Shown piece after piece: positions 1 to 64,000 of a DNA stretch of 64,000 nt. The stretch is from Miltoncostaea marina (lineage in GTDB: Bacteria; Actinomycetota; Thermoleophilia; Miltoncostaeales; Miltoncostaeaceae), in the NCBI RefSeq assembly GCF_018141525.1, contig NZ_CP064655.1, positions 2,698,501 through 2,762,500 on the forward strand. Direction: 5' to 3'. Numbering within the stretch: the stretch's first letter is position 1; each line of letters opens with the position of its first letter. Under the pieces are notes generated by a model. It had not been told where the DNA came from, made no database searches, and was given only the letters and a program-made list of their open reading frames with translations. The position numbers and the translations under genes were made by a program.

Positions 1-135
1 GCCGGCGCCGAGGGCGGACTTCGTCACGACCACCACGGAGGCGCCCGCCTCGCGCGCGCTGACGGCCGCGGACATCCCTGCGCCGCCCGACCCGACGACC
101 AGCACGTCGGCGCGCGCATCCGAGAGGCTCGTCAC
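1..135 (-). CDS. FAD-dependent oxidoreductase, N-terminal fragment (runs off left edge)
   Basis: Only the first 45 codons are inside the window. Starting from GTG at 135, the minus strand encodes a beta-strand, the dinucleotide-binding loop GSGGAGMSAAVSAREAG (about residues 15-31), a second strand and then VVVTKSALGAG. This is the flavoprotein N-terminus of the succinate dehydrogenase / fumarate reductase / L-aspartate oxidase superfamily. The substrate cannot be told from this fragment. The gene lies 46 bp downstream of, and in the same direction as, the LysR regulator, which could control it. No convincing Shine-Dalgarno precedes the GTG. Confidence 0.75.
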   Translation of the reverse strand, partial: MTSLSDARADVLVVGSGGAGMSAAVSAREAGASVVVVTKSALGAG

Positions 136-181
136 GTCGGGAGGGTACCCGACGGTTCGGGATGCTTCCAATAAGACATTC

Positions 182-1102
182 TTATGGCGACGGCATCGCC
201 GCGGCCATGTCGCCGAGCTCGGCGCGGGCGAAGTCCATGAAGGCCGAGGTGACCCGCTTGGGCGTGCGCCCCGCGTGGCGCACGGCGAAGAAGTGTCGCT
301 CGAGCCCCGGGCCCTCGAGGCGCAGCGCCACCAGGGTGCCTTCGGCCACCTCGCGCTCCACCGCCAGCCGCGAGATCACGGTGATGCCGAAGCCGTCGAG
401 CACCGCCGCCTTCACCGACTGCTGCAGCCCGAGCTCCATCGCCACGTTGAGGTCGCGGTCGCGCACGCCGCTGCCGCGCAGCGCCGCCTCGACCACCGAC
501 CGCACGCCCGAGCCCTCCTGCTGGATGAGCATCGGCTCGGCCACCAGCTCGTCGAGGCCGACCGACCCCCGGCCGGCCAGCCGGTGCCCCGGCGGCACGA
601 TCGCCACGAGCTCGTCGCGCACGAAGGGCTCGAACACCAGCCCGCGCTGGGGCCGGGCGGCGCCCACGACGCCCAGCTCCAGCTCGTCGTCGAGCACCCG
701 CTCGCACACGGTCTGCGTGTCGCTGACCGCGAGGCTCACCCGCACGTCGGGGTGCGCCGCGTGGAAGGCGCCCAGCAGCCGCGGCAGCAGCACCTCCCCC
801 GGGCCGGTCGAGGAGCCGAGCACCAGCCGCCCGGCCACCCTGGTGCCGATCTCCCCCATCTCACGCTCGAGCTCCGCCTCGAGGCCGATCATCCGCTTCG
901 CGTAGCGGTAGACGACCTCGCCGGCCTCCGTCACGGCCACCCTCCGGCCGCTGCGGTCGAGCAGCCGGTGGCCGAGGCGCTCCTCGAGCGAGCGGATCTG
1001 GAACGACACCGCGGGCTGGGAGACCTCGAGCTCCTCGGCCGCCTGGGAGAAGGAGCCCTTGTCGACGACGGTCCGGAACGTGAGCAGCTGGCGCAGGTCC
1101 AC
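182..1102 (-). CDS. LysR-family transcriptional regulator
   Basis: 306 residues, the usual LysR length. Residues 1-60 form the winged helix-turn-helix: DLRQLLTFRTVVDKGSFSQA, then EELEVSQPAVSFQIRSLEERL with the typical SQPAVS recognition helix. A linker helix leads into the periplasmic-binding-protein-like effector domain (about 90-300). The start is GTG at 1102. The effector is unknown. LysR proteins usually act on a neighbouring or divergent gene, so candidates are the FAD oxidoreductase downstream and lon, which is divergent across a 109-bp gap. The two palindromes in that gap have no T-N11-A LysR core, so I do not assign them to this protein. Confidence 0.93.
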   Translation of the reverse strand: MDLRQLLTFRTVVDKGSFSQAAEELEVSQPAVSFQIRSLEERLGHRLLDRSGRRVAVTEAGEVVYRYAKRMIGLEAELEREMGEIGTRVAGRLVLGSSTGPGEVLLPRLLGAFHAAHPDVRVSLAVSDTQTVCERVLDDELELGVVGAARPQRGLVFEPFVRDELVAIVPPGHRLAGRGSVGLDELVAEPMLIQQEGSGVRSVVEAALRGSGVRDRDLNVAMELGLQQSVKAAVLDGFGITVISRLAVEREVAEGTLVALRLEGPGLERHFFAVRHAGRTPKRVTSAFMDFARAELGDMAAAMPSP

Positions 1103-1127
1103 CGCCGGATCCTACTGGGCGCCCGCG

Positions 1128-1156
1128 TTGCACCCATCGGTTACAAGGGGTAACCT
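1128..1156 (+). promoter_or_regulatory. Candidate lon promoter
   Basis: TTGCAC (1128-1133) and TAACCT (1151-1156) are separated by 17 bp, a plausible sigma-70-type -35/-10 pair. The first GGTTAC palindrome covers the end of the spacer and the -10, as expected for a repressor site. The -10 match is weak, so this is a moderate inference. Confidence 0.4.
1139..1155. promoter_or_regulatory. Palindromic operator 1 upstream of lon (GGTTAC-N5-GTAACC)
   Basis: GGTTACAAGGGGTAACC is a perfect 6-bp inverted repeat with a 5-bp spacer. It is repeated 28 bp downstream with identical arms and a different spacer, so the arms look like the recognised part. It lies in the lysR/lon divergent gap over the candidate -10. 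It resembles neither the HspR HAIR consensus (CTTGAGT-N7-ACTCAAG) nor the ClgR site known for lon in some actinobacteria. Confidence 0.7.
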
Positions 1157-1166
1157 CCCGCAAGGT

Positions 1167-1183
1167 GGTTACGCGAGGTAACC
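1167..1183. promoter_or_regulatory. Palindromic operator 2 upstream of lon (GGTTAC-N5-GTAACC)
   Basis: GGTTACGCGAGGTAACC is the second copy. Its arms match operator 1 exactly and its centre is 28 bp downstream, close to the expected transcription start of lon. Two sites on one face-related spacing suggest cooperative binding by a dimeric regulator. The regulator is not identified. Confidence 0.7.
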
Positions 1184-1211
1184 GTTCCTTCCACAAGGAG
1201 ACGACAGGTCA

Positions 1212-3545
1212 ATGAACCAGGACGACCGTCCGACCATCACCCTCCCGGTCCTCCCGCTCGACGACGCCGTCGTGCTGCCGGGCACGAGCGTGACCTTCCC
1301 GGTGACCTCGCCCGAGCAGGCGGAGGCGCTCGACGGCGCCGTGGACGGGCGCATCCTGCTCGTCCCCCGCATCGACGGACGCTTCGCGGCCCTCGGCGTC
1401 GTGGCGGCGGTCGTCGGCGAGGTGACCCTGCCCGGCGGCGCGCGCGGCGTCGCCATCGAGGCGCTGCACCGCGCCGAGCTCGGTCCTGCCCTCGGCGGGA
1501 CCGCGGGGCTGCGGGTGGCCGCGCGCGAGCGGCCCGACCCGGACGACCCGGGGCCCGAGGCCGCCGCCCTGGCGCGGGAGTACCGCGCCGTCGTGGAGGA
1601 GGTCGCCGACCTGCGCGGCGACCGCGCCCGCGTGGCGCACTTCCTGGCCGGCATCGGCCACCCCGGGCGGCTCGCCGACACGGCGGGCTACGCCCCCGAG
1701 ATCCCCGTCGAGCGCAAGCTCGCCCTGCTCGAGGCCGTCGAGGTCGTCGCGCGCCTGCGGCTGGCCATCGACGCCCAGCGCGAGCGGCTGGCCGACGCGA
1801 GCCTGCGGCGGCGCATCCGCGAGGACGTCACCGAGAACCTCGACCGCACCCAGCGCGAGATGCTGCTGCGCCGCCAGCTCGAGGCGATCCGCCGCGAGCT
1901 CGGCGAGGAGGCCGACGGCGGGGACGACTGGGCCGCGCGCATCGCCGCCTCCGGCATGCCCGCGGCCGCGCGAGCCGAGGCCGAGCGCGAGCTCGGGCGC
2001 CTGGAGCGCCAGCCCGAGGGCGCCGAGGCCGGGATGATCCGCACCTACCTCGAGTGGATGGTCTCGCTGCCCTGGGACGCCCGCTCGGAGGAGCACCTCG
2101 ACGTGGCGGCCGCCCGCGAGGTGCTCGACGCCGACCACGCGGGCCTCGAGGAGGTCAAGGAGCGCATCCTCGAGTACCTCGCCGTGCGCCGGCTGCGCCG
2201 CGAGCGGGGCATGGACGAGGGCCGCGGCGGCGTGATCCTGACGCTCGCCGGCCCGCCCGGGACCGGCAAGACGTCGCTCGGCCAGTCGGTGGCCCGGGCG
2301 CTCGGGCGCGAGTTCGCGCGCATCAGCCTCGGCGGCATCCGCGACGAGGCCGAGATCCGGGGCCACCGGCGCACCTACGTCGGCGCGCTGCCCGGGCGGC
2401 TGGTGCGCGCGCTGCGTGAGGCCGGCACCCGCAACCCGGTGATCATGCTCGACGAGGTCGACAAGGTCGGCGCCGACTGGCGCGGCGACCCGTCGTCGGC
2501 GCTGCTCGAGGTGCTCGACCCGGCGCAGAACCACTCCTTCCGCGACCACTACCTCGACGTGGAGCTCGACCTGTCCGAGGTGCTCTTCATCGCCACCGCG
2601 AACGTGGTCGACACGATCCCGGCGCCGCTGCTCGACCGCATGGAGGTCATCGCGCTCGACGGCTACACCGAGGACGAGAAGCTGGCGATCGCCCGGGGCT
2701 ACCTGCTGCCCCGCCAGATCGAGCGCAACGGCCTGCGCCCGGACGAGGTCGAGATGGACGACGACGCCGTCCGCGCCGTGATCGGCGACTACACCCGCGA
2801 GGCCGGCGTGCGGAACCTCGAGCGCGAGCTCGGCAAGGTGCTGCGCAAGGTGGCGCGCCGGGTGGCCGAGGGCCAGGAGGGCCGCGTGCGCATCGGCACG
2901 GCGGAGATCGAGGACGCCCTGGGGCGGCCCCGCTTCCACCACGAGGCGGCCGAGCGCACGGCCACGCCGGGCGTGGCCACCGGCCTGGCCGTGACGGGCA
3001 CGGGCGGCGACGTCCTGTTCGTCGAGGCGAGCGCGATGCCCGCCGACGGCCCCGGCGAGCGGCTGGTGATCACCGGCCAGCTCGGCGACGTCATGCGCGA
3101 GTCGGCGCGCATCGCCCTCTCGTGGACCCGGTCCCACGCAGCCGAGATCGGCGTCGACCCCGACGCGCTCGCCGGCAGGGAGGTGCACCTGCACGTGCCC
3201 GCCGGCGCGGTGCCGAAGGACGGCCCCTCGGCCGGCGTCACGATGGTCACGGCGCTCGCGTCGCTGGCCTCGGGGCGCGCGGTGCGCCCGACGGTCGGGA
3301 TGACCGGCGAGGTGACGCTCCAGGGCCGGGTGCTGCCGATCGGTGGCCTCAAGCAGAAGGTGCTGGCCGCCCACCGGGCCGGGCTCACGGACGTCGTGAT
3401 CCCGGAGCGCAACCGGCGCGACCTGGACGACGTGCCGGCGGCGGTGCTCGAGCAGGTGCGCATCCACCCCGTGCTCACCGTGCGGGAGGTGCTCGACGTC
3501 GCCCTCGAGCCCGCCTGCGACCGCGGCGAGGCGCTCGCGGCGTAG
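1212..3545 (+). CDS. lon: ATP-dependent Lon protease
   Basis: 777 residues, a typical LonA. It degrades misfolded and regulatory proteins in the cytoplasm, driven by ATP. The N-terminal LON substrate-binding domain (about 9-190, [15 protein letters not shown]) is followed by helical linkers. The AAA+ module has Walker [10 protein letters not shown] near residue 348 and Walker [10 protein letters not shown] near 412. The C-terminal protease domain has the catalytic Ser in DGPSAGVTM (near 672) and the catalytic Lys in [11 protein letters not shown] (near 715). ATG at 1212 has AAGGAG upstream (1195-1200). An HxlR regulator follows after 25 bp and may be cotranscribed. The twin palindromes upstream suggest dedicated control, probably stress-linked. 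Confidence 0.97.
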
Positions 3546-3570
3546 CGCCGGACAGGGCAGGATCACGGCG

Positions 3571-3930
3571 ATGGACCGCTGTCGCTCACGCCCGCAGGTG
3601 TGCCACCGCTACCAGCGCGCGGCCGAGCTCCTCGGCCGCCGCTGGAGCGCGGCGGTGATCCGGGCGGCCATGGAGGGCCCCGCCCGGTTCACCGAGATCC
3701 GCTCCTCCGTGGAGGGGCTGTCGGCGCGCCTGCTCGCGGAACGGCTGCGCGAGCTGGAGGCCGCGGGGCTGATGGAGCGGCGCGAGCTGGGAGGCGGCGC
3801 GGTGGAGTACCGCCTCACCGAGAAGGGCCGGGCCCTGTCGCGCGTCGTGCGGGAGATCGAGGCCTGGGTGGCGGACTGGGAGCCCGAGGGCGCGCCCGCC
3901 CGCGACCCCTCCCGCGGCGGGACGCGATGA
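3571..3930 (+). CDS. HxlR-family (MarR-like winged-helix) transcriptional regulator
   Basis: 119 residues. The N-terminal CRSRPQVCHRYQRAAELLGRRW matches the HxlR pattern in which a Cys precedes the winged helix and a conserved 'GxRWS/T' segment starts helix 1. FTEIRSSVEGLSARLLAERLRELEAAGLMER is the recognition helix and wing. YRLTEKGRAL is the typical family C-terminal motif. The Cys residues near the N-terminus suggest redox or electrophile sensing, as in YodB/HypR-type members (inference). The stop codon overlaps the start of the ruined PPOX gene by 4 nt, so the pair was once a regulator-oxidoreductase operon. Confidence 0.9.
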   Translation: MDRCRSRPQVCHRYQRAAELLGRRWSAAVIRAAMEGPARFTEIRSSVEGLSARLLAERLRELEAAGLMERRELGGGAVEYRLTEKGRALSRVVREIEAWVADWEPEGAPARDPSRGGTR

Positions 3931-4230
3931 GCCGCATCCCCGCGCCGGTCCGGGCGCTGCCGGCGGCGCCGAACCCCGCGCACCTCGCCACGGTCCTCCC
4001 GGACGGCGCGCCGCACTCCTCGCGCGACGACCCTACGAACAGTGCGACGTCCGCTGGCACGTCGTGGAGCGACTGAGGGGCGACGCCGCCCTCGGGGTGG
4101 CCGACCGGCTGGGCGTGAAGTACACCGGCCGCCCCTCTCCGGTCCGATCGCCCGCTTCGCCGGCCTACGTGGTGGAGGGCGCGCAGGCGCACCACCTGGA
4201 GCCGCCCGTCACGCCCGACCGACGGGCGGG
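3927..4230 (+). pseudogene. Remnant of a PPOX-class (pyridoxamine-phosphate-oxidase-fold, F420/FMN) oxidoreductase
   Basis: ATG at 3927 overlaps the hxlR stop (ATGA) and opens with the family N-terminus: IPAPVRALPAAPNPAHLATV then LPDGAPHS (to about 4020). The frame then goes out of register and stops at 4074-4076. In the next frame, 4028 onward encodes the family C-terminal half: RRPYEQCDVRWHVVERLRGD, then ADRLGVKYTGRPSP and YVVEG. About 35-40 residues of the middle beta-barrel are missing and the halves are in different frames. This is an internal deletion plus frameshift, so the product cannot be functional. The end point is approximate. Assignment rests on recalled family pattern, not on a search. 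Confidence 0.75.
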
Positions 4231-4249
4231 CGGGCCCACGGGGCGGGCG

Positions 4250-4444
4250 CTAGCGGGTGCTGAAGTGGTGCTCCTCGCGGTCGCACCAGAAGACGAGGCC
4301 GGTGTCCTCGTGGCGGGCCACGCAGGCGCACTCGCCGCCGTGGTCCGGGCAGGGGCGCCGCACGCGGGAGAGCAGGCCCCAGGGGGCGACCGGATCGGCC
4401 CCCGACGGGAGGTGTTCGACGGCGGTGCGTTCGACGACGGTCAT
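4250..4444 (-). CDS. Small Cys-rich protein, unknown function
   Basis: 64 residues. The first half (MTVVERTAVEHLPSGADPVA) is unremarkable. The second half carries CPDHGGECACVARHEDTG, then FWCDREEHHF, giving four cysteines and several histidines that could form a small metal site. ATG at 4444 overlaps the stop of the upstream dehydratase gene (ATGA), so translation is coupled. It is the last gene of the surface-sugar cluster. I do not recognise the family. Size and Cys/His content suggest a zinc-ribbon-like or regulatory accessory protein (inference only). Confidence 0.6.
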   Translation of the reverse strand: MTVVERTAVEHLPSGADPVAPWGLLSRVRRPCPDHGGECACVARHEDTGLVFWCDREEHHFSTR

Positions 4445-6360
4445 GCTCGCTCTCCGGGGGTGATGGAGGGTGGTGTCACCGGGTCTTCGCCACGGCGCTG
4501 GGGGACCCTGCCGCCGCGAAGGGCGATCCAGAGGGCCTCTGCGACCGGCTCGGGCCGGCCGTCTGCGGCGCGCGCGGCGAGCTCCTCGAGCCCGGCGCGC
4601 AGGACGTCGGGGTCGATGGCCGGCCGCGTGGCCCGCATGATCTTGCCATACCTGGTCGGCGTGACCTCCTCGTCCACGTTGAAGAGCTCCTCGTGGAGCT
4701 TCTCCCCCGGGCGGATGCCGACCACCTCGATGGCGATGTCGCGGCCGGGCTCGTGGCCCGACAGCTCGATCATCCGGCGGGCGAGGTCCATGATCCGGAC
4801 CGGCTCGCCCATGTCGAGCACGAAGACGTCGCCGCCCTCGGCGATGCCGGTCGCCTCGATCACGAGCTGCACCGCCTCCGGGATCGTCATGAAGAAACGG
4901 GTCATCTCGGCGTGCGTCACCGTGACCGGGCCGCCCTGCTCGATCTGCCGCTGGAAGATCGGCAGCACCGATCCCGAGCTGCCGAGCACGTTGCCGAACC
5001 GCACGGCCGCGAAGCGGGTTGACGAGGTGGCCCCCGCCGCCTCGATGACCCGCTCGGCCAGCGCCTTCGAGGCGCCCATCACCGTCTCCGGCTCGACGGC
5101 CTTGTCGGTCGAGATCAGGCAGAAGCGCTCGACGCCGTAGCGGTCGGAGAGGTCGGTCAGCACGGCGGTGCCGAGCACGTTGTTGGCCACGGCCTGGAGC
5201 GGGTTGAGCTCCATCATGGGCACGTGCTTGTAGGCCGCCGCGTGGAAGACGATCTCGGGCCGCTCGCCGTCGAAGACGCGCTCCATGGAGCGCGGGTCGC
5301 GGCAGTCGGCGATGACCGGCACGAGCATCCCGGCGTGCCCGCGCTCGCGCAGCTCGAGGTCGATCTCGAACAGGTTGTTCTCGCCGTGGTCGACCATCAC
5401 GAGCCGGCGCGCGCCGATGGCGGCCACCTGGCGGCACAGCTCGCTGCCGATCGAGCCGCCGGCGCCGGTGACCAGCACGGAGCGCCCGTTGAGGTAGCGG
5501 GCCACGCGGGCGAAGTCGATCTCGACCGGCGCGCGGCCCAGCACGTCCTCCACCCGCACCTCGCGCAGCTGGCTGACCGTCACCTCGCCGGTGATCAGCT
5601 CCGGCAGGCCCGGCAGGGTGGTGCACGGCACGCCGGCGCGCCGGCAGGTCTCGACGATCTCCTGGCGCACCCGGCCGGGGGCCGAGGGCATGGCGATGAT
5701 CACCTCGTCCACCTGCACCTCGCGCAGCACGCGCGCCAGGTCGGCCCGGGTGCCGCGCACGCGCGTGCCGTGCACCCGCAGGCGGCGCTTGCGCGGGTCG
5801 TCGTCGATCAGGCCCACCGGCTGGTAGCCAAGCGAGCGGTTGCGCTTCATCTCCCGCAGCAGCGTGATGCCGGCGTCGCCTGCGCCGCAGATCAGCACGT
5901 CGCGGCCGGTGGCCACCAGCTCGGAGCGCGGCGGCCGCTCGATGACGCTGCGCACGGCGAAGCGCGCCCCGCCCACCAGCACGAGGGTCAGCACCAGGTC
6001 GAAGACCAGCACGCCGCGGGGGATCGGCACGACGTCGCCGGGGCGCCACTGGGAGAGGAGCGCCGTGAGGATGAGGCTCGACGCCGCGACCGCCAGGACG
6101 ATCGCCTGCAGGTCGCGCACGCTCGTGAAGCGCCACCACTTGGTGTAGAAGCGCATCGCCGCGAACGTGACCATCTTCACCGCGACCACGATGCCGACGG
6201 TGGCCGCGAACAGCTTCTCGTAGCGCCCGGGCGGGTCGCCGTCGAAGCGGAAGTAGAAGGCCAGCCAGTAGGCGGCCGCCACGAGGCCGGCGTCGACCGC
6301 GACCTGGCCGGCGCGGTGGGCGAAGGCGCGGGGGCTCCAGTTGAGCGGAGCGCGGCTCAC
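4441..6360 (-). CDS. Membrane-anchored nucleoside-diphosphate-sugar 4,6-dehydratase (CapD/WbpM/PglF family)
   Basis: 639 residues. The N-terminus has about four membrane segments (about 18-36, 48-70, 82-102, 112-132). A CoA-binding-like Rossmann fold with GAGDAG (near 157) follows, then the extended SDR domain starting TGAGGSIGSELCRQ (near 293). The active-site stretch STDKAVEPETVMGASK has Met where ordinary SDRs have Tyr, as known for WbpM/PglF/CapD inverting dehydratases. These convert UDP-GlcNAc-type sugars to 4-keto-6-deoxy sugars at the inner membrane. GTG at 6360 overlaps the stop of the DUF354 gene (GTGA). With the DegT aminotransferase two genes upstream it forms a plausible route to a 4-amino-4,6-dideoxy sugar for surface glycans. 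Confidence 0.92.
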   Translation of the reverse strand: MSRAPLNWSPRAFAHRAGQVAVDAGLVAAAYWLAFYFRFDGDPPGRYEKLFAATVGIVVAVKMVTFAAMRFYTKWWRFTSVRDLQAIVLAVAASSLILTALLSQWRPGDVVPIPRGVLVFDLVLTLVLVGGARFAVRSVIERPPRSELVATGRDVLICGAGDAGITLLREMKRNRSLGYQPVGLIDDDPRKRRLRVHGTRVRGTRADLARVLREVQVDEVIIAMPSAPGRVRQEIVETCRRAGVPCTTLPGLPELITGEVTVSQLREVRVEDVLGRAPVEIDFARVARYLNGRSVLVTGAGGSIGSELCRQVAAIGARRLVMVDHGENNLFEIDLELRERGHAGMLVPVIADCRDPRSMERVFDGERPEIVFHAAAYKHVPMMELNPLQAVANNVLGTAVLTDLSDRYGVERFCLISTDKAVEPETVMGASKALAERVIEAAGATSSTRFAAVRFGNVLGSSGSVLPIFQRQIEQGGPVTVTHAEMTRFFMTIPEAVQLVIEATGIAEGGDVFVLDMGEPVRIMDLARRMIELSGHEPGRDIAIEVVGIRPGEKLHEELFNVDEEVTPTRYGKIMRATRPAIDPDVLRAGLEELAARAADGRPEPVAEALWIALRGGRVPQRRGEDPVTPPSITPGERA

Positions 6361-7376
6361 GAGAGGGGCAGTGTAGCCGGGGTCGCCCCCAGAATCAGGT
6401 CGATCAGCACCTCGGGGTCGCGCAGGGGCGGCGCGGCCGCTCGCGGCCGGCGCTCCAGGACGACGTCCCCGGCGTGCTCCAGCCGGCGCAGGCGCCCCTC
6501 CTCGATGAGCCGCCGGTCGACGGCGCCGAGGCGGGCGGCGAACGGCGTGTAGGCGGGCACGCCGAGCGCCGCCGCCTCGCGGTTCATCGTGCCGCCGGCG
6601 CTCACCACGAGGTCGGCGGCCGCCACGAGGCTCGGCCCGTCGACCGGGCGGACGGGGACGATCGCCGCGCCGCCGGCGAGCGCCGCGCGTTGCTCGGCGG
6701 TGCGGGGCAGCACGACGACCTGGACGCCGGGCTCGGCCAGCAGGCGCTCGAGCGTGCGGCCGAACAGGTCGGTGGAGGCGCCGCGGTGGTAGAGGGTCAC
6801 CTCCGGCGGCGGGCGCAGCACCGCCACGAGGCGGTCCGGGTCGAGCCCCAGCTCGGCCAGCACGCCGTCGTCCATCGCGTGGTCGGCGAGGTAGTACTCC
6901 TCCTTCAGCCCCGGGTAGCGCACCAGCTTCGGCGGCCGGATGCCGTAGGGCGCGAGCGCCGCCTCGGAGATCGCCGACGGCACCAGCACCCGGGTGGCGA
7001 GCCGCCCGTTCCAATGGTGCATGGCGGCGGCGAACTCGTAGTCGAACATCGTCACCTGCGGCGTGCCGGCCAGGCGCGCCGCGAGCGGCTGGTCGGTGGA
7101 GCCGTGGGCCACGGCCAGGTCGAAGCGCTCGCGACGCGCGAACCGGGCGAGCGCGGCCGAGCGGCCGGCCATCGCCCGCGCCTTGCCGCGGCGCGATCCG
7201 CCGCCGTGGGCGCCCACGGACACGTGCTCGATGCCGAAGCGCTCCAGCAGCCCGATCGTCTGCGCGAACTCGCGGGCGGTGACGACCACCTCGCAGCCGC
7301 GGGCCCGCAGGCGCTCGATCAGCGGCCGGAAGATGACGACGTGCGGGGAGTTCGTGATGTCGACCCAGACCCTCAG
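6357..7376 (-). CDS. DUF354 family protein (glycosyltransferase-B-like), apparent CTG start
   Basis: 339 residues from CTG at 7376. The product starts xRVWVDITNSPHVVIFRPLI, the classic DUF354 opening (usually M-R-I-W-I-D-I-T-N-x-P-H). It continues with AHGSTDQPLAARLAG, a TMFDYEFAA segment and a C-terminal SAGGTMNREAAALGVPAYT region like the nucleotide-sugar-binding half of MurG or UDP-GlcNAc 2-epimerase folds. There is no ATG, GTG or TTG between the upstream stop and this point. GGGAGG (7384-7389) sits 7 nt before the CTG, so CTG initiation is the best reading. It lies 38 bp after the DegT gene and overlaps the dehydratase gene by 4 nt. Function is probably in surface polysaccharide assembly. 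Confidence 0.85.
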   Translation of the reverse strand: MRVWVDITNSPHVVIFRPLIERLRARGCEVVVTAREFAQTIGLLERFGIEHVSVGAHGGGSRRGKARAMAGRSAALARFARRERFDLAVAHGSTDQPLAARLAGTPQVTMFDYEFAAAMHHWNGRLATRVLVPSAISEAALAPYGIRPPKLVRYPGLKEEYYLADHAMDDGVLAELGLDPDRLVAVLRPPPEVTLYHRGASTDLFGRTLERLLAEPGVQVVVLPRTAEQRAALAGGAAIVPVRPVDGPSLVAAADLVVSAGGTMNREAAALGVPAYTPFAARLGAVDRRLIEEGRLRRLEHAGDVVLERRPRAAAPPLRDPEVLIDLILGATPATLPLS

Positions 7377-7383
7377 GCCGTCG

Positions 7384-7389
7384 CCTCCC
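7384..7389 (-). promoter_or_regulatory. Ribosome binding site that fixes a CTG start
   Basis: The minus strand reads GGGAGG followed by seven bases and then CTG, which begins the conserved DUF354 N-terminus. The quality and spacing of this site are the main evidence that CTG is the initiation codon. Confidence 0.65.
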
Positions 7390-7414
7390 GCCCCGTGTGC
7401 CGTGCGACCGCCCG

Positions 7415-8512
7415 TCAGCCCGCGCGCGCGACCGCGGCGACCACCTCGGCCACCTGCTCGCGCGTCAGGTTCGGGTGCATGGGCAGGGCGAGCGCGGTGC
7501 GCGCGCACTCCTCGGCCACGGGGAGGTCGCCCGCCGAGTACCCCAGCCGCGCGAAGACCGGCTGCAGGTGCATCGGGATGCCGTAGTAGACGGCGCTCGC
7601 CACGCCGGCCTCGGCCAGCGCCGCCCGCACGTCGTCGCGGCGCGGGTGGCGGGCCATGTAGAGGTGGAAGATGTGCCGCGCCCCCTCGGCGACCGCCGGC
7701 AGGGCCATGTGCTCGCCGAGCCCCTCCTCGGCGTACCAGGCCGCGGCCTGGGCGCGGCGGGCGTTCCAGTCGTCGAGGTGCGGGTAGAAGACCCGGATGA
7801 TCGCCGCCTGCAGGTCGTCGAGGCGCGAGTTGTAGCCGACCTCCTCGAAGACGACCTTGTCCTTCGAGCCGTGGAAGCGCAGGCGCCGCACCCGGTCGGC
7901 GAGCTCCTCGTCGCGGCACACGACCATGCCGCCGTCGCCCATGCCGGGGAAGTTCTTCGTCGGGAAGAAGCTGATCGTCGCCGCGTCGCCGAAGGTGGCG
8001 ATCTCGCCGTCGGGGGTGCTCGCGCCGAAGGCCTGCGCCGAGTCCTCCACCACCACCAGCCCGTGCTCGCGAGCGATCGCCATGATCGCGGTCATGTCGG
8101 CCGGGTGGCCGAAGATGTGCACCGGCAGGATCGCGCGGGTGCGCGGCCCGATGCGCTCGCGCACGCGCTCGGGGTCGAGGCAGTACGTGCGCGGGTCGAT
8201 GTCGCAGAACACCGGCGTGGCGCCCACCCGGGCGATGGCCTCGGCCGTCGCGTAGAAGGTGTAGGGCGTCGTGATGACCTCGTCGCCCGGGCCGATGTCC
8301 AGCGCGTGCAGCGCGATCACCAGGGCGTCGGTGCCGTTCGCCACCCCGGCGCAGGGGCGCCCGCCGAGCCGCTCCGAGACGGTCGCCTCGAGCGCGCGGC
8401 CCTCCGGGCCGAGGATGAACCGCCCGGAGTCGAGCACCCCGGCGACGGCGGCGTCGATCTCGGCGCGCAGGGGCCCGTACTGGGCCTGGATGTCCATGAG
8501 GGGGACGGCCAC
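7415..8512 (-). CDS. DegT/DnrJ/EryC1/StrS family PLP-dependent sugar aminotransferase
   Basis: 365 residues from GTG at 8512 (VAVPLMDIQAQYGPL). An internal ATG at 8497 would remove the conserved VPL. The family pattern is clear: GVANGTDALVIALHALDIGPGDEVITTPYTF, VVEDSAQAFGA, and ISFFPTKNFPGMGDGG with the PLP-binding Lys in FPTKN. YNSRLDDLQAAI follows, and the C-terminal substrate lid includes YYGIPMHLQPVF. It transfers an amino group to a keto sugar nucleotide, most likely the product of the CapD-like dehydratase in the same operon. It follows the sensor kinase by 17 bp. No strong Shine-Dalgarno precedes the GTG. Confidence 0.93.
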   Translation of the reverse strand: MAVPLMDIQAQYGPLRAEIDAAVAGVLDSGRFILGPEGRALEATVSERLGGRPCAGVANGTDALVIALHALDIGPGDEVITTPYTFYATAEAIARVGATPVFCDIDPRTYCLDPERVRERIGPRTRAILPVHIFGHPADMTAIMAIAREHGLVVVEDSAQAFGASTPDGEIATFGDAATISFFPTKNFPGMGDGGMVVCRDEELADRVRRLRFHGSKDKVVFEEVGYNSRLDDLQAAIIRVFYPHLDDWNARRAQAAAWYAEEGLGEHMALPAVAEGARHIFHLYMARHPRRDDVRAALAEAGVASAVYYGIPMHLQPVFARLGYSAGDLPVAEECARTALALPMHPNLTREQVAEVVAAVARAG

Positions 8513-8529
8513 GGCGGCGCGGGACGCTA

Positions 8530-9693
8530 TCACGGGGACGGCGCGGGGTCCGCCGCCGGCACGGTGATCGTGATGGTCGTCCCGAACCCCTCGCGCGAGG
8601 TGGCCTCGGCCGCGCCCCCGACCCGCTCGGCGATGTGCTTGACGATCGACAGGCCGAGCCCCGTGCCGCCGAGGCGCTTCGAGCGCGAGGGGTCGGCCCG
8701 GTAGAAGCGCTCGAAGATGTGCGGCAGGTGCCGCTCGGGCACGCCGGCGCCGTCGTCGGCCACCCGCAGCACGACCGACCCGCCGTCGCGGCGCACGGTC
8801 ACCGTCGCCGTGGCGCCGGGGCCCGCGTACTTGATGGCGTTCGTGACGAGGTTGCGCACGACCGTGTCGGCCATGCGGTCGGTGAGGGGCGTCCACGCCT
8901 CGTCGTCGCCCTCCACCCGCAGGGTCACGTTCTGGTCGGCGGCCAGCCAGGTGAGCTCCTGCACCGTGACCGCGGCCGTCCGCGCCAGGTCGCTGCGCGC
9001 GTCGGAGGGCCGGCCCTGGGTGGCCTCCAGCTCGGACAGGAACAGCACGTCGCCGATCAGCGCCTCCAGGCGACGGGTCTCGCCGATCGCCCGCGCGAGG
9101 AAGTCCTGGCGCATCACGTCGTCCATTCCCGGGTCCTCGAGCGCCTCCAGCAGCCCGCCGAGGCCGGTGAGCGGCGTGCGCAGCTCGTGCGAGACGTTGG
9201 CGACGAACTGCGAGCGCAGCTCCTGGTAGTCGACGGCCTCGCTGAGGTCCGACATCAGCACGAGCGCCTCGCGGGCGCCGCCCAGCTCGTACGGCTCCAC
9301 GGCCACCCGGTAGGTGCGCCGGCCGTCGGCGAACAGGCGCACCTCGAACGCCTGGCGCTCCAGCCGCTCCAGCGACGTGCGCACGCGGCGCGCCAGGCGG
9401 TGCTCGCTGAAGGCTTCGAGGATCCCCATGCCGGGCTCGAGGAAGGGGAAGCGCTCGCGGGCGGCCGGGTTGGCCTCGGCCAGCCGGGCGTCGCCGTCGA
9501 GCCGCATGACGGCCACCGAGAGGCCGCGCATGACCTCGGCCCGGCGGCGCTCGGCCGCCGCGGCGTCGGCGCGGGCGGCGGTCGCCTCGGCGCCCGCGGC
9601 GGCGGCCGAGGAACGGGCGCGGCGCAGCGCCAGGAGGAGCGCCCCGGCAACGACGAGGCCGGCCAGCGCGACGGCCAGAAGGGCGACGGCCAC
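8530..9693 (-). CDS. PhoR-like membrane sensor histidine kinase with PAS domain
   Basis: 387 residues from GTG at 9693; an upstream ATG at 9750 would run almost into the divergent gene, so the shorter form is preferred. One N-terminal membrane helix (VAVALLAVALAGLVVAGALL) is followed by a coiled coil and a PAS-like segment (about 50-150). The DHp domain has the phosphoacceptor His in SQFVANVSHELRTPLTGL. The HATPase domain has N box VVRNLVTNAIKYAG, DDGAGVPE, FERFYRAD and GGTGLGLSIVK. No response regulator lies beside it in the window, so it is an orphan here. Its position at the head of the sugar cluster hints at envelope-linked control. Confidence 0.92.
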   Translation of the reverse strand: MAVALLAVALAGLVVAGALLLALRRARSSAAAAGAEATAARADAAAAERRRAEVMRGLSVAVMRLDGDARLAEANPAARERFPFLEPGMGILEAFSEHRLARRVRTSLERLERQAFEVRLFADGRRTYRVAVEPYELGGAREALVLMSDLSEAVDYQELRSQFVANVSHELRTPLTGLGGLLEALEDPGMDDVMRQDFLARAIGETRRLEALIGDVLFLSELEATQGRPSDARSDLARTAAVTVQELTWLAADQNVTLRVEGDDEAWTPLTDRMADTVVRNLVTNAIKYAGPGATATVTVRRDGGSVVLRVADDGAGVPERHLPHIFERFYRADPSRSKRLGGTGLGLSIVKHIAERVGGAAEATSREGFGTTITITVPAADPAPSP

Positions 9694-9766
9694 GGCCGCA
9701 GTCTGGCAGACGGGCGCACCGGCGCCGCTTGGGAGGTCGCCGCGAGGCATGCTTCAGTTCCCGGCC

Positions 9767-11587
9767 ATGGCACCACCCGCACGCACCCGCCCGGCCCTCG
9801 CCGCCCTCGCGCTCGCCCTCGCCGCGCCCGGCGCCGCCGTGGCGGGCCCGGTCGAGGCCCTGCCGCCGCCCAACCCCCGCGGCGTGACCGAGGTCGCCCC
9901 GGGCATCGGCTACCAGCGCCTCGAGCGCGACGGCGGGCAGGTGGTGCACGTGCTGCGCGCAGCGCCCTCGCCCCGGGTCACGCTGGCGCCCGCGCTCGCC
10001 GGCGACTCGCCGATCCGCCGCGGCGCGCTCACCCGGGCGATCGGCGCGCGCATGAACGCCGGCGCCGTGGCCGGCGTCAACGGCGACTTCTTCTCGTACG
10101 CGACCAGCAGCCCGAGCGGCGTGTTCATGCAGGCCGGCGAGCTCGTGCGCGAGCCGGAGGCGAGCCGCTCCGCCCTGGTGCTGCTGGGCGACGGCAACAT
10201 CGAGGCGGTCGCCCTCGCGCTGCAGGGCCGCTACCAGCCCCTCGACCCCGCCACCGGCGCGGCCGCGGCCCCGCCGCGCGCCTTCACGGGCGTCAACCGG
10301 GCGCCGGCCCGCAACGGCGAGACCACCCTCTTCACCTCGGCGTACGGCGCGGTGGCCACGCCGAAGGCGGCCTCCCGCTACGAGGTGCGCGTCCGCCTCG
10401 ACGCCGACGTGCCGCTGCGCGTGGGCCAGCCGGTCGGCGGCACCGTCATCGCGTCCGGCTCGGGCGGCGGCACGACGATCGGGGCCGGCCACATGGTGCT
10501 CTCGGCGGCCGGCAGCGCCGGCCCGGGCCTCGTACGGGAGCTGCCGACCGGTCGGCGGGTCGCCGTCGCCCCCGGCCTGCTCTCCCTGCCCCCCGGCGCG
10601 CTGCACGCGGTCGGCGGCGGCCCGGCGCTGGTGCGGAACGGCATCCCGATCGTCGACGCCGGGGAGGGGTTCAGCTCGGCCCAGACCGGCGGGCGCACCT
10701 CGCGATCGGCCGTCGCCCAGCACTCCGACGGCACGCGCATGTTCGTGACCGCCGAGGGCCCGGTGCAGGGCAGCCCGGGCCTGACCGTCGCCGAGCAGGC
10801 CCAGCTCATGCGCTCGCTGGGCGCGCGGACCGCCATCGCGATGGACGGCGGCGGCAGCGCCCAGCTGGCGCTGTGGGACGACCTGGTCATCCCCTGGTCC
10901 GGCCCCCGCAGCATCGCCAGCGCCGTGCTCATGAACTACGACGGCGTCACCGTCCGCCCCCTGCCGTTCCGGCTCTCGGCGAACAACGACCACGTCGACG
11001 ACCGGGCCACGATGATCGTGCGCGCCACGCGGCCCGGCGTGACCCGCGTGACCGTCGCCCGCAAGTCGGGGCGGCCCACGCGCCGCATCTGGGAGGGGCG
11101 GATGGGCCCCGGCGCCGTCGCCCTGCGCCTCGACCCGCGGCGCCTGCGGCTGGGCGACGGCGTCTACGTGGTGGTGGCGCGCCACGAGGCCGACGACGGC
11201 AGCGGCGTCACCGAGCAGCGGCGCAGGGTGATCTTCGACCGCACCCTCTCCTCGCTCACCGCGCGGCCCTCCCAGGCCCGCCGGGGCCGGGTCGTGCGCC
11301 AGCGGCTGCGGATGGGCTTCCGCCTGCAGCGCGCCGCGCGGGTCACCGTGCGGGTGCGCTCGACCTCCGGCCGGCGCATCACGACGCTCGTGAGCGGCCG
11401 CCTCATGCGGCCCGGCGCGCGGGTGGTGGACTGGGACCGCAGGGTGCGCAACCGCCCGGTCACCGGGCGCGTCGAGGTGACGGTCGAGGCGCGCACCCGC
11501 TTCGGCACGAGCGGGCTGGTGCGGGCCGTGACGCTGACGGCGCCCCCCGGCGACCCTAGGGCCGCCGCGGGGGCGCCGGGCGCCTAG
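9767..11587 (+). CDS. Secreted phosphodiester glycosidase (NAGPA-domain) family protein
   Basis: 606 residues. A Tat- or Sec-like signal (APPARTRPALAALALALAAP, then GAAVAG) is followed by a phosphodiester-glycosidase domain: VNGDFFSYATSSPSGVFMQ, VGGGPALVRNG, SRSAVAQHSDG and the hallmark IAMDGGGSAQLAL near residue 362. NAGPA-type enzymes hydrolyse sugar-1-phosphodiester linkages, so a cell-wall or exopolysaccharide substrate is likely. The last about 200 residues are an Arg-rich beta region (RATRPGVTRVTVARKSG and similar) that may be a FlgD-Ig-like module. An in-frame ATG at 9749 is an alternative start. The stop TAG interlocks with the stop of the convergent small gene through one CTAG. Confidence 0.88.
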   Translation: MAPPARTRPALAALALALAAPGAAVAGPVEALPPPNPRGVTEVAPGIGYQRLERDGGQVVHVLRAAPSPRVTLAPALAGDSPIRRGALTRAIGARMNAGAVAGVNGDFFSYATSSPSGVFMQAGELVREPEASRSALVLLGDGNIEAVALALQGRYQPLDPATGAAAAPPRAFTGVNRAPARNGETTLFTSAYGAVATPKAASRYEVRVRLDADVPLRVGQPVGGTVIASGSGGGTTIGAGHMVLSAAGSAGPGLVRELPTGRRVAVAPGLLSLPPGALHAVGGGPALVRNGIPIVDAGEGFSSAQTGGRTSRSAVAQHSDGTRMFVTAEGPVQGSPGLTVAEQAQLMRSLGARTAIAMDGGGSAQLALWDDLVIPWSGPRSIASAVLMNYDGVTVRPLPFRLSANNDHVDDRATMIVRATRPGVTRVTVARKSGRPTRRIWEGRMGPGAVALRLDPRRLRLGDGVYVVVARHEADDGSGVTEQRRRVIFDRTLSSLTARPSQARRGRVVRQRLRMGFRLQRAARVTVRVRSTSGRRITTLVSGRLMRPGARVVDWDRRVRNRPVTGRVEVTVEARTRFGTSGLVRAVTLTAPPGDPRAAAGAPGA

Positions 11588-11838
11588 GCCTCCTGGTCGA
11601 GCGCGTCGATCTCGGCGCGGACGGCCCGGATCTCCGACACCAGGCGGTCCACCTCCGCGTCGAGGCCCGTCTCGCCGTCGCGCTGGCGCACGACCACGTG
11701 CCCGAGGTCGGCGGCCAGCGCGTTCATGCGCCGCCTGAGGCTCATCTCCTGCGCCTTCTCACGCGCCTCGGTGGCGCCCTTCTGCGCCGCGTCGCCCGCG
11801 CGCCGGGCGGCCTCCTTGGCCTTGTCGACGAGTCCCAT
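11584..11838 (-). CDS. Small coiled-coil protein, unknown function
   Basis: 84 residues from ATG at 11838 (MGLVDKAKEAARRAGDAAQ), preceded by AAGGGG at a short spacing; GTG at 11844 is the alternative. The N-terminal half resembles the Lys/Ala-rich amphipathic helices of stress or LEA-like proteins. The C-terminal half (EVDRLVSEIRAVRAEIDALD) is a clear coiled coil. It has no signal peptide or cysteine. It reads toward the phosphodiester glycosidase and shares the CTAG at 11584-11587 with that gene as a double stop. The function cannot be assigned. Confidence 0.7.
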   Translation of the reverse strand: MGLVDKAKEAARRAGDAAQKGATEAREKAQEMSLRRRMNALAADLGHVVVRQRDGETGLDAEVDRLVSEIRAVRAEIDALDQEA

Positions 11839-11877
11839 GCTCACCCCTTCGCCGTCGCGGAAGTGACCTGCGGCAGT

Positions 11878-12267
11878 CTACTTCGGCTCGCGCTGCCAGT
11901 GCATCACGGCCAGCGCGACGGCCGCGAGCGAGAAGAGCAGCGCGAGGAAGAGGCCGAACTTGCGCCCGATGTCGAGCACCGGGTCGAGGAAGGTCATCAG
12001 CGTCACGATGAAGACGATGCTCGTGAGGTAGGCGGGCCAGGTCGCCGGGTTGATCACGGCGGGCAGCTCGAAGTTGAGGGCGTCCGCGGCGAGGATCGCC
12101 GCCGCCGCCGCGGCGAAGAGCAGCAGCAGCCACCACGAGGGCACGACCTCGTCGCCCGAGGCGCTGAAGTCGCCCTCGCCGAGCCAGGGGAAGAAGAGGC
12201 TGATGATGTAGAGCACGCACGCGCCGGCGGCGCCGAGCATGCGGTGCTCACGGGTGAGGCTGTTCAC
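11878..12267 (-). CDS. Small four-helix membrane protein, unknown function
   Basis: 129 residues from GTG at 12267. Four hydrophobic segments are visible: LGAAGACVLYIISLFFPWL (about 11-29), SWWLLLLFAAAAAAILAADA (about 44-63), WPAYLTSIVFIVTLMTFL (about 77-94) and FGLFLALLFSLAAVALAVMH (about 104-123). The PWLGEG-type first extracellular loop resembles small actinobacterial integral membrane proteins of unknown role, and another protein of this style is at 15373. It may be cotranscribed with the small coiled-coil gene 39 bp downstream. Its 5' side abuts repeat element A. Confidence 0.75.
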   Translation of the reverse strand: MNSLTREHRMLGAAGACVLYIISLFFPWLGEGDFSASGDEVVPSWWLLLLFAAAAAAILAADALNFELPAVINPATWPAYLTSIVFIVTLMTFLDPVLDIGRKFGLFLALLFSLAAVALAVMHWQREPK

Positions 12268-12344
12268 GGATCACCTCGAGGGTCGCGGAGGAGGGCCTGG
12301 GATGGTCGCGTGGGCATTCGACGCCCGCGGAGCGGTCCCTTGCT

Positions 12345-13050
12345 CGTCCGCCCAGTCCGCCCGGCTTCGCAGGGCGGCCTGGGCTGCCTCGAAGCGAGGA
12401 ACGCCGGCTGGCGCGCCGGCCGAATCGGCTCCGGCCTGGCGGCCGGGGCGCGCCGATTCGGCAATTTGCCCCCCAACCGCGCGGCTCCGTCGGCGCTGAC
12501 GCGCCGCCGGGGCGCGCCGCGCGGCGAACCGGTCGCGGTGCGGACCCGTCCATGAGCGGGGTGGTCGCACCCCGTCCCGGACGACGTGGTCGAGGGACGA
12601 GGTGGTCGTGGACACGACCGCCGAAGGCGGGAGCGGGACAGAACCGGCCACGAGGGCGCGGGGCACACCCCCACGCGCACCACGGACGGATCCGGTAGCG
12701 CACGTTCCGGCGCCCGCCCCGCCGAAGGCGGTGCGCCGGTCCGCAAATCGCCCCGGCCAGGGGCGATTTGCCGCGTGGCCGGCCCCGCAAGTGGGCCGGC
12801 CCCCGCGCTCGGGGCACGGCGGTCGACAACGTGCCCAGCGCGAGCTGGCCCGAAGGGCCGGGTCCCGCCCGCGCAGAGGATCGACCCCAGCCGACCCCGT
12901 CCTCAGCCGACCTCGTCACGGGCAGGGCTGGTCCCGCCCCCGCCATGGATCGGCCCCAGCCGACCCGGTCCGCGGACGACCTCGTCGATGAACGGGCCGG
13001 CGCGACAGGGCCGGGTCCCGCCTCAGCCAACGGATCGTCCCCCGCCGCGC
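12345..13050 (+). repeat. Composite hairpin repeat element, copy A
   Basis: This 855-bp gene-free stretch (12268-13122) holds the first of three related elements. Hairpins in order are: H1 12350-12384 (GCCCAGTCCGCC / GGCGGCCTGGGC, one mismatch); H2 12419-12462 (GCCGAATCGGC / GCCGATTCGGC, with inner CCGGCC-TGGC-GGCCGG at 12431-12446); H3 12743-12771 (GCAAATCGCCCC, loop GGCCA, perfect 12-bp stem); H4 12777-12801 (GGCCGGCCC / GGGCCGGCC); and H5 12847-12859 (GGCCC-GAA-GGGCC). Then come repeat units with the GGATCG landmark at 12878, 12947 and 13032. Compared with copies B and C, H2 and H4 differ by paired changes that keep the stem. Short open frames cross it but are not shared in frame between copies. 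Confidence 0.85.
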
Positions 13051-13076
13051 CGTCCCCGGACCACCTCCCCGACGAC

Positions 13077-13118
13077 GCGGCCACGCACCCCCGCGCCACC
13101 GCGGGGGTGCGTGGCCGC
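13077..13118 (-). terminator. Strong hairpin downstream of the MBL hydrolase gene
   Basis: The 19-nt arms (13077-13095 and 13100-13118) are perfectly complementary around a 4-nt loop (CCAC on the plus strand), five bases past the stop at 13123. There is no T-tract, which is common for terminators in high-GC actinobacteria. A role in termination or mRNA 3'-end protection is likely. Confidence 0.65.
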
Positions 13119-13122
13119 GTCC

Positions 13123-13827
13123 CTACAGCCGCTGCGGCGGGTTGTGCCCCGGGATCAGGATCGCCGGCCGCTCCGCGCGGATGGCGCGGAACGAGGCGAG
13201 GGTCTCCTCCCGACCCGGGAAGCCCTCGGGGAGCTCGCCGCGCGCGAACCAGCCGGGGTCGGGGCCCGGAGTGTCGCCGGCGATCGCCACGACGCCCTCG
13301 TCGGCGTCGACCAGGAAGGCCACGTGGCCGTCGGTGTGGCCGGGGGTCAGGATCCAGCGCAGCCCCGGCAAGATCTCGCCCCGCTCGCCGCGCAGCGGGC
13401 GCTCGGCGGCGCGGTCGCGGAAGCCGCGGCCGGCGTGAGCGTGCGGGGTGCCGAGCTCGATCTCGTGCACGTGCAGCTCGACCTCCCCGAGCTGGGGCAG
13501 CGCCGAGACGTGGTCGGAGTGCAGGTGCGTCGCCAGCGCGGCGTCGACCGCCCCCGGCTCGATGCCGCGCGCCCGCAGCGCGCCCTCGAGCATGTCGCCC
13601 TGGGTGGCGTAGCCGGGGTCGACGACGATCGTGCGCGGGCCGGTCAGCAGCACCGTGTTCGGCCAGGCGATCATGCCGTGGACCGCGTCCGGCAGCCCGC
13701 GATAGGCACCGAAGGTGCCGTGCGTCGAGGAGGCGCGGAGCTCCACCACCTCGCCGCCGCGCAGCGCGAAGACCATGCGGTGCGTCGGCACCAGCACCTC
13801 GGCGCGCCAGGTGGCGGCCGCGGTCAT
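13123..13827 (-). CDS. MBL-fold metallohydrolase
   Basis: 234 residues. The metallo-beta-lactamase signature THLHSDHVS (near residue 101) supplies the first zinc ligands. Further ligands fall in LTPGHTDGHV, AIAGDTPG and the final IPGHNP. The N-terminal TIVVDPGYATQGDMLEGAL is typical of lactonase- or sulfatase-type MBL hydrolases. No signal peptide is present, so it is cytoplasmic. The substrate cannot be deduced. ATG at 13827 overlaps the upstream 73-aa gene (ATGA), and a 19-bp hairpin lies just after the stop, so it ends a transcript that includes the GYD gene and perhaps the sulfotransferase gene. Confidence 0.9.
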   Translation of the reverse strand: MTAAATWRAEVLVPTHRMVFALRGGEVVELRASSTHGTFGAYRGLPDAVHGMIAWPNTVLLTGPRTIVVDPGYATQGDMLEGALRARGIEPGAVDAALATHLHSDHVSALPQLGEVELHVHEIELGTPHAHAGRGFRDRAAERPLRGERGEILPGLRWILTPGHTDGHVAFLVDADEGVVAIAGDTPGPDPGWFARGELPEGFPGREETLASFRAIRAERPAILIPGHNPPQRL

Positions 13828-14045
13828 CGGGCCGCCTCCGTGCGCCGCGGGTCGCCGAGCGCCGTGCGCGCGTCGCGCCGGCAGGGCGCGTCGAGGAACG
13901 GCGCCACCGGGTCGGCGCCGGCGGCGCGGCCCAGCCGGGTGGCGCGGGCGCGCAGGCCGGCGCCGACCCGCCGCGCGCCCGGCGAGAGCGCCAGCCCCAC
14001 GAGGCCGCCGGCCACGAGCCAGCGCCCCCTCGCGGCCCGGTCCAC
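13824..14045 (-). CDS. Small hypothetical protein with one possible membrane segment
   Basis: 73 residues from GTG at 14045, whose first base is the last base of the GYD gene stop (TAGTG). Its own stop overlaps the MBL start (ATGA). Overlap at both ends argues that it is real and translated by coupling. The sequence has one short hydrophobic stretch (WLVAGGLVGLALSPG) near the N-terminus followed by an Arg/Ala-rich tail. No family is recognised. Confidence 0.55.
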   Translation of the reverse strand: MDRAARGRWLVAGGLVGLALSPGARRVGAGLRARATRLGRAAGADPVAPFLDAPCRRDARTALGDPRRTEAAR

Positions 14046-14329
14046 TACTTCAGCAGCGCCAGGAACTCCTCGACGGGGATCGCCGTGAGGGTCTGGAAGT
14101 GCGCGGTGCCCCGCGCCGCCAGCTCCACCGACACGCGCGCGATCACCTTCTCGTCGGGCGCCTCGACGATGTTGACGAAGTCGTACGGCCCGAGGACGGC
14201 CCACTGCTGGACCACCTTCGCGCCCATCTGCTCGACCTCCTCGTTCACCTCGAGCACGCGTCGCGGGTTCGCCTTGACCGTCCCCACGCCGTGCGGGCTG
14301 AGGGTGCTGAGGAGGATGTAGGTCGGCAT
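14045..14329 (-). CDS. GYD-domain protein
   Basis: 94 residues starting MPTYILLSTLSPHGVGTVKA, with the defining GPYDFVNIVEAPDE segment (about 48-61) and a C-terminal ALLK. GYD proteins are small alpha/beta-barrel dimers with a ferredoxin-like fold. Their biochemical role is unknown. AAGGAG lies just upstream of ATG at 14329. It is coupled to the next small gene through TAGTG. An 86-bp GC-rich gap with inverted repeats separates it from the sulfotransferase gene. Confidence 0.88.
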   Translation of the reverse strand: MPTYILLSTLSPHGVGTVKANPRRVLEVNEEVEQMGAKVVQQWAVLGPYDFVNIVEAPDEKVIARVSVELAARGTAHFQTLTAIPVEEFLALLK

Positions 14330-14415
14330 GAGGGCTCCTTCGGCGCCTGCGTTCCGGGCGGGGCCGAGCGTACCATCGCCCCGCCGCCCCGGCCGGGCCG
14401 GCCGCCCCGGCCGGC

Positions 14416-15327
14416 CTACGCGGTCCAGGCGCTCAGGTCGCGGCCGATGAGCTCGCCGAGCTCGGCCACGTCCTGGCGGAAGTGCTCGCGCAGCTCCTGC
14501 GCGAAGGCCGGGGAGATCTCCTCCCGGCGGGTGACCAGCCGATTGCGGCGGCGCACCCGGTCGAGCACGCCCAGGCGCTGGACGCCGGCCACCCGCTTGA
14601 CGCCGCGGGCGACCGCGACGAGCGGCCCGGGCGGGCGCTGGGTGAGCCGCGCCAGGGCGGCGTTGCCGTGCACCTTGTTCTCGTTGACCCGCGGGAACTC
14701 GTCGCGACCGTCGTCGGGCACGCCGAGGAACGCCAGCGTCTCGCGGTAGACCGCGCCGGCGTCGCGGCGCAGGTCGTCGAACACGATCACCTTCACCTGC
14801 TCGCGCGGCACCGCCTCGTAGACGCGGCGCAGCTGGGCGCCGAGCGCCGCCGCGGCCCCGTACTGGAGGAACGCCGGCACCCGCACCGTGGAGGGCAGCC
14901 GCTCGCCGCGCGCGCGGGCGGCCTGCAGGCGCCACGCCGCCTCGGGGTCGGGCTCGTCCTCGTCCAGCATGTAGCGCAGCTGGGAGTGCAGCGAGGGCAC
15001 CAGCTCGACCGGGTTGCGCACCATCACGATCACCCGCGCGCGCGGGTCGAAGGCCATGATGTTGCGGGCCGCGGTGGCCGAGTAGAGGTACCAGACGGAC
15101 GCCTCGCCGACGGCCAGGTGCTGCGGCCCGGCGGCGTCGAACAGCCGCAGGTAGTGCTCCTCGGTGCGCTGCCCGGGCGCGTAGTAGTAGTCGAAGTCGT
15201 CGCAGAAGTAGTGCGGCTCCTTCGGCCGCGAGACGAACACCTGCGGGTGGTCGCGCAGGTACTCGCTCAGGGCGGTGGTGCCGCACTTGGGCGCGCCGAG
15301 GATGAAGAAGTCGGGCCGTCCGGGCAC
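14416..15327 (-). CDS. Sulfotransferase family protein
   Basis: 303 residues from GTG at 15327 (VPGRPDFFILGAPKCGTTAL). GAPKCGTTAL is the 5'-phosphosulfate-binding loop of PAPS-dependent sulfotransferases. RVIVMVRNPVELVPSLHSQL is the 3'-phosphate-binding motif. KVIVFDDLRRDAGAVYRETLAFLGV is the usual C-terminal segment before the cap. The acceptor may be a glycan or lipid, since sugar-modifying genes are nearby (inference). No PAPS synthesis genes are in the window. No clear Shine-Dalgarno is present; TACCCT about 8 nt upstream of the GTG could be the -10 of a leaderless transcript. Confidence 0.9.
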   Translation of the reverse strand: MPGRPDFFILGAPKCGTTALSEYLRDHPQVFVSRPKEPHYFCDDFDYYYAPGQRTEEHYLRLFDAAGPQHLAVGEASVWYLYSATAARNIMAFDPRARVIVMVRNPVELVPSLHSQLRYMLDEDEPDPEAAWRLQAARARGERLPSTVRVPAFLQYGAAAALGAQLRRVYEAVPREQVKVIVFDDLRRDAGAVYRETLAFLGVPDDGRDEFPRVNENKVHGNAALARLTQRPPGPLVAVARGVKRVAGVQRLGVLDRVRRRNRLVTRREEISPAFAQELREHFRQDVAELGELIGRDLSAWTA

Positions 15328-15372
15328 GGTCGGCGAGGGTACCAGCCACGCGGGCGCGGTACCGTGCCCGGG

Positions 15373-15861
15373 ATGCCGGCACCCCGCGCCTCCACCTCCC
15401 GCCCGCGCCGCGCCTCCCACGCCCGCCGCGCCGCCGGCGCGGCCGGCGCCGGGCCGGCGTTCGCCGGCACGGTGTGCGGCGCGGCGCTGGTCGTCGGCGT
15501 GCTCCTGCCGTGGTACACGACCAACCTCGGCCCGCCGTTCTCGGCGACGAGCGCGAGCGGCTGGGAGGCCACCAGCCTCGCCCGCGTCGCCCTCGTGCTC
15601 GGCGCGCTGCTGACGGCCGCGGCGGCGCTCACCGTCCTGGACGCCCGCGGGATGCTGGCGATGCCGCCGAGCCGCCTCGACGCGCTCGCCTGGGTGGCCG
15701 TCGTGGCCGCCGGGGCCGCCGTCCTGGTCGTGGGGTACCGCCTGCTGGTGATGCCGGAGCCGGCCGAGTTCCTCTCGCGCCAGATCGGCATCTACCTGTC
15801 GGCCCTCGCCGCGGTCGGCGGCGTGCTGGCCGGGCTCGGGATGGTCGCGCTGCGGCGCTGA
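15373..15861 (+). CDS. Small membrane protein, unknown function
   Basis: 162 residues from ATG at 15373. A basic N-terminal tail (about 1-28) precedes four hydrophobic segments: FAGTVCGAALVVGVLLPWYT, LARVALVLGALLTAAAALTV, LAWVAVVAAGAAVLVVGYRL and IYLSALAAVGGVLAGLGMVA. The LPWYTTN motif after helix 1 resembles the PWLGEG site of the membrane protein at 11878. That suggests a shared lineage-specific family. It is divergent from the sulfotransferase gene with 45 bp between starts. Confidence 0.72.
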   Translation: MPAPRASTSRPRRASHARRAAGAAGAGPAFAGTVCGAALVVGVLLPWYTTNLGPPFSATSASGWEATSLARVALVLGALLTAAAALTVLDARGMLAMPPSRLDALAWVAVVAAGAAVLVVGYRLLVMPEPAEFLSRQIGIYLSALAAVGGVLAGLGMVALRR

Positions 15862-15877
15862 GCCGCCCGGGCCGTCC

Positions 15878-16498
15878 TCAGGCCGTCCCCGCCGCGACCC
15901 GCGGGTCCAGGCGCCAGGCGGCGACCTGCGCCCGGCCGGCGCGCGCCAGCGCGCGCTGCGCCTCGACGTCGTAGCCGGCGCGGACGGCGAGGTTCATGCC
16001 GAGGATGACGGCGACGAGCAGCTCACGCCGCTCCTCGAGTCCGCCCGCCGGCAGCTCGCCCGCCCGCACCGCCCGCGCCAGCGCGGCGTCCAGCGCCGCC
16101 CGCAGCGCCCTGCGGTACTCGCCGACGCGGGCGGCGATGGGCGGCTCCTCGTGGGCGCCGTCGCACATCAGCCGGCCGATCAGGCAGCCGCGCCCGCCGT
16201 CGGCGCAGTGCCAGTCGCTCAGGCCGGCGAGGAAGGCGTCGATGGCGGAGAGGCCGGCGTCGGCGTCGCGCAGCGGATCGATCAGCCCGGCGCGCAGCCG
16301 GGCGAGGTAGCGGTCGAGCGCCGCCGCGGCGAGGTCGGCCTTCGCCCCGAAGGCGCTCGTGATGCTCGACTGGCCGACGCCCAGCGCCCGCTCCAGATCG
16401 CGCGTCGTCGTGGCCCGGAAGCCCCGCCGCCAGAAGAGGCGCATGGCGGCGTCGAGCGCGTCGTCGACGTCGAACTCGCGTGGGCGGCCGCGCGGCAT
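15878..16498 (-). CDS. TetR-family transcriptional regulator
   Basis: 206 residues. RPREFDVDDALDAAMRLFWR starts the N-terminal DNA-binding helices, and TTTRDLERALGVGQSSITSAFGAKADL is the helix-turn-helix. The C-terminal domain has the WHCADGGRGCLIGRLMCDG stretch seen in TetR regulators of oxidative or electrophile response (Cys-containing C-terminal class). ATG at 16498 was preferred to upstream starts because it begins the conserved arm. It is divergent from the OsmC-type gene over an 80-bp gap, so regulation of osmC is the natural inference. A short GTGT-N3-ACAC inverted repeat lies at 16546-16556. Confidence 0.92.
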   Translation of the reverse strand: MPRGRPREFDVDDALDAAMRLFWRRGFRATTTRDLERALGVGQSSITSAFGAKADLAAAALDRYLARLRAGLIDPLRDADAGLSAIDAFLAGLSDWHCADGGRGCLIGRLMCDGAHEEPPIAARVGEYRRALRAALDAALARAVRAGELPAGGLEERRELLVAVILGMNLAVRAGYDVEAQRALARAGRAQVAAWRLDPRVAAGTA

Positions 16499-16545
16499 GG
16501 TCCGTCCCACGGTAGCCCACGGGCCGTCCGGCGTCGATCTGTAGC

Positions 16546-16556
16546 GTGTGCGACAC
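16546..16556. promoter_or_regulatory. Possible TetR operator between tetR and the OsmC gene
   Basis: GTGTGCGACAC is a 4-bp inverted repeat with a 3-bp spacer, in the divergent gap 23 bp before the OsmC start. It is short, so the call rests mainly on position. Confidence 0.3.
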
Positions 16557-16578
16557 AAACCACGACGGGGGAGGCACC

Positions 16579-17058
16579 GTGACCGCGTTCGAGACCACCA
16601 TGCCCGTGCGGCTGGACCCCGCGTCGGCGACGCTGGACCGCGAGGTCGACGTGCCGCCGCACGGCCAGACGATCCGCTTCGGCGCGCACGGCGCAGTGGC
16701 GGAGCACTACCGCATGCGGCCGTCGAACCCGCTGCCGACGACGCTCGACTACCTGGTCGCCTCGGTCGCCGGCTGCCTGATCGGCACGTTCGCGGGCTCG
16801 CTCAAGCGGGCGCGCGTCCCCGTCTCGCCGGCGACGCTCGACGGCACGGCGACCGGCTCCGTGGAGTCCGACGACGACGGCGTCCTGCGGCTGCGGCGCA
16901 TCACCGTGCGCTACGCGCTGGAGGTGCCCGCGGAGCACGCCGCCGCCGCCGAGGAGGTCCACGCCGCGCACGCGGCGCGGTGCCCGAACGCGCGCAGCGT
17001 CGGCGGGTCGATCGAGGTCGTCACGGAGCTCCGGGTGACGCAGCCCGCCGGCGCCTGA
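16579..17058 (+). CDS. OsmC/Ohr-family peroxide reductase-like protein
   Basis: 159 residues from GTG at 16579, with GGGGGAGG upstream. The two family cysteines are present: one in ASVAGCLIGTFAG (near residue 75) and one in HAARCPNARSV (near 140). These form the peroxidatic/resolving pair that reduces organic hydroperoxides, supported by a lipoylated partner in known members. The divergent TetR regulator with cysteines fits redox-responsive control. A hairpin follows at 17077-17099. The exact subfamily (OsmC or Ohr-like) cannot be fixed by eye. Confidence 0.9.
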   Translation: MTAFETTMPVRLDPASATLDREVDVPPHGQTIRFGAHGAVAEHYRMRPSNPLPTTLDYLVASVAGCLIGTFAGSLKRARVPVSPATLDGTATGSVESDDDGVLRLRRITVRYALEVPAEHAAAAEEVHAAHAARCPNARSVGGSIEVVTELRVTQPAGA

Positions 17059-17076
17059 CCGCCCGGCGCGACGGGC

Positions 17077-17099
17077 GGGCGGCCTCGTGCCGGCCGCCC
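17077..17099 (+). terminator. Hairpin after the OsmC-type gene
   Basis: GGGCGGCC (17077-17084) pairs perfectly with GGCCGCCC (17092-17099) around a 7-nt loop, 18 bp past the stop. There is no T-tract. Confidence 0.5.
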
Positions 17100-17119
17100 G
17101 TCGTGCCGATGCATGCGAC

Positions 17120-17557
17120 ATGGGGTACTGGCTCGCCCAGCCCGACGATCCGATCACCGGCGGCGTCCGGGGGATCGCCCGCGTCGCGACGCCGCCCTCG
17201 GCGTCCGAGCGCGGCCGCGAGGACGAGGGCCCCGGCGAGGGCCGCCTGGTGCGGACGGTGCGGATGCCGCTGGCCGAGGCGCCCGGCTACCTCGCGCGCT
17301 GGCTCGCCGAGCCGGGCCCGGCCGCGCACCCGCTGGCCGCGCCGTACGGGGTGACCGCGCGCGAGCGGCGGCGCGCCGACCGCCTCGTGCCGGGGGCGCA
17401 CCGCCGCCAGCGCCTCGCCATGGCCGCCGACGGCGACGTCGCGACCGCGGTGCACTGGTCGGCGCGCGAGCCGCTCGGGCCGGCCGACGCGGCGGCGTGG
17501 GACGCGGCGGTGGCGCGGCTCACCCGGCCGCCGGAGTCACGGGGGTGGACGGCCTGA
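17120..17557 (+). CDS. Hypothetical protein
   Basis: 145 residues from ATG at 17120 (MGYWLAQPDDPITGGVRGIA). It is soluble, rich in Arg, Ala and Pro, and has no cysteine, signal or membrane segment. HPLAAPYGVTARERRRADRL in the middle could be a DNA- or RNA-contacting helix. It stands alone between the OsmC gene and the clpB end and is bounded by hairpins on both sides, so it may be its own unit. I do not recognise a family. Codon-position GC looks normal, which supports coding. Confidence 0.6.
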   Translation: MGYWLAQPDDPITGGVRGIARVATPPSASERGREDEGPGEGRLVRTVRMPLAEAPGYLARWLAEPGPAAHPLAAPYGVTARERRRADRLVPGAHRRQRLAMAADGDVATAVHWSAREPLGPADAAAWDAAVARLTRPPESRGWTA

Positions 17558-17558
17558 G

Positions 17559-17588
17559 GCCCCTCCGGCGCGGGCGCGCCGGAGGGGC
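17559..17588. terminator. Bidirectional terminator between convergent genes
   Basis: GCCCCTCCGGCGC (17559-17571) and GCGCCGGAGGGGC (17576-17588) form a perfect 13-bp stem with a GGGC loop. It lies two bases past the hypothetical gene and six before the clpB stop, so it can serve both strands. Confidence 0.7.
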
Positions 17589-17594
17589 GGGGCG

Positions 17595-20194
<2,600 letters not shown>

Positions 20195-20195
<1 letters not shown>

Positions 20196-20632
20196 CAGTG
20201 CACCTCCCTCATCCCCCGGCGTCCAGTCACGACCGGCGCGTGCCGGGACACGAGCGCCGTCTCGCCCTTCACCGCGAGCACGATCTGCCCGCGCGCCGCG
20301 CGGGCCTCGGCCAGCTCGCGCGCGTGGTCCTCCATCCGCTGCGCGAGCTCGGCCCGCAGGTCGCGGATGCGCCGCTCGGCGCGCTCCAGCCGCTGCTCGA
20401 GCTTCAGCACGCGCTCGATGCCCGCCAGGTTGAGCCCCTCCTCCGAGAGCTCCTGGATGCGCCGCAGCAGCGCCACGTCGGCCTCGCTGTAGACCCGCGT
20501 GTTGCGCGGCGTGCGCTGGGGCCGGATGAGGCCGCGGCGCTCGTACACCCGCAGGGTCTGCGGATGCATGCCCGCGAGCTCGGCCGCGATGCCGATCAGG
20601 AACTCCCGCCGCGGGGGTCGCCGGGTGCTCAC
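20195..20632 (-). CDS. hspR: HspR, MerR-type heat-shock repressor
   Basis: 145 residues from GTG at 20632, which overlaps the dnaJ stop (GTGA). The MerR helix-turn-helix is clear: [20 protein letters not shown] followed by [40 protein letters not shown] leads into a long coiled coil (about 65-115). The C-terminal Val-rich tail ([17 protein letters not shown]) matches HspR proteins. In Streptomyces and Mycobacterium, HspR with DnaK as corepressor binds HAIR sites at dnaK. A HAIR-like site lies at the head of this operon, so autoregulation is likely. Confidence 0.95.
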
Positions 20633-21729
20633 GAGAACAACGTCTCCCGCGGGTCGCGGGCGTCCAGGTCCGCGAACCTGCGCAGCAGGTCCTGCTGCTT
20701 CTTCGACAGCTCGCGCGGCACCTCCAGGTGGAGCTTCGCGATCAGGTCGCCGCGGCCCTCGCCCTTCAGGCGGGGCGCCCCCTTGCCGGGGATGCGCAGC
20801 TGGCGGCCCTCGGCGCTGCCGGCGGGCACGGTCAGCTTGACCCGCCCGTCGAGCGTCGGCACCTCCACCTGCGCACCGAGCGCCGCCTCGACGAAGGTGA
20901 CCGGCACGTTGATGACCAGGTCGTCGCCGCGGCGGGTGTAGAGCCGGCTGGGCGCGACCCGCGTGACCACCTGCAGGTCGCCCGCCGGGCCGCCGCCGGC
21001 GCCCGCCTGCCCCTTGCCCTTCAGGCGGATGCGGGTGCCGTCCTTGACGCCGGCCGGGATCTTCACCTTGATCTGGGTGCGCGTGGAGGTGCTGCCGGTG
21101 CCGCCGCAGGTGGGGCACGGGTCGTCGATCACCGTGCCGTTGCCGCCGCAGCGCGGGCAGGTCTCGCTGAACGCGAACGAGCCCACGTCGCGCCCGAGCA
21201 CGCCGCGGCCCTTGCACTCCGGGCAGAGGCGCGGCGACGTCCCGGGCCGGGCGCCGCTGCCGCCGCAGTCGCTGCAGGCCACCGGCGTCTCGACCTGCAC
21301 CGGCACCTGCGCGCCGGCCATGGCCTGCTCGAACGACAGGTTGACCTCGACCTCCACGTCGGCGCCGCGCCGCGCGGCGGCTGCGCCACCCTGGCCACGA
21401 CCGCGCCCGCCGCCGCCGCCCCGGAAGATGCTCGAGAAGATGTCGGCGAAGTCGCCGAAGCCGCCCATGTCGGCGCCGCCCCCGGCGCCCGCGCCGCCGC
21501 CGTTCGGCGCGCGGCCGCCGAAGCGCAGGCGCGCGTCGTACTCGCGCCGCTTCTCCGGGTCGCCCAGCACGTCGTGGGCGTGGGAGATCTCCTTGAAGCG
21601 CTCCTCCGCCTTCGGGTCGTCGGGGTTGGCGTCGGGGTGGTGCTTGCGCGCCAGCGCCCGGTACGCCTTCCGGATCTCGTCGGCGCTCGCGGTGCGCGAG
21701 ACGCCGAGCGTTGCGTAGAGGTCCTCCAC
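20629..21729 (-). CDS. dnaJ: DnaJ co-chaperone (type I)
   Basis: 366 residues. The J domain (1-70) carries the HPD motif in [11 protein letters not shown] Gly-rich linker (about 75-115) is unusually dense in GGG. Four CxxCxGxG zinc repeats are present: [24 protein letters not shown] and CPTCGGTG. The substrate-binding C-terminal beta domains follow. It stimulates DnaK ATPase and delivers clients. It lies 21 bp after grpE and overlaps hspR by 4 nt. In many actinobacteria dnaJ1 sits in the same dnaK-grpE-dnaJ-hspR order. Confidence 0.97.
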
Positions 21730-21750
21730 CCGTCTCCTTCTGCGGTCCCG

Positions 21751-22359
21751 CTACCCCTGCGGCGGAGCCGCCGCGATGACGACCCGCGTGGGCCGCAGCA
21801 CGTGCTCCTCCTGGCGGTAGCCCTTCTCAACCACCTCGACGACCGTGCCCTCCTCGTGCGCGGGCGACGGCACCGCCGCGATCGCCTCGTGCACCGTGGG
21901 GTCGAAGGCCTCGCCGTGGGCGGGGATCTCCTCGACCCCGTGGCCCGCCAGGATGCCGGCGAGCTGGCCGCGCACCATCTCGATGCCGGCCACGATGCCC
22001 TCGCCGCCCGGCACGTCGGCGCGCTCGCCGGCCGCGATGACGGCCCGCTCCAGGTTGTCCATCACCGGGAGCAGCCCGCGCACGACCTCGCGCACGGCGC
22101 CCGTGGCGATCGTCTGCCGCTCCCGCTCGTTGCGCTTGCGGTAGTTCTCGAACTCGGCCTTCAGCCGCTGGAGCGCGTCCAGGTACTGGTCGCGCTCCCC
22201 GACCACCCGCTCGAGCTCGGACCGCTCGGCGGCCGCGTCGTCGACGCCGGCCGCCCCGCCGTCCGCGCCCGCGTGGCGCTCGGCCTCGCCGGGCCCGGGC
22301 GCGGCGCCGGACCGCTCGTCCGCCGCCGCGCCCTGCATGTCCGTCGGCCGTTCCGTCAC
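21751..22359 (-). CDS. grpE: GrpE nucleotide-exchange factor
   Basis: 202 residues from GTG at 22359, overlapping the hsp20 stop (GTGA). A low-complexity acidic N-terminus (about 1-45) precedes the long coiled coil, [20 protein letters not shown]. The GrpE signature region has [19 protein letters not shown] and the C-terminal beta wing [20 protein letters not shown] and VEVVEKGY. It releases ADP from DnaK. Coupling with hsp20 upstream and dnaJ downstream keeps chaperone levels linked. Confidence 0.96.
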
Positions 22360-22805
22360 GCCGGGGCCGCCGCGACGGTGATCTTGCGCGGCTTGACCTC
22401 GTCGGCCTTCGGCACGACGACCGTCAGCACGCCGTTGTCGAAGCTCGCCGAGATCTCGTCGGCCTTGACGCCCTGGGGCAGCGTGACGCTGCGCTGGAAG
22501 TTGCCGTAGGCCCGCTCCAGCCGGTAGTACCGCCCCTCCTGCACCTCGTCCGTGAAGCGCCGCTCGCCCTTCAGGGTGAGCACGTTGTCGTCGACCTCGA
22601 TGTCGATGTCCTCCGGCGTCAGCCCCGGGAGCTCCGCCCGGAGCGTGATCGCCTCGTCGCCGTCGAAGATGTCCACGGCGGGCGTCCACGCGGAGCCGCC
22701 GGCCGACATCCCCTCGCCGCCCACCGTCCGGTTGAACAGGCGGTTCATCTCGTCCCGCAGCGCCGTGATGTCACGGAACGGGTCGAATCGCACGACTGCC
22801 GGCAT
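22356..22805 (-). CDS. Hsp20 / alpha-crystallin small heat-shock protein
   Basis: 149 residues. [20 protein letters not shown] is the usual bacterial Hsp20 N-terminus. The alpha-crystallin domain runs from about 42 to 135, with [20 protein letters not shown] and the edge motif [14 protein letters not shown] short C-terminal tail carries PRKITV, a variant of the IxI oligomerisation motif. It holds unfolding proteins for the DnaK and ClpB machines. Its position between dnaK and grpE is not the usual actinobacterial order. AGAGGAGG lies 7 nt before ATG at 22805. The stop overlaps grpE. Confidence 0.95.
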
Positions 22806-22834
22806 CTGATGTCCTCCTCTCGTCAATCCGGGTG

Positions 22835-24736
<1,902 letters not shown>

Positions 24737-24802
24737 GTGTCTGGTGCCTCCTCGCCGGGTACGGGCCCCGGTCGCCATTGGTTCTCGACTGTCGCTGCAC
24801 CC

Positions 24803-24830
24803 AGTGTAGATCTGAGTCGCACCGTGTCAA
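24803..24830 (-). promoter_or_regulatory. dnaK operon promoter
   Basis: On the minus strand a perfect -35 TTGACA (24830-24825) is followed after 16 bp by TACACT (24808-24803). Transcription would start near 24796, giving a leader of about 60 nt before dnaK. The HAIR-like operator overlaps it entirely, as expected for HspR repression. Confidence 0.7.
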
Positions 24831-24842
24831 GACGACTTGAGT
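24811..24842. promoter_or_regulatory. HAIR-like HspR operator with extra half-site
   Basis: The minus strand reads CTTGACA-N7-ACTCAGA (24831-24811), matching 10 of 14 fixed positions of CTTGAGT-N7-ACTCAAG. A perfect half-site, ACTCAAG on the minus strand (24842-24836), lies 4 bp upstream. Together they also form TCAAG-N4-CTTGA. The HspR gene in the same operon makes this assignment natural. Confidence 0.65.
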
Positions 24843-24914
24843 CGCCTCATGGCAGATACGTATGAGCCATGCCCGCTCAAGGCAGCGGCTCCGGAAGGGC
24901 GAGGCACGAGCGCG

Positions 24915-25650
24915 TCGAGCCGAGGAACGCCGGCTGGGGCGCGGCGGCGAGCTCTGGGGCTCCGCCCAGGCCGCCCGGCTCCGCCGGGAGGCCTGGGCTG
25001 CGTCGGACCGAGGAACGCCTCGGGCGCGCCGGCCGGAATGGCTCCCGCCTTCGGCGGGGGCGCGCCATTCCGGCAGATTGCCCCTCAACCGCGCGGCGAA
25101 CTGGTCGCACTCAGGATCCCCCTGGCCGGGGTGGTCACGATCCGTCCCGGACGACGTGATCGAGCTCCGACGTGGTGGGAGACACGACCGCCGAAGGCCG
25201 GAGCGGGACAGAACCGGCCACGACGGCGCCGGGCACACCCCACGCGCACCACGGACGCTCACGTGCGTGCCCTTTCCGGCGCCCGCCCCGCCGAAGGCGG
25301 TGCGCCGGTGTGCAAATCGCCCCGGCCAGGGGCGATTTGCCGCGTGACCCGGCCCGAAAGAGGCCGGGTCCCCGCGTGAGGGGCACGCCGGTCGACACCC
25401 GCCCAGCGCGAGCTGGCCCGCAGGGCCGGGTCCCGCCCGCGCTCAGGATCGGCCCCAGCCGACCCGGTCCGTCGACGACGTCGTCAACAGACGAGCCGGC
25501 CCGCAGGGCCGGGTCCCGCCCGCGCCACGGATCGGCCCCAGCCGACCCGGGCCGGCGACGACCTCGTCACAGGACGCGCCGGGTCCCTCCCGCGCTCAGG
25601 ATCGTCCCCCGCCGACCCGTCTCCCGACCCCGTCCGTCGACGACCGCCCT
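24915..25650 (+). repeat. Composite hairpin repeat element, copy B
   Basis: The gap 24843-25685 has no gene and holds copy B. H1 24964-24998 (GCCCAGGCC / GGCCTGGGC core). H2 25032-25074 (GCCGGAATGGC / GCCATTCCGGC) with inner CCCGCC-TTC-GGCGGG (25044-25058), where A and C have CCGGCC / GGCCGG. H3 25312-25340 is identical to the other copies. H4 25346-25370 (GACCCGGCC / GGCCGGGTC, loop CGAAAGA). H5 25415-25427 (GGCCC-GCA-GGGCC). GGATCG-marked units start at 25446, 25529 and 25599. B lacks the roughly 35-bp segment between H2 and H3 present in A and C, and has an extra copy of the head motif at about 24918. It lies upstream of dnaK and downstream of nth. Confidence 0.85.
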
Positions 25651-25685
25651 CGACCACCCCCGATCGCGACCACCCGCCCCGCGGA

Positions 25686-26372
25686 CTACCCCGCCCGTCT
25701 CCTCCCCGTCGGGCAGAGGTCCAGCAGGGCGCACCCCCCGCAGCGGGGGCTCCGGGCGACGCAGACCTCCCGGCCGTGGCGGATGAGGCGCATGTGGGTG
25801 GCGAACGCCTCGCCGGGCGGGGTCCAGCGCGTGAGCCGCTCCTGGGCCGCCGCGGCGCTCGCGCCGGCGGGCACGACGTGGGTGCGGAGCGCGATGCGGT
25901 GGACGTGGGTGTCGGCCGGGACGATGTGCGCGCCGAACGAGAAGCACATGACGCAGGCGGCGGTCTTCGGGCCCACGCCCGGGAGCGCGGTGAGCCAGGC
26001 CATCGCCTCGTCGAGCGGCAGGACGCCGAGCCACTCGAGGTCGTCGCCGCGCGGGTCCTCGGCGACGACGTCGAGCACGTGCTGCACGCGCGGCGCCTTC
26101 TGGCTCGGCATGCCCGCCACCCGGACGGCGTCGGCCACCTCCTCGACCGGCGCGGCGCGCACCGCCTCCCAGGTGGGGAAGCGCTCGCGCAGCGTGCGGA
26201 ACGCCCGCTCCTGGTTGACGTCGGTCGTCGAGTGGCTGAGCAGCGTGGTGACCAGCTCGCTCACGGGCGGGTGACGGCGCGCCCACGGCAGCGGGCCGTA
26301 GGCCTCGGCGAGGCGCCGGACGATCGCCTCCGCGTGGGCGCGGGTCCCCGGGCGGGGCCGGACGGGCGGCAC
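25686..26372 (-). CDS. nth: Endonuclease III (DNA glycosylase / AP lyase)
   Basis: 228 residues from GTG at 26372. The helix-hairpin-helix LPGVGPKTAACVMC carries the catalytic Lys and PADTHVHRIA the catalytic Asp. The C-terminal iron-sulfur loop is intact: C-x6-C-x2-C-x5-C in CVARSPRCGGCALLDLC. It removes oxidised pyrimidines and nicks abasic sites. The N-terminal segment has LLSHSTTDVNQERAF where the usual form is LLSAQTTD..VN, a modest divergence in the residues lining the base pocket. It follows the frameshifted gene by 9 bp and likely belongs to the FAH-hydrolase transcript. Confidence 0.93.
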   Translation of the reverse strand: MPPVRPRPGTRAHAEAIVRRLAEAYGPLPWARRHPPVSELVTTLLSHSTTDVNQERAFRTLRERFPTWEAVRAAPVEEVADAVRVAGMPSQKAPRVQHVLDVVAEDPRGDDLEWLGVLPLDEAMAWLTALPGVGPKTAACVMCFSFGAHIVPADTHVHRIALRTHVVPAGASAAAAQERLTRWTPPGEAFATHMRLIRHGREVCVARSPRCGGCALLDLCPTGRRRAG

Positions 26373-26381
26373 GGCGGCGGG

Positions 26382-27157
26382 TTAGTCGCCCGCCGGGCCC
26401 TCGGACGGGGCGCTCGCCTCGTCGACGAGCGAGCGCTCCACGGCCTCCTGTGTGAGCGCGAGGATCGTGGGCACCCAGACGAGGTCCTCCGACGGGTCCT
26501 CGGGCGGGTCGCCCGAGGCCAGATGGCGCACGCCGTCCGAGGCCAGCGGGGCGTCGGGCGCGTCGGTGGCCGCGACGACCGACCGCGCCCACGCGCGGAT
26601 CTCCGGATCGCCGGTCGCGCGCGCGAGCGCCGGGATGTCCTCCGAGCGGCTTCCGCCCGCGACGTACTCGGCGATCTCGGGGGCGAAGTCCTCGGGGTCG
26701 AGGTCGAGCAGGTCGGCCGCGATCGCGCCGGCGGCCGTCGCGGCGGCCACGGCCGCCCCCGCGCCGCCCTCGGCGATCGCCTCCTCCGCGGCGCGCAGGC
26801 GGGCGCGCGCCCGGCCGCGGCCGCGGCCAGCTCGGTGGCCGCCCGCACGGCCAGCGCCCGCGCCAGCGGCGTGTCGGGGTCGTCGTCGGCCGCCCAGGCG
26901 AGCACGATCGCGAACGCCTCGCGGTCCTCCTCGTCGGCGTGCAGCGCCGCCCGCCGCAGCGCGGCCTCCATCGGCCCGCGCAGCTGCGGCCAGTGCGCCG
27001 CGGCGGCCGCGCCGGCGAGCTCGGCCGGGTCCCCCGCGCCCTCGTCGTCGTCGGAGAGCGCGCGGGCCAGGGCCCAGGTCTCGGGCCCGAGCACCCCGCG
27101 CGGCAGCGACAGGCCGGTGACCGCGAGGACCCGCGCGAGCGCCTGGTCGGGCCTCAT
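26382..27157 (-). pseudogene. Conserved-looking hypothetical gene split by a -1 frameshift
   Basis: From ATG at 27157 the first frame encodes MRPDQALARVLAVTGLSLPR through to TELAAAAAGR (about 118 residues). It then turns into an Arg/Pro-rich shadow. A second frame picks up at about 26813 with RARLRAAEEAIAEGGAG and runs to the TAA at 26382 with ordinary composition. The switch lies in the GC-only run near 26801-26820. One missing base would explain it, so this may be a real mutation, a sequencing slip in GC-rich DNA or programmed frameshifting. The joined product (about 260 residues) is acidic and helical with no recognised family. ATG overlaps the FAH stop (ATGA). Confidence 0.65.
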
Positions 27158-27951
27158 CGCACCGCGTTCTCGAGCGCGCCGAGCCCGTCGATCTCGACCC
27201 GCACCACGTCGCCGGGCACGAGGAAGGCCTGCGGCGCCCGCGCCACCCCCACCCCGGCGGGCGTCCCGGTGGTCACCACGTCGCCCGGCTCGAGCGTGAT
27301 GCCGGCCGAGATCGCCGCGACGAGCTCGGCCACGGTGAAGACCATCTCGGACGTCGAGCCCTCCTGGCGCAGCTCGCCGTTCACGTGCGTGCGGATGGTG
27401 AGCGCCTGTGGGTCGGGCACCTCATCGGCCGTGGTGACCCACGGCCCGAAGGGCCCGAACGTGTCCCCGCCCTTCGCGCGCACCCACTGCGGCTCGGTGC
27501 GCTGCCGGTCGCGGGCGCTCACGTCGTTCATCACCGCGTAGCCGAACACGTGGCCGAGCGCCTCGCCGGCCGCGACGTCCCGAGCCGCGCGGCCGATCAC
27601 CACCGCGAGCTCGCCCTCGTAGTCGAGCTCCCGCGTGTAGGCCGGCCGCACGATGTCGCCGCGCGGGCCGGTCACCGACGTGGCGAGCTTGGAGAAGACG
27701 AGCGGCCGCTCGGGCACCGGCGCGCCGGTCTCAGCCGCGTGGTCGCGGAAGTTGAGTCCGATGCCGAGCAGCTTGCCCGGGCGCATCGGGGCGAGCAGCT
27801 CGAGCCCGTCGAGCGGGAGCGGGTCGCCGTCGGGCGCCGGGACGCCGCCGAGCGCATCGCGCACGTCGCGGCCGGCGAGGGGCTGGACGGTGTCGCCGCG
27901 GAGCTCCCCGAGCCGGGTGCCGTCCGCGACCCGGAAGGTGCACAGGCGCAT
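27154..27951 (-). CDS. Fumarylacetoacetate hydrolase (FAH) family protein
   Basis: 265 residues. A short N-terminal domain starts MRLCTFRVADGTRLGELRGD. The catalytic fold has LGIGLNFRDHAAETG, the metal-binding ELDYEGELAVVIGR, YAVMNDVSARDRQ, the KGGDTFGPFGPWV loop and VVTTGTPAGVG. Family members include fumarylpyruvate and acylpyruvate hydrolases, 2-hydroxyhepta-diene isomerases and oxaloacetate decarboxylases. The precise substrate is not determinable here. It heads a minus-strand unit with the frameshifted gene and nth, divergent from the PIP-synthase-like gene over 42 bp. Confidence 0.94.
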   Translation of the reverse strand: MRLCTFRVADGTRLGELRGDTVQPLAGRDVRDALGGVPAPDGDPLPLDGLELLAPMRPGKLLGIGLNFRDHAAETGAPVPERPLVFSKLATSVTGPRGDIVRPAYTRELDYEGELAVVIGRAARDVAAGEALGHVFGYAVMNDVSARDRQRTEPQWVRAKGGDTFGPFGPWVTTADEVPDPQALTIRTHVNGELRQEGSTSEMVFTVAELVAAISAGITLEPGDVVTTGTPAGVGVARAPQAFLVPGDVVRVEIDGLGALENAVR

Positions 27952-27993
27952 GCGCCGCTATCCTAGTCCCCTCCGGCGGGGGCCCGTCCGCCG

Positions 27994-28650
27994 GTGCGCC
28001 GCCGCCCCGCACCCCTCACGGGAGCCGTCGCCATCAGCACCCAGCTCGACGACCTCGACCCCGGCACGCCGGCGCGCCGTTCCGCGTCGGACGTCGCCTG
28101 GCGCATCGTCGACCGCTCCGGCATCACGCCGAACGCGATCACGATCCTCGGCTTCCTCGGCATCTGCGGCGCCGCGTGGCTCGCGCTGGAGCGCTACTGG
28201 GTGCTGTCGTCGCTCGTCTTCATCGCCTCGGGGCTGGTGGACTCGCTCGACGGGCTCGTGGCCCGGCACCAGGGCCGCGTGACGGCGTTCGGCGCCTTCC
28301 TCGACTCCACCCTCGACCGGCTCGCGGAGGGCGTGATCCTGGGCGCGATCGGGGTCACGCTCGCCCAGGACGGTCAGGACTGGGCCGTCGCGGCCTGCTT
28401 CGTGGCCCTCACCGCATCGTTCCTCGTCTCCTACGCGCGGGCGCGCGCGGAGGGCCTCGGCATCCCGGGCTCGAGCGGCGGGCTGATGGGGCGCCCGGAG
28501 CGCCTGGTGATCGTGGGCGCCGCGCTGTTCCTCGGCGGCCTCGGCGACCTGCTGCCGGTCTCGATGGCGATCCTCGCCGGCCTGAGCCTGATGACCGCCG
28601 TGCACCGCGTGGCGATCGTCTGGATGGCCTCCGACGGGCGCGGCGGGTGA
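27994..28650 (+). CDS. CDP-alcohol phosphatidyltransferase (phosphatidylinositol-phosphate-synthase-like)
   Basis: Up to 218 residues from GTG at 27994. The family motif D-x2-DG-x2-AR-x8-G-x3-D-x3-D is complete in VDSLDGLVARHQGRVTAFGA followed by FLDSTLDR. Several membrane helices follow (TILGFLGICGAAWLAL, VLSSLVFIASGLV and others), and the enzyme acts at the inner membrane with CDP-diacylglycerol. The next gene is a GT4 glycosyltransferase, as in the actinobacterial pgsA1-pimA arrangement, so PIP synthase is the likely role (inference from order). The start is uncertain: the best Shine-Dalgarno (GGGAG, 28020-28024) precedes ATC at 28033, which would give STQLDDLDPG as the N-terminus. Confidence 0.85.
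   Translation: MRRRPAPLTGAVAISTQLDDLDPGTPARRSASDVAWRIVDRSGITPNAITILGFLGICGAAWLALERYWVLSSLVFIASGLVDSLDGLVARHQGRVTAFGAFLDSTLDRLAEGVILGAIGVTLAQDGQDWAVAACFVALTASFLVSYARARAEGLGIPGSSGGLMGRPERLVIVGAALFLGGLGDLLPVSMAILAGLSLMTAVHRVAIVWMASDGRGG
28020..28024 (+). promoter_or_regulatory. Shine-Dalgarno-like GGGAG before an in-frame ATC
   Basis: GGGAG followed by eight bases and then ATC-AGC-ACC-CAG. The annotated GTG at 27994 has a poorer context. If ATC initiates, 13 residues are removed from the N-terminus. Confidence 0.35.
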
Positions 28651-28660
28651 CGCCGGGGCC

Positions 28661-29854
28661 GTGACCGCGCCGCTGCGCATCGGGCTCGTGTGCCCGTACG
28701 CCTGGCCCCCGCGCGACGACGTCGCGCACCACGTCGAGGCCGAGGCCGCCGCGCTCGCCGCGCGGGGCCACGCGGTGGCGGTGCTCGCGCCGGCGCGCCG
28801 GCGCGCCGCCGTCGCCGACGGGCGGGCGCGCCTCGCGGCGGCCGCAGGGCGCGACGACCTGAGCCTCGCGCCCATCCCCGGCGAGGTGGCGGCGATCGCC
28901 GTGGGACGCGCCCTGCCGGCCGGCCGGCGCGGCATCGGCGACCCGCTCGACCTGGCGCGAGGCCTGCGCACCGCCATCGCGCACCCGCACTTCGACGTGG
29001 TGCACCTGCACGAGCCGCTCGCCCCGGGCCCCGCGCTGACGGCCCTCCGCCACGCGCACTCGGCGGCCCTCGTCACCTTCCACCGCCCGGAGCCGCTGGC
29101 GGGCGCGGCCCTTCTGCTGCCCCTCATCGCCCGCGCGCTGGCGCGGGCGGACCTGCGCCTGGCCACCTCCGCCACCACGGCCGCGGGCGTCGCGCGCATC
29201 GCGCCGGGCGACTACGAGGTGCTGCGCCCCGGCGTGGACGCGCCGGCCCCGCCCGCGGCGCCGGCGGCAGGCCCGCCGCGGCTCGTGCTGATCGCCCGCG
29301 GCCACGACCGGGTGGGCGTGCGCTTCCTCACCGCGGTGCTGCGCGAGATGGGGCCCGGCGGCGTCGGCGAGGTGATGCTGCTCGGGCCGCCCGACGCCCC
29401 GTGGCGCACGCGGGCGGCGGTGCCGGCCGCGCTGCGCGAGCGCGTGCGGGTCGTCCCCGACGCCGGACCGTCCGCGCGCGCCGAGGTGCTGGCTGGCGGC
29501 GGCCTTGCCATGCTGGCCGACCCGGCCGACGCCGGGGGGGCGCCCCTGCGCGAGGCGCTGGCGGCCGGATGCGCCGTGATCGCGCCGCGCGTCGCCGCGG
29601 CGCAGGAGGCGCGGCGCGAGGGCGGCGACGCGGTGCTGCTGCCCGCGTGGGACCGCGGCGCCTGGGCGCGCGAGGCCGGCGCGCTCGCCGCCGACCCCGT
29701 CCGCCGCGCCGCGCTGGCCGCGCGCGCCCGCCCGCCGCGCGGCTGGGACGCCGAGGCCGCCGGGCTGGAGGAGGCCTACCGCCGGGCGCGCGCCGCCCGC
29801 GCGCGGGCCGGCCGGCCGCCGCGGAGCGCCCGCAATCCGCAACCCGACTCCTGA
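28661..29854 (+). CDS. GT4-family glycosyltransferase (PimA-like by context)
   Basis: 397 residues from GTG at 28661, 10 bp after the phosphotransferase gene. The GT-B N-terminal domain begins RIGLVCPYAWPPRDDVAHHV, the usual start of PimA-type mannosyltransferases (PYSWDVPGGVQ..H in the family), with HFDVVHLHEPLAPGPALTAL. The C-terminal donor domain is degenerate: the typical E-x7-E motif appears only as GAPLREALAAGCAVIAPRV. Together with the upstream gene it suggests phosphatidylinositol-mannoside-like lipid synthesis on the cytoplasmic face of the membrane. The tail is Arg/Ala-rich. Confidence 0.82.
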   Translation: MTAPLRIGLVCPYAWPPRDDVAHHVEAEAAALAARGHAVAVLAPARRRAAVADGRARLAAAAGRDDLSLAPIPGEVAAIAVGRALPAGRRGIGDPLDLARGLRTAIAHPHFDVVHLHEPLAPGPALTALRHAHSAALVTFHRPEPLAGAALLLPLIARALARADLRLATSATTAAGVARIAPGDYEVLRPGVDAPAPPAAPAAGPPRLVLIARGHDRVGVRFLTAVLREMGPGGVGEVMLLGPPDAPWRTRAAVPAALRERVRVVPDAGPSARAEVLAGGGLAMLADPADAGGAPLREALAAGCAVIAPRVAAAQEARREGGDAVLLPAWDRGAWAREAGALAADPVRRAALAARARPPRGWDAEAAGLEEAYRRARAARARAGRPPRSARNPQPDS

Positions 29855-29905
29855 AACGGCGTCCGGCAGGAGTACCACGGAGCCCGGGAAATACGGTCGT
29901 CGCCC

Positions 29906-30583
29906 ATGACCCCAGAGCCCCCCTCGCCGCACACCGGCCCCCGCACACGCGCCCGCCGCGCCGCCCCCACGAGCCTCGCCGGCGCCAGCCCGGAGGACAT
30001 CCAGGAGGCCTACCAGCGGCGCGCGATCGCCGAGATGGCCGCCCTCAACGACGAGATCGGCGCGTCGGAGGACTGCGGCTCGGCCGACGAGCTGCCGGTG
30101 ATGAGCTCCGGCTCGCCGCAGGCCCAGATCATGCTCGTCAAGTGGAGCGCCAGCCTGGCCGAGCGCCAGGAGGGCGTCGCCTTCTTCGGCCGTGCGGGCA
30201 CGGCGATCCTGAAGAGCGTCCAGCGGCTCGGCATCGACCCGCTCGAGCTCTACGGGACGCTGTGCGTGAAGTGCGGCGACCCCGGCGATCGTGAGGCGGC
30301 CCGCCGTGGCCTGACGTGGCTCGCGCGTGAGGTGCACATCGTGCAGCCCGCGCTGATCGTGCCGATGGGCGAGCGCGTGGTCGAGGCCCTCGGGGAGATG
30401 GGGTTCCCCCTGGCCGAGCCGCTGCGCGCCGAGCCGGGCGAGGTGCAGCGCTGGACGCCGGCGATCGAGGCGCTGTTCGTGCCCGACATCGACGCCTCGC
30501 TCGACGAGCAGGGGGCCAAGCGGGCGTTCTGGCAGGCGTTCCGCGCCATCGGCGACTGGCACCAGGCGCAGCCGCCCTACTGA
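29906..30583 (+). CDS. Divergent uracil-DNA-glycosylase-superfamily protein
   Basis: 225 residues. The core follows family-4 UDG order: PQAQIMLVKWSASLAERQEG, VAFFGRAGTAILKSVQRLGI, YGTLCVKCGDPGDREAARRG, LTWLAREVHIVQPALIVPMG. The usual first motif GEAPG is replaced by KWSAS, and the final His-containing motif is not evident (VPDIDASLDEQG stands there). Three cysteines (ASEDCGSA, LCVKCGD) remain near where family 4 has its Fe-S ligands. The fold is likely UDG-like but catalytic residues differ, so it may be a non-glycosylase or a new subfamily. It is alone between the GT gene and the GGDEF gene. Confidence 0.72.
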   Translation: MTPEPPSPHTGPRTRARRAAPTSLAGASPEDIQEAYQRRAIAEMAALNDEIGASEDCGSADELPVMSSGSPQAQIMLVKWSASLAERQEGVAFFGRAGTAILKSVQRLGIDPLELYGTLCVKCGDPGDREAARRGLTWLAREVHIVQPALIVPMGERVVEALGEMGFPLAEPLRAEPGEVQRWTPAIEALFVPDIDASLDEQGAKRAFWQAFRAIGDWHQAQPPY

Positions 30584-30641
30584 CGCGCGATGCCGGCGCC
30601 GCCCGGCTCAGCCGCCGGGGGCCGGCGCCGATAGAGCGTAC

Positions 30642-32648
30642 GTGCCCGCGCCCGCGCCCCCGAGCCCGCTGAGCAGCCGCGCCCGACTGGGGCCGGGGCA
30701 GCTCGCGGCCCTCGTCGCCCTGCTGGTCATCGGATGTCTGGCGGCCCTCGGGGCGCTGGCGGGCGCGCGGCAGGCCGAGGCCGAGCGCGACGAGGACTGG
30801 GCGCGGCGGGCCGCCGCCCTGGTCGAGCACCAGCTCGACGAGGGGCGGCTCGCCCTGCTGGGGGCGCGCGGCTTCATGCAGGGCAGCGACGACGTGACCG
30901 AGCGGGAGTTCCGGCGCTTCGCCGACGGCCCCATCCGCAGGACCGACATGATGGGGCTGGCCTGGATCCCGCGCGTGCGGGACGCCGAGCGCGCCGCCTT
31001 CGAGCGCCGGTACGGGTTGCGGCTGCGCGACGCGCGCACGCCGGCGACGGGCGGCGCGACCGACTTCGCCCCGGCGGCGCCCCGGCCGGTGCACTACCCC
31101 TTCCTGTTCGGCGCCCAGCGGGACGGCATGGTCGCCTTCGACGGCATGCGCGGCCTCGACGTGCTCGGCCACCCCGGCCAGGCCGCGGCGCTGCGCGAGG
31201 CGGCCCGGCGGCGGGGGCCCGCCCTGGCGCGTGTGCTGGGCGCCAGGGCGCCGATGGCGCTGCTGTACGCGCCGGTCGAGCCGCGCGGAGCCGGCTGGCC
31301 GCAGGGGTACGTCGTCGCCGCCTACCGGCTCCACGACCTGGTCGAGCCGGCGCAGGCCCTGCTGCCGGACGGCTCGAGCCTGCAGCTGATCGACGGGGGC
31401 CGGGTCGTCCGCGGCCCCGTGGGCGGCGGCGGCGCGGCCGCCCCCGTCAACGTCGCCGATCAGCGCTGGACCGTGCGCGTGGACGTGCCCGAGGCGCGCG
31501 CCGCGACCCTCGCGGCGCCGGCGATCCTGGCCGCCGCGCTCCTGATCACGGGCTTCGTGGGCACGCTGTTCGTGCAGGGCAACCGCCGCGAGGACGCGAG
31601 CCGCCGGGCTGCGGCCGAGCAGGCGGCGCTGCGGCGGGTGGCGACCACGGCCGCCTCGGCGCCGGACGAGGCCGCCGCCGTGGTCGCCGCCGAGGCCGCG
31701 CAGCTGGTCGGCGCCGACGCGGGCCTCGTCTGCCGCTTCGACGGCGGCGACGCCGTCGCCGTCGGCGCCTGGGGGCCCTTCCGCCCGGAGGACCTCCCCG
31801 CGGCGATCGAGCTGCGCGGCCGGGGCGCGATGGCCGGCGTCGCGCGCACCGGCCGGCCGGCCCGGATCGACGACTACTCCGCGCTCGCGGGCGACGACCC
31901 GCTCGTGGCGAGCGGATGGACGGCCATCCTGCGGGCGGCCGTCGCCGCGCCCGTACACGTGGGCGGCCGCCCCTGGGGCGCCCTGCTCGTGGCGCGCGCC
32001 ATGGGGCCGGGGTTCCCTCCGGGCACGGAGGAGCGGCTCGAGGGCTTCGCGGAGCTGGCGGCGGCAGCCATCGCCAGCGCGGAGGCCCGGCGCGATCTCG
32101 CGCTGCAGGCCACGACCGACCCCCTGACCGGGCTCGCCAACCGGCGCACCTTCGAGGAGCGCATGGAGGCCGAGACCGCCCGCGCGGGCCGCACCGGCGG
32201 CTGCTTCGCGCTGGCGCTGCTCGACATCGACCACTTCAAGCGGGTCAACGACCGCTTCGGCCACGGGGCGGGCGACGACGTGCTCGTGGAGGTGGCGCGA
32301 CGCCTGCGGGCCGCCGCGCGGCCGCAGGACCTCGTCGCGCGCATCGGCGGCGAGGAGATCGCCTGGATCATGGCCGACACCGACGTCGACGGCGCGCACG
32401 AGGCGGCGGAGCGGGCGCGCCGGCTGGTGGGCGGCGAGCCGTTCGACGGCGTGGGGTCGATCACGATCTCCGCCGGCGTGTGCGACCGCTGCGCCACGCC
32501 CCCGAGCGGCGGCGTGATGCGCGGCGCCGACCTGGCCCTCTACTGGGCGAAGCGCCACGGCCGCGACATGACGGCCTGCCACCGCCGCGACGGGACCATC
32601 GGGCCCGGCGCCGACCGGGCGCTGACGGCGGCGACCCCGGCCGGCTGA
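30642..32648 (+). CDS. CHASE-GAF-GGDEF diguanylate cyclase
   Basis: 668 residues from GTG at 30642. A membrane helix (about 22-44, QLAALVALLVIGCLAALGAL) precedes an extracytoplasmic CHASE domain (about 60-270: REFRRFADGPIRRTDMMGLA, YPFLFGAQRDG). A second helix (about 285-310) follows, then a GAF domain (about 330-480) and a GGDEF domain (about 487-650). DITALT-type start DPLTGLANRR and LDIDHFKRVNDRFGH are intact. The signature is GGEEI rather than GG(D/E)EF. An RxxD inhibitory site (RPQD) sits five residues before it, as in product-inhibited cyclases. It should make c-di-GMP in response to an external ligand, if GGEEI is active. Confidence 0.92.
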   Translation: MPAPAPPSPLSSRARLGPGQLAALVALLVIGCLAALGALAGARQAEAERDEDWARRAAALVEHQLDEGRLALLGARGFMQGSDDVTEREFRRFADGPIRRTDMMGLAWIPRVRDAERAAFERRYGLRLRDARTPATGGATDFAPAAPRPVHYPFLFGAQRDGMVAFDGMRGLDVLGHPGQAAALREAARRRGPALARVLGARAPMALLYAPVEPRGAGWPQGYVVAAYRLHDLVEPAQALLPDGSSLQLIDGGRVVRGPVGGGGAAAPVNVADQRWTVRVDVPEARAATLAAPAILAAALLITGFVGTLFVQGNRREDASRRAAAEQAALRRVATTAASAPDEAAAVVAAEAAQLVGADAGLVCRFDGGDAVAVGAWGPFRPEDLPAAIELRGRGAMAGVARTGRPARIDDYSALAGDDPLVASGWTAILRAAVAAPVHVGGRPWGALLVARAMGPGFPPGTEERLEGFAELAAAAIASAEARRDLALQATTDPLTGLANRRTFEERMEAETARAGRTGGCFALALLDIDHFKRVNDRFGHGAGDDVLVEVARRLRAAARPQDLVARIGGEEIAWIMADTDVDGAHEAAERARRLVGGEPFDGVGSITISAGVCDRCATPPSGGVMRGADLALYWAKRHGRDMTACHRRDGTIGPGADRALTAATPAG

Positions 32649-32695
32649 CGCGCCGCCCCGTACGGGGCTGGCAGCCGCGCGCGCGGGCGCGATCG

Positions 32696-34060
32696 TCAGC
32701 GCGTGAAGCGGGCCACGGCCTCGATGTGCGGCGTCTGCGGGAACATGTCCACCGGGCGCACCCACTCGAGGCGGTAGCCGCCCTCCACGAAGCGGGCGGC
32801 GTTGTCGGCGAAGGTCGCCGGCTGGCAGGAGACGTAGACGAGGGTCGGCGGCGCGAGCTCGAGGATGCGGCGCACGGCCCGCCCGGCCAGGCCGGCGCGC
32901 GGCGGGTCGACCACCGCCACGTCGGGTGGCGGCAGCTCGCCGCGGCGCTCGCGCAGGACCACGCCGACGTCGCCGCACAGGGCGGTGTGGTTGGCGATGC
33001 CGTTGGCGCGGGCGTTGCGCTCGGCGTCGGCGACCGCCTCGGGGACGATCTCGATGGCCACCACCTCCCGCGCCCCGCCCGCGAGCGCGATGCCGATGCT
33101 GCCGACCCCGGCGAAGAGGTCGTAGAGCACCTGCGTGCCGTCGAGGCCGGCCGCCTCGGCCACCCGCCGGTAGAGGACGTCGGTCATGCGGGTGTTGGTC
33201 TGGAAGAAGGCGGCGGCCGACAGGCGCAGGGCGACGCCGGCGACGCGCTCCTCGATCCAGTCGCGGCCGCGCACCAGCCGCGTCGGCAGGCCGGCGGTGG
33301 TCTCGGCGACGCCCTCGTTGACCATGTGGAGCAGGCCGACCACCTCGGGGTGCGCGGCGGCGAGCGGATCGGCGAGGCGGTCGACGACGGCCTCCGCGCC
33401 CGGGGCCGTGACCACGGCGACCAGCACCTCCCCCGTCGCGACCCCCTCGCGCACCACCACGTGGCGCAGCGTGCCGGCGCCCGCGCGCTGGTCGTAGGGC
33501 TCGACCCCCTCGGCGACCGCCCAGGCCCGCACGGTCTCCCGGACCGCGTTGCCGAGCGGCGTGGTGAGCATGCAGGCGTGGACGTCCACGATCCGGTCCC
33601 AGCGGCCGCGCTCGTGGAAGCCGATCGCCGGGCCGCCGTCGGCCCCAGGGGCCGCCGAGTACTCCATCTTGTTGCGGTACGCGAACGGCTCGAGGGCGGC
33701 GTCCGGCTCCCGCACCTCGACGCCCTCGAGGTGGCCGATGCGCACGAGGTGCTCGGCCAGCTGGTCGCGCTTGGCGGCGAGCGCGGTGGCGTAGTCGACG
33801 TGCTGCAGGCGGCAGCCGCCGCAGCGCGGCACGTACGGGCACGGCACGAGGGTGCGCGGCGGGCCGGGCTCCAGCACCTCCAGGAGGTCGGCCTCGGCGA
33901 AGCGCCGGCGCGACTTGCGGACCACCGCCCGCACCCGGTCGCCCGGCGCGGTGTCGCGGCAGAAGACCACGAAGCCGTCGTGGCGCGCGACCCCGGCCCC
34001 GCCGAAGGCGAGGTCGGCGATCTCCAGCTCGAGCACGTCGTCGCGGCGGGGTCGCTGCAT
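32696..34060 (-). CDS. RNA m5U methyltransferase (RlmD/TrmA family)
   Basis: 454 residues. The N-terminal TRAM domain (about 8-65: LELEIADLAFGGAGVARHDG) is followed by a Cys cluster, PCPYVPRCGGCRLQHVDY, expected to bind a 4Fe-4S centre as in RlmD. The SAM-dependent domain has LYDLFAGVGSIGIALAG and VVDPPRAGL. The catalytic nucleophile Cys is in LVYVSCQPATFADNAARF, and the end RPVDMFPQTPHIEAVARFTR is the family terminus with the general base. It methylates uridine in 23S rRNA or tRNA; the exact site is not deducible. It is divergent from the 424-aa gene, with 20 bp between starts. Confidence 0.94.
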   Translation of the reverse strand: MQRPRRDDVLELEIADLAFGGAGVARHDGFVVFCRDTAPGDRVRAVVRKSRRRFAEADLLEVLEPGPPRTLVPCPYVPRCGGCRLQHVDYATALAAKRDQLAEHLVRIGHLEGVEVREPDAALEPFAYRNKMEYSAAPGADGGPAIGFHERGRWDRIVDVHACMLTTPLGNAVRETVRAWAVAEGVEPYDQRAGAGTLRHVVVREGVATGEVLVAVVTAPGAEAVVDRLADPLAAAHPEVVGLLHMVNEGVAETTAGLPTRLVRGRDWIEERVAGVALRLSAAAFFQTNTRMTDVLYRRVAEAAGLDGTQVLYDLFAGVGSIGIALAGGAREVVAIEIVPEAVADAERNARANGIANHTALCGDVGVVLRERRGELPPPDVAVVDPPRAGLAGRAVRRILELAPPTLVYVSCQPATFADNAARFVEGGYRLEWVRPVDMFPQTPHIEAVARFTR

Positions 34061-34080
34061 CGGCCGCCTAGTATGACCGG

Positions 34081-35355
34081 GTGGCGCGACCGATCGATCT
34101 CGACGCCTACCGCGACGCCGCCGAGCGGTACCTGACCGGCGCGCCGCCGCCGTCCGGCCTGGCCGACGAGCTGTTCGACCCCGACGCCGTGCGCGCCCTC
34201 GAGGCGGCCCTCGCGACGGCCGGGGATCGCCGTCGCGCCCGCGCGCTCGCCCGGTTCGCCGCCGAGGGGCACCTGCGCGCGGCCGGCGCCGCCGAGCTGG
34301 CCGAGGCGGAGCGGTTGCTCGCCGAGCCGATCGTGGACGGCCCGTCGGGCCCCGTGGCCCCGCGCGAGGTGGACGCCCTGCTGGCGGCGGAGCCCGACGC
34401 CGAGCGGCGCGCCGACCTCCAGGCGGCCCGCCTGCGGGCGCTCGGGGCGCGGCTCGCCGGCCCGCTCGAGGAGGCGGCCACCCGCCGCGAGGCGGCGGCG
34501 CGCGCGCTCGGCGCGGCGTCGGCGCGCGAGCTGCTCGCCCGGGTGGCGGGCGTCGACCTCGCCGCCGCCGCGGCCGACGGCAGGCGGTGGCTCGAGCGGA
34601 CCGCCGACGCCTGGGCGCTCGCCCGGGAGATCGCGGCGCTCGAGTCGCTCGGCGTGCGCGGCGATGAGCTGACCGCGGCCGACATCCCCCGGCTGGCGCG
34701 CGCCCCCGCGCGGGAGGCCGACCTGCCGCCCGACGGCGGGCACGCCGCGCTCGCCGCGACCCTCGATCTGCTGGGGCTCCCGTACGCGCGCGCCGTGGCG
34801 CCCCGCGCCCCCGGCCTGGCCGGCTACGCCGAGGCACTGCGGGCGGGCGGCGCGTCGCTCGCTCGGCTCGGCGCCTCCACCCGCCTGCCCGTCGAGGCCC
34901 GGCTGCTCGGCGACCCGGCGCTGCGCTGGGCACACGGGTTCCTGCTCGAGGGCCTCGTCGCCGAGCCGGCCTGGCTCGTGCGGGTCGCCGGCCTCGCCGA
35001 CCCCGAGCCGCCGCCCCGGGCCGCCGAGGCCGTGCTCCTGCTCGGCCGGCGCGCGGCCGCGGGCCGGGCGGCCGCGCTCGAGGGCGGGGGCGACCCGGTC
35101 TCGGAGGCGTTCGGCGTCCAGTGGCCCGAGGAGCTGCGTCTCGCCGAGCCGCTCGCCGGCCTGGCGCCGGCCGACGAGCTGCGCGCCCGCCGGCTCGCCG
35201 CCGCGCTACGGGCCCACCTGCGCGAGGCGCACGGCGTTCGCTGGTTCGCCGACCCGCGGGCCGGGTCGTTCCTGCGCGAGCTGTGGCTGGAGGGCGGCGA
35301 CCTCGACGCCGGCGCGCTCATCGCGGAGCTGGCGCCCGACGCGGACGCCGCCTGA
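34081..35355 (+). CDS. Helical protein of unknown function, possibly peptidase-M3-like without active site
   Basis: 424 residues from GTG at 34081. It is almost all alpha-helical and very Ala/Leu/Arg-rich. The C-terminal LREAHGVRWFADPRAGSFLR with ELWLEGGDLDAGALIAEL recalls the end of M3-type oligopeptidases, where a helix carrying W..P.AG.FLRELW is common. No HExxH zinc site exists anywhere in the sequence. It could be an inactive relative used as a scaffold, but the resemblance is by eye and weak. It ends 3 bp before the convergent nitrilase-family gene stop. Confidence 0.6.
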   Translation: MARPIDLDAYRDAAERYLTGAPPPSGLADELFDPDAVRALEAALATAGDRRRARALARFAAEGHLRAAGAAELAEAERLLAEPIVDGPSGPVAPREVDALLAAEPDAERRADLQAARLRALGARLAGPLEEAATRREAAARALGAASARELLARVAGVDLAAAAADGRRWLERTADAWALAREIAALESLGVRGDELTAADIPRLARAPAREADLPPDGGHAALAATLDLLGLPYARAVAPRAPGLAGYAEALRAGGASLARLGASTRLPVEARLLGDPALRWAHGFLLEGLVAEPAWLVRVAGLADPEPPPRAAEAVLLLGRRAAAGRAAALEGGGDPVSEAFGVQWPEELRLAEPLAGLAPADELRARRLAAALRAHLREAHGVRWFADPRAGSFLRELWLEGGDLDAGALIAELAPDADAA

Positions 35356-35358
35356 GCG

Positions 35359-36165
35359 TCAGAGGCGCCGGTGGCGCAGCGCGGGCAGGCGCGCCCGCAC
35401 GTCCTCCAGGCGGCCGAAGTCGAGGTCGGCCACGGCGACGCCCTCGCCGTCGGGGACCTGGGCGAGGACGACGCCCCAGGGGTCGACGATCATGCTGCGC
35501 CCGTACGAGACCGTGCCGTCGTCGTGCCGCCCGTGCTGGCCCGGCGCGAGCACGAAGGCCTGGTTCTCGATGGCCCGCGCGCGCAGCAGCGGCTCCCAGT
35601 GGTCGCGGCCGGTCGTCTCGGTGAAGGCGGCGGGCACGGTGATCACCTCGGCCCCGCCGTCGGCCAGCCGGCGGTAGAGCTCCGGGAAGCGGACGTCGTA
35701 GCAGACCGACATGCCGATCCGGCGCCCGAGCGCCTCGGCCACCACCGTCTCGTCGCCCGCCGCCGTGGCGGCCGACTCACGGTAGGCGACGCCGCCCACG
35801 TCGACGTCGAACATGTGGATCTTGCGGTAGGTCCCGAGCGCCGCGCCGTCGGGGCCGACGAGGACGCTCGTGTTGTGCACCCAACCGTCCGCGGCCGCCT
35901 CGATGACCGACCCGGCGAGCACCGCGACGCCCAGCTCGCGCGCCCAGCCCGCCGCGGCGGCCAGCGACGGGCCGTCGAGCGCCTCGGCGCCCTCCCGCGT
36001 GCGCGGTCCGTGGACGAACGGCCACTTCTCCGGCAGCGCCACCAGGCGCGCGCCGGCCGCCGCGGCCCGGCGCACCAGGCGGCCGGCCGTCGCCAGGTTC
36101 GCGTCGCGGTCGGCGCGGCTCGACATCTGGACTCCCGCGTGCGCGGTCCGTGGACGAACGGCCAC
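35359..36165 (-). CDS. Carbon-nitrogen hydrolase (nitrilase family), N-terminus rearranged by tandem duplication
   Basis: The catalytic triad is intact: Glu in VALPEKWPF, Lys in TYRKIHMFDVDVGG and Cys in GMSVCYDVRFPELY. WEPLLRARAIENQAFVLAPG is the usual oligomer-interface helix. It hydrolyses amides or nitriles, probably as an omega-amidase/Nit-type enzyme. The original start seems to be GTG at 36290 (VLRVAVVQMSSRADRD), but a 140-bp tandem duplication puts that start out of frame. The surviving frame opens at GTG 36165 (VAVRPRTAHAGVQMSSRADR) or at ATG 36126, where the junction happens to create GGGAG 5 nt upstream. The first beta-strand is thus lost or replaced, and activity is uncertain. Confidence 0.8.
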   Translation of the reverse strand: MAVRPRTAHAGVQMSSRADRDANLATAGRLVRRAAAAGARLVALPEKWPFVHGPRTREGAEALDGPSLAAAAGWARELGVAVLAGSVIEAAADGWVHNTSVLVGPDGAALGTYRKIHMFDVDVGGVAYRESAATAAGDETVVAEALGRRIGMSVCYDVRFPELYRRLADGGAEVITVPAAFTETTGRDHWEPLLRARAIENQAFVLAPGQHGRHDDGTVSYGRSMIVDPWGVVLAQVPDGEGVAVADLDFGRLEDVRARLPALRHRRL

Positions 36166-36272
36166 TTCTCCGGCAGCGCCACCAGGCGCGCGCCGGCCGC
36201 CGCGGCCCGGCGCACCAGGCGGCCGGCCGTCGCCAGGTTCGCGTCGCGGTCGGCGCGGCTCGACATCTGGAC
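35992..36272. repeat. 140-bp perfect tandem duplication inside the nitrilase-family gene
   Basis: Bases 35992-36132 are repeated exactly at 36132-36272 with an offset of 140 bp. The unit covers the N-terminal codons from VQMSSRADRD through LPEKWPFVHGPRTRE. Since 140 is not a multiple of three, reading from the original start shifts frame on entering the second copy. Perfect identity means the event is recent or is an assembly artefact. Confidence 0.9.
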
Positions 36273-36330
36273 GACGGCGACCCGGAGCACGCTACGATCA
36301 GTGGTGTCCGGTCGAGCGCTTGGAGGCTGC

Positions 36331-36564
36331 ATGTCGGCGGAGATTCTCTCGCAGATCGAGGACGTCCTTGACCAGATCCGGCCCGCGCTCCACGCGGACG
36401 GCGGGGACGTCGAGCTCGTCGAGTACGACGACGAGGGGTTCGTCCACCTCAACATGATGGGCTCGTGCGGCGGCTGCCCCATGTCGACGGCCACGCTGAC
36501 CCTCGGCATCGAGGCGGAGCTCCGCCGCGCCATCCCTGAGGTCGAGGGCGTCATCACCGTCTGA
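36331..36564 (+). CDS. NifU-like C-terminal-domain Fe-S protein
   Basis: 77 residues from ATG at 36331, with TGGAGG upstream. The short single-domain form has LDQIRPALHADGGDVELVEY and the cluster-binding CxxC in MGSCGGCPMSTATLTLGIEA. It carries a transient Fe-S cluster between subunits and delivers it to apo-proteins. The domain is complete at this size; many actinobacteria have such stand-alone NfuA-like proteins. It is divergent from the nitrilase-family gene and followed directly by repeat element C. A possible -10 TACGAT lies at 36293-36298. Confidence 0.95.
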   Translation: MSAEILSQIEDVLDQIRPALHADGGDVELVEYDDEGFVHLNMMGSCGGCPMSTATLTLGIEAELRRAIPEVEGVITV

Positions 36565-36569
36565 TCGTC

Positions 36570-37460
36570 CCGCCCATGCCGCCCGGCTCCGCAGGGCGGC
36601 ATGGGCTGCGTCGAACTGAGGAAGGCCCCGGGCGCGCCGGCCGGAATGGCTCCGGCCTGGCGGCCGGGGCGCGCCATTCCGGCAATGTGCGACGAACCGC
36701 GCGGCTCCGTCGGCGCTGACGCGCCGCCGGGGCGCGCCACGCGGCGAACTGGTCGCACTGCGTCCCGGACGACCTGATCGAGCGACGACGTGGTCGGAGA
36801 CACGACCGCCGAAGGCGGGAGCGTGCACAAACCGGCCACGAGGGCGCGGGGCACACCCCACGCGCACCACGGACGCTCACGTCGATGCAGTTTCCGGCGC
36901 CCGCCCCGCCGAAGGCGGTGCGCCGGTCCGCAAATCGCCCCGGCCAGGGGCGATTTGCCGCGTGACCCGGCCCGAAAGAGGCCGGGTCCCCGCGTGAGGG
37001 GCACGGCGGTCGTCACCCGCCCAGCGCGAGCCGGCCCGAAGGGCCGGGTCCCGCCCGCGCACAGGATCGGCCCCAGCCGACCCCGCACCGCGACCACCCG
37101 CCCAGCGCGAGCCGGCCCGCAGGGCCGGGTCCCGCCCGCGCAGAGGATCGGCCCCAGCCGACCCGGTCCGTCGGCAACCTCGTCACAGGACGGGCCGGAT
37201 CCGCCCGCGCCATGGATCGGCCCCAGCCGACCCGGTCCGTCGGCAACCTCGTCACAGGACGGGCCGGATCCGCCCGCGCCATGGATCGGCCCCCGCCGAC
37301 CCGGTCCGTCGGCAACCTCGTCACAGGACGGGCCGGGTCCAGCCCGCGCCATGGATCGTCCCCAGCCGACCCGGTCCGCCGACGACCTCGTCACAGGACG
37401 GGCCGGATCCGCCCGCGCTCAGGATCGGCCCCAGCCGACCCCGTCCGTCGACGACTCGCC
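36570..37460 (+). repeat. Composite hairpin repeat element, copy C
   Basis: This is the longest copy and fills the 975-bp gap between the NifU-type gene and tRNA-Pro. H1 36572-36606 (GCCCATGCCGCC / GGCGGCATGGGC, perfect 12 bp). H2 36640-36683 (GCCGGAATGGC / GCCATTCCGGC, inner CCGGCC-TGGC-GGCCGG at 36652-36667). H3 36930-36958 (invariant). H4 36964-36988 (GACCCGGCC / GGCCGGGTC). H5 37031-37047 (CCGGCCC-GAA-GGGCCGG). Five to six repeat units follow. It has the same plus-strand orientation as A and B, but here the flanking genes are also on the plus strand, so orientation is not tied to neighbouring transcription. Confidence 0.87.
37064..37460 (+). repeat. 69-bp tandem array in repeat element C
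   Basis: The landmark GGATCG recurs at 37064, 37145, 37214, 37283, 37353 and 37422, so the spacing is 81, 69, 69, 70 and 69 bp. Within the unit, GGCCCCAGCCGACCCGGTCC, CAACCTCGTCACAGGACGG and CCGCCCGCGCCATGGATCG are nearly constant. Units abut without unique spacers. The 69-bp period is 23 codons and gives repetitive shadow peptides, but the 70- and 81-bp steps break any common frame. Confidence 0.88.
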
Positions 37461-37539
37461 GTGGACGGTCCTCACCCGCTCCGCCCACACGGCGGGGGTC
37501 CCCGCACGGGGGACGGCGCTGATACCATTCCGGGGATCG

Positions 37540-37613
37540 CGGGGTGTGGCGCAGCTTGGTAGCGCGCTCCGTTCGGGTCGGAGAGGTCCCCGGTTCAAAT
37601 CCGGGCACCCCGA
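37540..37613 (+). tRNA. tRNA-Pro (anticodon CGG)
   Basis: A full cloverleaf is present. The acceptor stem CGGGGTG (37540-37546) pairs with CACCCCG (37606-37612), with discriminator A at 37613 and no encoded CCA. The D-arm includes AGCTTGGTA. The anticodon stem CTCCG / CGGAG encloses TTCGGGT with anticodon CGG (37574-37576), reading proline codon CCG, which is abundant in this GC-rich genome. The T-arm contains GGTTCAAATCC. It follows repeat element C and is ended by a strong hairpin. Confidence 0.97.
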
Positions 37614-37621
37614 TGAGCAGG

Positions 37622-37660
37622 GCTTGGAGGGGCGCCGGGCGTTCCGGCGCCCCACCAAGC
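37622..37660 (+). terminator. Terminator after tRNA-Pro
   Basis: GCTTGG-A-GGGGCGCCGG (37622-37638) pairs with CCGGCGCCCC-A-CCAAGC (37644-37660): ten plus six base pairs around one A-A mismatch, with a 5-nt loop GCGTT. It lies 9 bp after the tRNA. Confidence 0.75.
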
Positions 37661-37758
37661 CTCGGTTAACTGACCGTGAGTGCGTCTTGTTGCGACCAGG
37701 TTCGCCACGGTAGCGTTTCGTTTCACTCGAACAGCGCGCCGGAGGGCACCCGCGCGAC

Positions 37759-38634
37759 ATGCACCACGAGGCAGCCGACACACCGCGAGCGACCCCGGCG
37801 ACCACGTCGCCGGCGACGGCGCCCGCGCCCGTCGCGGACGCGGCCGGCGCGGACGTGGCGCGCTGGGACCGGCGCCTCGCCATGGCCGTGCGGCGGCCCT
37901 TCGCCAAGCGCCCGTGGACGTTCGAGGTGGCGTTGTTCGCGCTCGCGCTGCTCGTCTACCAGGGCTCGCGCGCGCTCGTCATCGGCGAGCCCTCGACGGC
38001 GTTCGAGAACGCGGCCGGGATCATCGACTGGGAGAAGAGCCAGGGGCTCTTCGTCGAGACCAGCATCCAGGAGTGGATCCTCAACCACATCCAGCTGGCC
38101 GAGTTCCTGAACTACTTCTACATGTACGCGCACTGGACGGTGACGCCCCTCTTCTTCATCGTCCTCTACAAGAAGCGGGCGCGGGTCTACCCGTACGTGC
38201 GCAACGCCTTCCTGGCGGCGAACGGGATCGCGCTGATCGTGTTCATGCTCTACCCGGTGGCGCCGCCGCGGCTTGCGGGCGCCCGGGAGGGCTTCGTGGA
38301 CACGCTCCACAACATCAGCGACATCGACCTGCAGGGCGGGGTCTTCTCCGGCTGGTTCAACCCGCACGCGGCCGTGCCGTCCATGCACTTCGGCTACGCG
38401 CTGCTGATCGGCATCGTCGGCACCGTGCTGCTGCGCTCGCTGCCGCTGCGGCTGCTGGCGCTGGCCTACCCGGTGGCCGTCTTCCTGACCATCACCGGGA
38501 CGGCCAACCACTACGTCATCGACGCGCTCGCCGGCGGCCTCGTCGTGGCGATCGGGTTCGTCGCCACGTGGGCCTGGATGAGCGTCCGCGGCACGCTGCC
38601 CGTCGCCGCGCCGGTCGCCACCCGGCGCGGCTGA
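37759..38634 (+). CDS. PAP2-family membrane phosphatase/phosphotransferase (Aur1/IPC-synthase-like)
   Basis: 291 residues. A Pro/Ala-rich cytoplasmic N-terminus (1-45) precedes about six membrane helices. The PAP2 catalytic motifs in the Aur1-like arrangement are NPHAAVPSMHFGYALLIG, with the SMH histidine, and LTITGTANHYVIDALAGGLV, with the H..D pair. Aur1-type members move phosphoinositol or phosphate between lipids. A role in inositol lipids would match the PIP-synthase and PimA-like genes 9 kb upstream (inference). It stands alone; a small 7-bp hairpin (38641-38660) follows. Confidence 0.88.
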   Translation: MHHEAADTPRATPATTSPATAPAPVADAAGADVARWDRRLAMAVRRPFAKRPWTFEVALFALALLVYQGSRALVIGEPSTAFENAAGIIDWEKSQGLFVETSIQEWILNHIQLAEFLNYFYMYAHWTVTPLFFIVLYKKRARVYPYVRNAFLAANGIALIVFMLYPVAPPRLAGAREGFVDTLHNISDIDLQGGVFSGWFNPHAAVPSMHFGYALLIGIVGTVLLRSLPLRLLALAYPVAVFLTITGTANHYVIDALAGGLVVAIGFVATWAWMSVRGTLPVAAPVATRRG

Positions 38635-38640
38635 GCCCGC

Positions 38641-38660
38641 CGCCGCGGGGCCTCGCGGCG
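38641..38660 (+). terminator. Weak hairpin after the PAP2 gene
   Basis: CGCCGCG (38641-38647) pairs with CGCGGCG (38654-38660) around a 6-nt loop, seven bases past the stop. It is short, with no T-tract. Confidence 0.35.
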
Positions 38661-38697
38661 CCCCCCGGGTTCCGTCCGCACCGAGCGGTTAGGTTGC

Positions 38698-38726
38698 TTG
38701 ACAATGGGCGGCCGGATGTCGATAAC
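38698..38726 (+). promoter_or_regulatory. Promoter for the small HTH protein / carboxypeptidase pair
   Basis: TTGACA (38698-38703), a 17-bp spacer and GATAAC (38721-38726) make a good sigma-70-type promoter. The start would be near 38733, leaving a leader of about 120 nt before the small gene at 38855. Confidence 0.6.
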
Positions 38727-38854
38727 CCCTGGTACATGCACGCGCGAACCCTCAGCCTCCGGGCCTAGCGAGCGAGTTCGCCGTGACCCGTCCCCAGCCG
38801 ATGTGCGAATGGCTGCGCGGGACGGGTCGAGACACCATCGAGGAGGACTTCCTG

Positions 38855-39051
38855 ATGGCCAACCACCTGACCCCGGACGAGCTGTCCGAGGCGCTCGGCC
38901 TCGCGCGCAAGCAGGTCGTGCGCCTCTGCGTCGAGACGTCCGTGCCGATCTACAACGGGCGCATCGACAAGACGCTCTTCGTGCGGTCCGTGACCGCAGC
39001 GGGGCATCGCCTGCCCCCGGAGCAGGCGCAGGTGCTGCTGGAGGCGAGCGC

Positions 39052-39055
<4 letters not shown>
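38855..39055 (+). CDS. Small helix-turn-helix protein (excisionase/MerR-like)
   Basis: 66 residues from ATG at 38855, with GAGGAGG 8 nt upstream. LTPDELSEALGLARKQVVRL with CVETSVPIYNGRIDKTLFVR fits a small winged helix-turn-helix of the excisionase/MerR N-terminal type, where the second half normally reads 'GVPvyrGRIdk..f'. There is no effector domain. It probably regulates transcription or acts as a DNA-architectural factor. Its stop (TAG, 39053-39055) overlaps the apparent start of the DD-carboxypeptidase frame, so translation of the two is probably linked. No phage or transposon genes are near. Confidence 0.72.
39040..39044 (+). promoter_or_regulatory. Shine-Dalgarno GGAGG before the carboxypeptidase frame
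   Basis: GGAGG is 7 nt before the in-frame triplet CTA (39052-39054), which would be the first codon of a normal signal peptide. No ATG, GTG or TTG lies in this frame between about 38850 and 39150. Confidence 0.4.
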
Positions 39056-42431
<3,376 letters not shown>

Positions 42432-43085
42432 CTACCGGATGCCGTCCATGCAGGCGCGCAGCAGGGCGGCCGGCGAGTCGACGATGGCGTCGGGCCGCTC
42501 GGCGGCGAGCTGGTCGCGCGTGAAGAAGCCCCAGGTCACCCCGATGGTCGTCACCCCGGCGGCGCGCCCGGCCTGCAGGTCGAACGGCGCGTCGCCCACG
42601 TAGCAGGCCCCCTCGGGGCCGGCGCCCAGGCGGCGCAGCGCCTCGAGCACCGGCTCGGGACGCGGCTTGTGGATCGGGGTGTCGTCGGCGGTGATCACCA
42701 CGTCGAACAGCTCGGCCACCTCGGGCAGCACGCCCCAGGCGAGCTCGACCGCGTCGTGGCTCTTGGAGGTCACGATGCCGAGCCGCCGGCCGGCCCCGCG
42801 CAGCTCGTGCAGCGCCTCCTGCACCCCGTCGTAGGCCAGCAGCAGGTCGGCCGTGTTGGCGTGGTTCCACTCCCGGTAGACCCGGTAGAGCTCGTCGGAG
42901 TGGTCGGGCGAGAAGGCCGTCATCTGCTCCAGCAGCGGCCGCCCCACGTTGGCCACCAGGCGCTCGTCGGGCCACTCCTGCCCGAGCACCGTGCGCACGG
43001 CGTGGCGGTGCGACTCGCGGATGAGGGCGACCGAGTCGACGACGGTGCCGTCGAGGTCGAGCAGCACCGGCTCGTACCCGCTCAC
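42432..43085 (-). CDS. HAD-superfamily phosphatase (Gph/PpaX-like)
   Basis: 217 residues from GTG at 43085, overlapping the surE stop (GTGA). HAD motif I is LLDLDGTVVDSV, motif II is LGIVTSKS, motif III is HKPRPEPVLEALRRLG and motif IV is CYVGDAPFDLQAGRAAG. The cap domain is of the alpha-helical C1 type, as in phosphoglycolate phosphatase and pyrophosphatase PpaX. The substrate is probably a small phosphorylated metabolite. It sits next to surE, another phosphatase, in a coupled set. Confidence 0.93.
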   Translation of the reverse strand: MSGYEPVLLDLDGTVVDSVALIRESHRHAVRTVLGQEWPDERLVANVGRPLLEQMTAFSPDHSDELYRVYREWNHANTADLLLAYDGVQEALHELRGAGRRLGIVTSKSHDAVELAWGVLPEVAELFDVVITADDTPIHKPRPEPVLEALRRLGAGPEGACYVGDAPFDLQAGRAAGVTTIGVTWGFFTRDQLAAERPDAIVDSPAALLRACMDGIR

Positions 43086-43897
43086 GCGTCGTCCAGCACG
43101 GGGTCGAGGAGGTCGGCGAGCGACATGCGCTCGAGCACGTCCATGTTCGCCATGTCGGTGAGGTCGAAGTGCATCGGGGTCACGGAGATGTGGCCGGACT
43201 CGATGGCGGCGAAGTCGGTGCCCTCCTCGCGCCGGTACGACGCGCCGCCGCCGTAGATCGTGAAGCGCCGTCGCGCGCCCTCGGTGGCCTCGAGCGTGAG
43301 CTCGTCGTTGTAGATGCGTCGCCCCAGGCGGGTGACGAGGGCGCCGCGCACCTCCTCGGGCGGCAGCCCGGGGGCGTTGACGTTGAGGATCACCCCGCGG
43401 GGGAAGTCGTCCTCCAGCACCCGCGGCACCAGCCGCGCCGCGAACGAGGCGCCCGCCCGGAAGTCGTAGGAGGAGCCGTCCCACTGGTCGGCCCGGGCGT
43501 CGGTCGCGTGCGCCGAGACGGCGATCGCCGGCCAGCCGAGCAGGACGCCCTCCAGCGCGGCCGCCACGGTGCCGGAGTAGGTGACGTCGTCCCCCAGGTT
43601 GAGCCCCAGGTTGACGCCGCTCACGATGACGTCGGGGCGCTCGTCCAGCAGCCCGAGCACGGCGAAGCGCACGCAGTCGACCGGCGTGCCGTCGGTGGCG
43701 AGCGCCGGCGAGCCGTCGGCGAGCGTCACCTCCTCCACGTGGAGGGGGTTGTGGATGGTGATGCCGCGGCCGATGGCGCTGCGGTTGGAGTCGGGGGCGA
43801 TGACGCTGACCCTGCCGAACGGCTCGAGCGCCTGCTTCAGCGCGAGCAGCCCGGGCGAGCCGACGCCGTCGTCGTTCGTCACGAGGATGTTGGTCAC
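43082..43897 (-). CDS. surE: 5'/3'-nucleotidase SurE
   Basis: 271 residues from GTG at 43897 (VTNILVTNDDGVGSPGLLAL). The metal-binding motif is TNDDG, followed by IAPDSNRSAIGRG, the TDGTPVDCVRFAV segment and VSGVNLGLNLGDDVTYSGTV. SurE hydrolyses nucleoside monophosphates under stress conditions in many bacteria. Here it is coupled to truA upstream (GTGA overlap) and to the HAD phosphatase downstream. Confidence 0.97.
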   Translation of the reverse strand: MTNILVTNDDGVGSPGLLALKQALEPFGRVSVIAPDSNRSAIGRGITIHNPLHVEEVTLADGSPALATDGTPVDCVRFAVLGLLDERPDVIVSGVNLGLNLGDDVTYSGTVAAALEGVLLGWPAIAVSAHATDARADQWDGSSYDFRAGASFAARLVPRVLEDDFPRGVILNVNAPGLPPEEVRGALVTRLGRRIYNDELTLEATEGARRRFTIYGGGASYRREEGTDFAAIESGHISVTPMHFDLTDMANMDVLERMSLADLLDPVLDDA

Positions 43898-44685
43898 GTA
43901 CCGGGGAGGGTAGCCGCTGGCCCCGCCGCCCGGCCGTCGTCGTCGGGGTAGCGCACCCCGACCAGCGTCAGCGGGTGCGCCGGCGCGGTGCGCCCCGCGG
44001 CCCCCCGCGGGGCGCCCTCCAGCAGCGCCGCCAGCCGGTCGGCCGGCCACGCGCCCCGTCCCACCAGCAGCATGGTGCCGACCAGCACGCGCACCATGTG
44101 GCGCAGGAAGGCGTCGGCCTCGACGGTCATCACCAGCTCGTCGCCGCGGCGCTCCCATGAGCACGCGGTGACGGTGCGGTGGAAGAAGACGTGCTCCGTG
44201 CGGGTGGGTGTGAACGCCCGGAAGTCGTGCCGGCCCACCACGAGCGCGGCCGCCGCGTCGAGCGCATCCGTATCGAGCGGGGCCGGGTGGTGCAGCACGA
44301 GCGCGCGCCGCAGGGGCGAAGGCGGCCCGGTGAGCACCCGGTACTCGTAGCGACGGGCGACCGCGTCGCGACGCGCGTCGAAGCCCGCCGGCGCCTCGCG
44401 CACGTCGCGCGCCGCCACGTCGGGCGGCAGCAGGCCGGCCAGGCCGCGCAGGATGCGGGCCGGGGGCAGGCCGCTGGAGGTTGCGAGGCTCGCCACCTGG
44501 CCGCGGGCGTGCACTCCCGCGTCGGTGCGGCCGGCCACGACGAGGCCGACCGGCTCGCGCAGCAGCACGCCGAGCGCGTCGCGCACGACGCCCTCGACCG
44601 TGCGCAGCCCCGGCTGGGCGGCCCAGCCGGCGAAGCCGGCCCCGTCGTACTCCAGCTCCAGCCGGAGCACGCGGGGCGCGGGCAC
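43894..44685 (-). CDS. truA: tRNA pseudouridine(38-40) synthase TruA
   Basis: 263 residues from GTG at 44685, whose first base is the last of the rplQ stop (TAGTG); GTG at 44670 is an alternative that starts at LRLELEYDGAGFAGW. The catalytic Asp is in VVAGRTDAGVHARGQVA. FDARRDAVARRYEYRV and VEADAFLRHMVRVLVGTMLL are family motifs. It modifies the tRNA anticodon arm. The position right after rplQ is common in Gram-positive lineages. Confidence 0.97.
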   Translation of the reverse strand: MPAPRVLRLELEYDGAGFAGWAAQPGLRTVEGVVRDALGVLLREPVGLVVAGRTDAGVHARGQVASLATSSGLPPARILRGLAGLLPPDVAARDVREAPAGFDARRDAVARRYEYRVLTGPPSPLRRALVLHHPAPLDTDALDAAAALVVGRHDFRAFTPTRTEHVFFHRTVTACSWERRGDELVMTVEADAFLRHMVRVLVGTMLLVGRGAWPADRLAALLEGAPRGAAGRTAPAHPLTLVGVRYPDDDGRAAGPAATLPGT

Positions 44686-45062
44686 TACCGGGCGGCCGGG
44701 ACCTCGATGTCCTGGGTCAGCTCGAGCAGCACCATCGGCGCCGCGTCGCCCTGGCGCGGGCCGAGCTTGAGGGTGCGTGTGTAGCCGCCCTGGACGTCGC
44801 TGAACGCGGGGCCGATCACGTCGAACAGCCGGTACGTGACCTCCTTGTTGCGCAGCAGCGCGATCGCCTGGCGCCGGGCGTGCAGGGTGTCCTGCTTGGC
44901 GAGGGTGATCGCCTTCTCGGCGATGCCCCGGGCGAGCCGGGCCTTGGGGGCGGTCGTCTGGATGCGCCCGTGCGTCAGCAGGGCCGTGGCGAGGTTGGCC
45001 GCCATGGCCGAGCGGTGCGCCGAGGAGCGGTTGAGCTTGGGTCCCTGGTTGCGGTGACGCAC
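44685..45062 (-). CDS. rplQ: 50S ribosomal protein bL17
   Basis: 125 residues from GTG at 45062 (xRHRNQGPKLNRSSAHRSAM). ANLATALLTHGRIQTTAPKA is the family core. The C-terminus LLELTQDIEVPAAR is slightly extended compared with short forms. It lies around the exit tunnel. It is 33 bp downstream of rpoA, its universal partner, and coupled to truA. Confidence 0.97.
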   Translation of the reverse strand: MRHRNQGPKLNRSSAHRSAMAANLATALLTHGRIQTTAPKARLARGIAEKAITLAKQDTLHARRQAIALLRNKEVTYRLFDVIGPAFSDVQGGYTRTLKLGPRQGDAAPMVLLELTQDIEVPAAR

Positions 45063-45095
45063 GGTCGTTCTCCTGGTCTGGCCGTGGAGGTGGGG

Positions 45096-46037
45096 CTAGG
45101 CCTCGTCGCTGCGCAGCTCGAGGCCGTGCGCGGCGAGGTTCTCCTTGACCTCTTCGATGCTCTTCTTGCCGAAGTTGGGGATGGCCGACAGCTCGGCCTC
45201 GGTCTTGGAGATGAGGTCGCCGATCGTCTCGACGCCCACGCGCTTGAGGCAGTTGTACGAGCGCACCCCGAGCTCGAGCTCCTCGATCATGATGTCGTGC
45301 ATGCCGCCGCCGGCGGGCGGCTCCTCCGCGGCCGGCTCGCCGAGCAGGCGGGTGCTCTCCGGGTCGGCGAAGATCGCCAGACGGCCGATGAGGGTCTCCG
45401 CGGCCTCGGCGATCGCCGCGCGCGGGTCGACGCTGCCGTTCGTCTGGATCTCGAGCGTCAGCTTGTCGTAGTCGGTGCGCTGGCCGACGCGGGCGGGGCT
45501 GACCTCGTAGCGCACCCGCAGGATCGGCGAGAAGTTGGCGTCGACCGGGATGACCCCGATCGTCGACCCCGGGCCCTTGTTCTGCTCGGCCGGCACGTAG
45601 CCGCGGCCGCGGCTGATCATGAGGATCATGTCGAGCCGGGCGCCGGCCTCGAGGTTGCCGATCTCGAGGTCCGGGTTGAGGATCTCGAGGTCGGCCGGGG
45701 CGGCGATGTCGCCGGCCGTCACGGCGCCGGGGCCGGTCTTGGAGAGCTCCACCTCGATCTCGCCGGCCTCGCCGTGCAGGCGGCAGACGAGCTCGCGCAG
45801 GTTGAGGATGACGTCGGTGACGTCCTCGCGCAGCCCCGGGATCGTGGTGAACTCGTGCTGCACGCCCTCGATGCGCACCGAGGTGACGGCGGCGCCCTCG
45901 AGGGACGAGAGGAGCACCCGGCGCAGGCTGTTGCCGAAGGTGTGGCCGAAGCCGCGGTCGAGCGGCTCGACCTCGAAGCGGCCGAGCGTCTCGCTGACGG
46001 GCTCGTAGGTCATGCGGGGCGACTGGATGTCGAGCAC
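45096..46037 (-). CDS. rpoA: RNA polymerase alpha subunit
   Basis: 313 residues from GTG at 46037 (xLDIQSPRMTYEPVSETLGR). The dimerisation and assembly N-terminal domain has FGHTFGNSLRRVLLSSLEG. The C-terminal domain has ELELGVRSYNCLKRVGVETI and FGKKSIEEVKENL, which contact UP elements and activators. AAGGAG is four to five bases before the GTG. Upstream in-frame starts lack homology. It follows rpsD after 118 bp, a gap large enough for an internal promoter. Confidence 0.97.
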   Translation of the reverse strand: MLDIQSPRMTYEPVSETLGRFEVEPLDRGFGHTFGNSLRRVLLSSLEGAAVTSVRIEGVQHEFTTIPGLREDVTDVILNLRELVCRLHGEAGEIEVELSKTGPGAVTAGDIAAPADLEILNPDLEIGNLEAGARLDMILMISRGRGYVPAEQNKGPGSTIGVIPVDANFSPILRVRYEVSPARVGQRTDYDKLTLEIQTNGSVDPRAAIAEAAETLIGRLAIFADPESTRLLGEPAAEEPPAGGGMHDIMIEELELGVRSYNCLKRVGVETIGDLISKTEAELSAIPNFGKKSIEEVKENLAAHGLELRSDEA

Positions 46038-46155
46038 GTGACTCCTTGTTCTCCGGCGTGCCCGCCGGATCGTGGTGACGCGGTCCTCGGCCGGCGCATC
46101 GGCGACGCGTCCGCGCGTCACGGACACGTGCCATCGCTGCCGGCCGGGGCCGTTG

Positions 46156-46758
46156 CTACTTCGAGTAGTACTCCACGATCAGCTGCTCGCTGACCGGGGT
46201 GTCGATCTCCGAGCGGTCGGGCGCCTTCAGCACCTTGCCGTTGAGCGCGTCGAAGTCGGCCTGCAGCCAGGGCGCGACCGAGGCCACGAGCTCCGTCGCG
46301 GCGCGGATCACGGGCTCGGCGCTCGAGCCCTCCTTGACCGTGATGATGTCGTCGGCCTTCACCTGGTAGCTCGGGATGTCGACCTTCTTGCCGTTGACCC
46401 GGAAGTGGCCGTGGTTCACGAGCTGGCGCGCCTGGCGCCGGGTGGCGGCGAGGCCGAGGCGGTACACGACGTTGTCGAGCCGCATCTCCAGCATGCGGAG
46501 GAGGTTCTCGCCGGTGATGCCCTCCTGCCGGTTGGCCTTCTCGTAGTAGCGGCGGAACTGCTTCTCGAGCAGGCCGTAGAAGCGGCGCGTCTTCTGCTTC
46601 TCGCGCAGCTGGATGAGGTACTCGCTCTGGCGGATGCGGCCGCGGCCGTGCTCGCCGGGCGGGTACGGCCGGCGGTCGAGGTACTTCTGCGCCTTGTCGG
46701 TGAGCGCGAAGCCCTCACGCCGGGACTGCTTGATGGCGGGGCCGGTGTAGCGCGCCAC
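46156..46758 (-). CDS. rpsD: 30S ribosomal protein uS4
   Basis: 200 residues from GTG at 46758. The N-terminus (ARYTGPAIKQSRREGFALTD) lacks the Cys cluster of zinc-binding S4, so this is the C-minus form. The S4 RNA-binding domain has RLDNVVYRLGLAATRRQARQ and LVNHGHFRVNGKKVDIPSY. It nucleates 30S assembly and is a known translational regulator of the alpha operon in enterobacteria. It starts 4 bp after the rpsK stop. Confidence 0.97.
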   Translation of the reverse strand: MARYTGPAIKQSRREGFALTDKAQKYLDRRPYPPGEHGRGRIRQSEYLIQLREKQKTRRFYGLLEKQFRRYYEKANRQEGITGENLLRMLEMRLDNVVYRLGLAATRRQARQLVNHGHFRVNGKKVDIPSYQVKADDIITVKEGSSAEPVIRAATELVASVAPWLQADFDALNGKVLKAPDRSEIDTPVSEQLIVEYYSK

Positions 46759-46761
46759 GGG

Positions 46762-47160
46762 CTAGACCCGCCGCCGCTTGCGGGGGCGGCAGCCGTTGTG
46801 GGGGACCGGCGACACGTCGGTGACCGAGGCGACCTCGATGCCGGCGGCCTGGAGCGAGCGGATGGCCGTCTCGCGGCCCGAGCCCGGACCCTTGACGTAG
46901 ACGTCGACCTTCTGGAGGCCGTGCTCCATGCCCTTGCGGGCGGCCGAGTCGGCCGTCACCTGGGCGGCGAAGGGCGTGCTCTTGCGCGAGCCCTTGAAGC
47001 CCGCGGAGCCCGCGGTCTCCCACGCGATCACGTTCCCCTGCTTGTCGGTCAGGGTGACGATCGTGTTGTTGAACGACGTCTTGATGTGGGCGTTGCCCAC
47101 GGGGATGTTCTTCCGCGTGCGCCGGCGGGTCCGGCCGCGGGTCACCTTCTGGCGTGCCAA
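46762..47160 (-). CDS. rpsK: 30S ribosomal protein uS11
   Basis: 132 residues from TTG at 47160 ([20 protein letters not shown]). The core includes [20 protein letters not shown] and the C-terminal [19 protein letters not shown] start on a highly expressed ribosomal gene is unusual but there is no better codon nearby. It lies on the 30S platform beside uS7 and uS21. Confidence 0.96.
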
Positions 47161-47194
47161 CGCGCTCCTCGGTCCTGTTCGGGGGTGTCCGGCC

Positions 47195-47566
47195 TCAGCC
47201 CTTGCGCTGCTTGCCCACGGTGCGCTTGGGGCCCTTGCGCGTCCGCGCGTTGGTCTTCGTGCGCTGACCGCGCACCGGCAGGCCGCGCCGGTGGCGCAGG
47301 CCGCGGTAGCAGCCGATCTCCATGAGCCGCTTCATGTCGTTCGAGCGCTCGCGCCGGAGGTCGCCCTCGACGATGAGCGTCTTCTCGATGACGTCGCGGA
47401 GGCGCCCGATCTCCTCCTCGGTGAGGTCCCGCACGTAGGTGTCGCGGTCGATGCCGGTCTGCTCCAGCACCGTGTTGGCCGTGGAACGGCCGATGCCGTA
47501 CACGTAGGTGAGGCCGATCTCGATCCGCTTCTCGCGGGGGATGTTGACGCCGGCGATGCGCGCCAT
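47195..47566 (-). CDS. rpsM: 30S ribosomal protein uS13
   Basis: 123 residues. [20 protein letters not shown] and [19 protein letters not shown] form the N-terminal domain; the basic tail has [20 protein letters not shown]. It contacts the P-site tRNA and bridges to the 50S. ATG at 47566 overlaps the rpmJ stop by one base (TGATG). Confidence 0.97.
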
Positions 47567-47679
47567 CAGCCCTGCACCTGCTTGTGGCGGGCGTTCTGGC
47601 AGATGACGAGGAGCTTGCCGTGTCGCTTGATGACGCGGCACTTCTCGCAGATCGGCTTCACAGAGGCGCGGACCTTCAC
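47566..47679 (-). CDS. rpmJ: 50S ribosomal protein bL36
   Basis: 37 residues from GTG at 47679: [20 protein letters not shown] followed by [17 protein letters not shown]. The zinc ligands C-x2-C, C and H are all present, so this is the zinc-binding form. It is coupled to rpsM by TGATG. In most actinobacteria infA would lie just upstream; here the upstream side is an unassigned 677-bp stretch. Confidence 0.96.
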
Positions 47680-48356
47680 TCTTCATCCCCTGACTCGGGC
47701 GCGGGCGTGCACGCGGGTCAGCCCCGCGAGCGACCGCGGATGTTAGCACCGCGACGCCCTCAGCGCAGGATGCGGAGGCCCCGCGTCGCGCGCGGCGTCC
47801 GGCGGACGCTCCGCACGACCGCGGCCGGAACGCTGGACCGGGACGCGACGGTGGCGCCGCGCGGCCGGCGAGCCGTCGCCGGTGAGGCGGCCGGGCCGAT
47901 GCCGAGCGCCGACACGGTGGGCCGACCCGGGTCGCGACGGTGGCGCCGCCGGCGAAGCGGGGCGGCGCGGCAGGCCGCTGGCGTCGGTCGCCGGGCACGG
48001 CACGCCCACGAGGGCGTCGATTCGCCGCGCTGCCCGCTCCCGGCGCCATCGTCTGCGCCGGTCCGCCGTTGCCGCCGGGGGCACCGAGACGGGGATCGGC
48101 CGCGATGCGCGGACCCGGGCGGCGCGCGTCGCCGGGCAGCACCACGTTGGCCGGGGCGGCGGCGGACACGGCGCCGGGCCCGCCCCGCTCGAGCGCCTCC
48201 TCGCCGGCGCCGGCCGCGTTGTGCTCGACGACGACCCGCAGCGCGCCGCGCGCCGACCCGGCGCCGGCCGGCAGCCCGAGGGCGACGGTCGCCCGCGACG
48301 TGGCGACCCTCGATGCCGCCGGTCGCCCGAATCGCCACGCGGGCGGCCCCCACCGG
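47680..48356 (-). other. 677-bp stretch between rpmJ and map, no confident gene; infA absent
   Basis: No frame on either strand shows initiation-factor-1 motifs. One minus-strand frame (about 48330-48000) has protein-like composition ([20 protein letters not shown], then [19 protein letters not shown]). A second frame near 47770-47880 ends [35 protein letters not shown] occurs twice (near 47850 and 47940). These may be remnants of a secreted-protein gene broken by frameshifts. A promoter for the downstream alpha-operon genes may also lie here. I see no tRNA or terminator hairpin of note. Confidence 0.4.
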
Positions 48357-49130
48357 TCAGGCCAGCGTCAGGATCCTGGGCCCGTCCGCCGTGACCGCGA
48401 CCGTGTGCTCCCAGTGCGCGGAGAGGCTGCCGTCGCGCGTGGTGATCGTCCACCCGTCCGGCATCAGCTCCACCTCGTGGCGGCCGACGTTGACCATCGG
48501 CTCGATCGCCAGCACGAGCCCCTCGACCAGCTCCGGGCCGGTGCCCGGCCGGCCGAGGTTCGGCACCTGCGGCTCCTCGTGCATCGAGCGGCCCACCCCG
48601 TGGCCCACGAGGCTCTGCACCACCGAGAAGCCCGCGGCCTCGACCTCCGTCTGCACCGCGTGGCCGATGTCGCCCACGTGGTTGCCGAGGCGGCAGGCCT
48701 CGATGGCCCGGTCGAGCGCGATGCGCGTGCGCTCCACCAGGCGCTCGGCGATCGGCGAGACCGTGCCGACGCCGTAGGTGCGCGCCGAGTCGGACACCCA
48801 GCCGTCCAGCACGACGCCGCAGTCGATCGCGAGCACGTCGCCGTCGCGCAGGGCGCGGTCGCCGGGGATGCCGTGCACCACCTCGTCGTTGACCGAGGCG
48901 CAGATCGACGCCGGGAACGGCGTCGGGCCCGGGTAGCCCTTGAAGGCCGGGACGCCACCGCGCGAGCGGATCAGCTCCTCGGCGACCTCGTCGAGGCGGC
49001 GCGTGGTGACGCCCACGCCGAGCTCCGTGGCGAGGGCGTCGTGGCACTCGGCCAGCACGGCGCCCGAGGCGGCCATCGCGTCGAGCTCGCCCGGTGTCTT
49101 GGGGATCGGGCCCCTGCGCCCGGGCGGCAC
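48357..49130 (-). CDS. map: Methionine aminopeptidase
   Basis: 257 residues from GTG at 49130 ([20 protein letters not shown]). All five metal ligands are visible: the two Asp in [20 protein letters not shown], His in [16 protein letters not shown], and Glu in LAIEPMVN and HWEHTVAVT. It removes the initiator Met from nascent chains. It follows adk by 10 bp, in the typical secY-adk-map order. Confidence 0.96.
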
Positions 49131-49140
49131 GGCGGCGCGC

Positions 49141-49794
49141 CTAGCCGGCCGGCGACGCCGGGATGTGCGCGACGATCCCGTCATGGACCTCGTCGGGGGT
49201 CCGCTCGCCGTCGACCTCACGCAGCAGGCCGCGGGCGCGGTAGTAGTCGATGAGCGGGGCCGTCTGCTCCTCGTAGACGGCGAGCCGGTTGCTCACGGTC
49301 TCGGGGCGGTCGTCCTCGCGCTGATAGAGGTCGCACGGCTCCGTCCCGTCGCCCGACGGGCACGGCTCGCCGCCGTACGGCGAGAAGACCTCGTGGAACG
49401 AGCGGCCGCAGCGGCGGCAGATCCAGCGCCCGGCGAGGCGGCGCACCAGCTCCTCCCGCGAGACGGCGATCGACACGACCGCGTCGAGCGGCATCCCCAG
49501 CTCGGCCAGCATGCCGTCGAGCGCGTCGGCCTGCGGCACCGAGCGCGGGAAGCCGTCCAGCAGGAAGCTGGCGGAGCCCCCGGCCGAGAGCCGCTCGCGG
49601 ATCATCCCGACCACCACCGCGTCGGGCACCAGCTCGCCGGCGTCCATGAACCGCTTGGCCTCCCGCCCGAGGTCCGTGCCGGCGGCCACCGCCGCGCGCA
49701 GCAGGTCGCCCGTGGCGAGGTGCACGAGGTCGAACTCGGCGCGCAGGCGCTCGGCCTGCGTGCCCTTCCCGGCCCCCGGGGGACCGAGGAGCAC
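49141..49794 (-). CDS. adk: Adenylate kinase
   Basis: 217 residues from GTG at 49794. The P-loop is GPPGAGKGTQAERL, the lid carries a four-Cys zinc finger (CRRC, then C..C in EPCPSGDGTEPC), and FLLDGFPRSVPQAD is the AMP-binding motif. It balances ATP, ADP and AMP. The GTG start removes the first residues of strand 1 (normally M-R-L-V-L-L-G). In-frame ATA at 49806 gives xARLVLLGPPGAG and has AAGGG 8 nt upstream, so the true start may be the near-cognate ATA. The frame overlaps or abuts the secY stop at 49803. Confidence 0.95.
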   Translation of the reverse strand: MLLGPPGAGKGTQAERLRAEFDLVHLATGDLLRAAVAAGTDLGREAKRFMDAGELVPDAVVVGMIRERLSAGGSASFLLDGFPRSVPQADALDGMLAELGMPLDAVVSIAVSREELVRRLAGRWICRRCGRSFHEVFSPYGGEPCPSGDGTEPCDLYQREDDRPETVSNRLAVYEEQTAPLIDYYRARGLLREVDGERTPDEVHDGIVAHIPASPAG

Positions 49795-49802
49795 CAGCCG
49801 GG

Positions 49803-51065
49803 CTATTTCAGGAACCCTTCGTACGAGCGCATCATGAGCTGGGCCTCCATCTGGCGCATGGTGTCGAGGGCCACGCCGACGACGATCAGGATGGACGTGC
49901 CGCCGAGCACCCCGAAGAAGGCGTTCGAGTCGGGCAGGTAGCGGAACACGATGTTGGGCAGCTCGGCGATGATCGCCAGGTAGATGGCCCCGGGCAGCGT
50001 GAGCCGCGTCAGCACGCGGTCGAGATAGACGGCCGTCGGGCGGCCGGGGCGCACGCCCGGGATGAAGCCGCCGTACTTCTTCAGGTTGTCGGCCTGCTCC
50101 ACCGGGTTGAACTGGACCGCGGTGTAGAAGTACGTGAACAGGACGATGAGCAGCGCCTCGAAGATGATGTAGTACCACGAGCCCGGCGCCAGGAGGTCCG
50201 ACACGTCCTGGAAGAACGAGCCACGGCCGCCGAGCTCGGCGAGGGTCGGCGGCAGGATCACCACCGACGAGGCGAAGATGACCGGGATCACGCCGGCCAT
50301 GTTCACGCGCAGCGGCATGTAGGTCGTGCCGCCCGAGGTCATGCGGCGCCCGACGACGCGCTTGGCGTACTGGATCGGGATGCGGCGCTGGCCCTCGTTG
50401 ATGAAGACCACGCCGACCACCACGGCCAGCGCGATGGCGCCGATCAGCACCTGCGAGACCGGGGCGAGCGACAGCCAGCCGTCGATCGCGTCGGGCACCG
50501 AGGCCACGATGCTGGCGAAGATCAGCAGCGAGATGCCGTTGCCGACGCCGCGCTGGGTGATGAGCTCGCCGAGCCACATCAGCAGCACGGTGCCCGCCGT
50601 CACCGAGATCACGATCAGGTAGAGCTTGCCGAGCGTGAAGTCCGGCAGCGCGTCCTGCGAGCGGAAGTAGAGGACGTAGGCCAGCGACTGCAGGAGGGCC
50701 AGCACCACGGTGAAGTACCGGGTGTACTGGGTGATCTTCTGCTGGCCTGACTCGCCCTCCTTCTGCAGCTGCTCGAGCCGCGGGATGACCACGGTCATGA
50801 GCTGCAGGATGATGCTCGCCGTGATGTACGGCATGATCCCGAGCGCGAAGACCGCGAAGCGGGTCAGCGCGCCGCCGGCGAACAGGTTGAGGAAGTCGAG
50901 CAGGCGGCTGCCCCGCTCGTCGATCGCGGCCTGGAGGGCCTCCAGGTCGATGCCCGGCACGGGCACGAACGACCCGAACCGGTAGACGAGCAGGATGAAC
51001 GCCGTGAAGGCGAGCTTCTTGCGGAGCTCCGGCGAGCGGAGCGAGGTGAGGATCGTCTTCAGCAT
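49803..51065 (-). CDS. secY: Protein translocase subunit SecY
   Basis: 420 residues with ten predicted membrane helices. RFGSFVPVPGIDLEALQAAI is the plug region; GIMPYITASIILQLMTVVIP, the RYFTVVLAL helix and ITQRGVGNGISLLIFASIVA are family hallmarks. It forms the SecYEG channel in the inner membrane. ATG at 51065 follows rplO by 9 bp. Confidence 0.98.
   Translation of the reverse strand: MLKTILTSLRSPELRKKLAFTAFILLVYRFGSFVPVPGIDLEALQAAIDERGSRLLDFLNLFAGGALTRFAVFALGIMPYITASIILQLMTVVIPRLEQLQKEGESGQQKITQYTRYFTVVLALLQSLAYVLYFRSQDALPDFTLGKLYLIVISVTAGTVLLMWLGELITQRGVGNGISLLIFASIVASVPDAIDGWLSLAPVSQVLIGAIALAVVVGVVFINEGQRRIPIQYAKRVVGRRMTSGGTTYMPLRVNMAGVIPVIFASSVVILPPTLAELGGRGSFFQDVSDLLAPGSWYYIIFEALLIVLFTYFYTAVQFNPVEQADNLKKYGGFIPGVRPGRPTAVYLDRVLTRLTLPGAIYLAIIAELPNIVFRYLPDSNAFFGVLGGTSILIVVGVALDTMRQMEAQLMMRSYEGFLK
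49815..49819 (-). promoter_or_regulatory. Shine-Dalgarno-like AAGGG before an in-frame ATA of adk
   Basis: On the minus strand AAGGG lies in the last codons of secY, 8 nt before ATA (49806-49804), which overlaps the secY stop as ATAG. Initiation here would restore the full first strand of adenylate kinase. Confidence 0.4.
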
Positions 51066-51074
51066 GCGGAGCCG

Positions 51075-51611
51075 CTAGGCCCGCTCGACGGCCTCGCCGA
51101 TGATCTCGACGGTCCCCCCGGCGGCCTCGATCTTCGTCCGCGCAGCGGCCGACGCCGCGTGCACCCGCACGGTCAGCGGGCGGTCGATCTCGCCCTCGGC
51201 GAGGATCTTGACCGGCCAGCCGCGCGACAGGTTGTTCTTCACCAGCCCCTTGGCCGCGAGGGCTTCGGGGTCGACGACCGCGCCCGCCTCGAACACGTCC
51301 AGCCGGCCGACGTTGACCGCCAGCGCGTGGGTCCGGAACGGGCCCATCGGCATCGACATCTTGCGGTTGGAGCCGCGGAGCTTGCCCTGCTGCATGTAGA
51401 CCGGGATCTGGCCGCCCTGGTACCCCGGCCGCACGCCGCCGCCGGCGCGGGCGCCGAGGCCCTTCTGGCCGCGGCCGGCCGTCTTGCCGGTGCCCGAGCC
51501 GATGCCCCGGCCCACGCGCTTGCGGGCGCGCTTGGCGCCCGGGCGGGGGCTCAGGCGGTCGAGGCGGACGTCCTCGGCCGGGGTCTCCGGGATCTCGGGC
51601 TGGTCAGCCAT
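51075..51611 (-). CDS. rplO: 50S ribosomal protein uL15
   Basis: 178 residues from ATG at 51611. A roughly 18-residue acidic N-terminal extension ([20 protein letters not shown]) precedes the usual RPGAKRARKRVGRGIGSGTG and KTAGRGQKGLGARAGGGVRP. The C-terminus has the globular domain ending VEIIGEAVERA. It overlaps rpmD by 8 nt. Confidence 0.97.
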   Translation of the reverse strand: MADQPEIPETPAEDVRLDRLSPRPGAKRARKRVGRGIGSGTGKTAGRGQKGLGARAGGGVRPGYQGGQIPVYMQQGKLRGSNRKMSMPMGPFRTHALAVNVGRLDVFEAGAVVDPEALAAKGLVKNNLSRGWPVKILAEGEIDRPLTVRVHAASAAARTKIEAAGGTVEIIGEAVERA

Positions 51612-51789
51612 CGTTCCTCTCCACACGCACGAGACGGGACACCATCCGCAGCATTCCCTGGAGCACGGGTGAGTCCTGGTGCTCCGCGGTCGTGCCGATG
51701 CCGCGCAGGCCCAGGGCCCGCAGCGTGCCGCGGTGGCGCTTCTGGGTGCCGATGCCGGACCGCACCTGCGTGATGGTCAGCTTGCTCAC
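51604..51789 (-). CDS. rpmD: 50S ribosomal protein uL30
   Basis: 61 residues from GTG at 51789: [20 protein letters not shown], then [13 protein letters not shown]. It is the short bacterial form. It overlaps the stop of rpsE by 4 nt and the start of rplO by 8 nt. Confidence 0.97.
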
Positions 51790-52391
51790 TCGGTCACCGC
51801 CGCGCCCGCCGGGACGGCCTCGGCCTGGCCGGCGGCGGAGCCCTCGGTGGCCGGGGCGCCCGAGCCGCGCTCGATGCCGAGCACCTCGGCGACGCTCCGG
51901 TCCCGCAGCGCCGCGACCTCCTCCGGGCGGCGCAGGGCCTTGAGGCCGGCCACGGTGGCGGCCACGAGGTTGACCGGGTTCGACGTGCCGAGCGACTTCG
52001 TGAGGATGTCGCGGATGCCGGCGAGCTCGAGCACCGCGCGCGCGCCCGCGCCCGCGATCACGCCCGTGCCCTCGGAGGCCGGCTTCATGAACACCTTGCC
52101 GGCGCCGGCCCGCCCGAGCACCTGGTGGGTGATCGTGGTGCGGTACTTCGGCACACGGAACAGGTTCTTCTTGGCGTCCTCGACGGCCTTCTGGATCGCG
52201 ACGGGGACCTCCTTGGCCTTCCCGTGCCCGACGCCCACGGTGTCCACCTCGTTGCCCACCACGACGAGCGCGGAGAACGAGAAGCGGCGGCCGCCCTTGA
52301 CGACCTTCGCCACGCGGTTCACCTGGACGACGCGCTCGTTGAGCTCGAGCCCGTCGGGATTGATCTTCGGTCCTCGGCGTACCTCAGCCAC
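51786..52391 (-). CDS. rpsE: 30S ribosomal protein uS5
   Basis: 201 residues from GTG at 52391. Double-stranded-RNA-binding N domain: [40 protein letters not shown] follows. The C-terminal domain has [20 protein letters not shown]. The last about 30 residues are an Ala/Glu-rich extension. It has a role in decoding fidelity. Confidence 0.97.
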
Positions 52392-52409
52392 GCGCGGTCA
52401 CCCTCTCGG

Positions 52410-52760
52410 TCAGAACTCGAGCCCGCCCTCGCGGGCCCCATCGGCGAGCGACTTGACGCGCCCGTGGTACTTGTAGCCGCCCCGGTCGAAGACGACGCGC
52501 TCGACGCCCGCCTGCTTCGCCCGCTCGGCCAGCAGCTTGCCGACCTCGGCGGCCGCCTCGCCCTTGGCCAGGCCGCGGAGCGGGGCCTCGTGCGAGCCGG
52601 CGGCGGCCAGGGTGTGGCCCCGGTCGTCGTCGATGATCTGGGCGTAGATGCGCTTGTTCGACCGCGCGACCGCCAGGCGCGGGCGCTCGGCCGTGCCGGC
52701 GACCCTGCCCCGGATCCTGCGGTGGCGGCGCTGGCGCGCCTCGAGTGTGGTGGTGCTCAT
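52410..52760 (-). CDS. rplR: 50S ribosomal protein uL18
   Basis: 116 residues from ATG at 52760, overlapping the rplF stop (ATGA). [20 protein letters not shown] and [20 protein letters not shown] are the 5S-rRNA-binding motifs. It is followed after 18 bp by rpsE. Confidence 0.97.
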
Positions 52761-53290
52761 GCCCTCTTACCGACCTTGCGCCGAACTTCCTCACCCGCGT
52801 AGCGGACGCCCTTGCCCTTGTAGGGCTCGGGCGGACGCACCGCGCGGATCTGAGCGGTGATCTGCCCCACCGCCTGCTTGTCGATCCCGCGCACCACCAC
52901 CTGGGTGGGCGCCGGGACCTCGAACGAGATCCCCTCGGGCGGCTCGATGGTAACAGGGTGCGAGTACCCGACCGCCATCTCCAGGGACGTCCCGCGCATC
53001 TGCGCGCGGTAGCCGACGCCGACCACCTCGAGGCGGCGCTCGAAGCCGGCGCTGACGCCCTCGATCATGTTGGCGACCAGGCTCCGCGACAGGCCGTGCA
53101 GCGCCCGGTGCGGCCCGCGGTCCGTCGGCCGGGTGACGACCAGCTGGCCGTCCTCCTGGCTGATGCGGATGGGCTCGACCACGGTGTGGCGCAGCTCGCC
53201 CTTCGGGCCCTTGACCACCACGTTCTGGCCGGCGATGTCGACCGTCACCCCGTCGGGGATCGGGATCGGCGCGCGTCCGATGCGGCTCAT
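52757..53290 (-). CDS. rplF: 50S ribosomal protein uL6
   Basis: 177 residues: [20 protein letters not shown], then [13 protein letters not shown], and the C-terminal signature [20 protein letters not shown]. It sits near the factor-binding site of the 50S. It follows rpsH by 13 bp and overlaps rplR by 4 nt. Confidence 0.97.
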
Positions 53291-53303
53291 TCGGTCTCCC
53301 CCC

Positions 53304-53699
53304 TCACCAGACCGAGCAGAGCACCTCGCCGCCGATGCCACGGCGGCGGGCCTCGTGCCCGGTGATGACGCCCTGCGAGGTCGAGAGGACCGCCACGCCC
53401 ATGCCGCCCAGGATGCGCGGGATGGTGGTGCGGTCCGCGTAGACGCGGCGGCCGGGCTTGGACACGCGCTCGAGGCCGCTGATGACGCGGCGCCGGTCGC
53501 GGCTGTACTTGAGGCGCACCACGAGGTCGGTGCCGACGCGGCCCTCGCGGAGCTCGTAGTCCTGGATGTAGCCCTGCTCCTTGAGCACCCGTGCGATCTC
53601 GGCCTTGAGCGTGCTGCCGGGCATCTCGACGACGTCGTGGAGGGCGGTGTTGGCGTTGCGGATGCGCGTGAGCATGTCCGCGATGGGGTCCGTCATCAT
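53304..53699 (-). CDS. rpsH: 30S ribosomal protein uS8
   Basis: 131 residues from ATG at 53699 (or the next codon, also ATG). [20 protein letters not shown] and the C-terminal [20 protein letters not shown] are family signatures. It binds the central domain of 16S rRNA. It follows rpsN by 7 bp. Confidence 0.97.
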
Positions 53700-53706
53700 C
53701 GGCGCG

Positions 53707-53892
53707 TCACCAGCTGCTCTTGGTCATTCCGGGGATCACGCCGGCGTGCGCGTGACCGCGCAGGCAGATGCGGCACAGGCCGAACTTGCGGAACACCGCC
53801 CGCGGGCGGCCGCAGTTGTGGCAGCGCGTGTACTGCTGGGTCTTGTACTTCGGCGTCCGGGACGCCTTCACCCTCAGGCTGGTCTTCGCCAC
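53707..53892 (-). CDS. rpsN: 30S ribosomal protein uS14, zinc-binding type Z
   Basis: 61 residues: [20 protein letters not shown], then the zinc ribbon [20 protein letters not shown]. The four cysteines mark the short type Z form found in the spc operon of Gram-positive lineages. Starts 9 bp after the rplE stop. Confidence 0.97.
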
Positions 53893-53901
53893 GTCTCTCC
53901 T

Positions 53902-54582
53902 CTACCGACGGCCGCGGCCGCGGCCGAACTTCTTCTGCTTGCGCCGGCGGCGGGCAGCCCGCTCCTCGGCCGAGTAGCCCTCCGCGCGGAACGGCATGCC
54001 GAGGTGCCGCAGCAGCGCGCGGGCCTCCTCGTCGGTGCCGGCCGTCGTGGTGATGGTCACGTTGAGGCCGCGGACGGCGTCGACGTTGTCGTAGTCGATC
54101 TCGGGGAAGATGGTCTGCTCGCGCAGCCCGAGGTTGTAGTTGCCGCGGCCGTCGAACATGTCCGGGTTGACGCCCCGGAAGTCGCGGATGCGGGGGAGAG
54201 CGACCGACTGGAGCCGGTCGAGGAACTCCCACATGCGGGCGCCGCGCAGCGTGACCTTGCAGCCGATCGCCATGCCCTCGCGCAGCTTGAACTGGGCGAT
54301 CGACTTGCGGGCCCGGGTGAGGGCCGGCTTCTGGCCGGCGATCACGCCCATCTGGGCCATCGCCTCGTCGAGCGCCTTGGAGTTCTGCTTGGCCTCGCCC
54401 ACGCCCATGCTCAGGGTGATCTTCACGAGCCGCGGGTGCTGCATCGGCGACGCGTAGCCGAACTCCTCCTGGAGCTTCGGCCGGATCTCCTGCTCGTACA
54501 TGGTCTTGAGCCGCGCGGGCGGCGCGGCGGGCGCTGCGGTGGCCACCGGGCCCTCCTCGGTCTGGGCGGTGTCGTCGGCCAT
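53902..54582 (-). CDS. rplE: 50S ribosomal protein uL5 with N- and C-terminal extensions
   Basis: 226 residues, about 45 longer than E. coli L5. The first about 23 residues ([20 protein letters not shown]) are an Ala/Pro/Glu extension and the last about 25 ([20 protein letters not shown] and on) a basic tail. The core has [20 protein letters not shown] and [20 protein letters not shown]. It binds 5S rRNA. ATG shares a base with the rplX stop (TGATG). Confidence 0.97.
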
Positions 54583-54896
54583 CAGTCGAACCTCTCGCCG
54601 GAGCGCGCCGACACGCGGACGCGCCGGCCGTCGATCTCCTGGATGCGCACGCGCGTCGGCCGGTTGTCCTTCGGGTCGATCAGCGACACGTTGGACAGGT
54701 GAACCGGCGCCGGGCGCTCGATCACGCCGCCGGGCTCGTTGGGCGGCCGCGGCTTGGTGTGGCGCTTCATGATGTTGACGCCCTCGACGACCACGCGCCC
54801 CTCCCGGGGCCGGACCTCGAGCACCACGCCCGACTTGCCCTTGTCCTTGCCGGACAGCAGGACCACGCGGTCGCCCTTGCGGATGCGGGCCGGCAC
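54582..54896 (-). CDS. rplX: 50S ribosomal protein uL24
   Basis: 104 residues from GTG at 54896, joined to the rplN stop as TAGTG. The KOW motif [20 protein letters not shown] is followed by [20 protein letters not shown]. It starts large-subunit assembly. Confidence 0.97.
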
Positions 54897-55264
54897 TACA
54901 GGACCTCCGGGGCCAGGCTGATGATCTTCATGAAGTTCTTCTCGCGCAGCTCGCGTGCCACGGGGCCGAAGATACGGGTCCCGCGCGGGTTCTGGGCGTT
55001 GTCGATGATGACCGCCGCGTTCTCGTCGAAGGCGATGAACGTGCCGTCGTCGCGGCCGTGCTCCTTCTTGGTCCGCACGATGACCGCGCGGACGACGTCG
55101 CCCTTCTTGATGGCGCCGTTGGGGACCGCCGCCTTGACGGTGCCCACGATCACGTCGCCCACGGACGCGGTGCGCCGGCGGGAGCCGCCCATGATGCGGA
55201 TGCAGAGGATCTCGCGCGCGCCGGTGTTGTCGGCCACGCGGAGCCGTGTCTCGACCTGGATCAC
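54896..55264 (-). CDS. rplN: 50S ribosomal protein uL14
   Basis: 122 residues from GTG at 55264, joined to the rpsQ stop as [25 protein letters not shown] and [20 protein letters not shown] are universal. It contacts 16S rRNA at bridge B8. Confidence 0.98.
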
Positions 55265-55545
55265 TACCGCGCCTTCTCGATGATCTCGACCAGCCGCCAG
55301 CGCTTCTGGCGGGACAGCGGACGGGTCTCCACGACGCGCACGAGGTCGCCCTCGCCCGCCTCGTTGCGCTCGTCGTGCGCGTGGAGCTTCGTCGACGTGC
55401 GGACCGTCTTGCCGTACACGGGGTGGGGCCGCGACGTCTCGAGCAGCACGGTGATGGTCTTGTCGCGGGACGCCGACACGACATAGCCCGTACGGCTCTT
55501 GCGCGACGCCACCGACTCCTGCGGGGTGCGGACGGCGGCGCTCAT
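55264..55545 (-). CDS. rpsQ: 30S ribosomal protein uS17
   Basis: 93 residues. A short N-terminal extension ([20 protein letters not shown]) precedes the OB fold [20 protein letters not shown] and [23 protein letters not shown] overlaps the rpmC stop (ATGA). Confidence 0.97.
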
Positions 55546-55736
55546 GCCTGCAGCTCCCTCTCTCGGGCGATGGTCAGGAGGCGCGCGATCTCGCGGCGCC
55601 GGGCCGACAGCTCCGAGGTCCGCTCCAGCGCGCCGGAGGCGTGCTGGAAGCGCAGGTTGAAGTGCGCCTCGCGGGCCTCGGCGAGCCGCTGGGCGAGCTC
55701 GTCGTCGGAAAGGTCTCGGATCTCGTTCGGCTTCAC
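55542..55736 (-). CDS. rpmC: 50S ribosomal protein uL29
   Basis: 64 residues from GTG at 55736: [20 protein letters not shown] and [17 protein letters not shown], two long antiparallel helices. It lies by the exit tunnel, where trigger factor and SRP dock. Three bases separate it from rplP. Confidence 0.97.
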
Positions 55737-55739
55737 GTC

Positions 55740-56153
55740 CTACCCGTCCTCGCGCGTCACGAACTTGCAGCGGACCGGCAGCTTGTTGGCGGCGAGGCGC
55801 ATCGCGTCGCGGGCGAGCGGCTCGGGCACGCCGGCCAGCTCGAACATGATGCGACCCGGCTTCACCACCGCGACCCACCCCTCGGGCGAGCCCTTGCCGG
55901 AGCCCATGCGGGTCTCGGCCGGCTTCTTGGTGAAGGACTTCTGGGGGAAGATGTTGATCCACACCTTGCCGCCGCGCTTGATGCGACGGGTCATGGCGAT
56001 ACGGGCGGCCTCGATCTGGCGGTTGGTGATCGACCCCGGCTCGAGGGCCTTCAGGCCGTACTCGCCGAAGTGGATCGTGTGGTTGCCCTTCGAGAAGCCG
56101 TTGCGGCGACCGCGGTGCTCCTTGCGGTGCTTGGTGCGCTTCGGCATCAGCAT
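55740..56153 (-). CDS. rplP: 50S ribosomal protein uL16
   Basis: 137 residues from ATG at 56153 ([17 protein letters not shown]), chosen because it matches the universal MLxPKRTKxRK start and overlaps the rpsC stop (TGATG). Later, [20 protein letters not shown] and [20 protein letters not shown] are signatures. It helps shape the A-site tRNA corridor. Confidence 0.97.
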
Positions 56154-56920
56154 CAGCTGTCACCCCCCCGGGAACCCTGGCCCGCGCGGTCGCCCCCGCG
56201 GTCGCGGCCCCCGCCGGGACGGCGGTCGCGGCGCGGACGGCGCGGCGGCGGGGCCGCCTCCATGTCGGTGCGGCCGCGGCTGTCGGTGACGCCCTCGGGC
56301 AGCACCTCGCCCTTGTTGATCCACACCTTCACGCCGATCCGGCCGAAGGTGGTCTTGGCCTCGTGGAAGCCGTAGTCGATGTCCGCGCGCAGCGTGTGCA
56401 GGGGGACGCGCCCGTCGGAGTAGTGCTCCGAGCGGGACATCTCGGTGCCGCCCAGGCGGCCGCCGCACTGGATCTTCACGCCCTGGGCGCCGGAGCGCAT
56501 GGCGGATGTCAGCGCGCGCTTCATCGCCCGCCGGAAGCTGACCCGGTTCTCGAGCTGCTCGGCGATCGACTGCGCCACGAGCTTCGCGTCGAGCTCGGGG
56601 CGCTTGATCTCGTTGATGTTCACCTGGATCTGCTTGCCGGTGAGCCGGTTGAGCTCGCGGCGCAGCGCGTCGACCTCGGACCCGCTCTTGCCGATCACGA
56701 TGCCCGGGCGGGCGGTGAAGATGTCGACGGTGAGCTTGGTCTGGTCCTTCTTCAGGTGGATCGACGACAGGCCGGCGTGGCTCAGCTTGCCGAGGATGTG
56801 GTTGCGCACCACGCGGTCCTCGTCGAGGTACTTCGCGTAGTCGCGCGTCGAGAACCAGTTGCTGCGCCAGCCGCTGAGCACGCCCAGCCGGAAGCCGGTC
56901 GGATTGATCTTCTGACCCAT
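56153..56920 (-). CDS. rpsC: 30S ribosomal protein uS3 with basic C-terminal tail
   Basis: 255 residues. [20 protein letters not shown] starts the N domain; the KH domain has [20 protein letters not shown]. After the core (ending near [13 protein letters not shown]) comes a roughly 40-residue Arg/Gly/Asp/Pro tail ([20 protein letters not shown]) not present in E. coli. It lines the mRNA entry site, where such a tail could contact mRNA (inference). Confidence 0.97.
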
Positions 56921-56924
56921 GTCT

Positions 56925-57287
56925 CTAGCGTCCCGTCTCGGCCAGGCCGATGGTGATGTGGCAGGTGCGCTTCATGATCGGCGTCGCCCGGCCCTGGGCC
57001 CGCGGCCGGTAGCGCTTGATCGTGGGGCCCTCGTCCACGGTGACGCGCGCCAGCACGAGGTCGCGCGGGTCGAGGCCGTGGTTGTGGTCCGCGTTCGCGA
57101 TCGCCGACTGCAGCACCTTGCGCACCGGCACGGCGGCCGCGCGGGTGCTGTAGGCGAGGATCGCCTGCGCCTCCGCGACCGACTTGCCGCGCACGAGGTC
57201 GGCCACCAGCCGGCCCTTGCGGGCCGACGTGCGGACGTACTTCGCGGTGGCCTCCACCACGGGCGGGGTCTGGGTGTCGGTGCTCAT
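56925..57287 (-). CDS. rplV: 50S ribosomal protein uL22
   Basis: 120 residues. [20 protein letters not shown] begins the core, and [20 protein letters not shown] is the tunnel hairpin with the usual sequence. ATG overlaps the rpsS stop (ATGA). A macrolide-resistance-type insertion is not seen. Confidence 0.97.
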
Positions 57288-57568
57288 CGGCGCATCGTGG
57301 AGGTCCGGTCGGAGCCGGCGTGGCCCCGATAGGTGCGGGTGGGGGCGAACTCGCCCAGCTTGTGGCCGACCATGCTCTCGCTCACGAACACGGGCACGTG
57401 CTTGCGCCCGTCGTGCACGGCGATCGTGTGGCCGACCATCTCGGGGAAGATCGTCGAGGCGCGCGACCAGGTGCGCACGATGCGCTTCTCGTTCGCGGCG
57501 TTCATGTCCTCGATGCGCTTCATCAGCCGCTCGTCGACGAACGGCCCCTTCTTGGTGCTGCGACCCAT
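57284..57568 (-). CDS. rpsS: 30S ribosomal protein uS19
   Basis: 94 residues: [20 protein letters not shown], then [20 protein letters not shown]-like core (here [20 protein letters not shown]) and [20 protein letters not shown]. Located in the 30S head. Starts 3 bp after rplB. Confidence 0.98.
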
Positions 57569-57571
57569 TCG

Positions 57572-58420
57572 CTAACGCCCCTCGGTGTGCTTGCCGCGCT
57601 TGCGGCCGCGGACGATGTACTTCGAGCTGGGCTTGCCCTTGACCCGGGTGCGGTAGCCGTTGGTCGGCTTGCCCCACGGGGTGACCGGGTGGCGCCCGGA
57701 GTTGCTCTTGCCCTCCCCGCCGCCGTGCGGGTGGTCGACCGGGTTCATGGCGGAGCCGCGCACCTTGGGGCGCTTGCCCTTCCAGCGGCTGCGGCCGGCC
57801 TTGCCGACGCTGATGTTCTCGTGCGTGGCGTTGCCGATCTGGCCCACGGTCGCTCGGCAGTCGGCGTGCACCATGCGCATCTCGCTCGAGGGCAGGCGGA
57901 GGGTGGCGTAGTCGCCCTCCTTCGCCATGAGCTGCGCCCCGACGCCGGCCGAGCGGCAGAGCTGCCCGCCGCGCCCGATCTGGAGCTCGATGTTGTGCAC
58001 GACCGTGCCGGTCGGGATGTCGCGCAGGGCGAGCGAGTTGCCCGGCTTGATGTCGGCCTTCGGGCCGCTCATCACCGTGTCGCCCACGCGCAGCCGCTGC
58101 GGCGCGAGGATGTAGGCCTTCTCGCCGTCGGCGTAGTGCAGCAGGGCGATGCGGGCCGACCGGTTGGGGTCGTACTCGATGGCGGCGACCTTGGCCGGCA
58201 CGTCGTCCTTGCGGCGCTTGAAGTCGATGATCCGGTAGCGGCGCTTGTGGCCGCCCCCGATGTGGCGGCTGGTCACGCGGCCGTTGTTGTTGCGCCCGCC
58301 GGACTTGTGGATCTTCCCGAGCAGCGACTTCTCGGGGGTCGTCTTCGTGACCTCCTCGAAGTCGGAGCCGGTGACGAACCGCCGGCCCGGCGACGTCGGC
58401 TTGTACTTGCGGATCCCCAT
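57572..58420 (-). CDS. rplB: 50S ribosomal protein uL2
   Basis: 282 residues. [20 protein letters not shown] starts it, and [20 protein letters not shown] holds the catalytic-centre His-containing motif. ATG shares a base with the rplW stop (TGATG). It is needed for subunit joining and peptidyl transfer. Confidence 0.98.
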
Positions 58421-58722
58421 CAGGCGCCCTCGAACAGTTCGATCGTGTCGCCGGGCCGGAGCTCGACGATGGCCTTCTTCCAGCCCGGGCGGCGACCGCG
58501 GCTGACGCCGCGCCGCTTGGGCTTGCTGCGCACGGACACGGTCCGCACGTCGGTCACCGTGACGTCGAAGAGGTCCTCGATCGCCTGGCGGATCTCCGTC
58601 TTGTGGGCGCTGTCCAGCACGCGGAACGTGTACTGGTTGTGCGCCTGCACGAGCTGGAAGCTCTTCTCCGAGATGACCGGGCGCACGATGACGCGCCGGA
58701 TGTCCTGCCGCAGGCTGCTCAC
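58420..58722 (-). CDS. rplW: 50S ribosomal protein uL23
   Basis: 100 residues from GTG at 58722. [20 protein letters not shown] and [20 protein letters not shown] are the core. It is the trigger-factor docking protein at the tunnel exit. Overlaps the rplD stop by 4 nt (GTGA). Confidence 0.97.
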
Positions 58723-59624
58723 GAGCGCTCCTCCTCGGCCTCGGGGGCCTCCTCGGCGGGCGCGTCGCCCGGCACCTGGTCGGCCTCGGCGAGCGGCGCC
58801 CGGTCGGCGGCCGGCTCCTCGGCGGTCGCCTCGGCCGCCGGCTCCTCGGCGACGGGCTCCTCGGCGGCCTTCTTGCGCGAGCGCTTCGGCTTCGGCGCCT
58901 CCTCGGCGGGCGCGGCCACCTGGTTGGCGGGCGCGGCCGGCGCGGTGCGCTGCGGGGCCGGCTTCGGCGTCGGCTTGGGCGACACCTCGGCCACCTCGAG
59001 CGGCGCGCCCGCGAGGCGCTCCCACACGGCCCGCTCCACGAGCAGGGCCCGCGCGGCGACCACGTCGACCGTCTCGAGCTCGGCGCCGGACAACACGTAG
59101 ACGCCCTCGAGGTTGCGGAAGGCGCGCGCCTCGACCGACTGGACGTCGTCCAGCACCACGAGCAGCGGCCGCACCTGGAGCCCGTCGGGCGCCTGGCGCA
59201 GGTACTCGGCCGCGCGCTTGGTGGAGGGCGCGTCCCAGCCGGTCGCGTCCATCACCGCGGCCGAGCCGCGGTCGGCGTGGGCGCGCAGGGCGGCGCGGAA
59301 CGCCTGCTGACGCACCTTGCGGTTGACCTTGCCGCCGTAGGAGCGCGGGGTCGGCCCGAAGACGGTGCCGCCGCCGGTCCACTGCGGGGCGCGGGTCGAG
59401 CCCTGGCGGGCGCGGCCGGTGCCCTTCTGGCGCCACGGCTTCTTGCCGCCGCCGCGGACCTGCCCGCGGGTCAGCGTCGAGTGGGTGCCGGCGCGCCGGG
59501 CGGCGAGCTCGGCGACCACCGTCTCGTGGATGAGGTGCTGCTTGATGGCCTGCTCGGCGATGGCCGGCGCGAGCGGCGCCGAGCCGGCGGGCAGGCCTGC
59601 GGGGTCCAGTACCGGAAGGGTCAC
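58719..59624 (-). CDS. rplD: 50S ribosomal protein uL4 with long Ala/Glu/Pro C-terminal extension
   Basis: 301 residues from GTG at 59624; E. coli L4 has 201. The core carries the tunnel loop [20 protein letters not shown] and ends near [12 protein letters not shown] (about residue 208). The remaining about 90 residues are low-complexity: [17 protein letters not shown], a basic [12 protein letters not shown] patch and then an acidic Ala/Glu/Pro run to the end. It could be a surface tail on the ribosome that binds a partner. The stop and start are both coupled to neighbours, so the extension is encoded without obvious frameshift. Confidence 0.97.
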
Positions 59625-60238
59625 TCGGGCCTCACGATCACGATGCCGTTGACGCCGCCCGGGACCGCCCCGCGCACGAGCAGCAGGTTGCGCTCGACGT
59701 CGCGGTCGACCACCTGCAGGCCGCGCTGGGTGACCGTGCGCGCGCCCATGTGGCCGCTCATGCGCAGGCCCTTGAAGACGCGCGCCGGGTAGGCGGCGGC
59801 GCCGATCGACCCGGGCTGGCGGATGTTGTGGGAGCCGTGGCTCTTCGGCCCGCGCTTGAAGTTGTGGCGCTTGATGGTGCCGGCGTAGCCCTTGCCCTTC
59901 GAGGTGCCGGTCACGCGGACCACCTGGCCCGGCTCGAAGCCCTCGACGGTGACGACGTCGCCCAGCGCGACCTCGCCCACCTCCTCGAGGCTGAACTCGT
60001 GCAGGTGGCGCACGGGCGGCGCGCCGGCCTTCTTGAGGTGGCCGAGCTCGCCGCCGGCGAGCCGCTTGGGCTTGATGGCGCCGAAGCCGAGCTGCACGGC
60101 GGCGTAGCCGTCGGCCTCCTCGGTCTTCACCTGGGTCACGTGGCAGGGGCCGGCCTCGATCACGGTGAGCGGCACGCGGGCGCCGTCCTCGCCGAAGATC
60201 TGGGTCATGCCGACCTTGCGTCCGATGATCGCGGCCAT
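59621..60238 (-). CDS. rplC: 50S ribosomal protein uL3
   Basis: 205 residues: [40 protein letters not shown] and [20 protein letters not shown], the signature loop reaching the peptidyl-transferase centre. Starts 4 bp after rpsJ and overlaps rplD by 4 nt. Confidence 0.98.
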
Positions 60239-60242
60239 CGCG

Positions 60243-60551
60243 CTACGCCTTGATCTCGATGTCGACGCCGGCGGGCAGGTCGAGGCGCATGAGCGAGTCG
60301 ACCGTCTTCGGCGTGGGCGAGTAGATGTCGATGAGGCGCTTGTGGGTGCGGATCTCGAAGTGCTCCCGCGAGTCCTTGTCCTTGAACGGGCCGCGGATCA
60401 CGCAGTAGACGTTGCGCTCGGTCGGGAGCGGGACGGGACCCGAGATCGTGGCGCCGCTCCGCTGCGCGGTCTCCACGATCGACGCGGCGCTCTTGTCGAT
60501 CAGCTCGTGGTCGTATGCCTTGAGGCGGATTCTGATCTTGTTCTGCTGCAC
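60243..60551 (-). CDS. rpsJ: 30S ribosomal protein uS10 (NusE)
   Basis: 102 residues from GTG at 60551: [20 protein letters not shown], then [20 protein letters not shown]. It starts the S10-spc-alpha series and also acts in antitermination with NusB. The 83-bp gap upstream has the tuf terminator, so a promoter for the long ribosomal operon must lie between about 60552 and 60579, or readthrough from tuf is used. Confidence 0.98.
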
Positions 60552-60578
60552 TCTTCGCGGCGCCTCGGATTCGGGGGG

Positions 60579-60617
60579 AAAGAAAACCCCGCCGCCTCCG
60601 CGAGGGAGACGACGGGG
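60579..60617 (-). terminator. Rho-independent terminator of tuf
   Basis: On the minus strand CCCCGTCGTCTCC (60617-60605) pairs with GGAGGCGGCGGGG (60599-60587) through 13 positions, two of them G-U, around a 5-nt loop. It is followed by TTTTCTTT (60586-60579), the only clear T-tract terminator in the window. It separates tuf from rpsJ. Confidence 0.85.
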
Positions 60618-60634
60618 CCGGGGACGAACCCCTG

Positions 60635-61828
<1,194 letters not shown>

Positions 61829-61909
61829 CGATAGCTCCCTCTGGGCACTCGGCGTGACGGCCTGCTCAGCGGCCGCTTTCCCGGACGAAAATCTCCCCCG
61901 GCACAGAAC

Positions 61910-61929
61910 GCGCGGCCCGTGGGCCGCGC
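61910..61929 (-). promoter_or_regulatory. Hairpin in the tuf leader
   Basis: GCGCGGCCC (61910-61918) and GGGCCGCGC (61921-61929) form an almost uninterrupted palindrome, about 80 nt before the tuf start and inside the expected 5' leader. It could stabilise the mRNA or regulate translation. No known riboswitch is recognised. Confidence 0.45.
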
Positions 61930-61961
61930 ACAGAGAACCGGGCGCTCCGTAGAGCCGGGGT

Positions 61962-61989
61962 AGATTAGCAAACGGACCCCGGCCCGCAA
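61962..61989 (-). promoter_or_regulatory. Candidate tuf promoter
   Basis: On the minus strand TTGCGG (61989-61984), a 16-bp spacer and TAATCT (61967-61962). The -10 lies in one of the few AT-containing spots of the region. The leader would be about 125 nt. Confidence 0.5.
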
Positions 61990-62052
61990 GGCGATTCCAC
62001 CCGCCCGCACGGCCTCGTGCGAGGCAGGCGGAGGGCACCGTACCATGCCGCC

Positions 62053-64000
62053 GTGGACGCGTTCGCGCTCGTCGATCAGCTGCGCCGCACGGCGGCCGGC
62101 GAGGTGCGGGCCGACGCGGCCTCGCGGGAGCTCTACGCCTGCGACGCGAGCCTCTACCGGCGGCGCCCGGCGGCGGTGCTGCGGGCCCGCTCGGCCGACG
62201 ACCTCGACGCCGCGGTCGCCGCCTGCCGCGCGGCCGGGGCGCCGCTCACGGTGCGGGGCGCGGGCACCTCGCTGGCGGGCCAGGCGGTGGGGCGCGGGCT
62301 CGTGGTCGACACCTCGCTGCTGGACGCGGTCCGCATCGACCCCGACGCGATGACCGCCCGCGTCGGCCCCGGCGTGGTGCTGGCCCACCTCGACGCCGCG
62401 GCCGCCCGCCACGGCCTGGCCTTCGGGCCCGACGTGGCCTCGGCCAGCCGGGCGACGCTCGGCGGCATGATCGCCAACAACTCGGCCGGGGCGCGGTCGG
62501 TGGTCCACGGCCTGACCGCCGACCACGTGCTCGCGCTCGACGTCACGCTCGCCGACGGCACGCGCGCCACCCTGCGCCGGGGCGGGGCGGCGCCCGCGGC
62601 GCTGGAGGCGGCCCGGCCGCTGGCCGCGCACGCCACGCCGCGCACCCTGCTGCGGCGGGTCTCCGGGTACGCCCTCGAGGCGCTCGGGGGCGACGAGCCC
62701 GACTGGCCGCGGGTGGTCTGCGGGTCGGAGGGCACGCTGGCGGTCGTGCGCTCGGCCCTGCTGCGGCTGGTGCCGCGCCCCGCCGCCCGCGGCATCGCGC
62801 TGCTCGGCGCCGACTCGGTGGAGGCGGCGGTCGACGCCGCCCTGCGCGCCCTGGAGGACGGACCGTCGGCGGTCGAGATCATGGCCCGCGGGGCGCTCGG
62901 CGCCGACGCCCCCGTGCAGCTGCTCGTGGAGCACAGCGGCCCGCCGGACGAGGTGGCCGAGCGGGTGCGCCGGGTGCGCGGCGCCCGCGCCGTGCTCGAC
63001 CCGCGCGAGCAGGAGGCCGTGTGGGCGGTGCGCCGCGCCGGCATCGGGCGCGCCCTGGGCGCGGTGCCCGCCGGCCCGGGCGACCCCCGGCCGCTCGCCT
63101 TCATCGAGGACCCGGCGGTGCCGCCCGCCCGGCTGCCCGAGCTCGTCGGCGGCGTGCGCCGCATCCTCGACCGCGAGGGCGTGGACGCGGTCTGGTACGG
63201 GCACGCGAGCGTCGGCTGCCTGCACATCCGGCCGCGCATGGACCTGCGCCGGCCCGGCGCCGTGCCCGCGCTGCGGCGCATCGCCGAGGCGACCGCCGAC
63301 CTGGTGGTCGCGCTGGAGGGCTCGCTGTCGGGCGAGCACGGCGACGGGCGCGCCCGCGGCGAGCTGCTGCCGCGGATGTACCCGCCGCCGACGATCGCCG
63401 CCTTCGGGGCGCTCAAGCGCCTGCTCGACGCCGAGGGGATGCTCAACCCGGGGATCATCGTCGACCCCGACCCGCTCGACGAGGGCCTGCGCCTGGTGGC
63501 CTCGCCGCCGCGGCTGCCCCGGCGCACCGCCGTCTCGTTCGCGCGCGAGGGCGGCCTGGCGCGCGCCGGCGAGGCGTGCAACGGCAACGGCGCGTGCCGC
63601 GCGCGCTCGGGCGCGATGTGCCCCAGCTACCAGGCGCTCGGCGACGAGCGACACGCCACCCGCGGGCGGGCGGTCGCGCTGCGCGCCGCCCTCGAGGGTC
63701 GCCTGGAGGCCGGGCTCGCCGACGACGGCCTGCACGAGGCGCTCGAGCTGTGCCTGGCCTGCAAGGCGTGCGCCGCGGAGTGCCCGGCCGGCGTGGACAT
63801 GGCCGCCCTCAAGGTGGAGGCGCTCGCCCATCGCCACCGGGCGCGCGGCGTGCCGCTGCGCGCCCGGATGCTCGGCCACGCCCACGAGCTGCTCGCCCTC
63901 GGCAGCGGGGCGCCGCGGCTCGCGCGCCGGGCGGCCGTGGCGGCGGGGCGGCTGACGGGCGACGCACCCCCGGCCCCCGTGCGCCGGTGGCGCCCGTCTG
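62053..64000 (+). CDS. FAD/FMN and Fe-S D-lactate/glycolate dehydrogenase-like oxidoreductase (cut by right edge)
   Basis: 649 residues visible from GTG at 62053 ([20 protein letters not shown]). The PCMH-type FAD-binding domain has [40 protein letters not shown] and [12 protein letters not shown]. The FAD-oxidase C-terminal domain has [18 protein letters not shown] and [21 protein letters not shown] ferredoxin-like domain follows with cysteines in [18 protein letters not shown] and [17 protein letters not shown]. This fused order matches large D-2-hydroxyacid dehydrogenases (YdiJ/D-lactate type). A CCG-type C-terminal domain may follow beyond the edge. It oxidises a 2-hydroxyacid and passes electrons to the respiratory chain (family knowledge). 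It is divergent from tuf. Confidence 0.92.

What the first reader, a model, noticed from the sequence alone, without database searches (positions are those of the whole stretch)
1139..1183. Twin GGTTAC-N5-GTAACC palindromes controlling lon
Two perfect 17-bp palindromes with the same arms, 28 bp apart centre to centre, cover the candidate -10 and start of lon in the lysR/lon gap. They match neither HAIR nor ClgR sites nor a LysR T-N11-A box. This suggests a distinct repressor of Lon, possibly autoregulated by a stress factor.
Basis: seen in the sequence. Interest (0 to 1): 0.6.

Follow-up and report, generated by a model that had tools for sequence, protein, structure and literature searches.

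The report
Redox-type HxlR repressor operators at lon
Two matching palindromes sit on the start of the gene for the Lon protease and are very probably landing sites for a stress-sensing repressor of the HxlR/YodB family encoded right behind lon in the same operon, a control of Lon that I could not find described before.

Summary
Two perfect GGTTAC-N5-GTAACC palindromes (1139-1155, 1167-1183) lie in the lysR/lon gap, and they are the only exact TTAC-N5-GTAA sites in the 3.37-Mb genome. They recur upstream of this lon paralogue in 9 of 10 family-level loci (own included), against 0.004 expected. In seven of these the right arm of one palindrome is the -10 (TAACxT), exactly 17 bp from a TTGxxx -35. 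The best candidate regulator is an HxlR/DUF24 (YodB-like) gene 25 bp downstream of lon (3571-3930). It follows lon in the palindrome-bearing relatives. It is missing, together with the palindromes, from the one relative (G011) that keeps lon and the divergent lysR. In Solirubrobacterales without a lon-linked hxlR, nearly the same palindrome (CTTAC-N5-GTAAG) precedes both lon and a CMD(AhpD-like)-hxlR operon. Among lon-linked HxlRs, all ten with an S[A/S]R recognition helix have the exact operator and all twenty others lack it. Most likely this is a lon-hxlR operon autorepressed by a YodB-like thiol sensor and derepressed by electrophile or oxidative stress. The novelty is the wiring of lon to a DUF24 sensor. 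No binding was shown.

The parts
1128..1133 (+). candidate -35 hexamer TTGCAC of the lon promoter
   Evidence: TTGxxx-N17-TAACxT recurs in 7 of 9 palindrome-bearing loci, this genome included; the stricter consensus scan does not report it
1139..1155 (.). operator 1: GGTTAC-AAGGG-GTAACC, lies in the -35/-10 spacer and overlaps the -10
   Evidence: conserved in relatives
1151..1156 (+). candidate -10 hexamer TAACCT, formed by the right arm of operator 1
   Evidence: same geometry in 7 loci
1167..1183 (.). operator 2: GGTTAC-GCGAG-GTAACC, about +4 to +20 relative to the predicted transcription start
   Evidence: second copy 25-31 bp from the first in most genus- and family-level relatives
1195..1200 (+). 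ribosome-binding site AAGGAG of lon
   Evidence: seen in sequence
1212..3545 (+). lon, ATP-dependent protease Lon (777 aa)
   Evidence: Pfam Lon_C, AAA, Lon_lid, LON_substr_bdg all above cut-off
3571..3930 (+). hxlR: HxlR/DUF24 (YodB-like) winged-helix regulator, 119 aa, 25 bp after lon; the proposed repressor
   Evidence: Pfam HxlR 77 bits; best PDB match YodB 5hs7, E 2.6e-19, Cys11 aligned to the Cys of YodB's 'MCPKMESAF'; conserved downstream of lon

Best explanation
The twin palindromes are the operators of the HxlR/DUF24 (YodB-like) regulator encoded by the second gene of the lon-hxlR operon. A dimer binds each TTAC-N5-GTAA site. The first site covers the spacer and -10, the second covers the start of transcription, so RNA polymerase is excluded and lon-hxlR is repressed (negative autoregulation). 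Modification of the N-terminal cysteine (Cys11, aligned with YodB's sensor Cys6) by quinones or other electrophiles or oxidants is expected to release the repressor. That would raise Lon, which clears damaged proteins, and restore repression through newly made HxlR. Shown here by computation: the sites, their conservation, their promoter geometry, their loss together with the hxlR gene, and the covariation of operator with recognition helix. Inferred: binding, repression, the cysteine switch and the inducing signal.
For: (a) The only two exact TTAC-N5-GTAA sites in 3.37 Mb are here. (b) In family f1, 9 of 10 lon loci have the exact core within 120 bp upstream, 0.004 expected; an eleventh, G017, has two exact GTTAC-N5-GTAAC sites just upstream of lon. 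(c) hxlR follows lon in those loci, while G011 has the same lon and an adjacent lysR but neither hxlR nor palindrome (no match of this HxlR type in G011 at E<=1e-20). (d) In Solirubrobacterales the genome-wide CTTAY-N5-GTAAG scan hits lon in 6 of 8 genomes and an operon containing an HxlR gene in 5 of 8, although those genes are unlinked. (e) Of 30 nearest homologues of that HxlR across the class, 11 have an exact core in the 850 bp upstream, 0.04 expected, and none occurs in 54.5 kb on the other side; the window's hxlR is the only own-genome match at E<=1e-20. (f) For lon-linked HxlRs, an S[A/S]R recognition helix goes with the exact operator (10/10) and PPR/SPR/SPT-type helices go without (0/20), Fisher 3e-8 before correcting for phylogeny. 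(g) The closest solved structure is YodB, a DUF24 redox repressor (PMC8063818).
Against: No binding or expression data exist. Several lon genes with a TTAC/TTAT site have no adjacent hxlR (L018, L019, L028, L029, L031, L037, L045), so linkage is not universal, although five of the eight genomes tested have an unlinked HxlR operon with the motif. More than half of the close HxlR homologues have no exact site upstream. The published YodB site at azoR1 is TACT-N7-AGTA (PMC8063818), not TTAC-N5-GTAA. The match to the B. subtilis catE operators is recalled from memory; that paper (10.1128/JB.00409-10) was not held. The window HxlR lacks the C-terminal cysteine that YodB uses for its disulphide. Sequences in the covariation table are related, so its p-value is optimistic.
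Confidence: 0.8

Rival explanations
1. The divergent LysR-type regulator (182-1102) uses the two sites as T-N11-A recognition and activation boxes and controls lon.
For: LysR is adjacent and divergent; both sites are T-N11-A dyads (sequence); the spacing of about 28 bp resembles paired LTTR sites.
Against: LysR is adjacent only in G000, G001 and G011; it is about 1 kb away in G002, G008 and G014, and not found upstream of lon in G006, G009 and G018, which keep the palindromes. G011 keeps the adjacent LysR but has no palindrome. The sites overlap the -10 and start, an odd place for LTTR activation.
Confidence: 0.06
2. An unlinked regulator (for example ClgR-like XRE, BldD-like, or another HxlR paralogue) binds the sites, and hxlR is only a neighbour.
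For: ClgR and BldD sites (from memory) have a similar dyad geometry; the genome holds five HxlR genes and one paralogue has a near-match site in its divergent promoter (G000:358559).
Against: A global regulator should have more than one target, but no other exact site exists in the genome; sites vanish with this hxlR in G011, and operator type tracks its recognition helix.
Confidence: 0.1
3. The palindromes act as RNA hairpins in the lon leader (thermometer or stability element).
For: Each can form a 6-bp stem with a 5-nt loop; site 2 is inside the predicted leader.
Against: Site 1 is upstream of the predicted start and contains the -10; arms keep the same letters rather than only their pairing; some copies break the pairing (TTAC-GAAAG-ATAA in L018); the same motif lies in front of unrelated operons.
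Confidence: 0.03

Closest known systems
Bacillus subtilis YodB (MarR/DUF24 repressor of azoR1, catDE and others)
   Same: Best solved-structure match (5hs7, E 2.6e-19) with a sensor-type N-terminal Cys followed by a LLG(R/K)RW start and a very similar recognition helix (SARLLAERLRELE vs SQKMLAERLKELE). YodB senses quinones and diamide (PMC8063818).
   Different: YodB's azoR1 site is TACT-N7-AGTA (PMC8063818); targets are quinone detoxification genes, not lon. The window protein has Cys4 and Cys11 but no C-terminal partner Cys.
B. subtilis CatR/YodB control of catDE (two inverted repeats, recalled as TTAC-N5-GTAA at the -35 and at the start of transcription; Chi et al. 2010)
   Same: If recalled correctly: same core and spacing, same two-site arrangement in the promoter.
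   Different: Target is a catechol dioxygenase operon; here the target is lon with hxlR in the same operon. The paper was not held, so this is a lead and not a test.
QsrR (Staphylococcus aureus YodB-family quinone sensor; 4hqm, 4hqe)
   Same: Same family, sequence match E 2e-9, N-terminal Cys region aligned.
   Different: Different operator and regulon (from memory).
HspR/HAIR and ClgR control of lon in other Actinobacteria (from memory)
   Same: Stress control of lon.
   Different: Different site sequences and different regulator families; a HAIR-like box is seen at the Conexibacter lon (L045) but not here.

Membership tests
HxlR/DUF24 family of winged-helix regulators (the regulator) | HxlR-like HTH domain (PF01638) above cut-off | tested here: met
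   77.3 bits against a cut-off of 20.8
YodB-type redox-sensing DUF24 repressors | N-terminal sensor cysteine aligned to YodB Cys6 | tested here: met
   Cys11 aligned in phmmer with 5hs7; Cys at this position in all aligned family-f1 members
YodB-type redox-sensing DUF24 repressors | C-terminal partner Cys (YodB Cys101) for an intersubunit disulphide | tested here: not met
   only Cys4 and Cys11 in the 119-aa protein; so it is called YodB-like, not a 2-Cys YodB
YodB-type redox-sensing DUF24 repressors | binds an inverted repeat in the target promoter and is released by thiol modification | not testable with these tools
   needs EMSA with and without quinone or diamide
DUF24 operators of the TTAC-N5-GTAA kind | core TTAC-N5-GTAA associated with the DUF24 gene or its targets | tested here: met
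   exact core at lon-hxlR in f1 and at CMD-hxlR operons in Solirubrobacterales
DUF24 operators of the TTAC-N5-GTAA kind | identity with the published CatR/YodB catE operators | not tested
   paper not held; recalled only
LysR-type (LTTR) box | T-N11-A dyad | tested here: met
   both sites fit by sequence
LysR-type (LTTR) box | conserved linkage of the sites with the divergent lysR gene | tested here: not met
   sites without adjacent lysR in several relatives, adjacent lysR without sites in G011

The most novel reading that the evidence does not exclude
A dedicated, essentially one-target redox circuit: a DUF24 thiol sensor that in this lineage sits in the lon operon and controls nothing else, with Lon in turn degrading the oxidised or alkylated HxlR, so that protease and sensor form a closed homeostatic loop for damaged proteins.
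Probability: 0.15. Interest if true: 0.75.

Novelty: new variant of a known kind. Interest (0 to 1): 0.55.

Why it matters
Known control of lon runs through heat-shock and proteostasis regulators. If right, here the protease is wired directly to a thiol/electrophile sensor, with the sensor gene inside the operon. That gives a simple explanation of how a poorly studied, largely uncultured class (Thermoleophilia) couples oxidative damage to proteolysis. It also supplies a natural operator/recognition-helix series (S[A/S/D]R helices with TTAC-N5-GTAA, PPR/SPR helices with other lon promoter sequences) for working out DUF24 DNA specificity.

Tried and rejected
LysR as the regulator: rejected by linkage. 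HspR/HAIR, ClgR and BldD: site sequences differ, and a global regulator does not fit a one-site genome. RNA hairpin: rejected by position of site 1 and by broken copies. The lon2 paralogue (G000:2794771 and the orthologues in L114-L127) does not carry the motif as far as examined. The stricter promoter scan found no promoter and no terminator in 1050-4300, so the -35/-10 rest on comparison. A first attempt to use an unsaved HMM gave no hits and was redone; a CMD translation was off by one base and redone. The Chi 2010 and HypR papers were not held. Literature searches for HxlR with a lon gene and operon, and for Thermoleophilia with Lon, returned nothing. No structure prediction was run, because the sequence match to YodB was strong.

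Full report
What is there. The window holds GGTTACAAGGGGTAACC at 1139-1155 and GGTTACGCGAGGTAACC at 1167-1183, between a divergent lysR (182-1102) and lon (1212-3545). A genome scan shows these are the only two exact TTAC-N5-GTAA sites in 3,370,274 bases, with none for the reversed control pattern. With up to two mismatches to the 17-mer there are 15 places against 8 for the control, so the weaker matches are mostly background. The best of them (GGTTCCCTCTTGTAACC, G000:358559) lies between a luciferase-like monooxygenase and a divergent second hxlR gene.

Conservation. A search for this lon in 41 genomes gave ten well-covered family-f1 loci including our own. Nine carry an exact TTAC-N5-GTAA within 120 bp of lon, 0.004 expected from shuffles. 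Most have two copies 25 to 31 bp apart. An exact GTTAC-N5-GTAAC scan of the same 41 genomes finds 16 sites: thirteen at lon in family f1 (G000, G001, G002, G003, G006, G008, G014, G017, G018), one elsewhere in f1 (G007, before a polyketide-cyclase-like gene), and two in the distant G039. The spacer bases vary freely while the arms do not. The second lon paralogue (about 50% identical) does not have the motif in the loci examined.

Promoter anatomy. In seven of the nine, TTGxxx-N17-TAACxT is found with the TAAC supplied by the right arm of a palindrome. In the window this is TTGCAC 1128-1133 and TAACCT 1151-1156, placing the transcription start near 1163 and the second palindrome at about +4 to +20. 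This is a classical repressor arrangement. The strict sigma-70 scan does not call it, so it rests on comparison.

Which regulator. An HxlR/DUF24 gene begins 25 bp after lon (3571-3930). It follows lon in the palindrome-bearing f1 loci examined. G011 keeps the same lon and an adjacent lysR but has neither hxlR nor palindrome. LysR, in contrast, is adjacent only in G000, G001 and G011, and is distant or not found in the others. In Solirubrobacterales, where lon often has no hxlR behind it, lon carries a close variant, CTTAY-N5-GTAAG. A scan of eight such genomes for that variant hits lon in six and, unlinked, an operon ending in an HxlR gene in five. In the best-read example the first gene of that operon is a carboxymuconolactone-decarboxylase/AhpD-like protein, and the same gene pair is found in 13 of 30 homologous loci. 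Remaining sites lie before sigma-70 genes (two genomes), an F420-dependent NADP oxidoreductase, an MFS transporter, an MpaB-like oxygenase and an acetyltransferase; some may be chance. Starting instead from the HxlR protein, 11 of 30 nearest homologues in the class have an exact core in the 850 bp upstream (0.04 expected; none in 54.5 kb on the other side), either before the CMD gene or directly before hxlR. The window's hxlR is the only gene in its genome matching that query at E<=1e-20, out of five HxlR genes.

Protein-operator covariation. The lon-linked HxlRs fall into two kinds. Ten have the recognition helix [LI]S[A/S]R[L/M]L and all ten lon promoters have an exact TTAC-N5-GTAA. Twenty have PPRT, SPRM, SPTT and similar helices and none has an exact site (Fisher 3e-8, not corrected for relatedness). 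One locus (L055) has the N-terminus of the second kind but an ISARML helix, and has the TTAC operator; its HxlR reading frame is cut by the contig end and looks degraded, so this contrast is suggestive only. Unlinked HxlRs with exact sites have SDR helices; a number of SDR proteins have no exact site, so the helix is compatible with, not sufficient for, the operator.

How it most likely works. The closest solved protein is YodB (5hs7, E 2.6e-19), with the window's Cys11 aligned to the YodB sensor cysteine. YodB is a DUF24 dimer that loses DNA affinity on S-alkylation of Cys6 by quinones or on disulphide formation (PMC8063818; PMC10458429). By analogy, HxlR represses its own lon-hxlR operon from two operators and lets go on thiol modification. 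The window protein has no C-terminal cysteine, so the YodB disulphide with Cys101 is not available; S-alkylation, a mixed disulphide, or a Cys4-Cys11 pair are possible. Cys4 is not kept in all relatives. Binding, repression and the signal are inferred.

What is known. YodB's azoR1 site is TACT-N7-AGTA (PMC8063818). From memory, the two catE sites of CatR and YodB were reported as TTAC-N5-GTAA at the -35 and at the start of transcription (Chi et al. 2010, 10.1128/JB.00409-10), which would be the same operator and layout; the paper was not held and this must be checked. Searches for HxlR together with a lon gene, and for Thermoleophilia with Lon, found no paper. The library is partial, so this is weak evidence of novelty.

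Verdict. The operator and regulator family are of a known kind; the wiring to lon is, as far as I could find, new.

Noticed in passing
L030, L051, L052, L108, L020, L047, L078 (lon upstream regions): lon promoters followed by the second kind of HxlR (CRxCEPVPEEV N-terminus, PPR/SPR helix) share other elements, TTTTTGTAG-N-TAGTA or CTAACTACACTTTCGTAAGCT, possibly the operators of that HxlR subgroup.
   Followed up: partly
L024, L028, L029, L031, L037 (upstream of lon): A conserved (C)GACTGAGATC-like element lies roughly 50 bp upstream of the lon -10 in Solirubrobacterales, separate from the TTAC palindrome.
   Followed up: no
G000:C1:358559-358575 (L130): The nearest imperfect copy (GGTTCCCTCTTGTAACC) sits between a luciferase-like monooxygenase and a divergent hxlR paralogue, suggesting a second HxlR circuit with a related operator.
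   Followed up: partly
L155 (G045) and L159 (G048), about position 1500: CTTAC-N5-GTAAG also precedes sigma-70 genes (regions 1.2 to 4) in two Solirubrobacterales genomes.
   Followed up: partly
G000:C1:2794771-2797086: The genome has a second lon gene about 50% identical to the first; its orthologues in relatives lack the TTAC motif.
   Followed up: partly
L045, about 80 bp upstream of lon (Conexibacter arvalis): A HAIR-like inverted repeat CTTGAGCGAGCTTGACTCAA lies upstream of the TTAC palindrome, suggesting joint HspR and HxlR control there.
   Followed up: no

Follow-up and report, generated by a model that had tools for sequence, protein, structure and literature searches.

A class-wide UDG-fold protein of Thermoleophilia with an invariant lysine in place of the motif-1 glycine

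Introduction

Proteins of the uracil-DNA glycosylase (UDG) superfamily are readily called repair enzymes from their fold alone. In family-4 UDGs, four cysteines serve as ligands of an Fe-S cluster, and the motif-2 loop of UDGs enters the DNA minor groove. Family-5 UDGs have no usual motif-1 catalytic residue, yet they are active. For the family-4 enzyme Tth UDGa, the available excerpt of one study (PMC5387724) describes a pocket made of E41, G42, E47, F54, N80 and H155, in which E47 is the thymine-excluding residue, F54 a uracil-pocket residue and N80 the uracil-reading residue; in the E41Q mutant k2/Km falls by three orders of magnitude, and in H155S k2 falls by even more than that factor. 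UdgX carries a GEQPG motif, a KRRIH R-loop and an HPS motif B, and it forms covalent links to AP-DNA, according to the accessible part of a second study (PMC10359453).

Here we describe a protein, present almost throughout one bacterial class, that has lost two key catalytic residues and has a new, invariant lysine at the catalytic motif. It is encoded in a stretch of 64,000 nucleotides from Miltoncostaea marina (contig NZ_CP064655.1), referred to below as the window. Because distant relatives of the protein keep intermediate states, the order in which catalysis, the Fe-S cysteines and the DNA-wedge loop were lost can be reconstructed. A literature search, in which several listings were mostly off topic, returned no description of this lysine lineage, and the words 'uracil' and 'glycosylase' are absent from the main text of a paper on Thermoleophilia markers (PMC6544083).

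A conserved gene of the class

The gene occupies positions 29906–30583 of the window on the forward strand and encodes 225 amino acids from an ATG start, as the initial annotation had placed it. Its product has a UDG fold related to family-4 UDG and UdgX, with a non-standard active site. The G+C content of its three codon positions (0.73/0.53/0.96) follows a coding-type pattern and orthologs are present in 221 of the 229 class genomes sampled (completeness of at least 90%), so the open reading frame is a real, conserved gene. The same distribution, together with 25 invariant columns in an alignment of 48 class sequences, shows that it did not arise by chance, and a Pfam search of the reverse strand of the frame gave no match up to E 1. 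Comparison of the window gene with two members of its genus gave dN values of 0.13–0.15 and dS values of 0.54–0.58; the gene is under purifying selection.

The ortholog is single-copy in 219 class genomes, with two matches in two others, and is found in 90 of 91 genera; restricting the sample to contamination of at most 5% left it in 208 of 216 genomes. The eight class genomes without a match are draft assemblies of approximately 110 to 570 contigs. An even draw of 396 genomes across the phylum gave 52 matches at E 1e-20, 38 of them in the class and 14 outside it; we refer to these 14 as distant members. The distant members L110 and L111 score only 78–81 bits on the class profile. A second profile, A2, was made from class and distant members and is thus partly built from the distant members that it then scores. 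Because family-4-like paralogs also pass E 1e-15 on A2 (approximately 65–99 bits), a match in all genomes does not count members. Searching 36 genomes with A2 gave nine with a match of at least 194 bits. A scan of genome contigs confirmed a single relative.

To place the lineage, we used a tree of 54 rows (22 of the 48 class sequences, all 14 distant members, 16 of 29 family-4 paralogs, one UdgX and one family-5 protein) in which column 79 had been masked. Sequences of the class formed a single group with support of 100/97, and class and distant rows together made up one side of a branch with support of 94/96, slightly below the threshold of the tool; the family-5 row sat on a very long branch. 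On our best reading, the window protein is a class-wide member of a distinct lineage of the Actinobacteria phylum that stands beside family-4 UDG and UdgX. An origin in a mobile element or phage was rejected: no plasmid match to the protein was found, a phage search gave three weak matches at 22–27% identity (the one fetched, L141, is annotated as a uracil-DNA glycosylase), and no relative on viral contigs was confirmed. Among three proteins scanned, PADLOC returned no defence-system model, and PHROGs placed one, from a distant member, in a family whose function is unknown.

A family-4 fold with scores below the family-4 cut-off

The initial annotation had proposed a UDG fold and a possible new subfamily, and both proposals held up. 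The protein matches the Pfam UDG model (PF03167) with 29.9 bits (E 7e-7), above the gathering threshold of 24.3. An AlphaFold2 model built on 48 aligned orthologs had a pLDDT of 90.4 and a pTM of 0.83; its top Foldseek matches were family-4 UDGs (4zby, E 1.2e-12), and the best solved match in VIA-align was 4zbx, with a Z score of 21.8 and an rmsd of 2.4 over 179 residues. Other structures scored lower in VIA-align: 20.0 for 1ui0, approximately 18–19 for UdgX and approximately 13 for MUG and TDG. As modelled, then, the fold is of the family-4 UDG type, and a profile–profile comparison of A2 with seven family-4 paralogs gave E 4e-22.

On the curated family models the protein falls far short of the cut-offs. 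On the NCBIfam model UDG_fam4 (TIGR00758) it reaches 41 bits, against a cut-off of 125.3, and on UdgX (TIGR03914) 40.8 bits, against 189.95. On UDG_fam4, another two proteins of the class reach 46.1 and 42.0 bits and two of the distant members reach 86.6 and 32.8, whereas L114, a family-4 paralog from the class, has 210.5; the UdgX-type paralog of the window's own genome scores 261.1 on the UdgX model. We did not use NF040953 (cut-off 250 bits) as a test, because even L114 falls short of it, at 216 bits. These scores, the missing catalytic residues described below and the separate group in the tree support a separate UDG subfamily without the standard catalytic residues.

The lineage coexists with more typical UDG-family proteins. 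PF03167 matches six places in the window's own genome, among which the window protein ranks fifth by score, short of E 1e-15. One paralog (L001) carries GEQPG and RRIH and is of the UdgX type, a second (L002) carries the family-4 motif and a third (L003), with GLAPA and HPS, is family-5-like. A match at E 1e-15 or better occurs in 40 of the 41 genomes searched, the window's own included. A further UDG-family match in this genome (L006, G000:C1:2115813-2116127; E 5e-5) lies inside a frame of 584 amino acids. Separately, positions 25686–26372 of the window (reverse strand), 3.5 kb from the UDG-fold gene, encode a glycosylase of the HhH-GPD/endonuclease III type that carries an Fe-S motif.

An invariant lysine at motif 1

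A phmmer alignment of the window protein to 1ui0 is gap-free over residues 65–129 (window number minus 39), so K79, W80, S81, E86, F93, L119 and C123 correspond to G40, E41, G42, E47, F54, N80 and C84 of Tth UDGa. The column to which N89 of the latter aligns is variable (the window protein has D128 there) and shows no conserved asparagine. The motif order that had been recognized at first (FFGRAG, CVKC and IVPMG) is present at residues 93–98, 120–123 and 151–155, and GEAPG is indeed replaced by KWSAS at residues 79–83 (30140–30154, forward strand, as are all codons given below).

For comparison, we used 29 rows of family-4 paralogs, picked by the pattern GE(A/G)PG or GQ(A/G)PG plus FxG; of 33 candidate loci, two (L004 and L130) gave no row. 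Lysine occupies position 79 in all 48 class sequences, all 14 distant members and two further distant members, and in none of the 29 family-4 rows, although this zero, like the other motif-1 values and the Phe93 count in those rows, holds by construction because the selection pattern requires the motif-1 residues and Phe93; the counts for His, Asn, Gln142 and Cys do not. Since all 64 members examined have this lysine, the unusual motif 1 is not simply degenerate. Glutamate at position 80, the counterpart of E41, is absent from all 48 class sequences and present in 5 of 14 distant members and in every family-4 row.

Other parts of the pocket are retained. E86 (30161–30163), aligned with the thymine-excluding E47, is glutamate in 48/48 class, 12/14 distant (aspartate in the other two) and 29/29 family-4 sequences, and F93, in the FFGRAG segment (30182–30199) and aligned with F54, is aromatic in every row of the three sets. 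In YGTLCVKC (30251–30274), L119 takes the place of the uracil-reading N80; asparagine is found here in 16 of 48 class sequences, 8 of 14 distant members and all family-4 rows. Gly117 of the same segment is invariant in the class and present in 13 of 14 distant members and no family-4 row. E142 (30329–30331) is invariant in class and distant sequences and is glutamine in all 29 family-4 rows, and Lys205 is likewise invariant in the lineage (48/48 and 14/14) and found in 2 of 29 family-4 rows. Two distant members hold Glu, Asn and His along with Lys79.

The initial annotation had also noted that only part of the Fe-S cysteine set remains. For the window protein this is correct, with two of four family-4 cysteine columns filled (C57 and C123, allowing one column of slack), and the wider alignment shows that the loss is mostly local to the window's family. 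A full set of four is seen in 25 of 29 family-4 paralogs, 13 of 14 distant members and 18 of 48 class sequences, and within the class in 17 of 22 members outside the window's family versus 1 of 26 inside it. This distribution makes it probable that the cluster disappeared within the class, chiefly in the family of the window.

An acidic loop in place of motif 2

The second catalytic motif is gone, as first proposed. The former HPS loop reads PDIDASLDE (30482–30508), with PDID at residues 193–196, and P193 and D196 are invariant in the class rows, whose consensus is mostly P(D/E)IDxSLDE. Histidine at position 193 or 194 occurs in 0/48 class, 6/14 distant and 29/29 family-4 sequences. Residues 193–202 include three to six acidic residues in all 48 class sequences, two on average in distant members and none in any of the 29 family-4 rows. 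Because the motif-2 loop of UDGs enters the minor groove, the acidic loop argues against standard DNA contact. Overall charge proved uninformative as a test of DNA binding, as the class's own family-4 paralogs have an acidic mean too (−5.1, versus −7.5 for the UDG-fold protein), and so the case for lost DNA binding rests on this one loop.

These substitutions bear on the simplest alternative, that the protein is an ordinary family-4 UDG that tolerates them and still removes uracil. The shared fold and the retained F93 and E86 are what such an enzyme would show. However, none of the 48 class sequences has an equivalent of E41 or H155, the scores fall below the family-4 cut-offs, and in Tth UDGa the E41Q and H155S mutations are each costly, by approximately three orders of magnitude (PMC5387724, available excerpt). 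We regard this alternative as very improbable; judging from the alignments, class members are unlikely to excise uracil in the standard way, and the window protein probably does a job other than uracil removal.

Missing residues are no proof of inactivity, because family-5 UDGs are active without the usual motif-1 residue. A second alternative is an active DNA glycosylase with new chemistry, in which Lys79 would act as a nucleophile or general base at a damaged base or abasic site; such a protein could be a glycosylase/AP-lyase or a covalent trap and could act on uracil or another lesion. A lysine that is invariant in 64 of 64 members and sits at the catalytic motif would fit this chemistry, as would the retention of E86 and F93, the two distant members with Glu, Asn and His, and the capacity of the scaffold for covalent AP-DNA links that UdgX demonstrates (PMC10359453, accessible part). 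Yet the motif-2 loop is acidic in every class sequence, the uracil-reading Asn is absent from 32 of 48, stronger UDG-family matches are present in 40 of the 41 genomes searched, and a literature search for a family-4 lyase with lysine/Schiff-base chemistry gave no paper that combined all of its terms. On this balance we consider a new-chemistry glycosylase unlikely, though less so than an ordinary family-4 enzyme.

Lipid genes and dnaK near the gene

A gene for a GT4 glycosyltransferase of 397 amino acids (28661–29854, forward strand) lies immediately upstream, across a gap of 51 bases, and a CDP-alcohol phosphatidyltransferase gene (27994–28650, forward strand), a recurrent neighbour in the neighbourhood comparison, lies beyond it. 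At 36 of the 43 loci where the gene caller found the UDG-fold gene, the next gene upstream is GT4, and in 25 of these 36 the fetched stretch holds inositol-1-phosphate synthase (Ino1) and/or CDP-alcohol phosphatidyltransferase further upstream; the window has the CDP-alcohol transferase and GT4, with no inositol synthase beside them. The 51-base gap is also among the candidate start–stop gaps in ten relatives from the window's family, in a comparison in which several upstream glycosyltransferase lengths and gaps rest on longest-ORF starts. The GT4 frame upstream of the gene is longer in many of the other class families, at approximately 600–700 amino acids, and the one scanned (L049:1713-3749, forward strand) has a C-terminal PHP/PHP_C domain that is absent from the 397-residue GT4 of the window.

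The dnaK (Hsp70) gene lies approximately 5 kb away (22835–24778, reverse strand). It shares a contig with the UDG-fold gene in 15 of 27 class genomes, within 12 kb in all 15. The two genes also share a contig in 6 of 14 distant genomes, and in all six dnaK follows on the same strand, within approximately 3 kb downstream. The linkage looks old, but by itself it is no proof of function.

These neighbours raise a third alternative, in which the protein is a pocketless subunit or scaffold that works through protein–protein contact and serves the inositol-lipid/glycolipid genes or the DnaK system. The recurrence of GT4 and lipid genes and the dnaK linkage are its main attraction. Set against it are family f6 (L046–L048 and L052), in which the UDG-fold gene has no lipid genes beside it, and the 14 distant loci, where lipid-gene references found no match. 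In 12 of the 27 class genomes and 8 of the 14 distant ones, dnaK and the UDG-fold gene fall on different contigs; this often reflects an assembly break, but the two are truly separated, by more than 14 kb, in G046, G051 and G176. Scans of the window and 22 loci for HAIR (at most two mismatches) and CIRCE (at most three) found nothing at dnaK-linked loci, and the strict invariance of the protein centres on the old active site. A scaffold role of this kind seems doubtful, to about the same degree as new glycosylase chemistry.

A heat-shock regulon was rejected, since the sole HAIR match, in L108, belongs to a genome with dnaK on other contigs. Adjoining and divergent from the distant homologue are small genes that look alike by eye (L098:5247-5594, L101:5486-5833 and L109:3878-4243); that of L098 has only sub-threshold Pfam winged-helix matches.

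Discussion

The reading that we prefer, to which we give an even chance, is that the protein belongs to a lineage beside family 4 and UdgX that kept the UDG fold, abandoned uracil excision by the family-4 mechanism and rebuilt its pocket around a lysine. The alignments document the replacement of the motif-1 glycine by an invariant lysine and, in the class, the loss of the motif-1 glutamate and motif-2 histidine and the gain of an acidic loop. Because two distant members retain Glu, Asn and His beside Lys79, the lysine was probably fixed first and the canonical residues eroded later. Lys79, Gly117 and Glu142 appear to have changed together, and for this reason Lys79 probably reaches across the old base pocket to form a salt bridge with Glu142, rebuilding or closing the pocket; this contact is a guess from co-varying columns. 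Class members would not flip uracil from DNA, the acidic loop having replaced the DNA wedge. Because the aromatic F93 and E86 are retained, binding of a nucleotide-like ligand or a binding/scaffold role is the most likely work of the protein, although the same two residues could equally mean that binding of a base in DNA was kept. The presence of the protein beside UDG-type paralogs and the purifying selection on its gene count for the preferred reading; the persistence of asparagine at position 119 in 16 of 48 class members and the low class-profile scores of L110 and L111 count against it.

A bolder version, which we offer tentatively and think unlikely to hold in full, is of a phylum-deep lineage that began with a single Gly-to-Lys change in the catalytic motif and thereby gave rise to a new enzyme or sensor. 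A lysine-bearing glycosylase, as in those distant members that combine Glu, Asn and His with the lysine, would have come first, followed in one class by a core protein that works off DNA, with a new lysine/acidic site and ties to dnaK and inositol-lipid genes.

Among known systems, the protein is closest to the family-4 UDGs (Tth 1UI0 and S. tokodaii 4ZBX), with which it shares the whole fold, residues E86, G90, F93, G95 and G98 of the ExxxGxxFxGxxG segment, K122 and, in most members of the lysine lineage outside the window's family, the four cysteine columns. It differs from them in the lysine for the motif-1 glycine, in E142 for glutamine and in the acidic motif-2 loop; the class has no counterpart of E41 or H155 and no conserved asparagine at the place of N89. 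It resembles UdgX (M. smegmatis, 6AIL) in fold, with a Z score of approximately 18–19, but GEQPG, the KRRIH loop and HPS are all absent from its translation; L001 in the same genome, by comparison, is of the covalent AP-DNA-linking type, as UdgX. With the family-5 enzyme UDGb it shares the superfamily and the absence of the usual polar catalytic residue from motif 1, but it has neither GLAPA nor HPS, and the family-5-like L003 of its own genome falls on the other side of the tree. Outside free-standing glycosylases, its fold matches the UDG-like region of the phiLo family-A DNA polymerase (9QHS) with a Z score of 12.5; that region is part of a phage polymerase of 1122 residues, and the match shows no close relationship.
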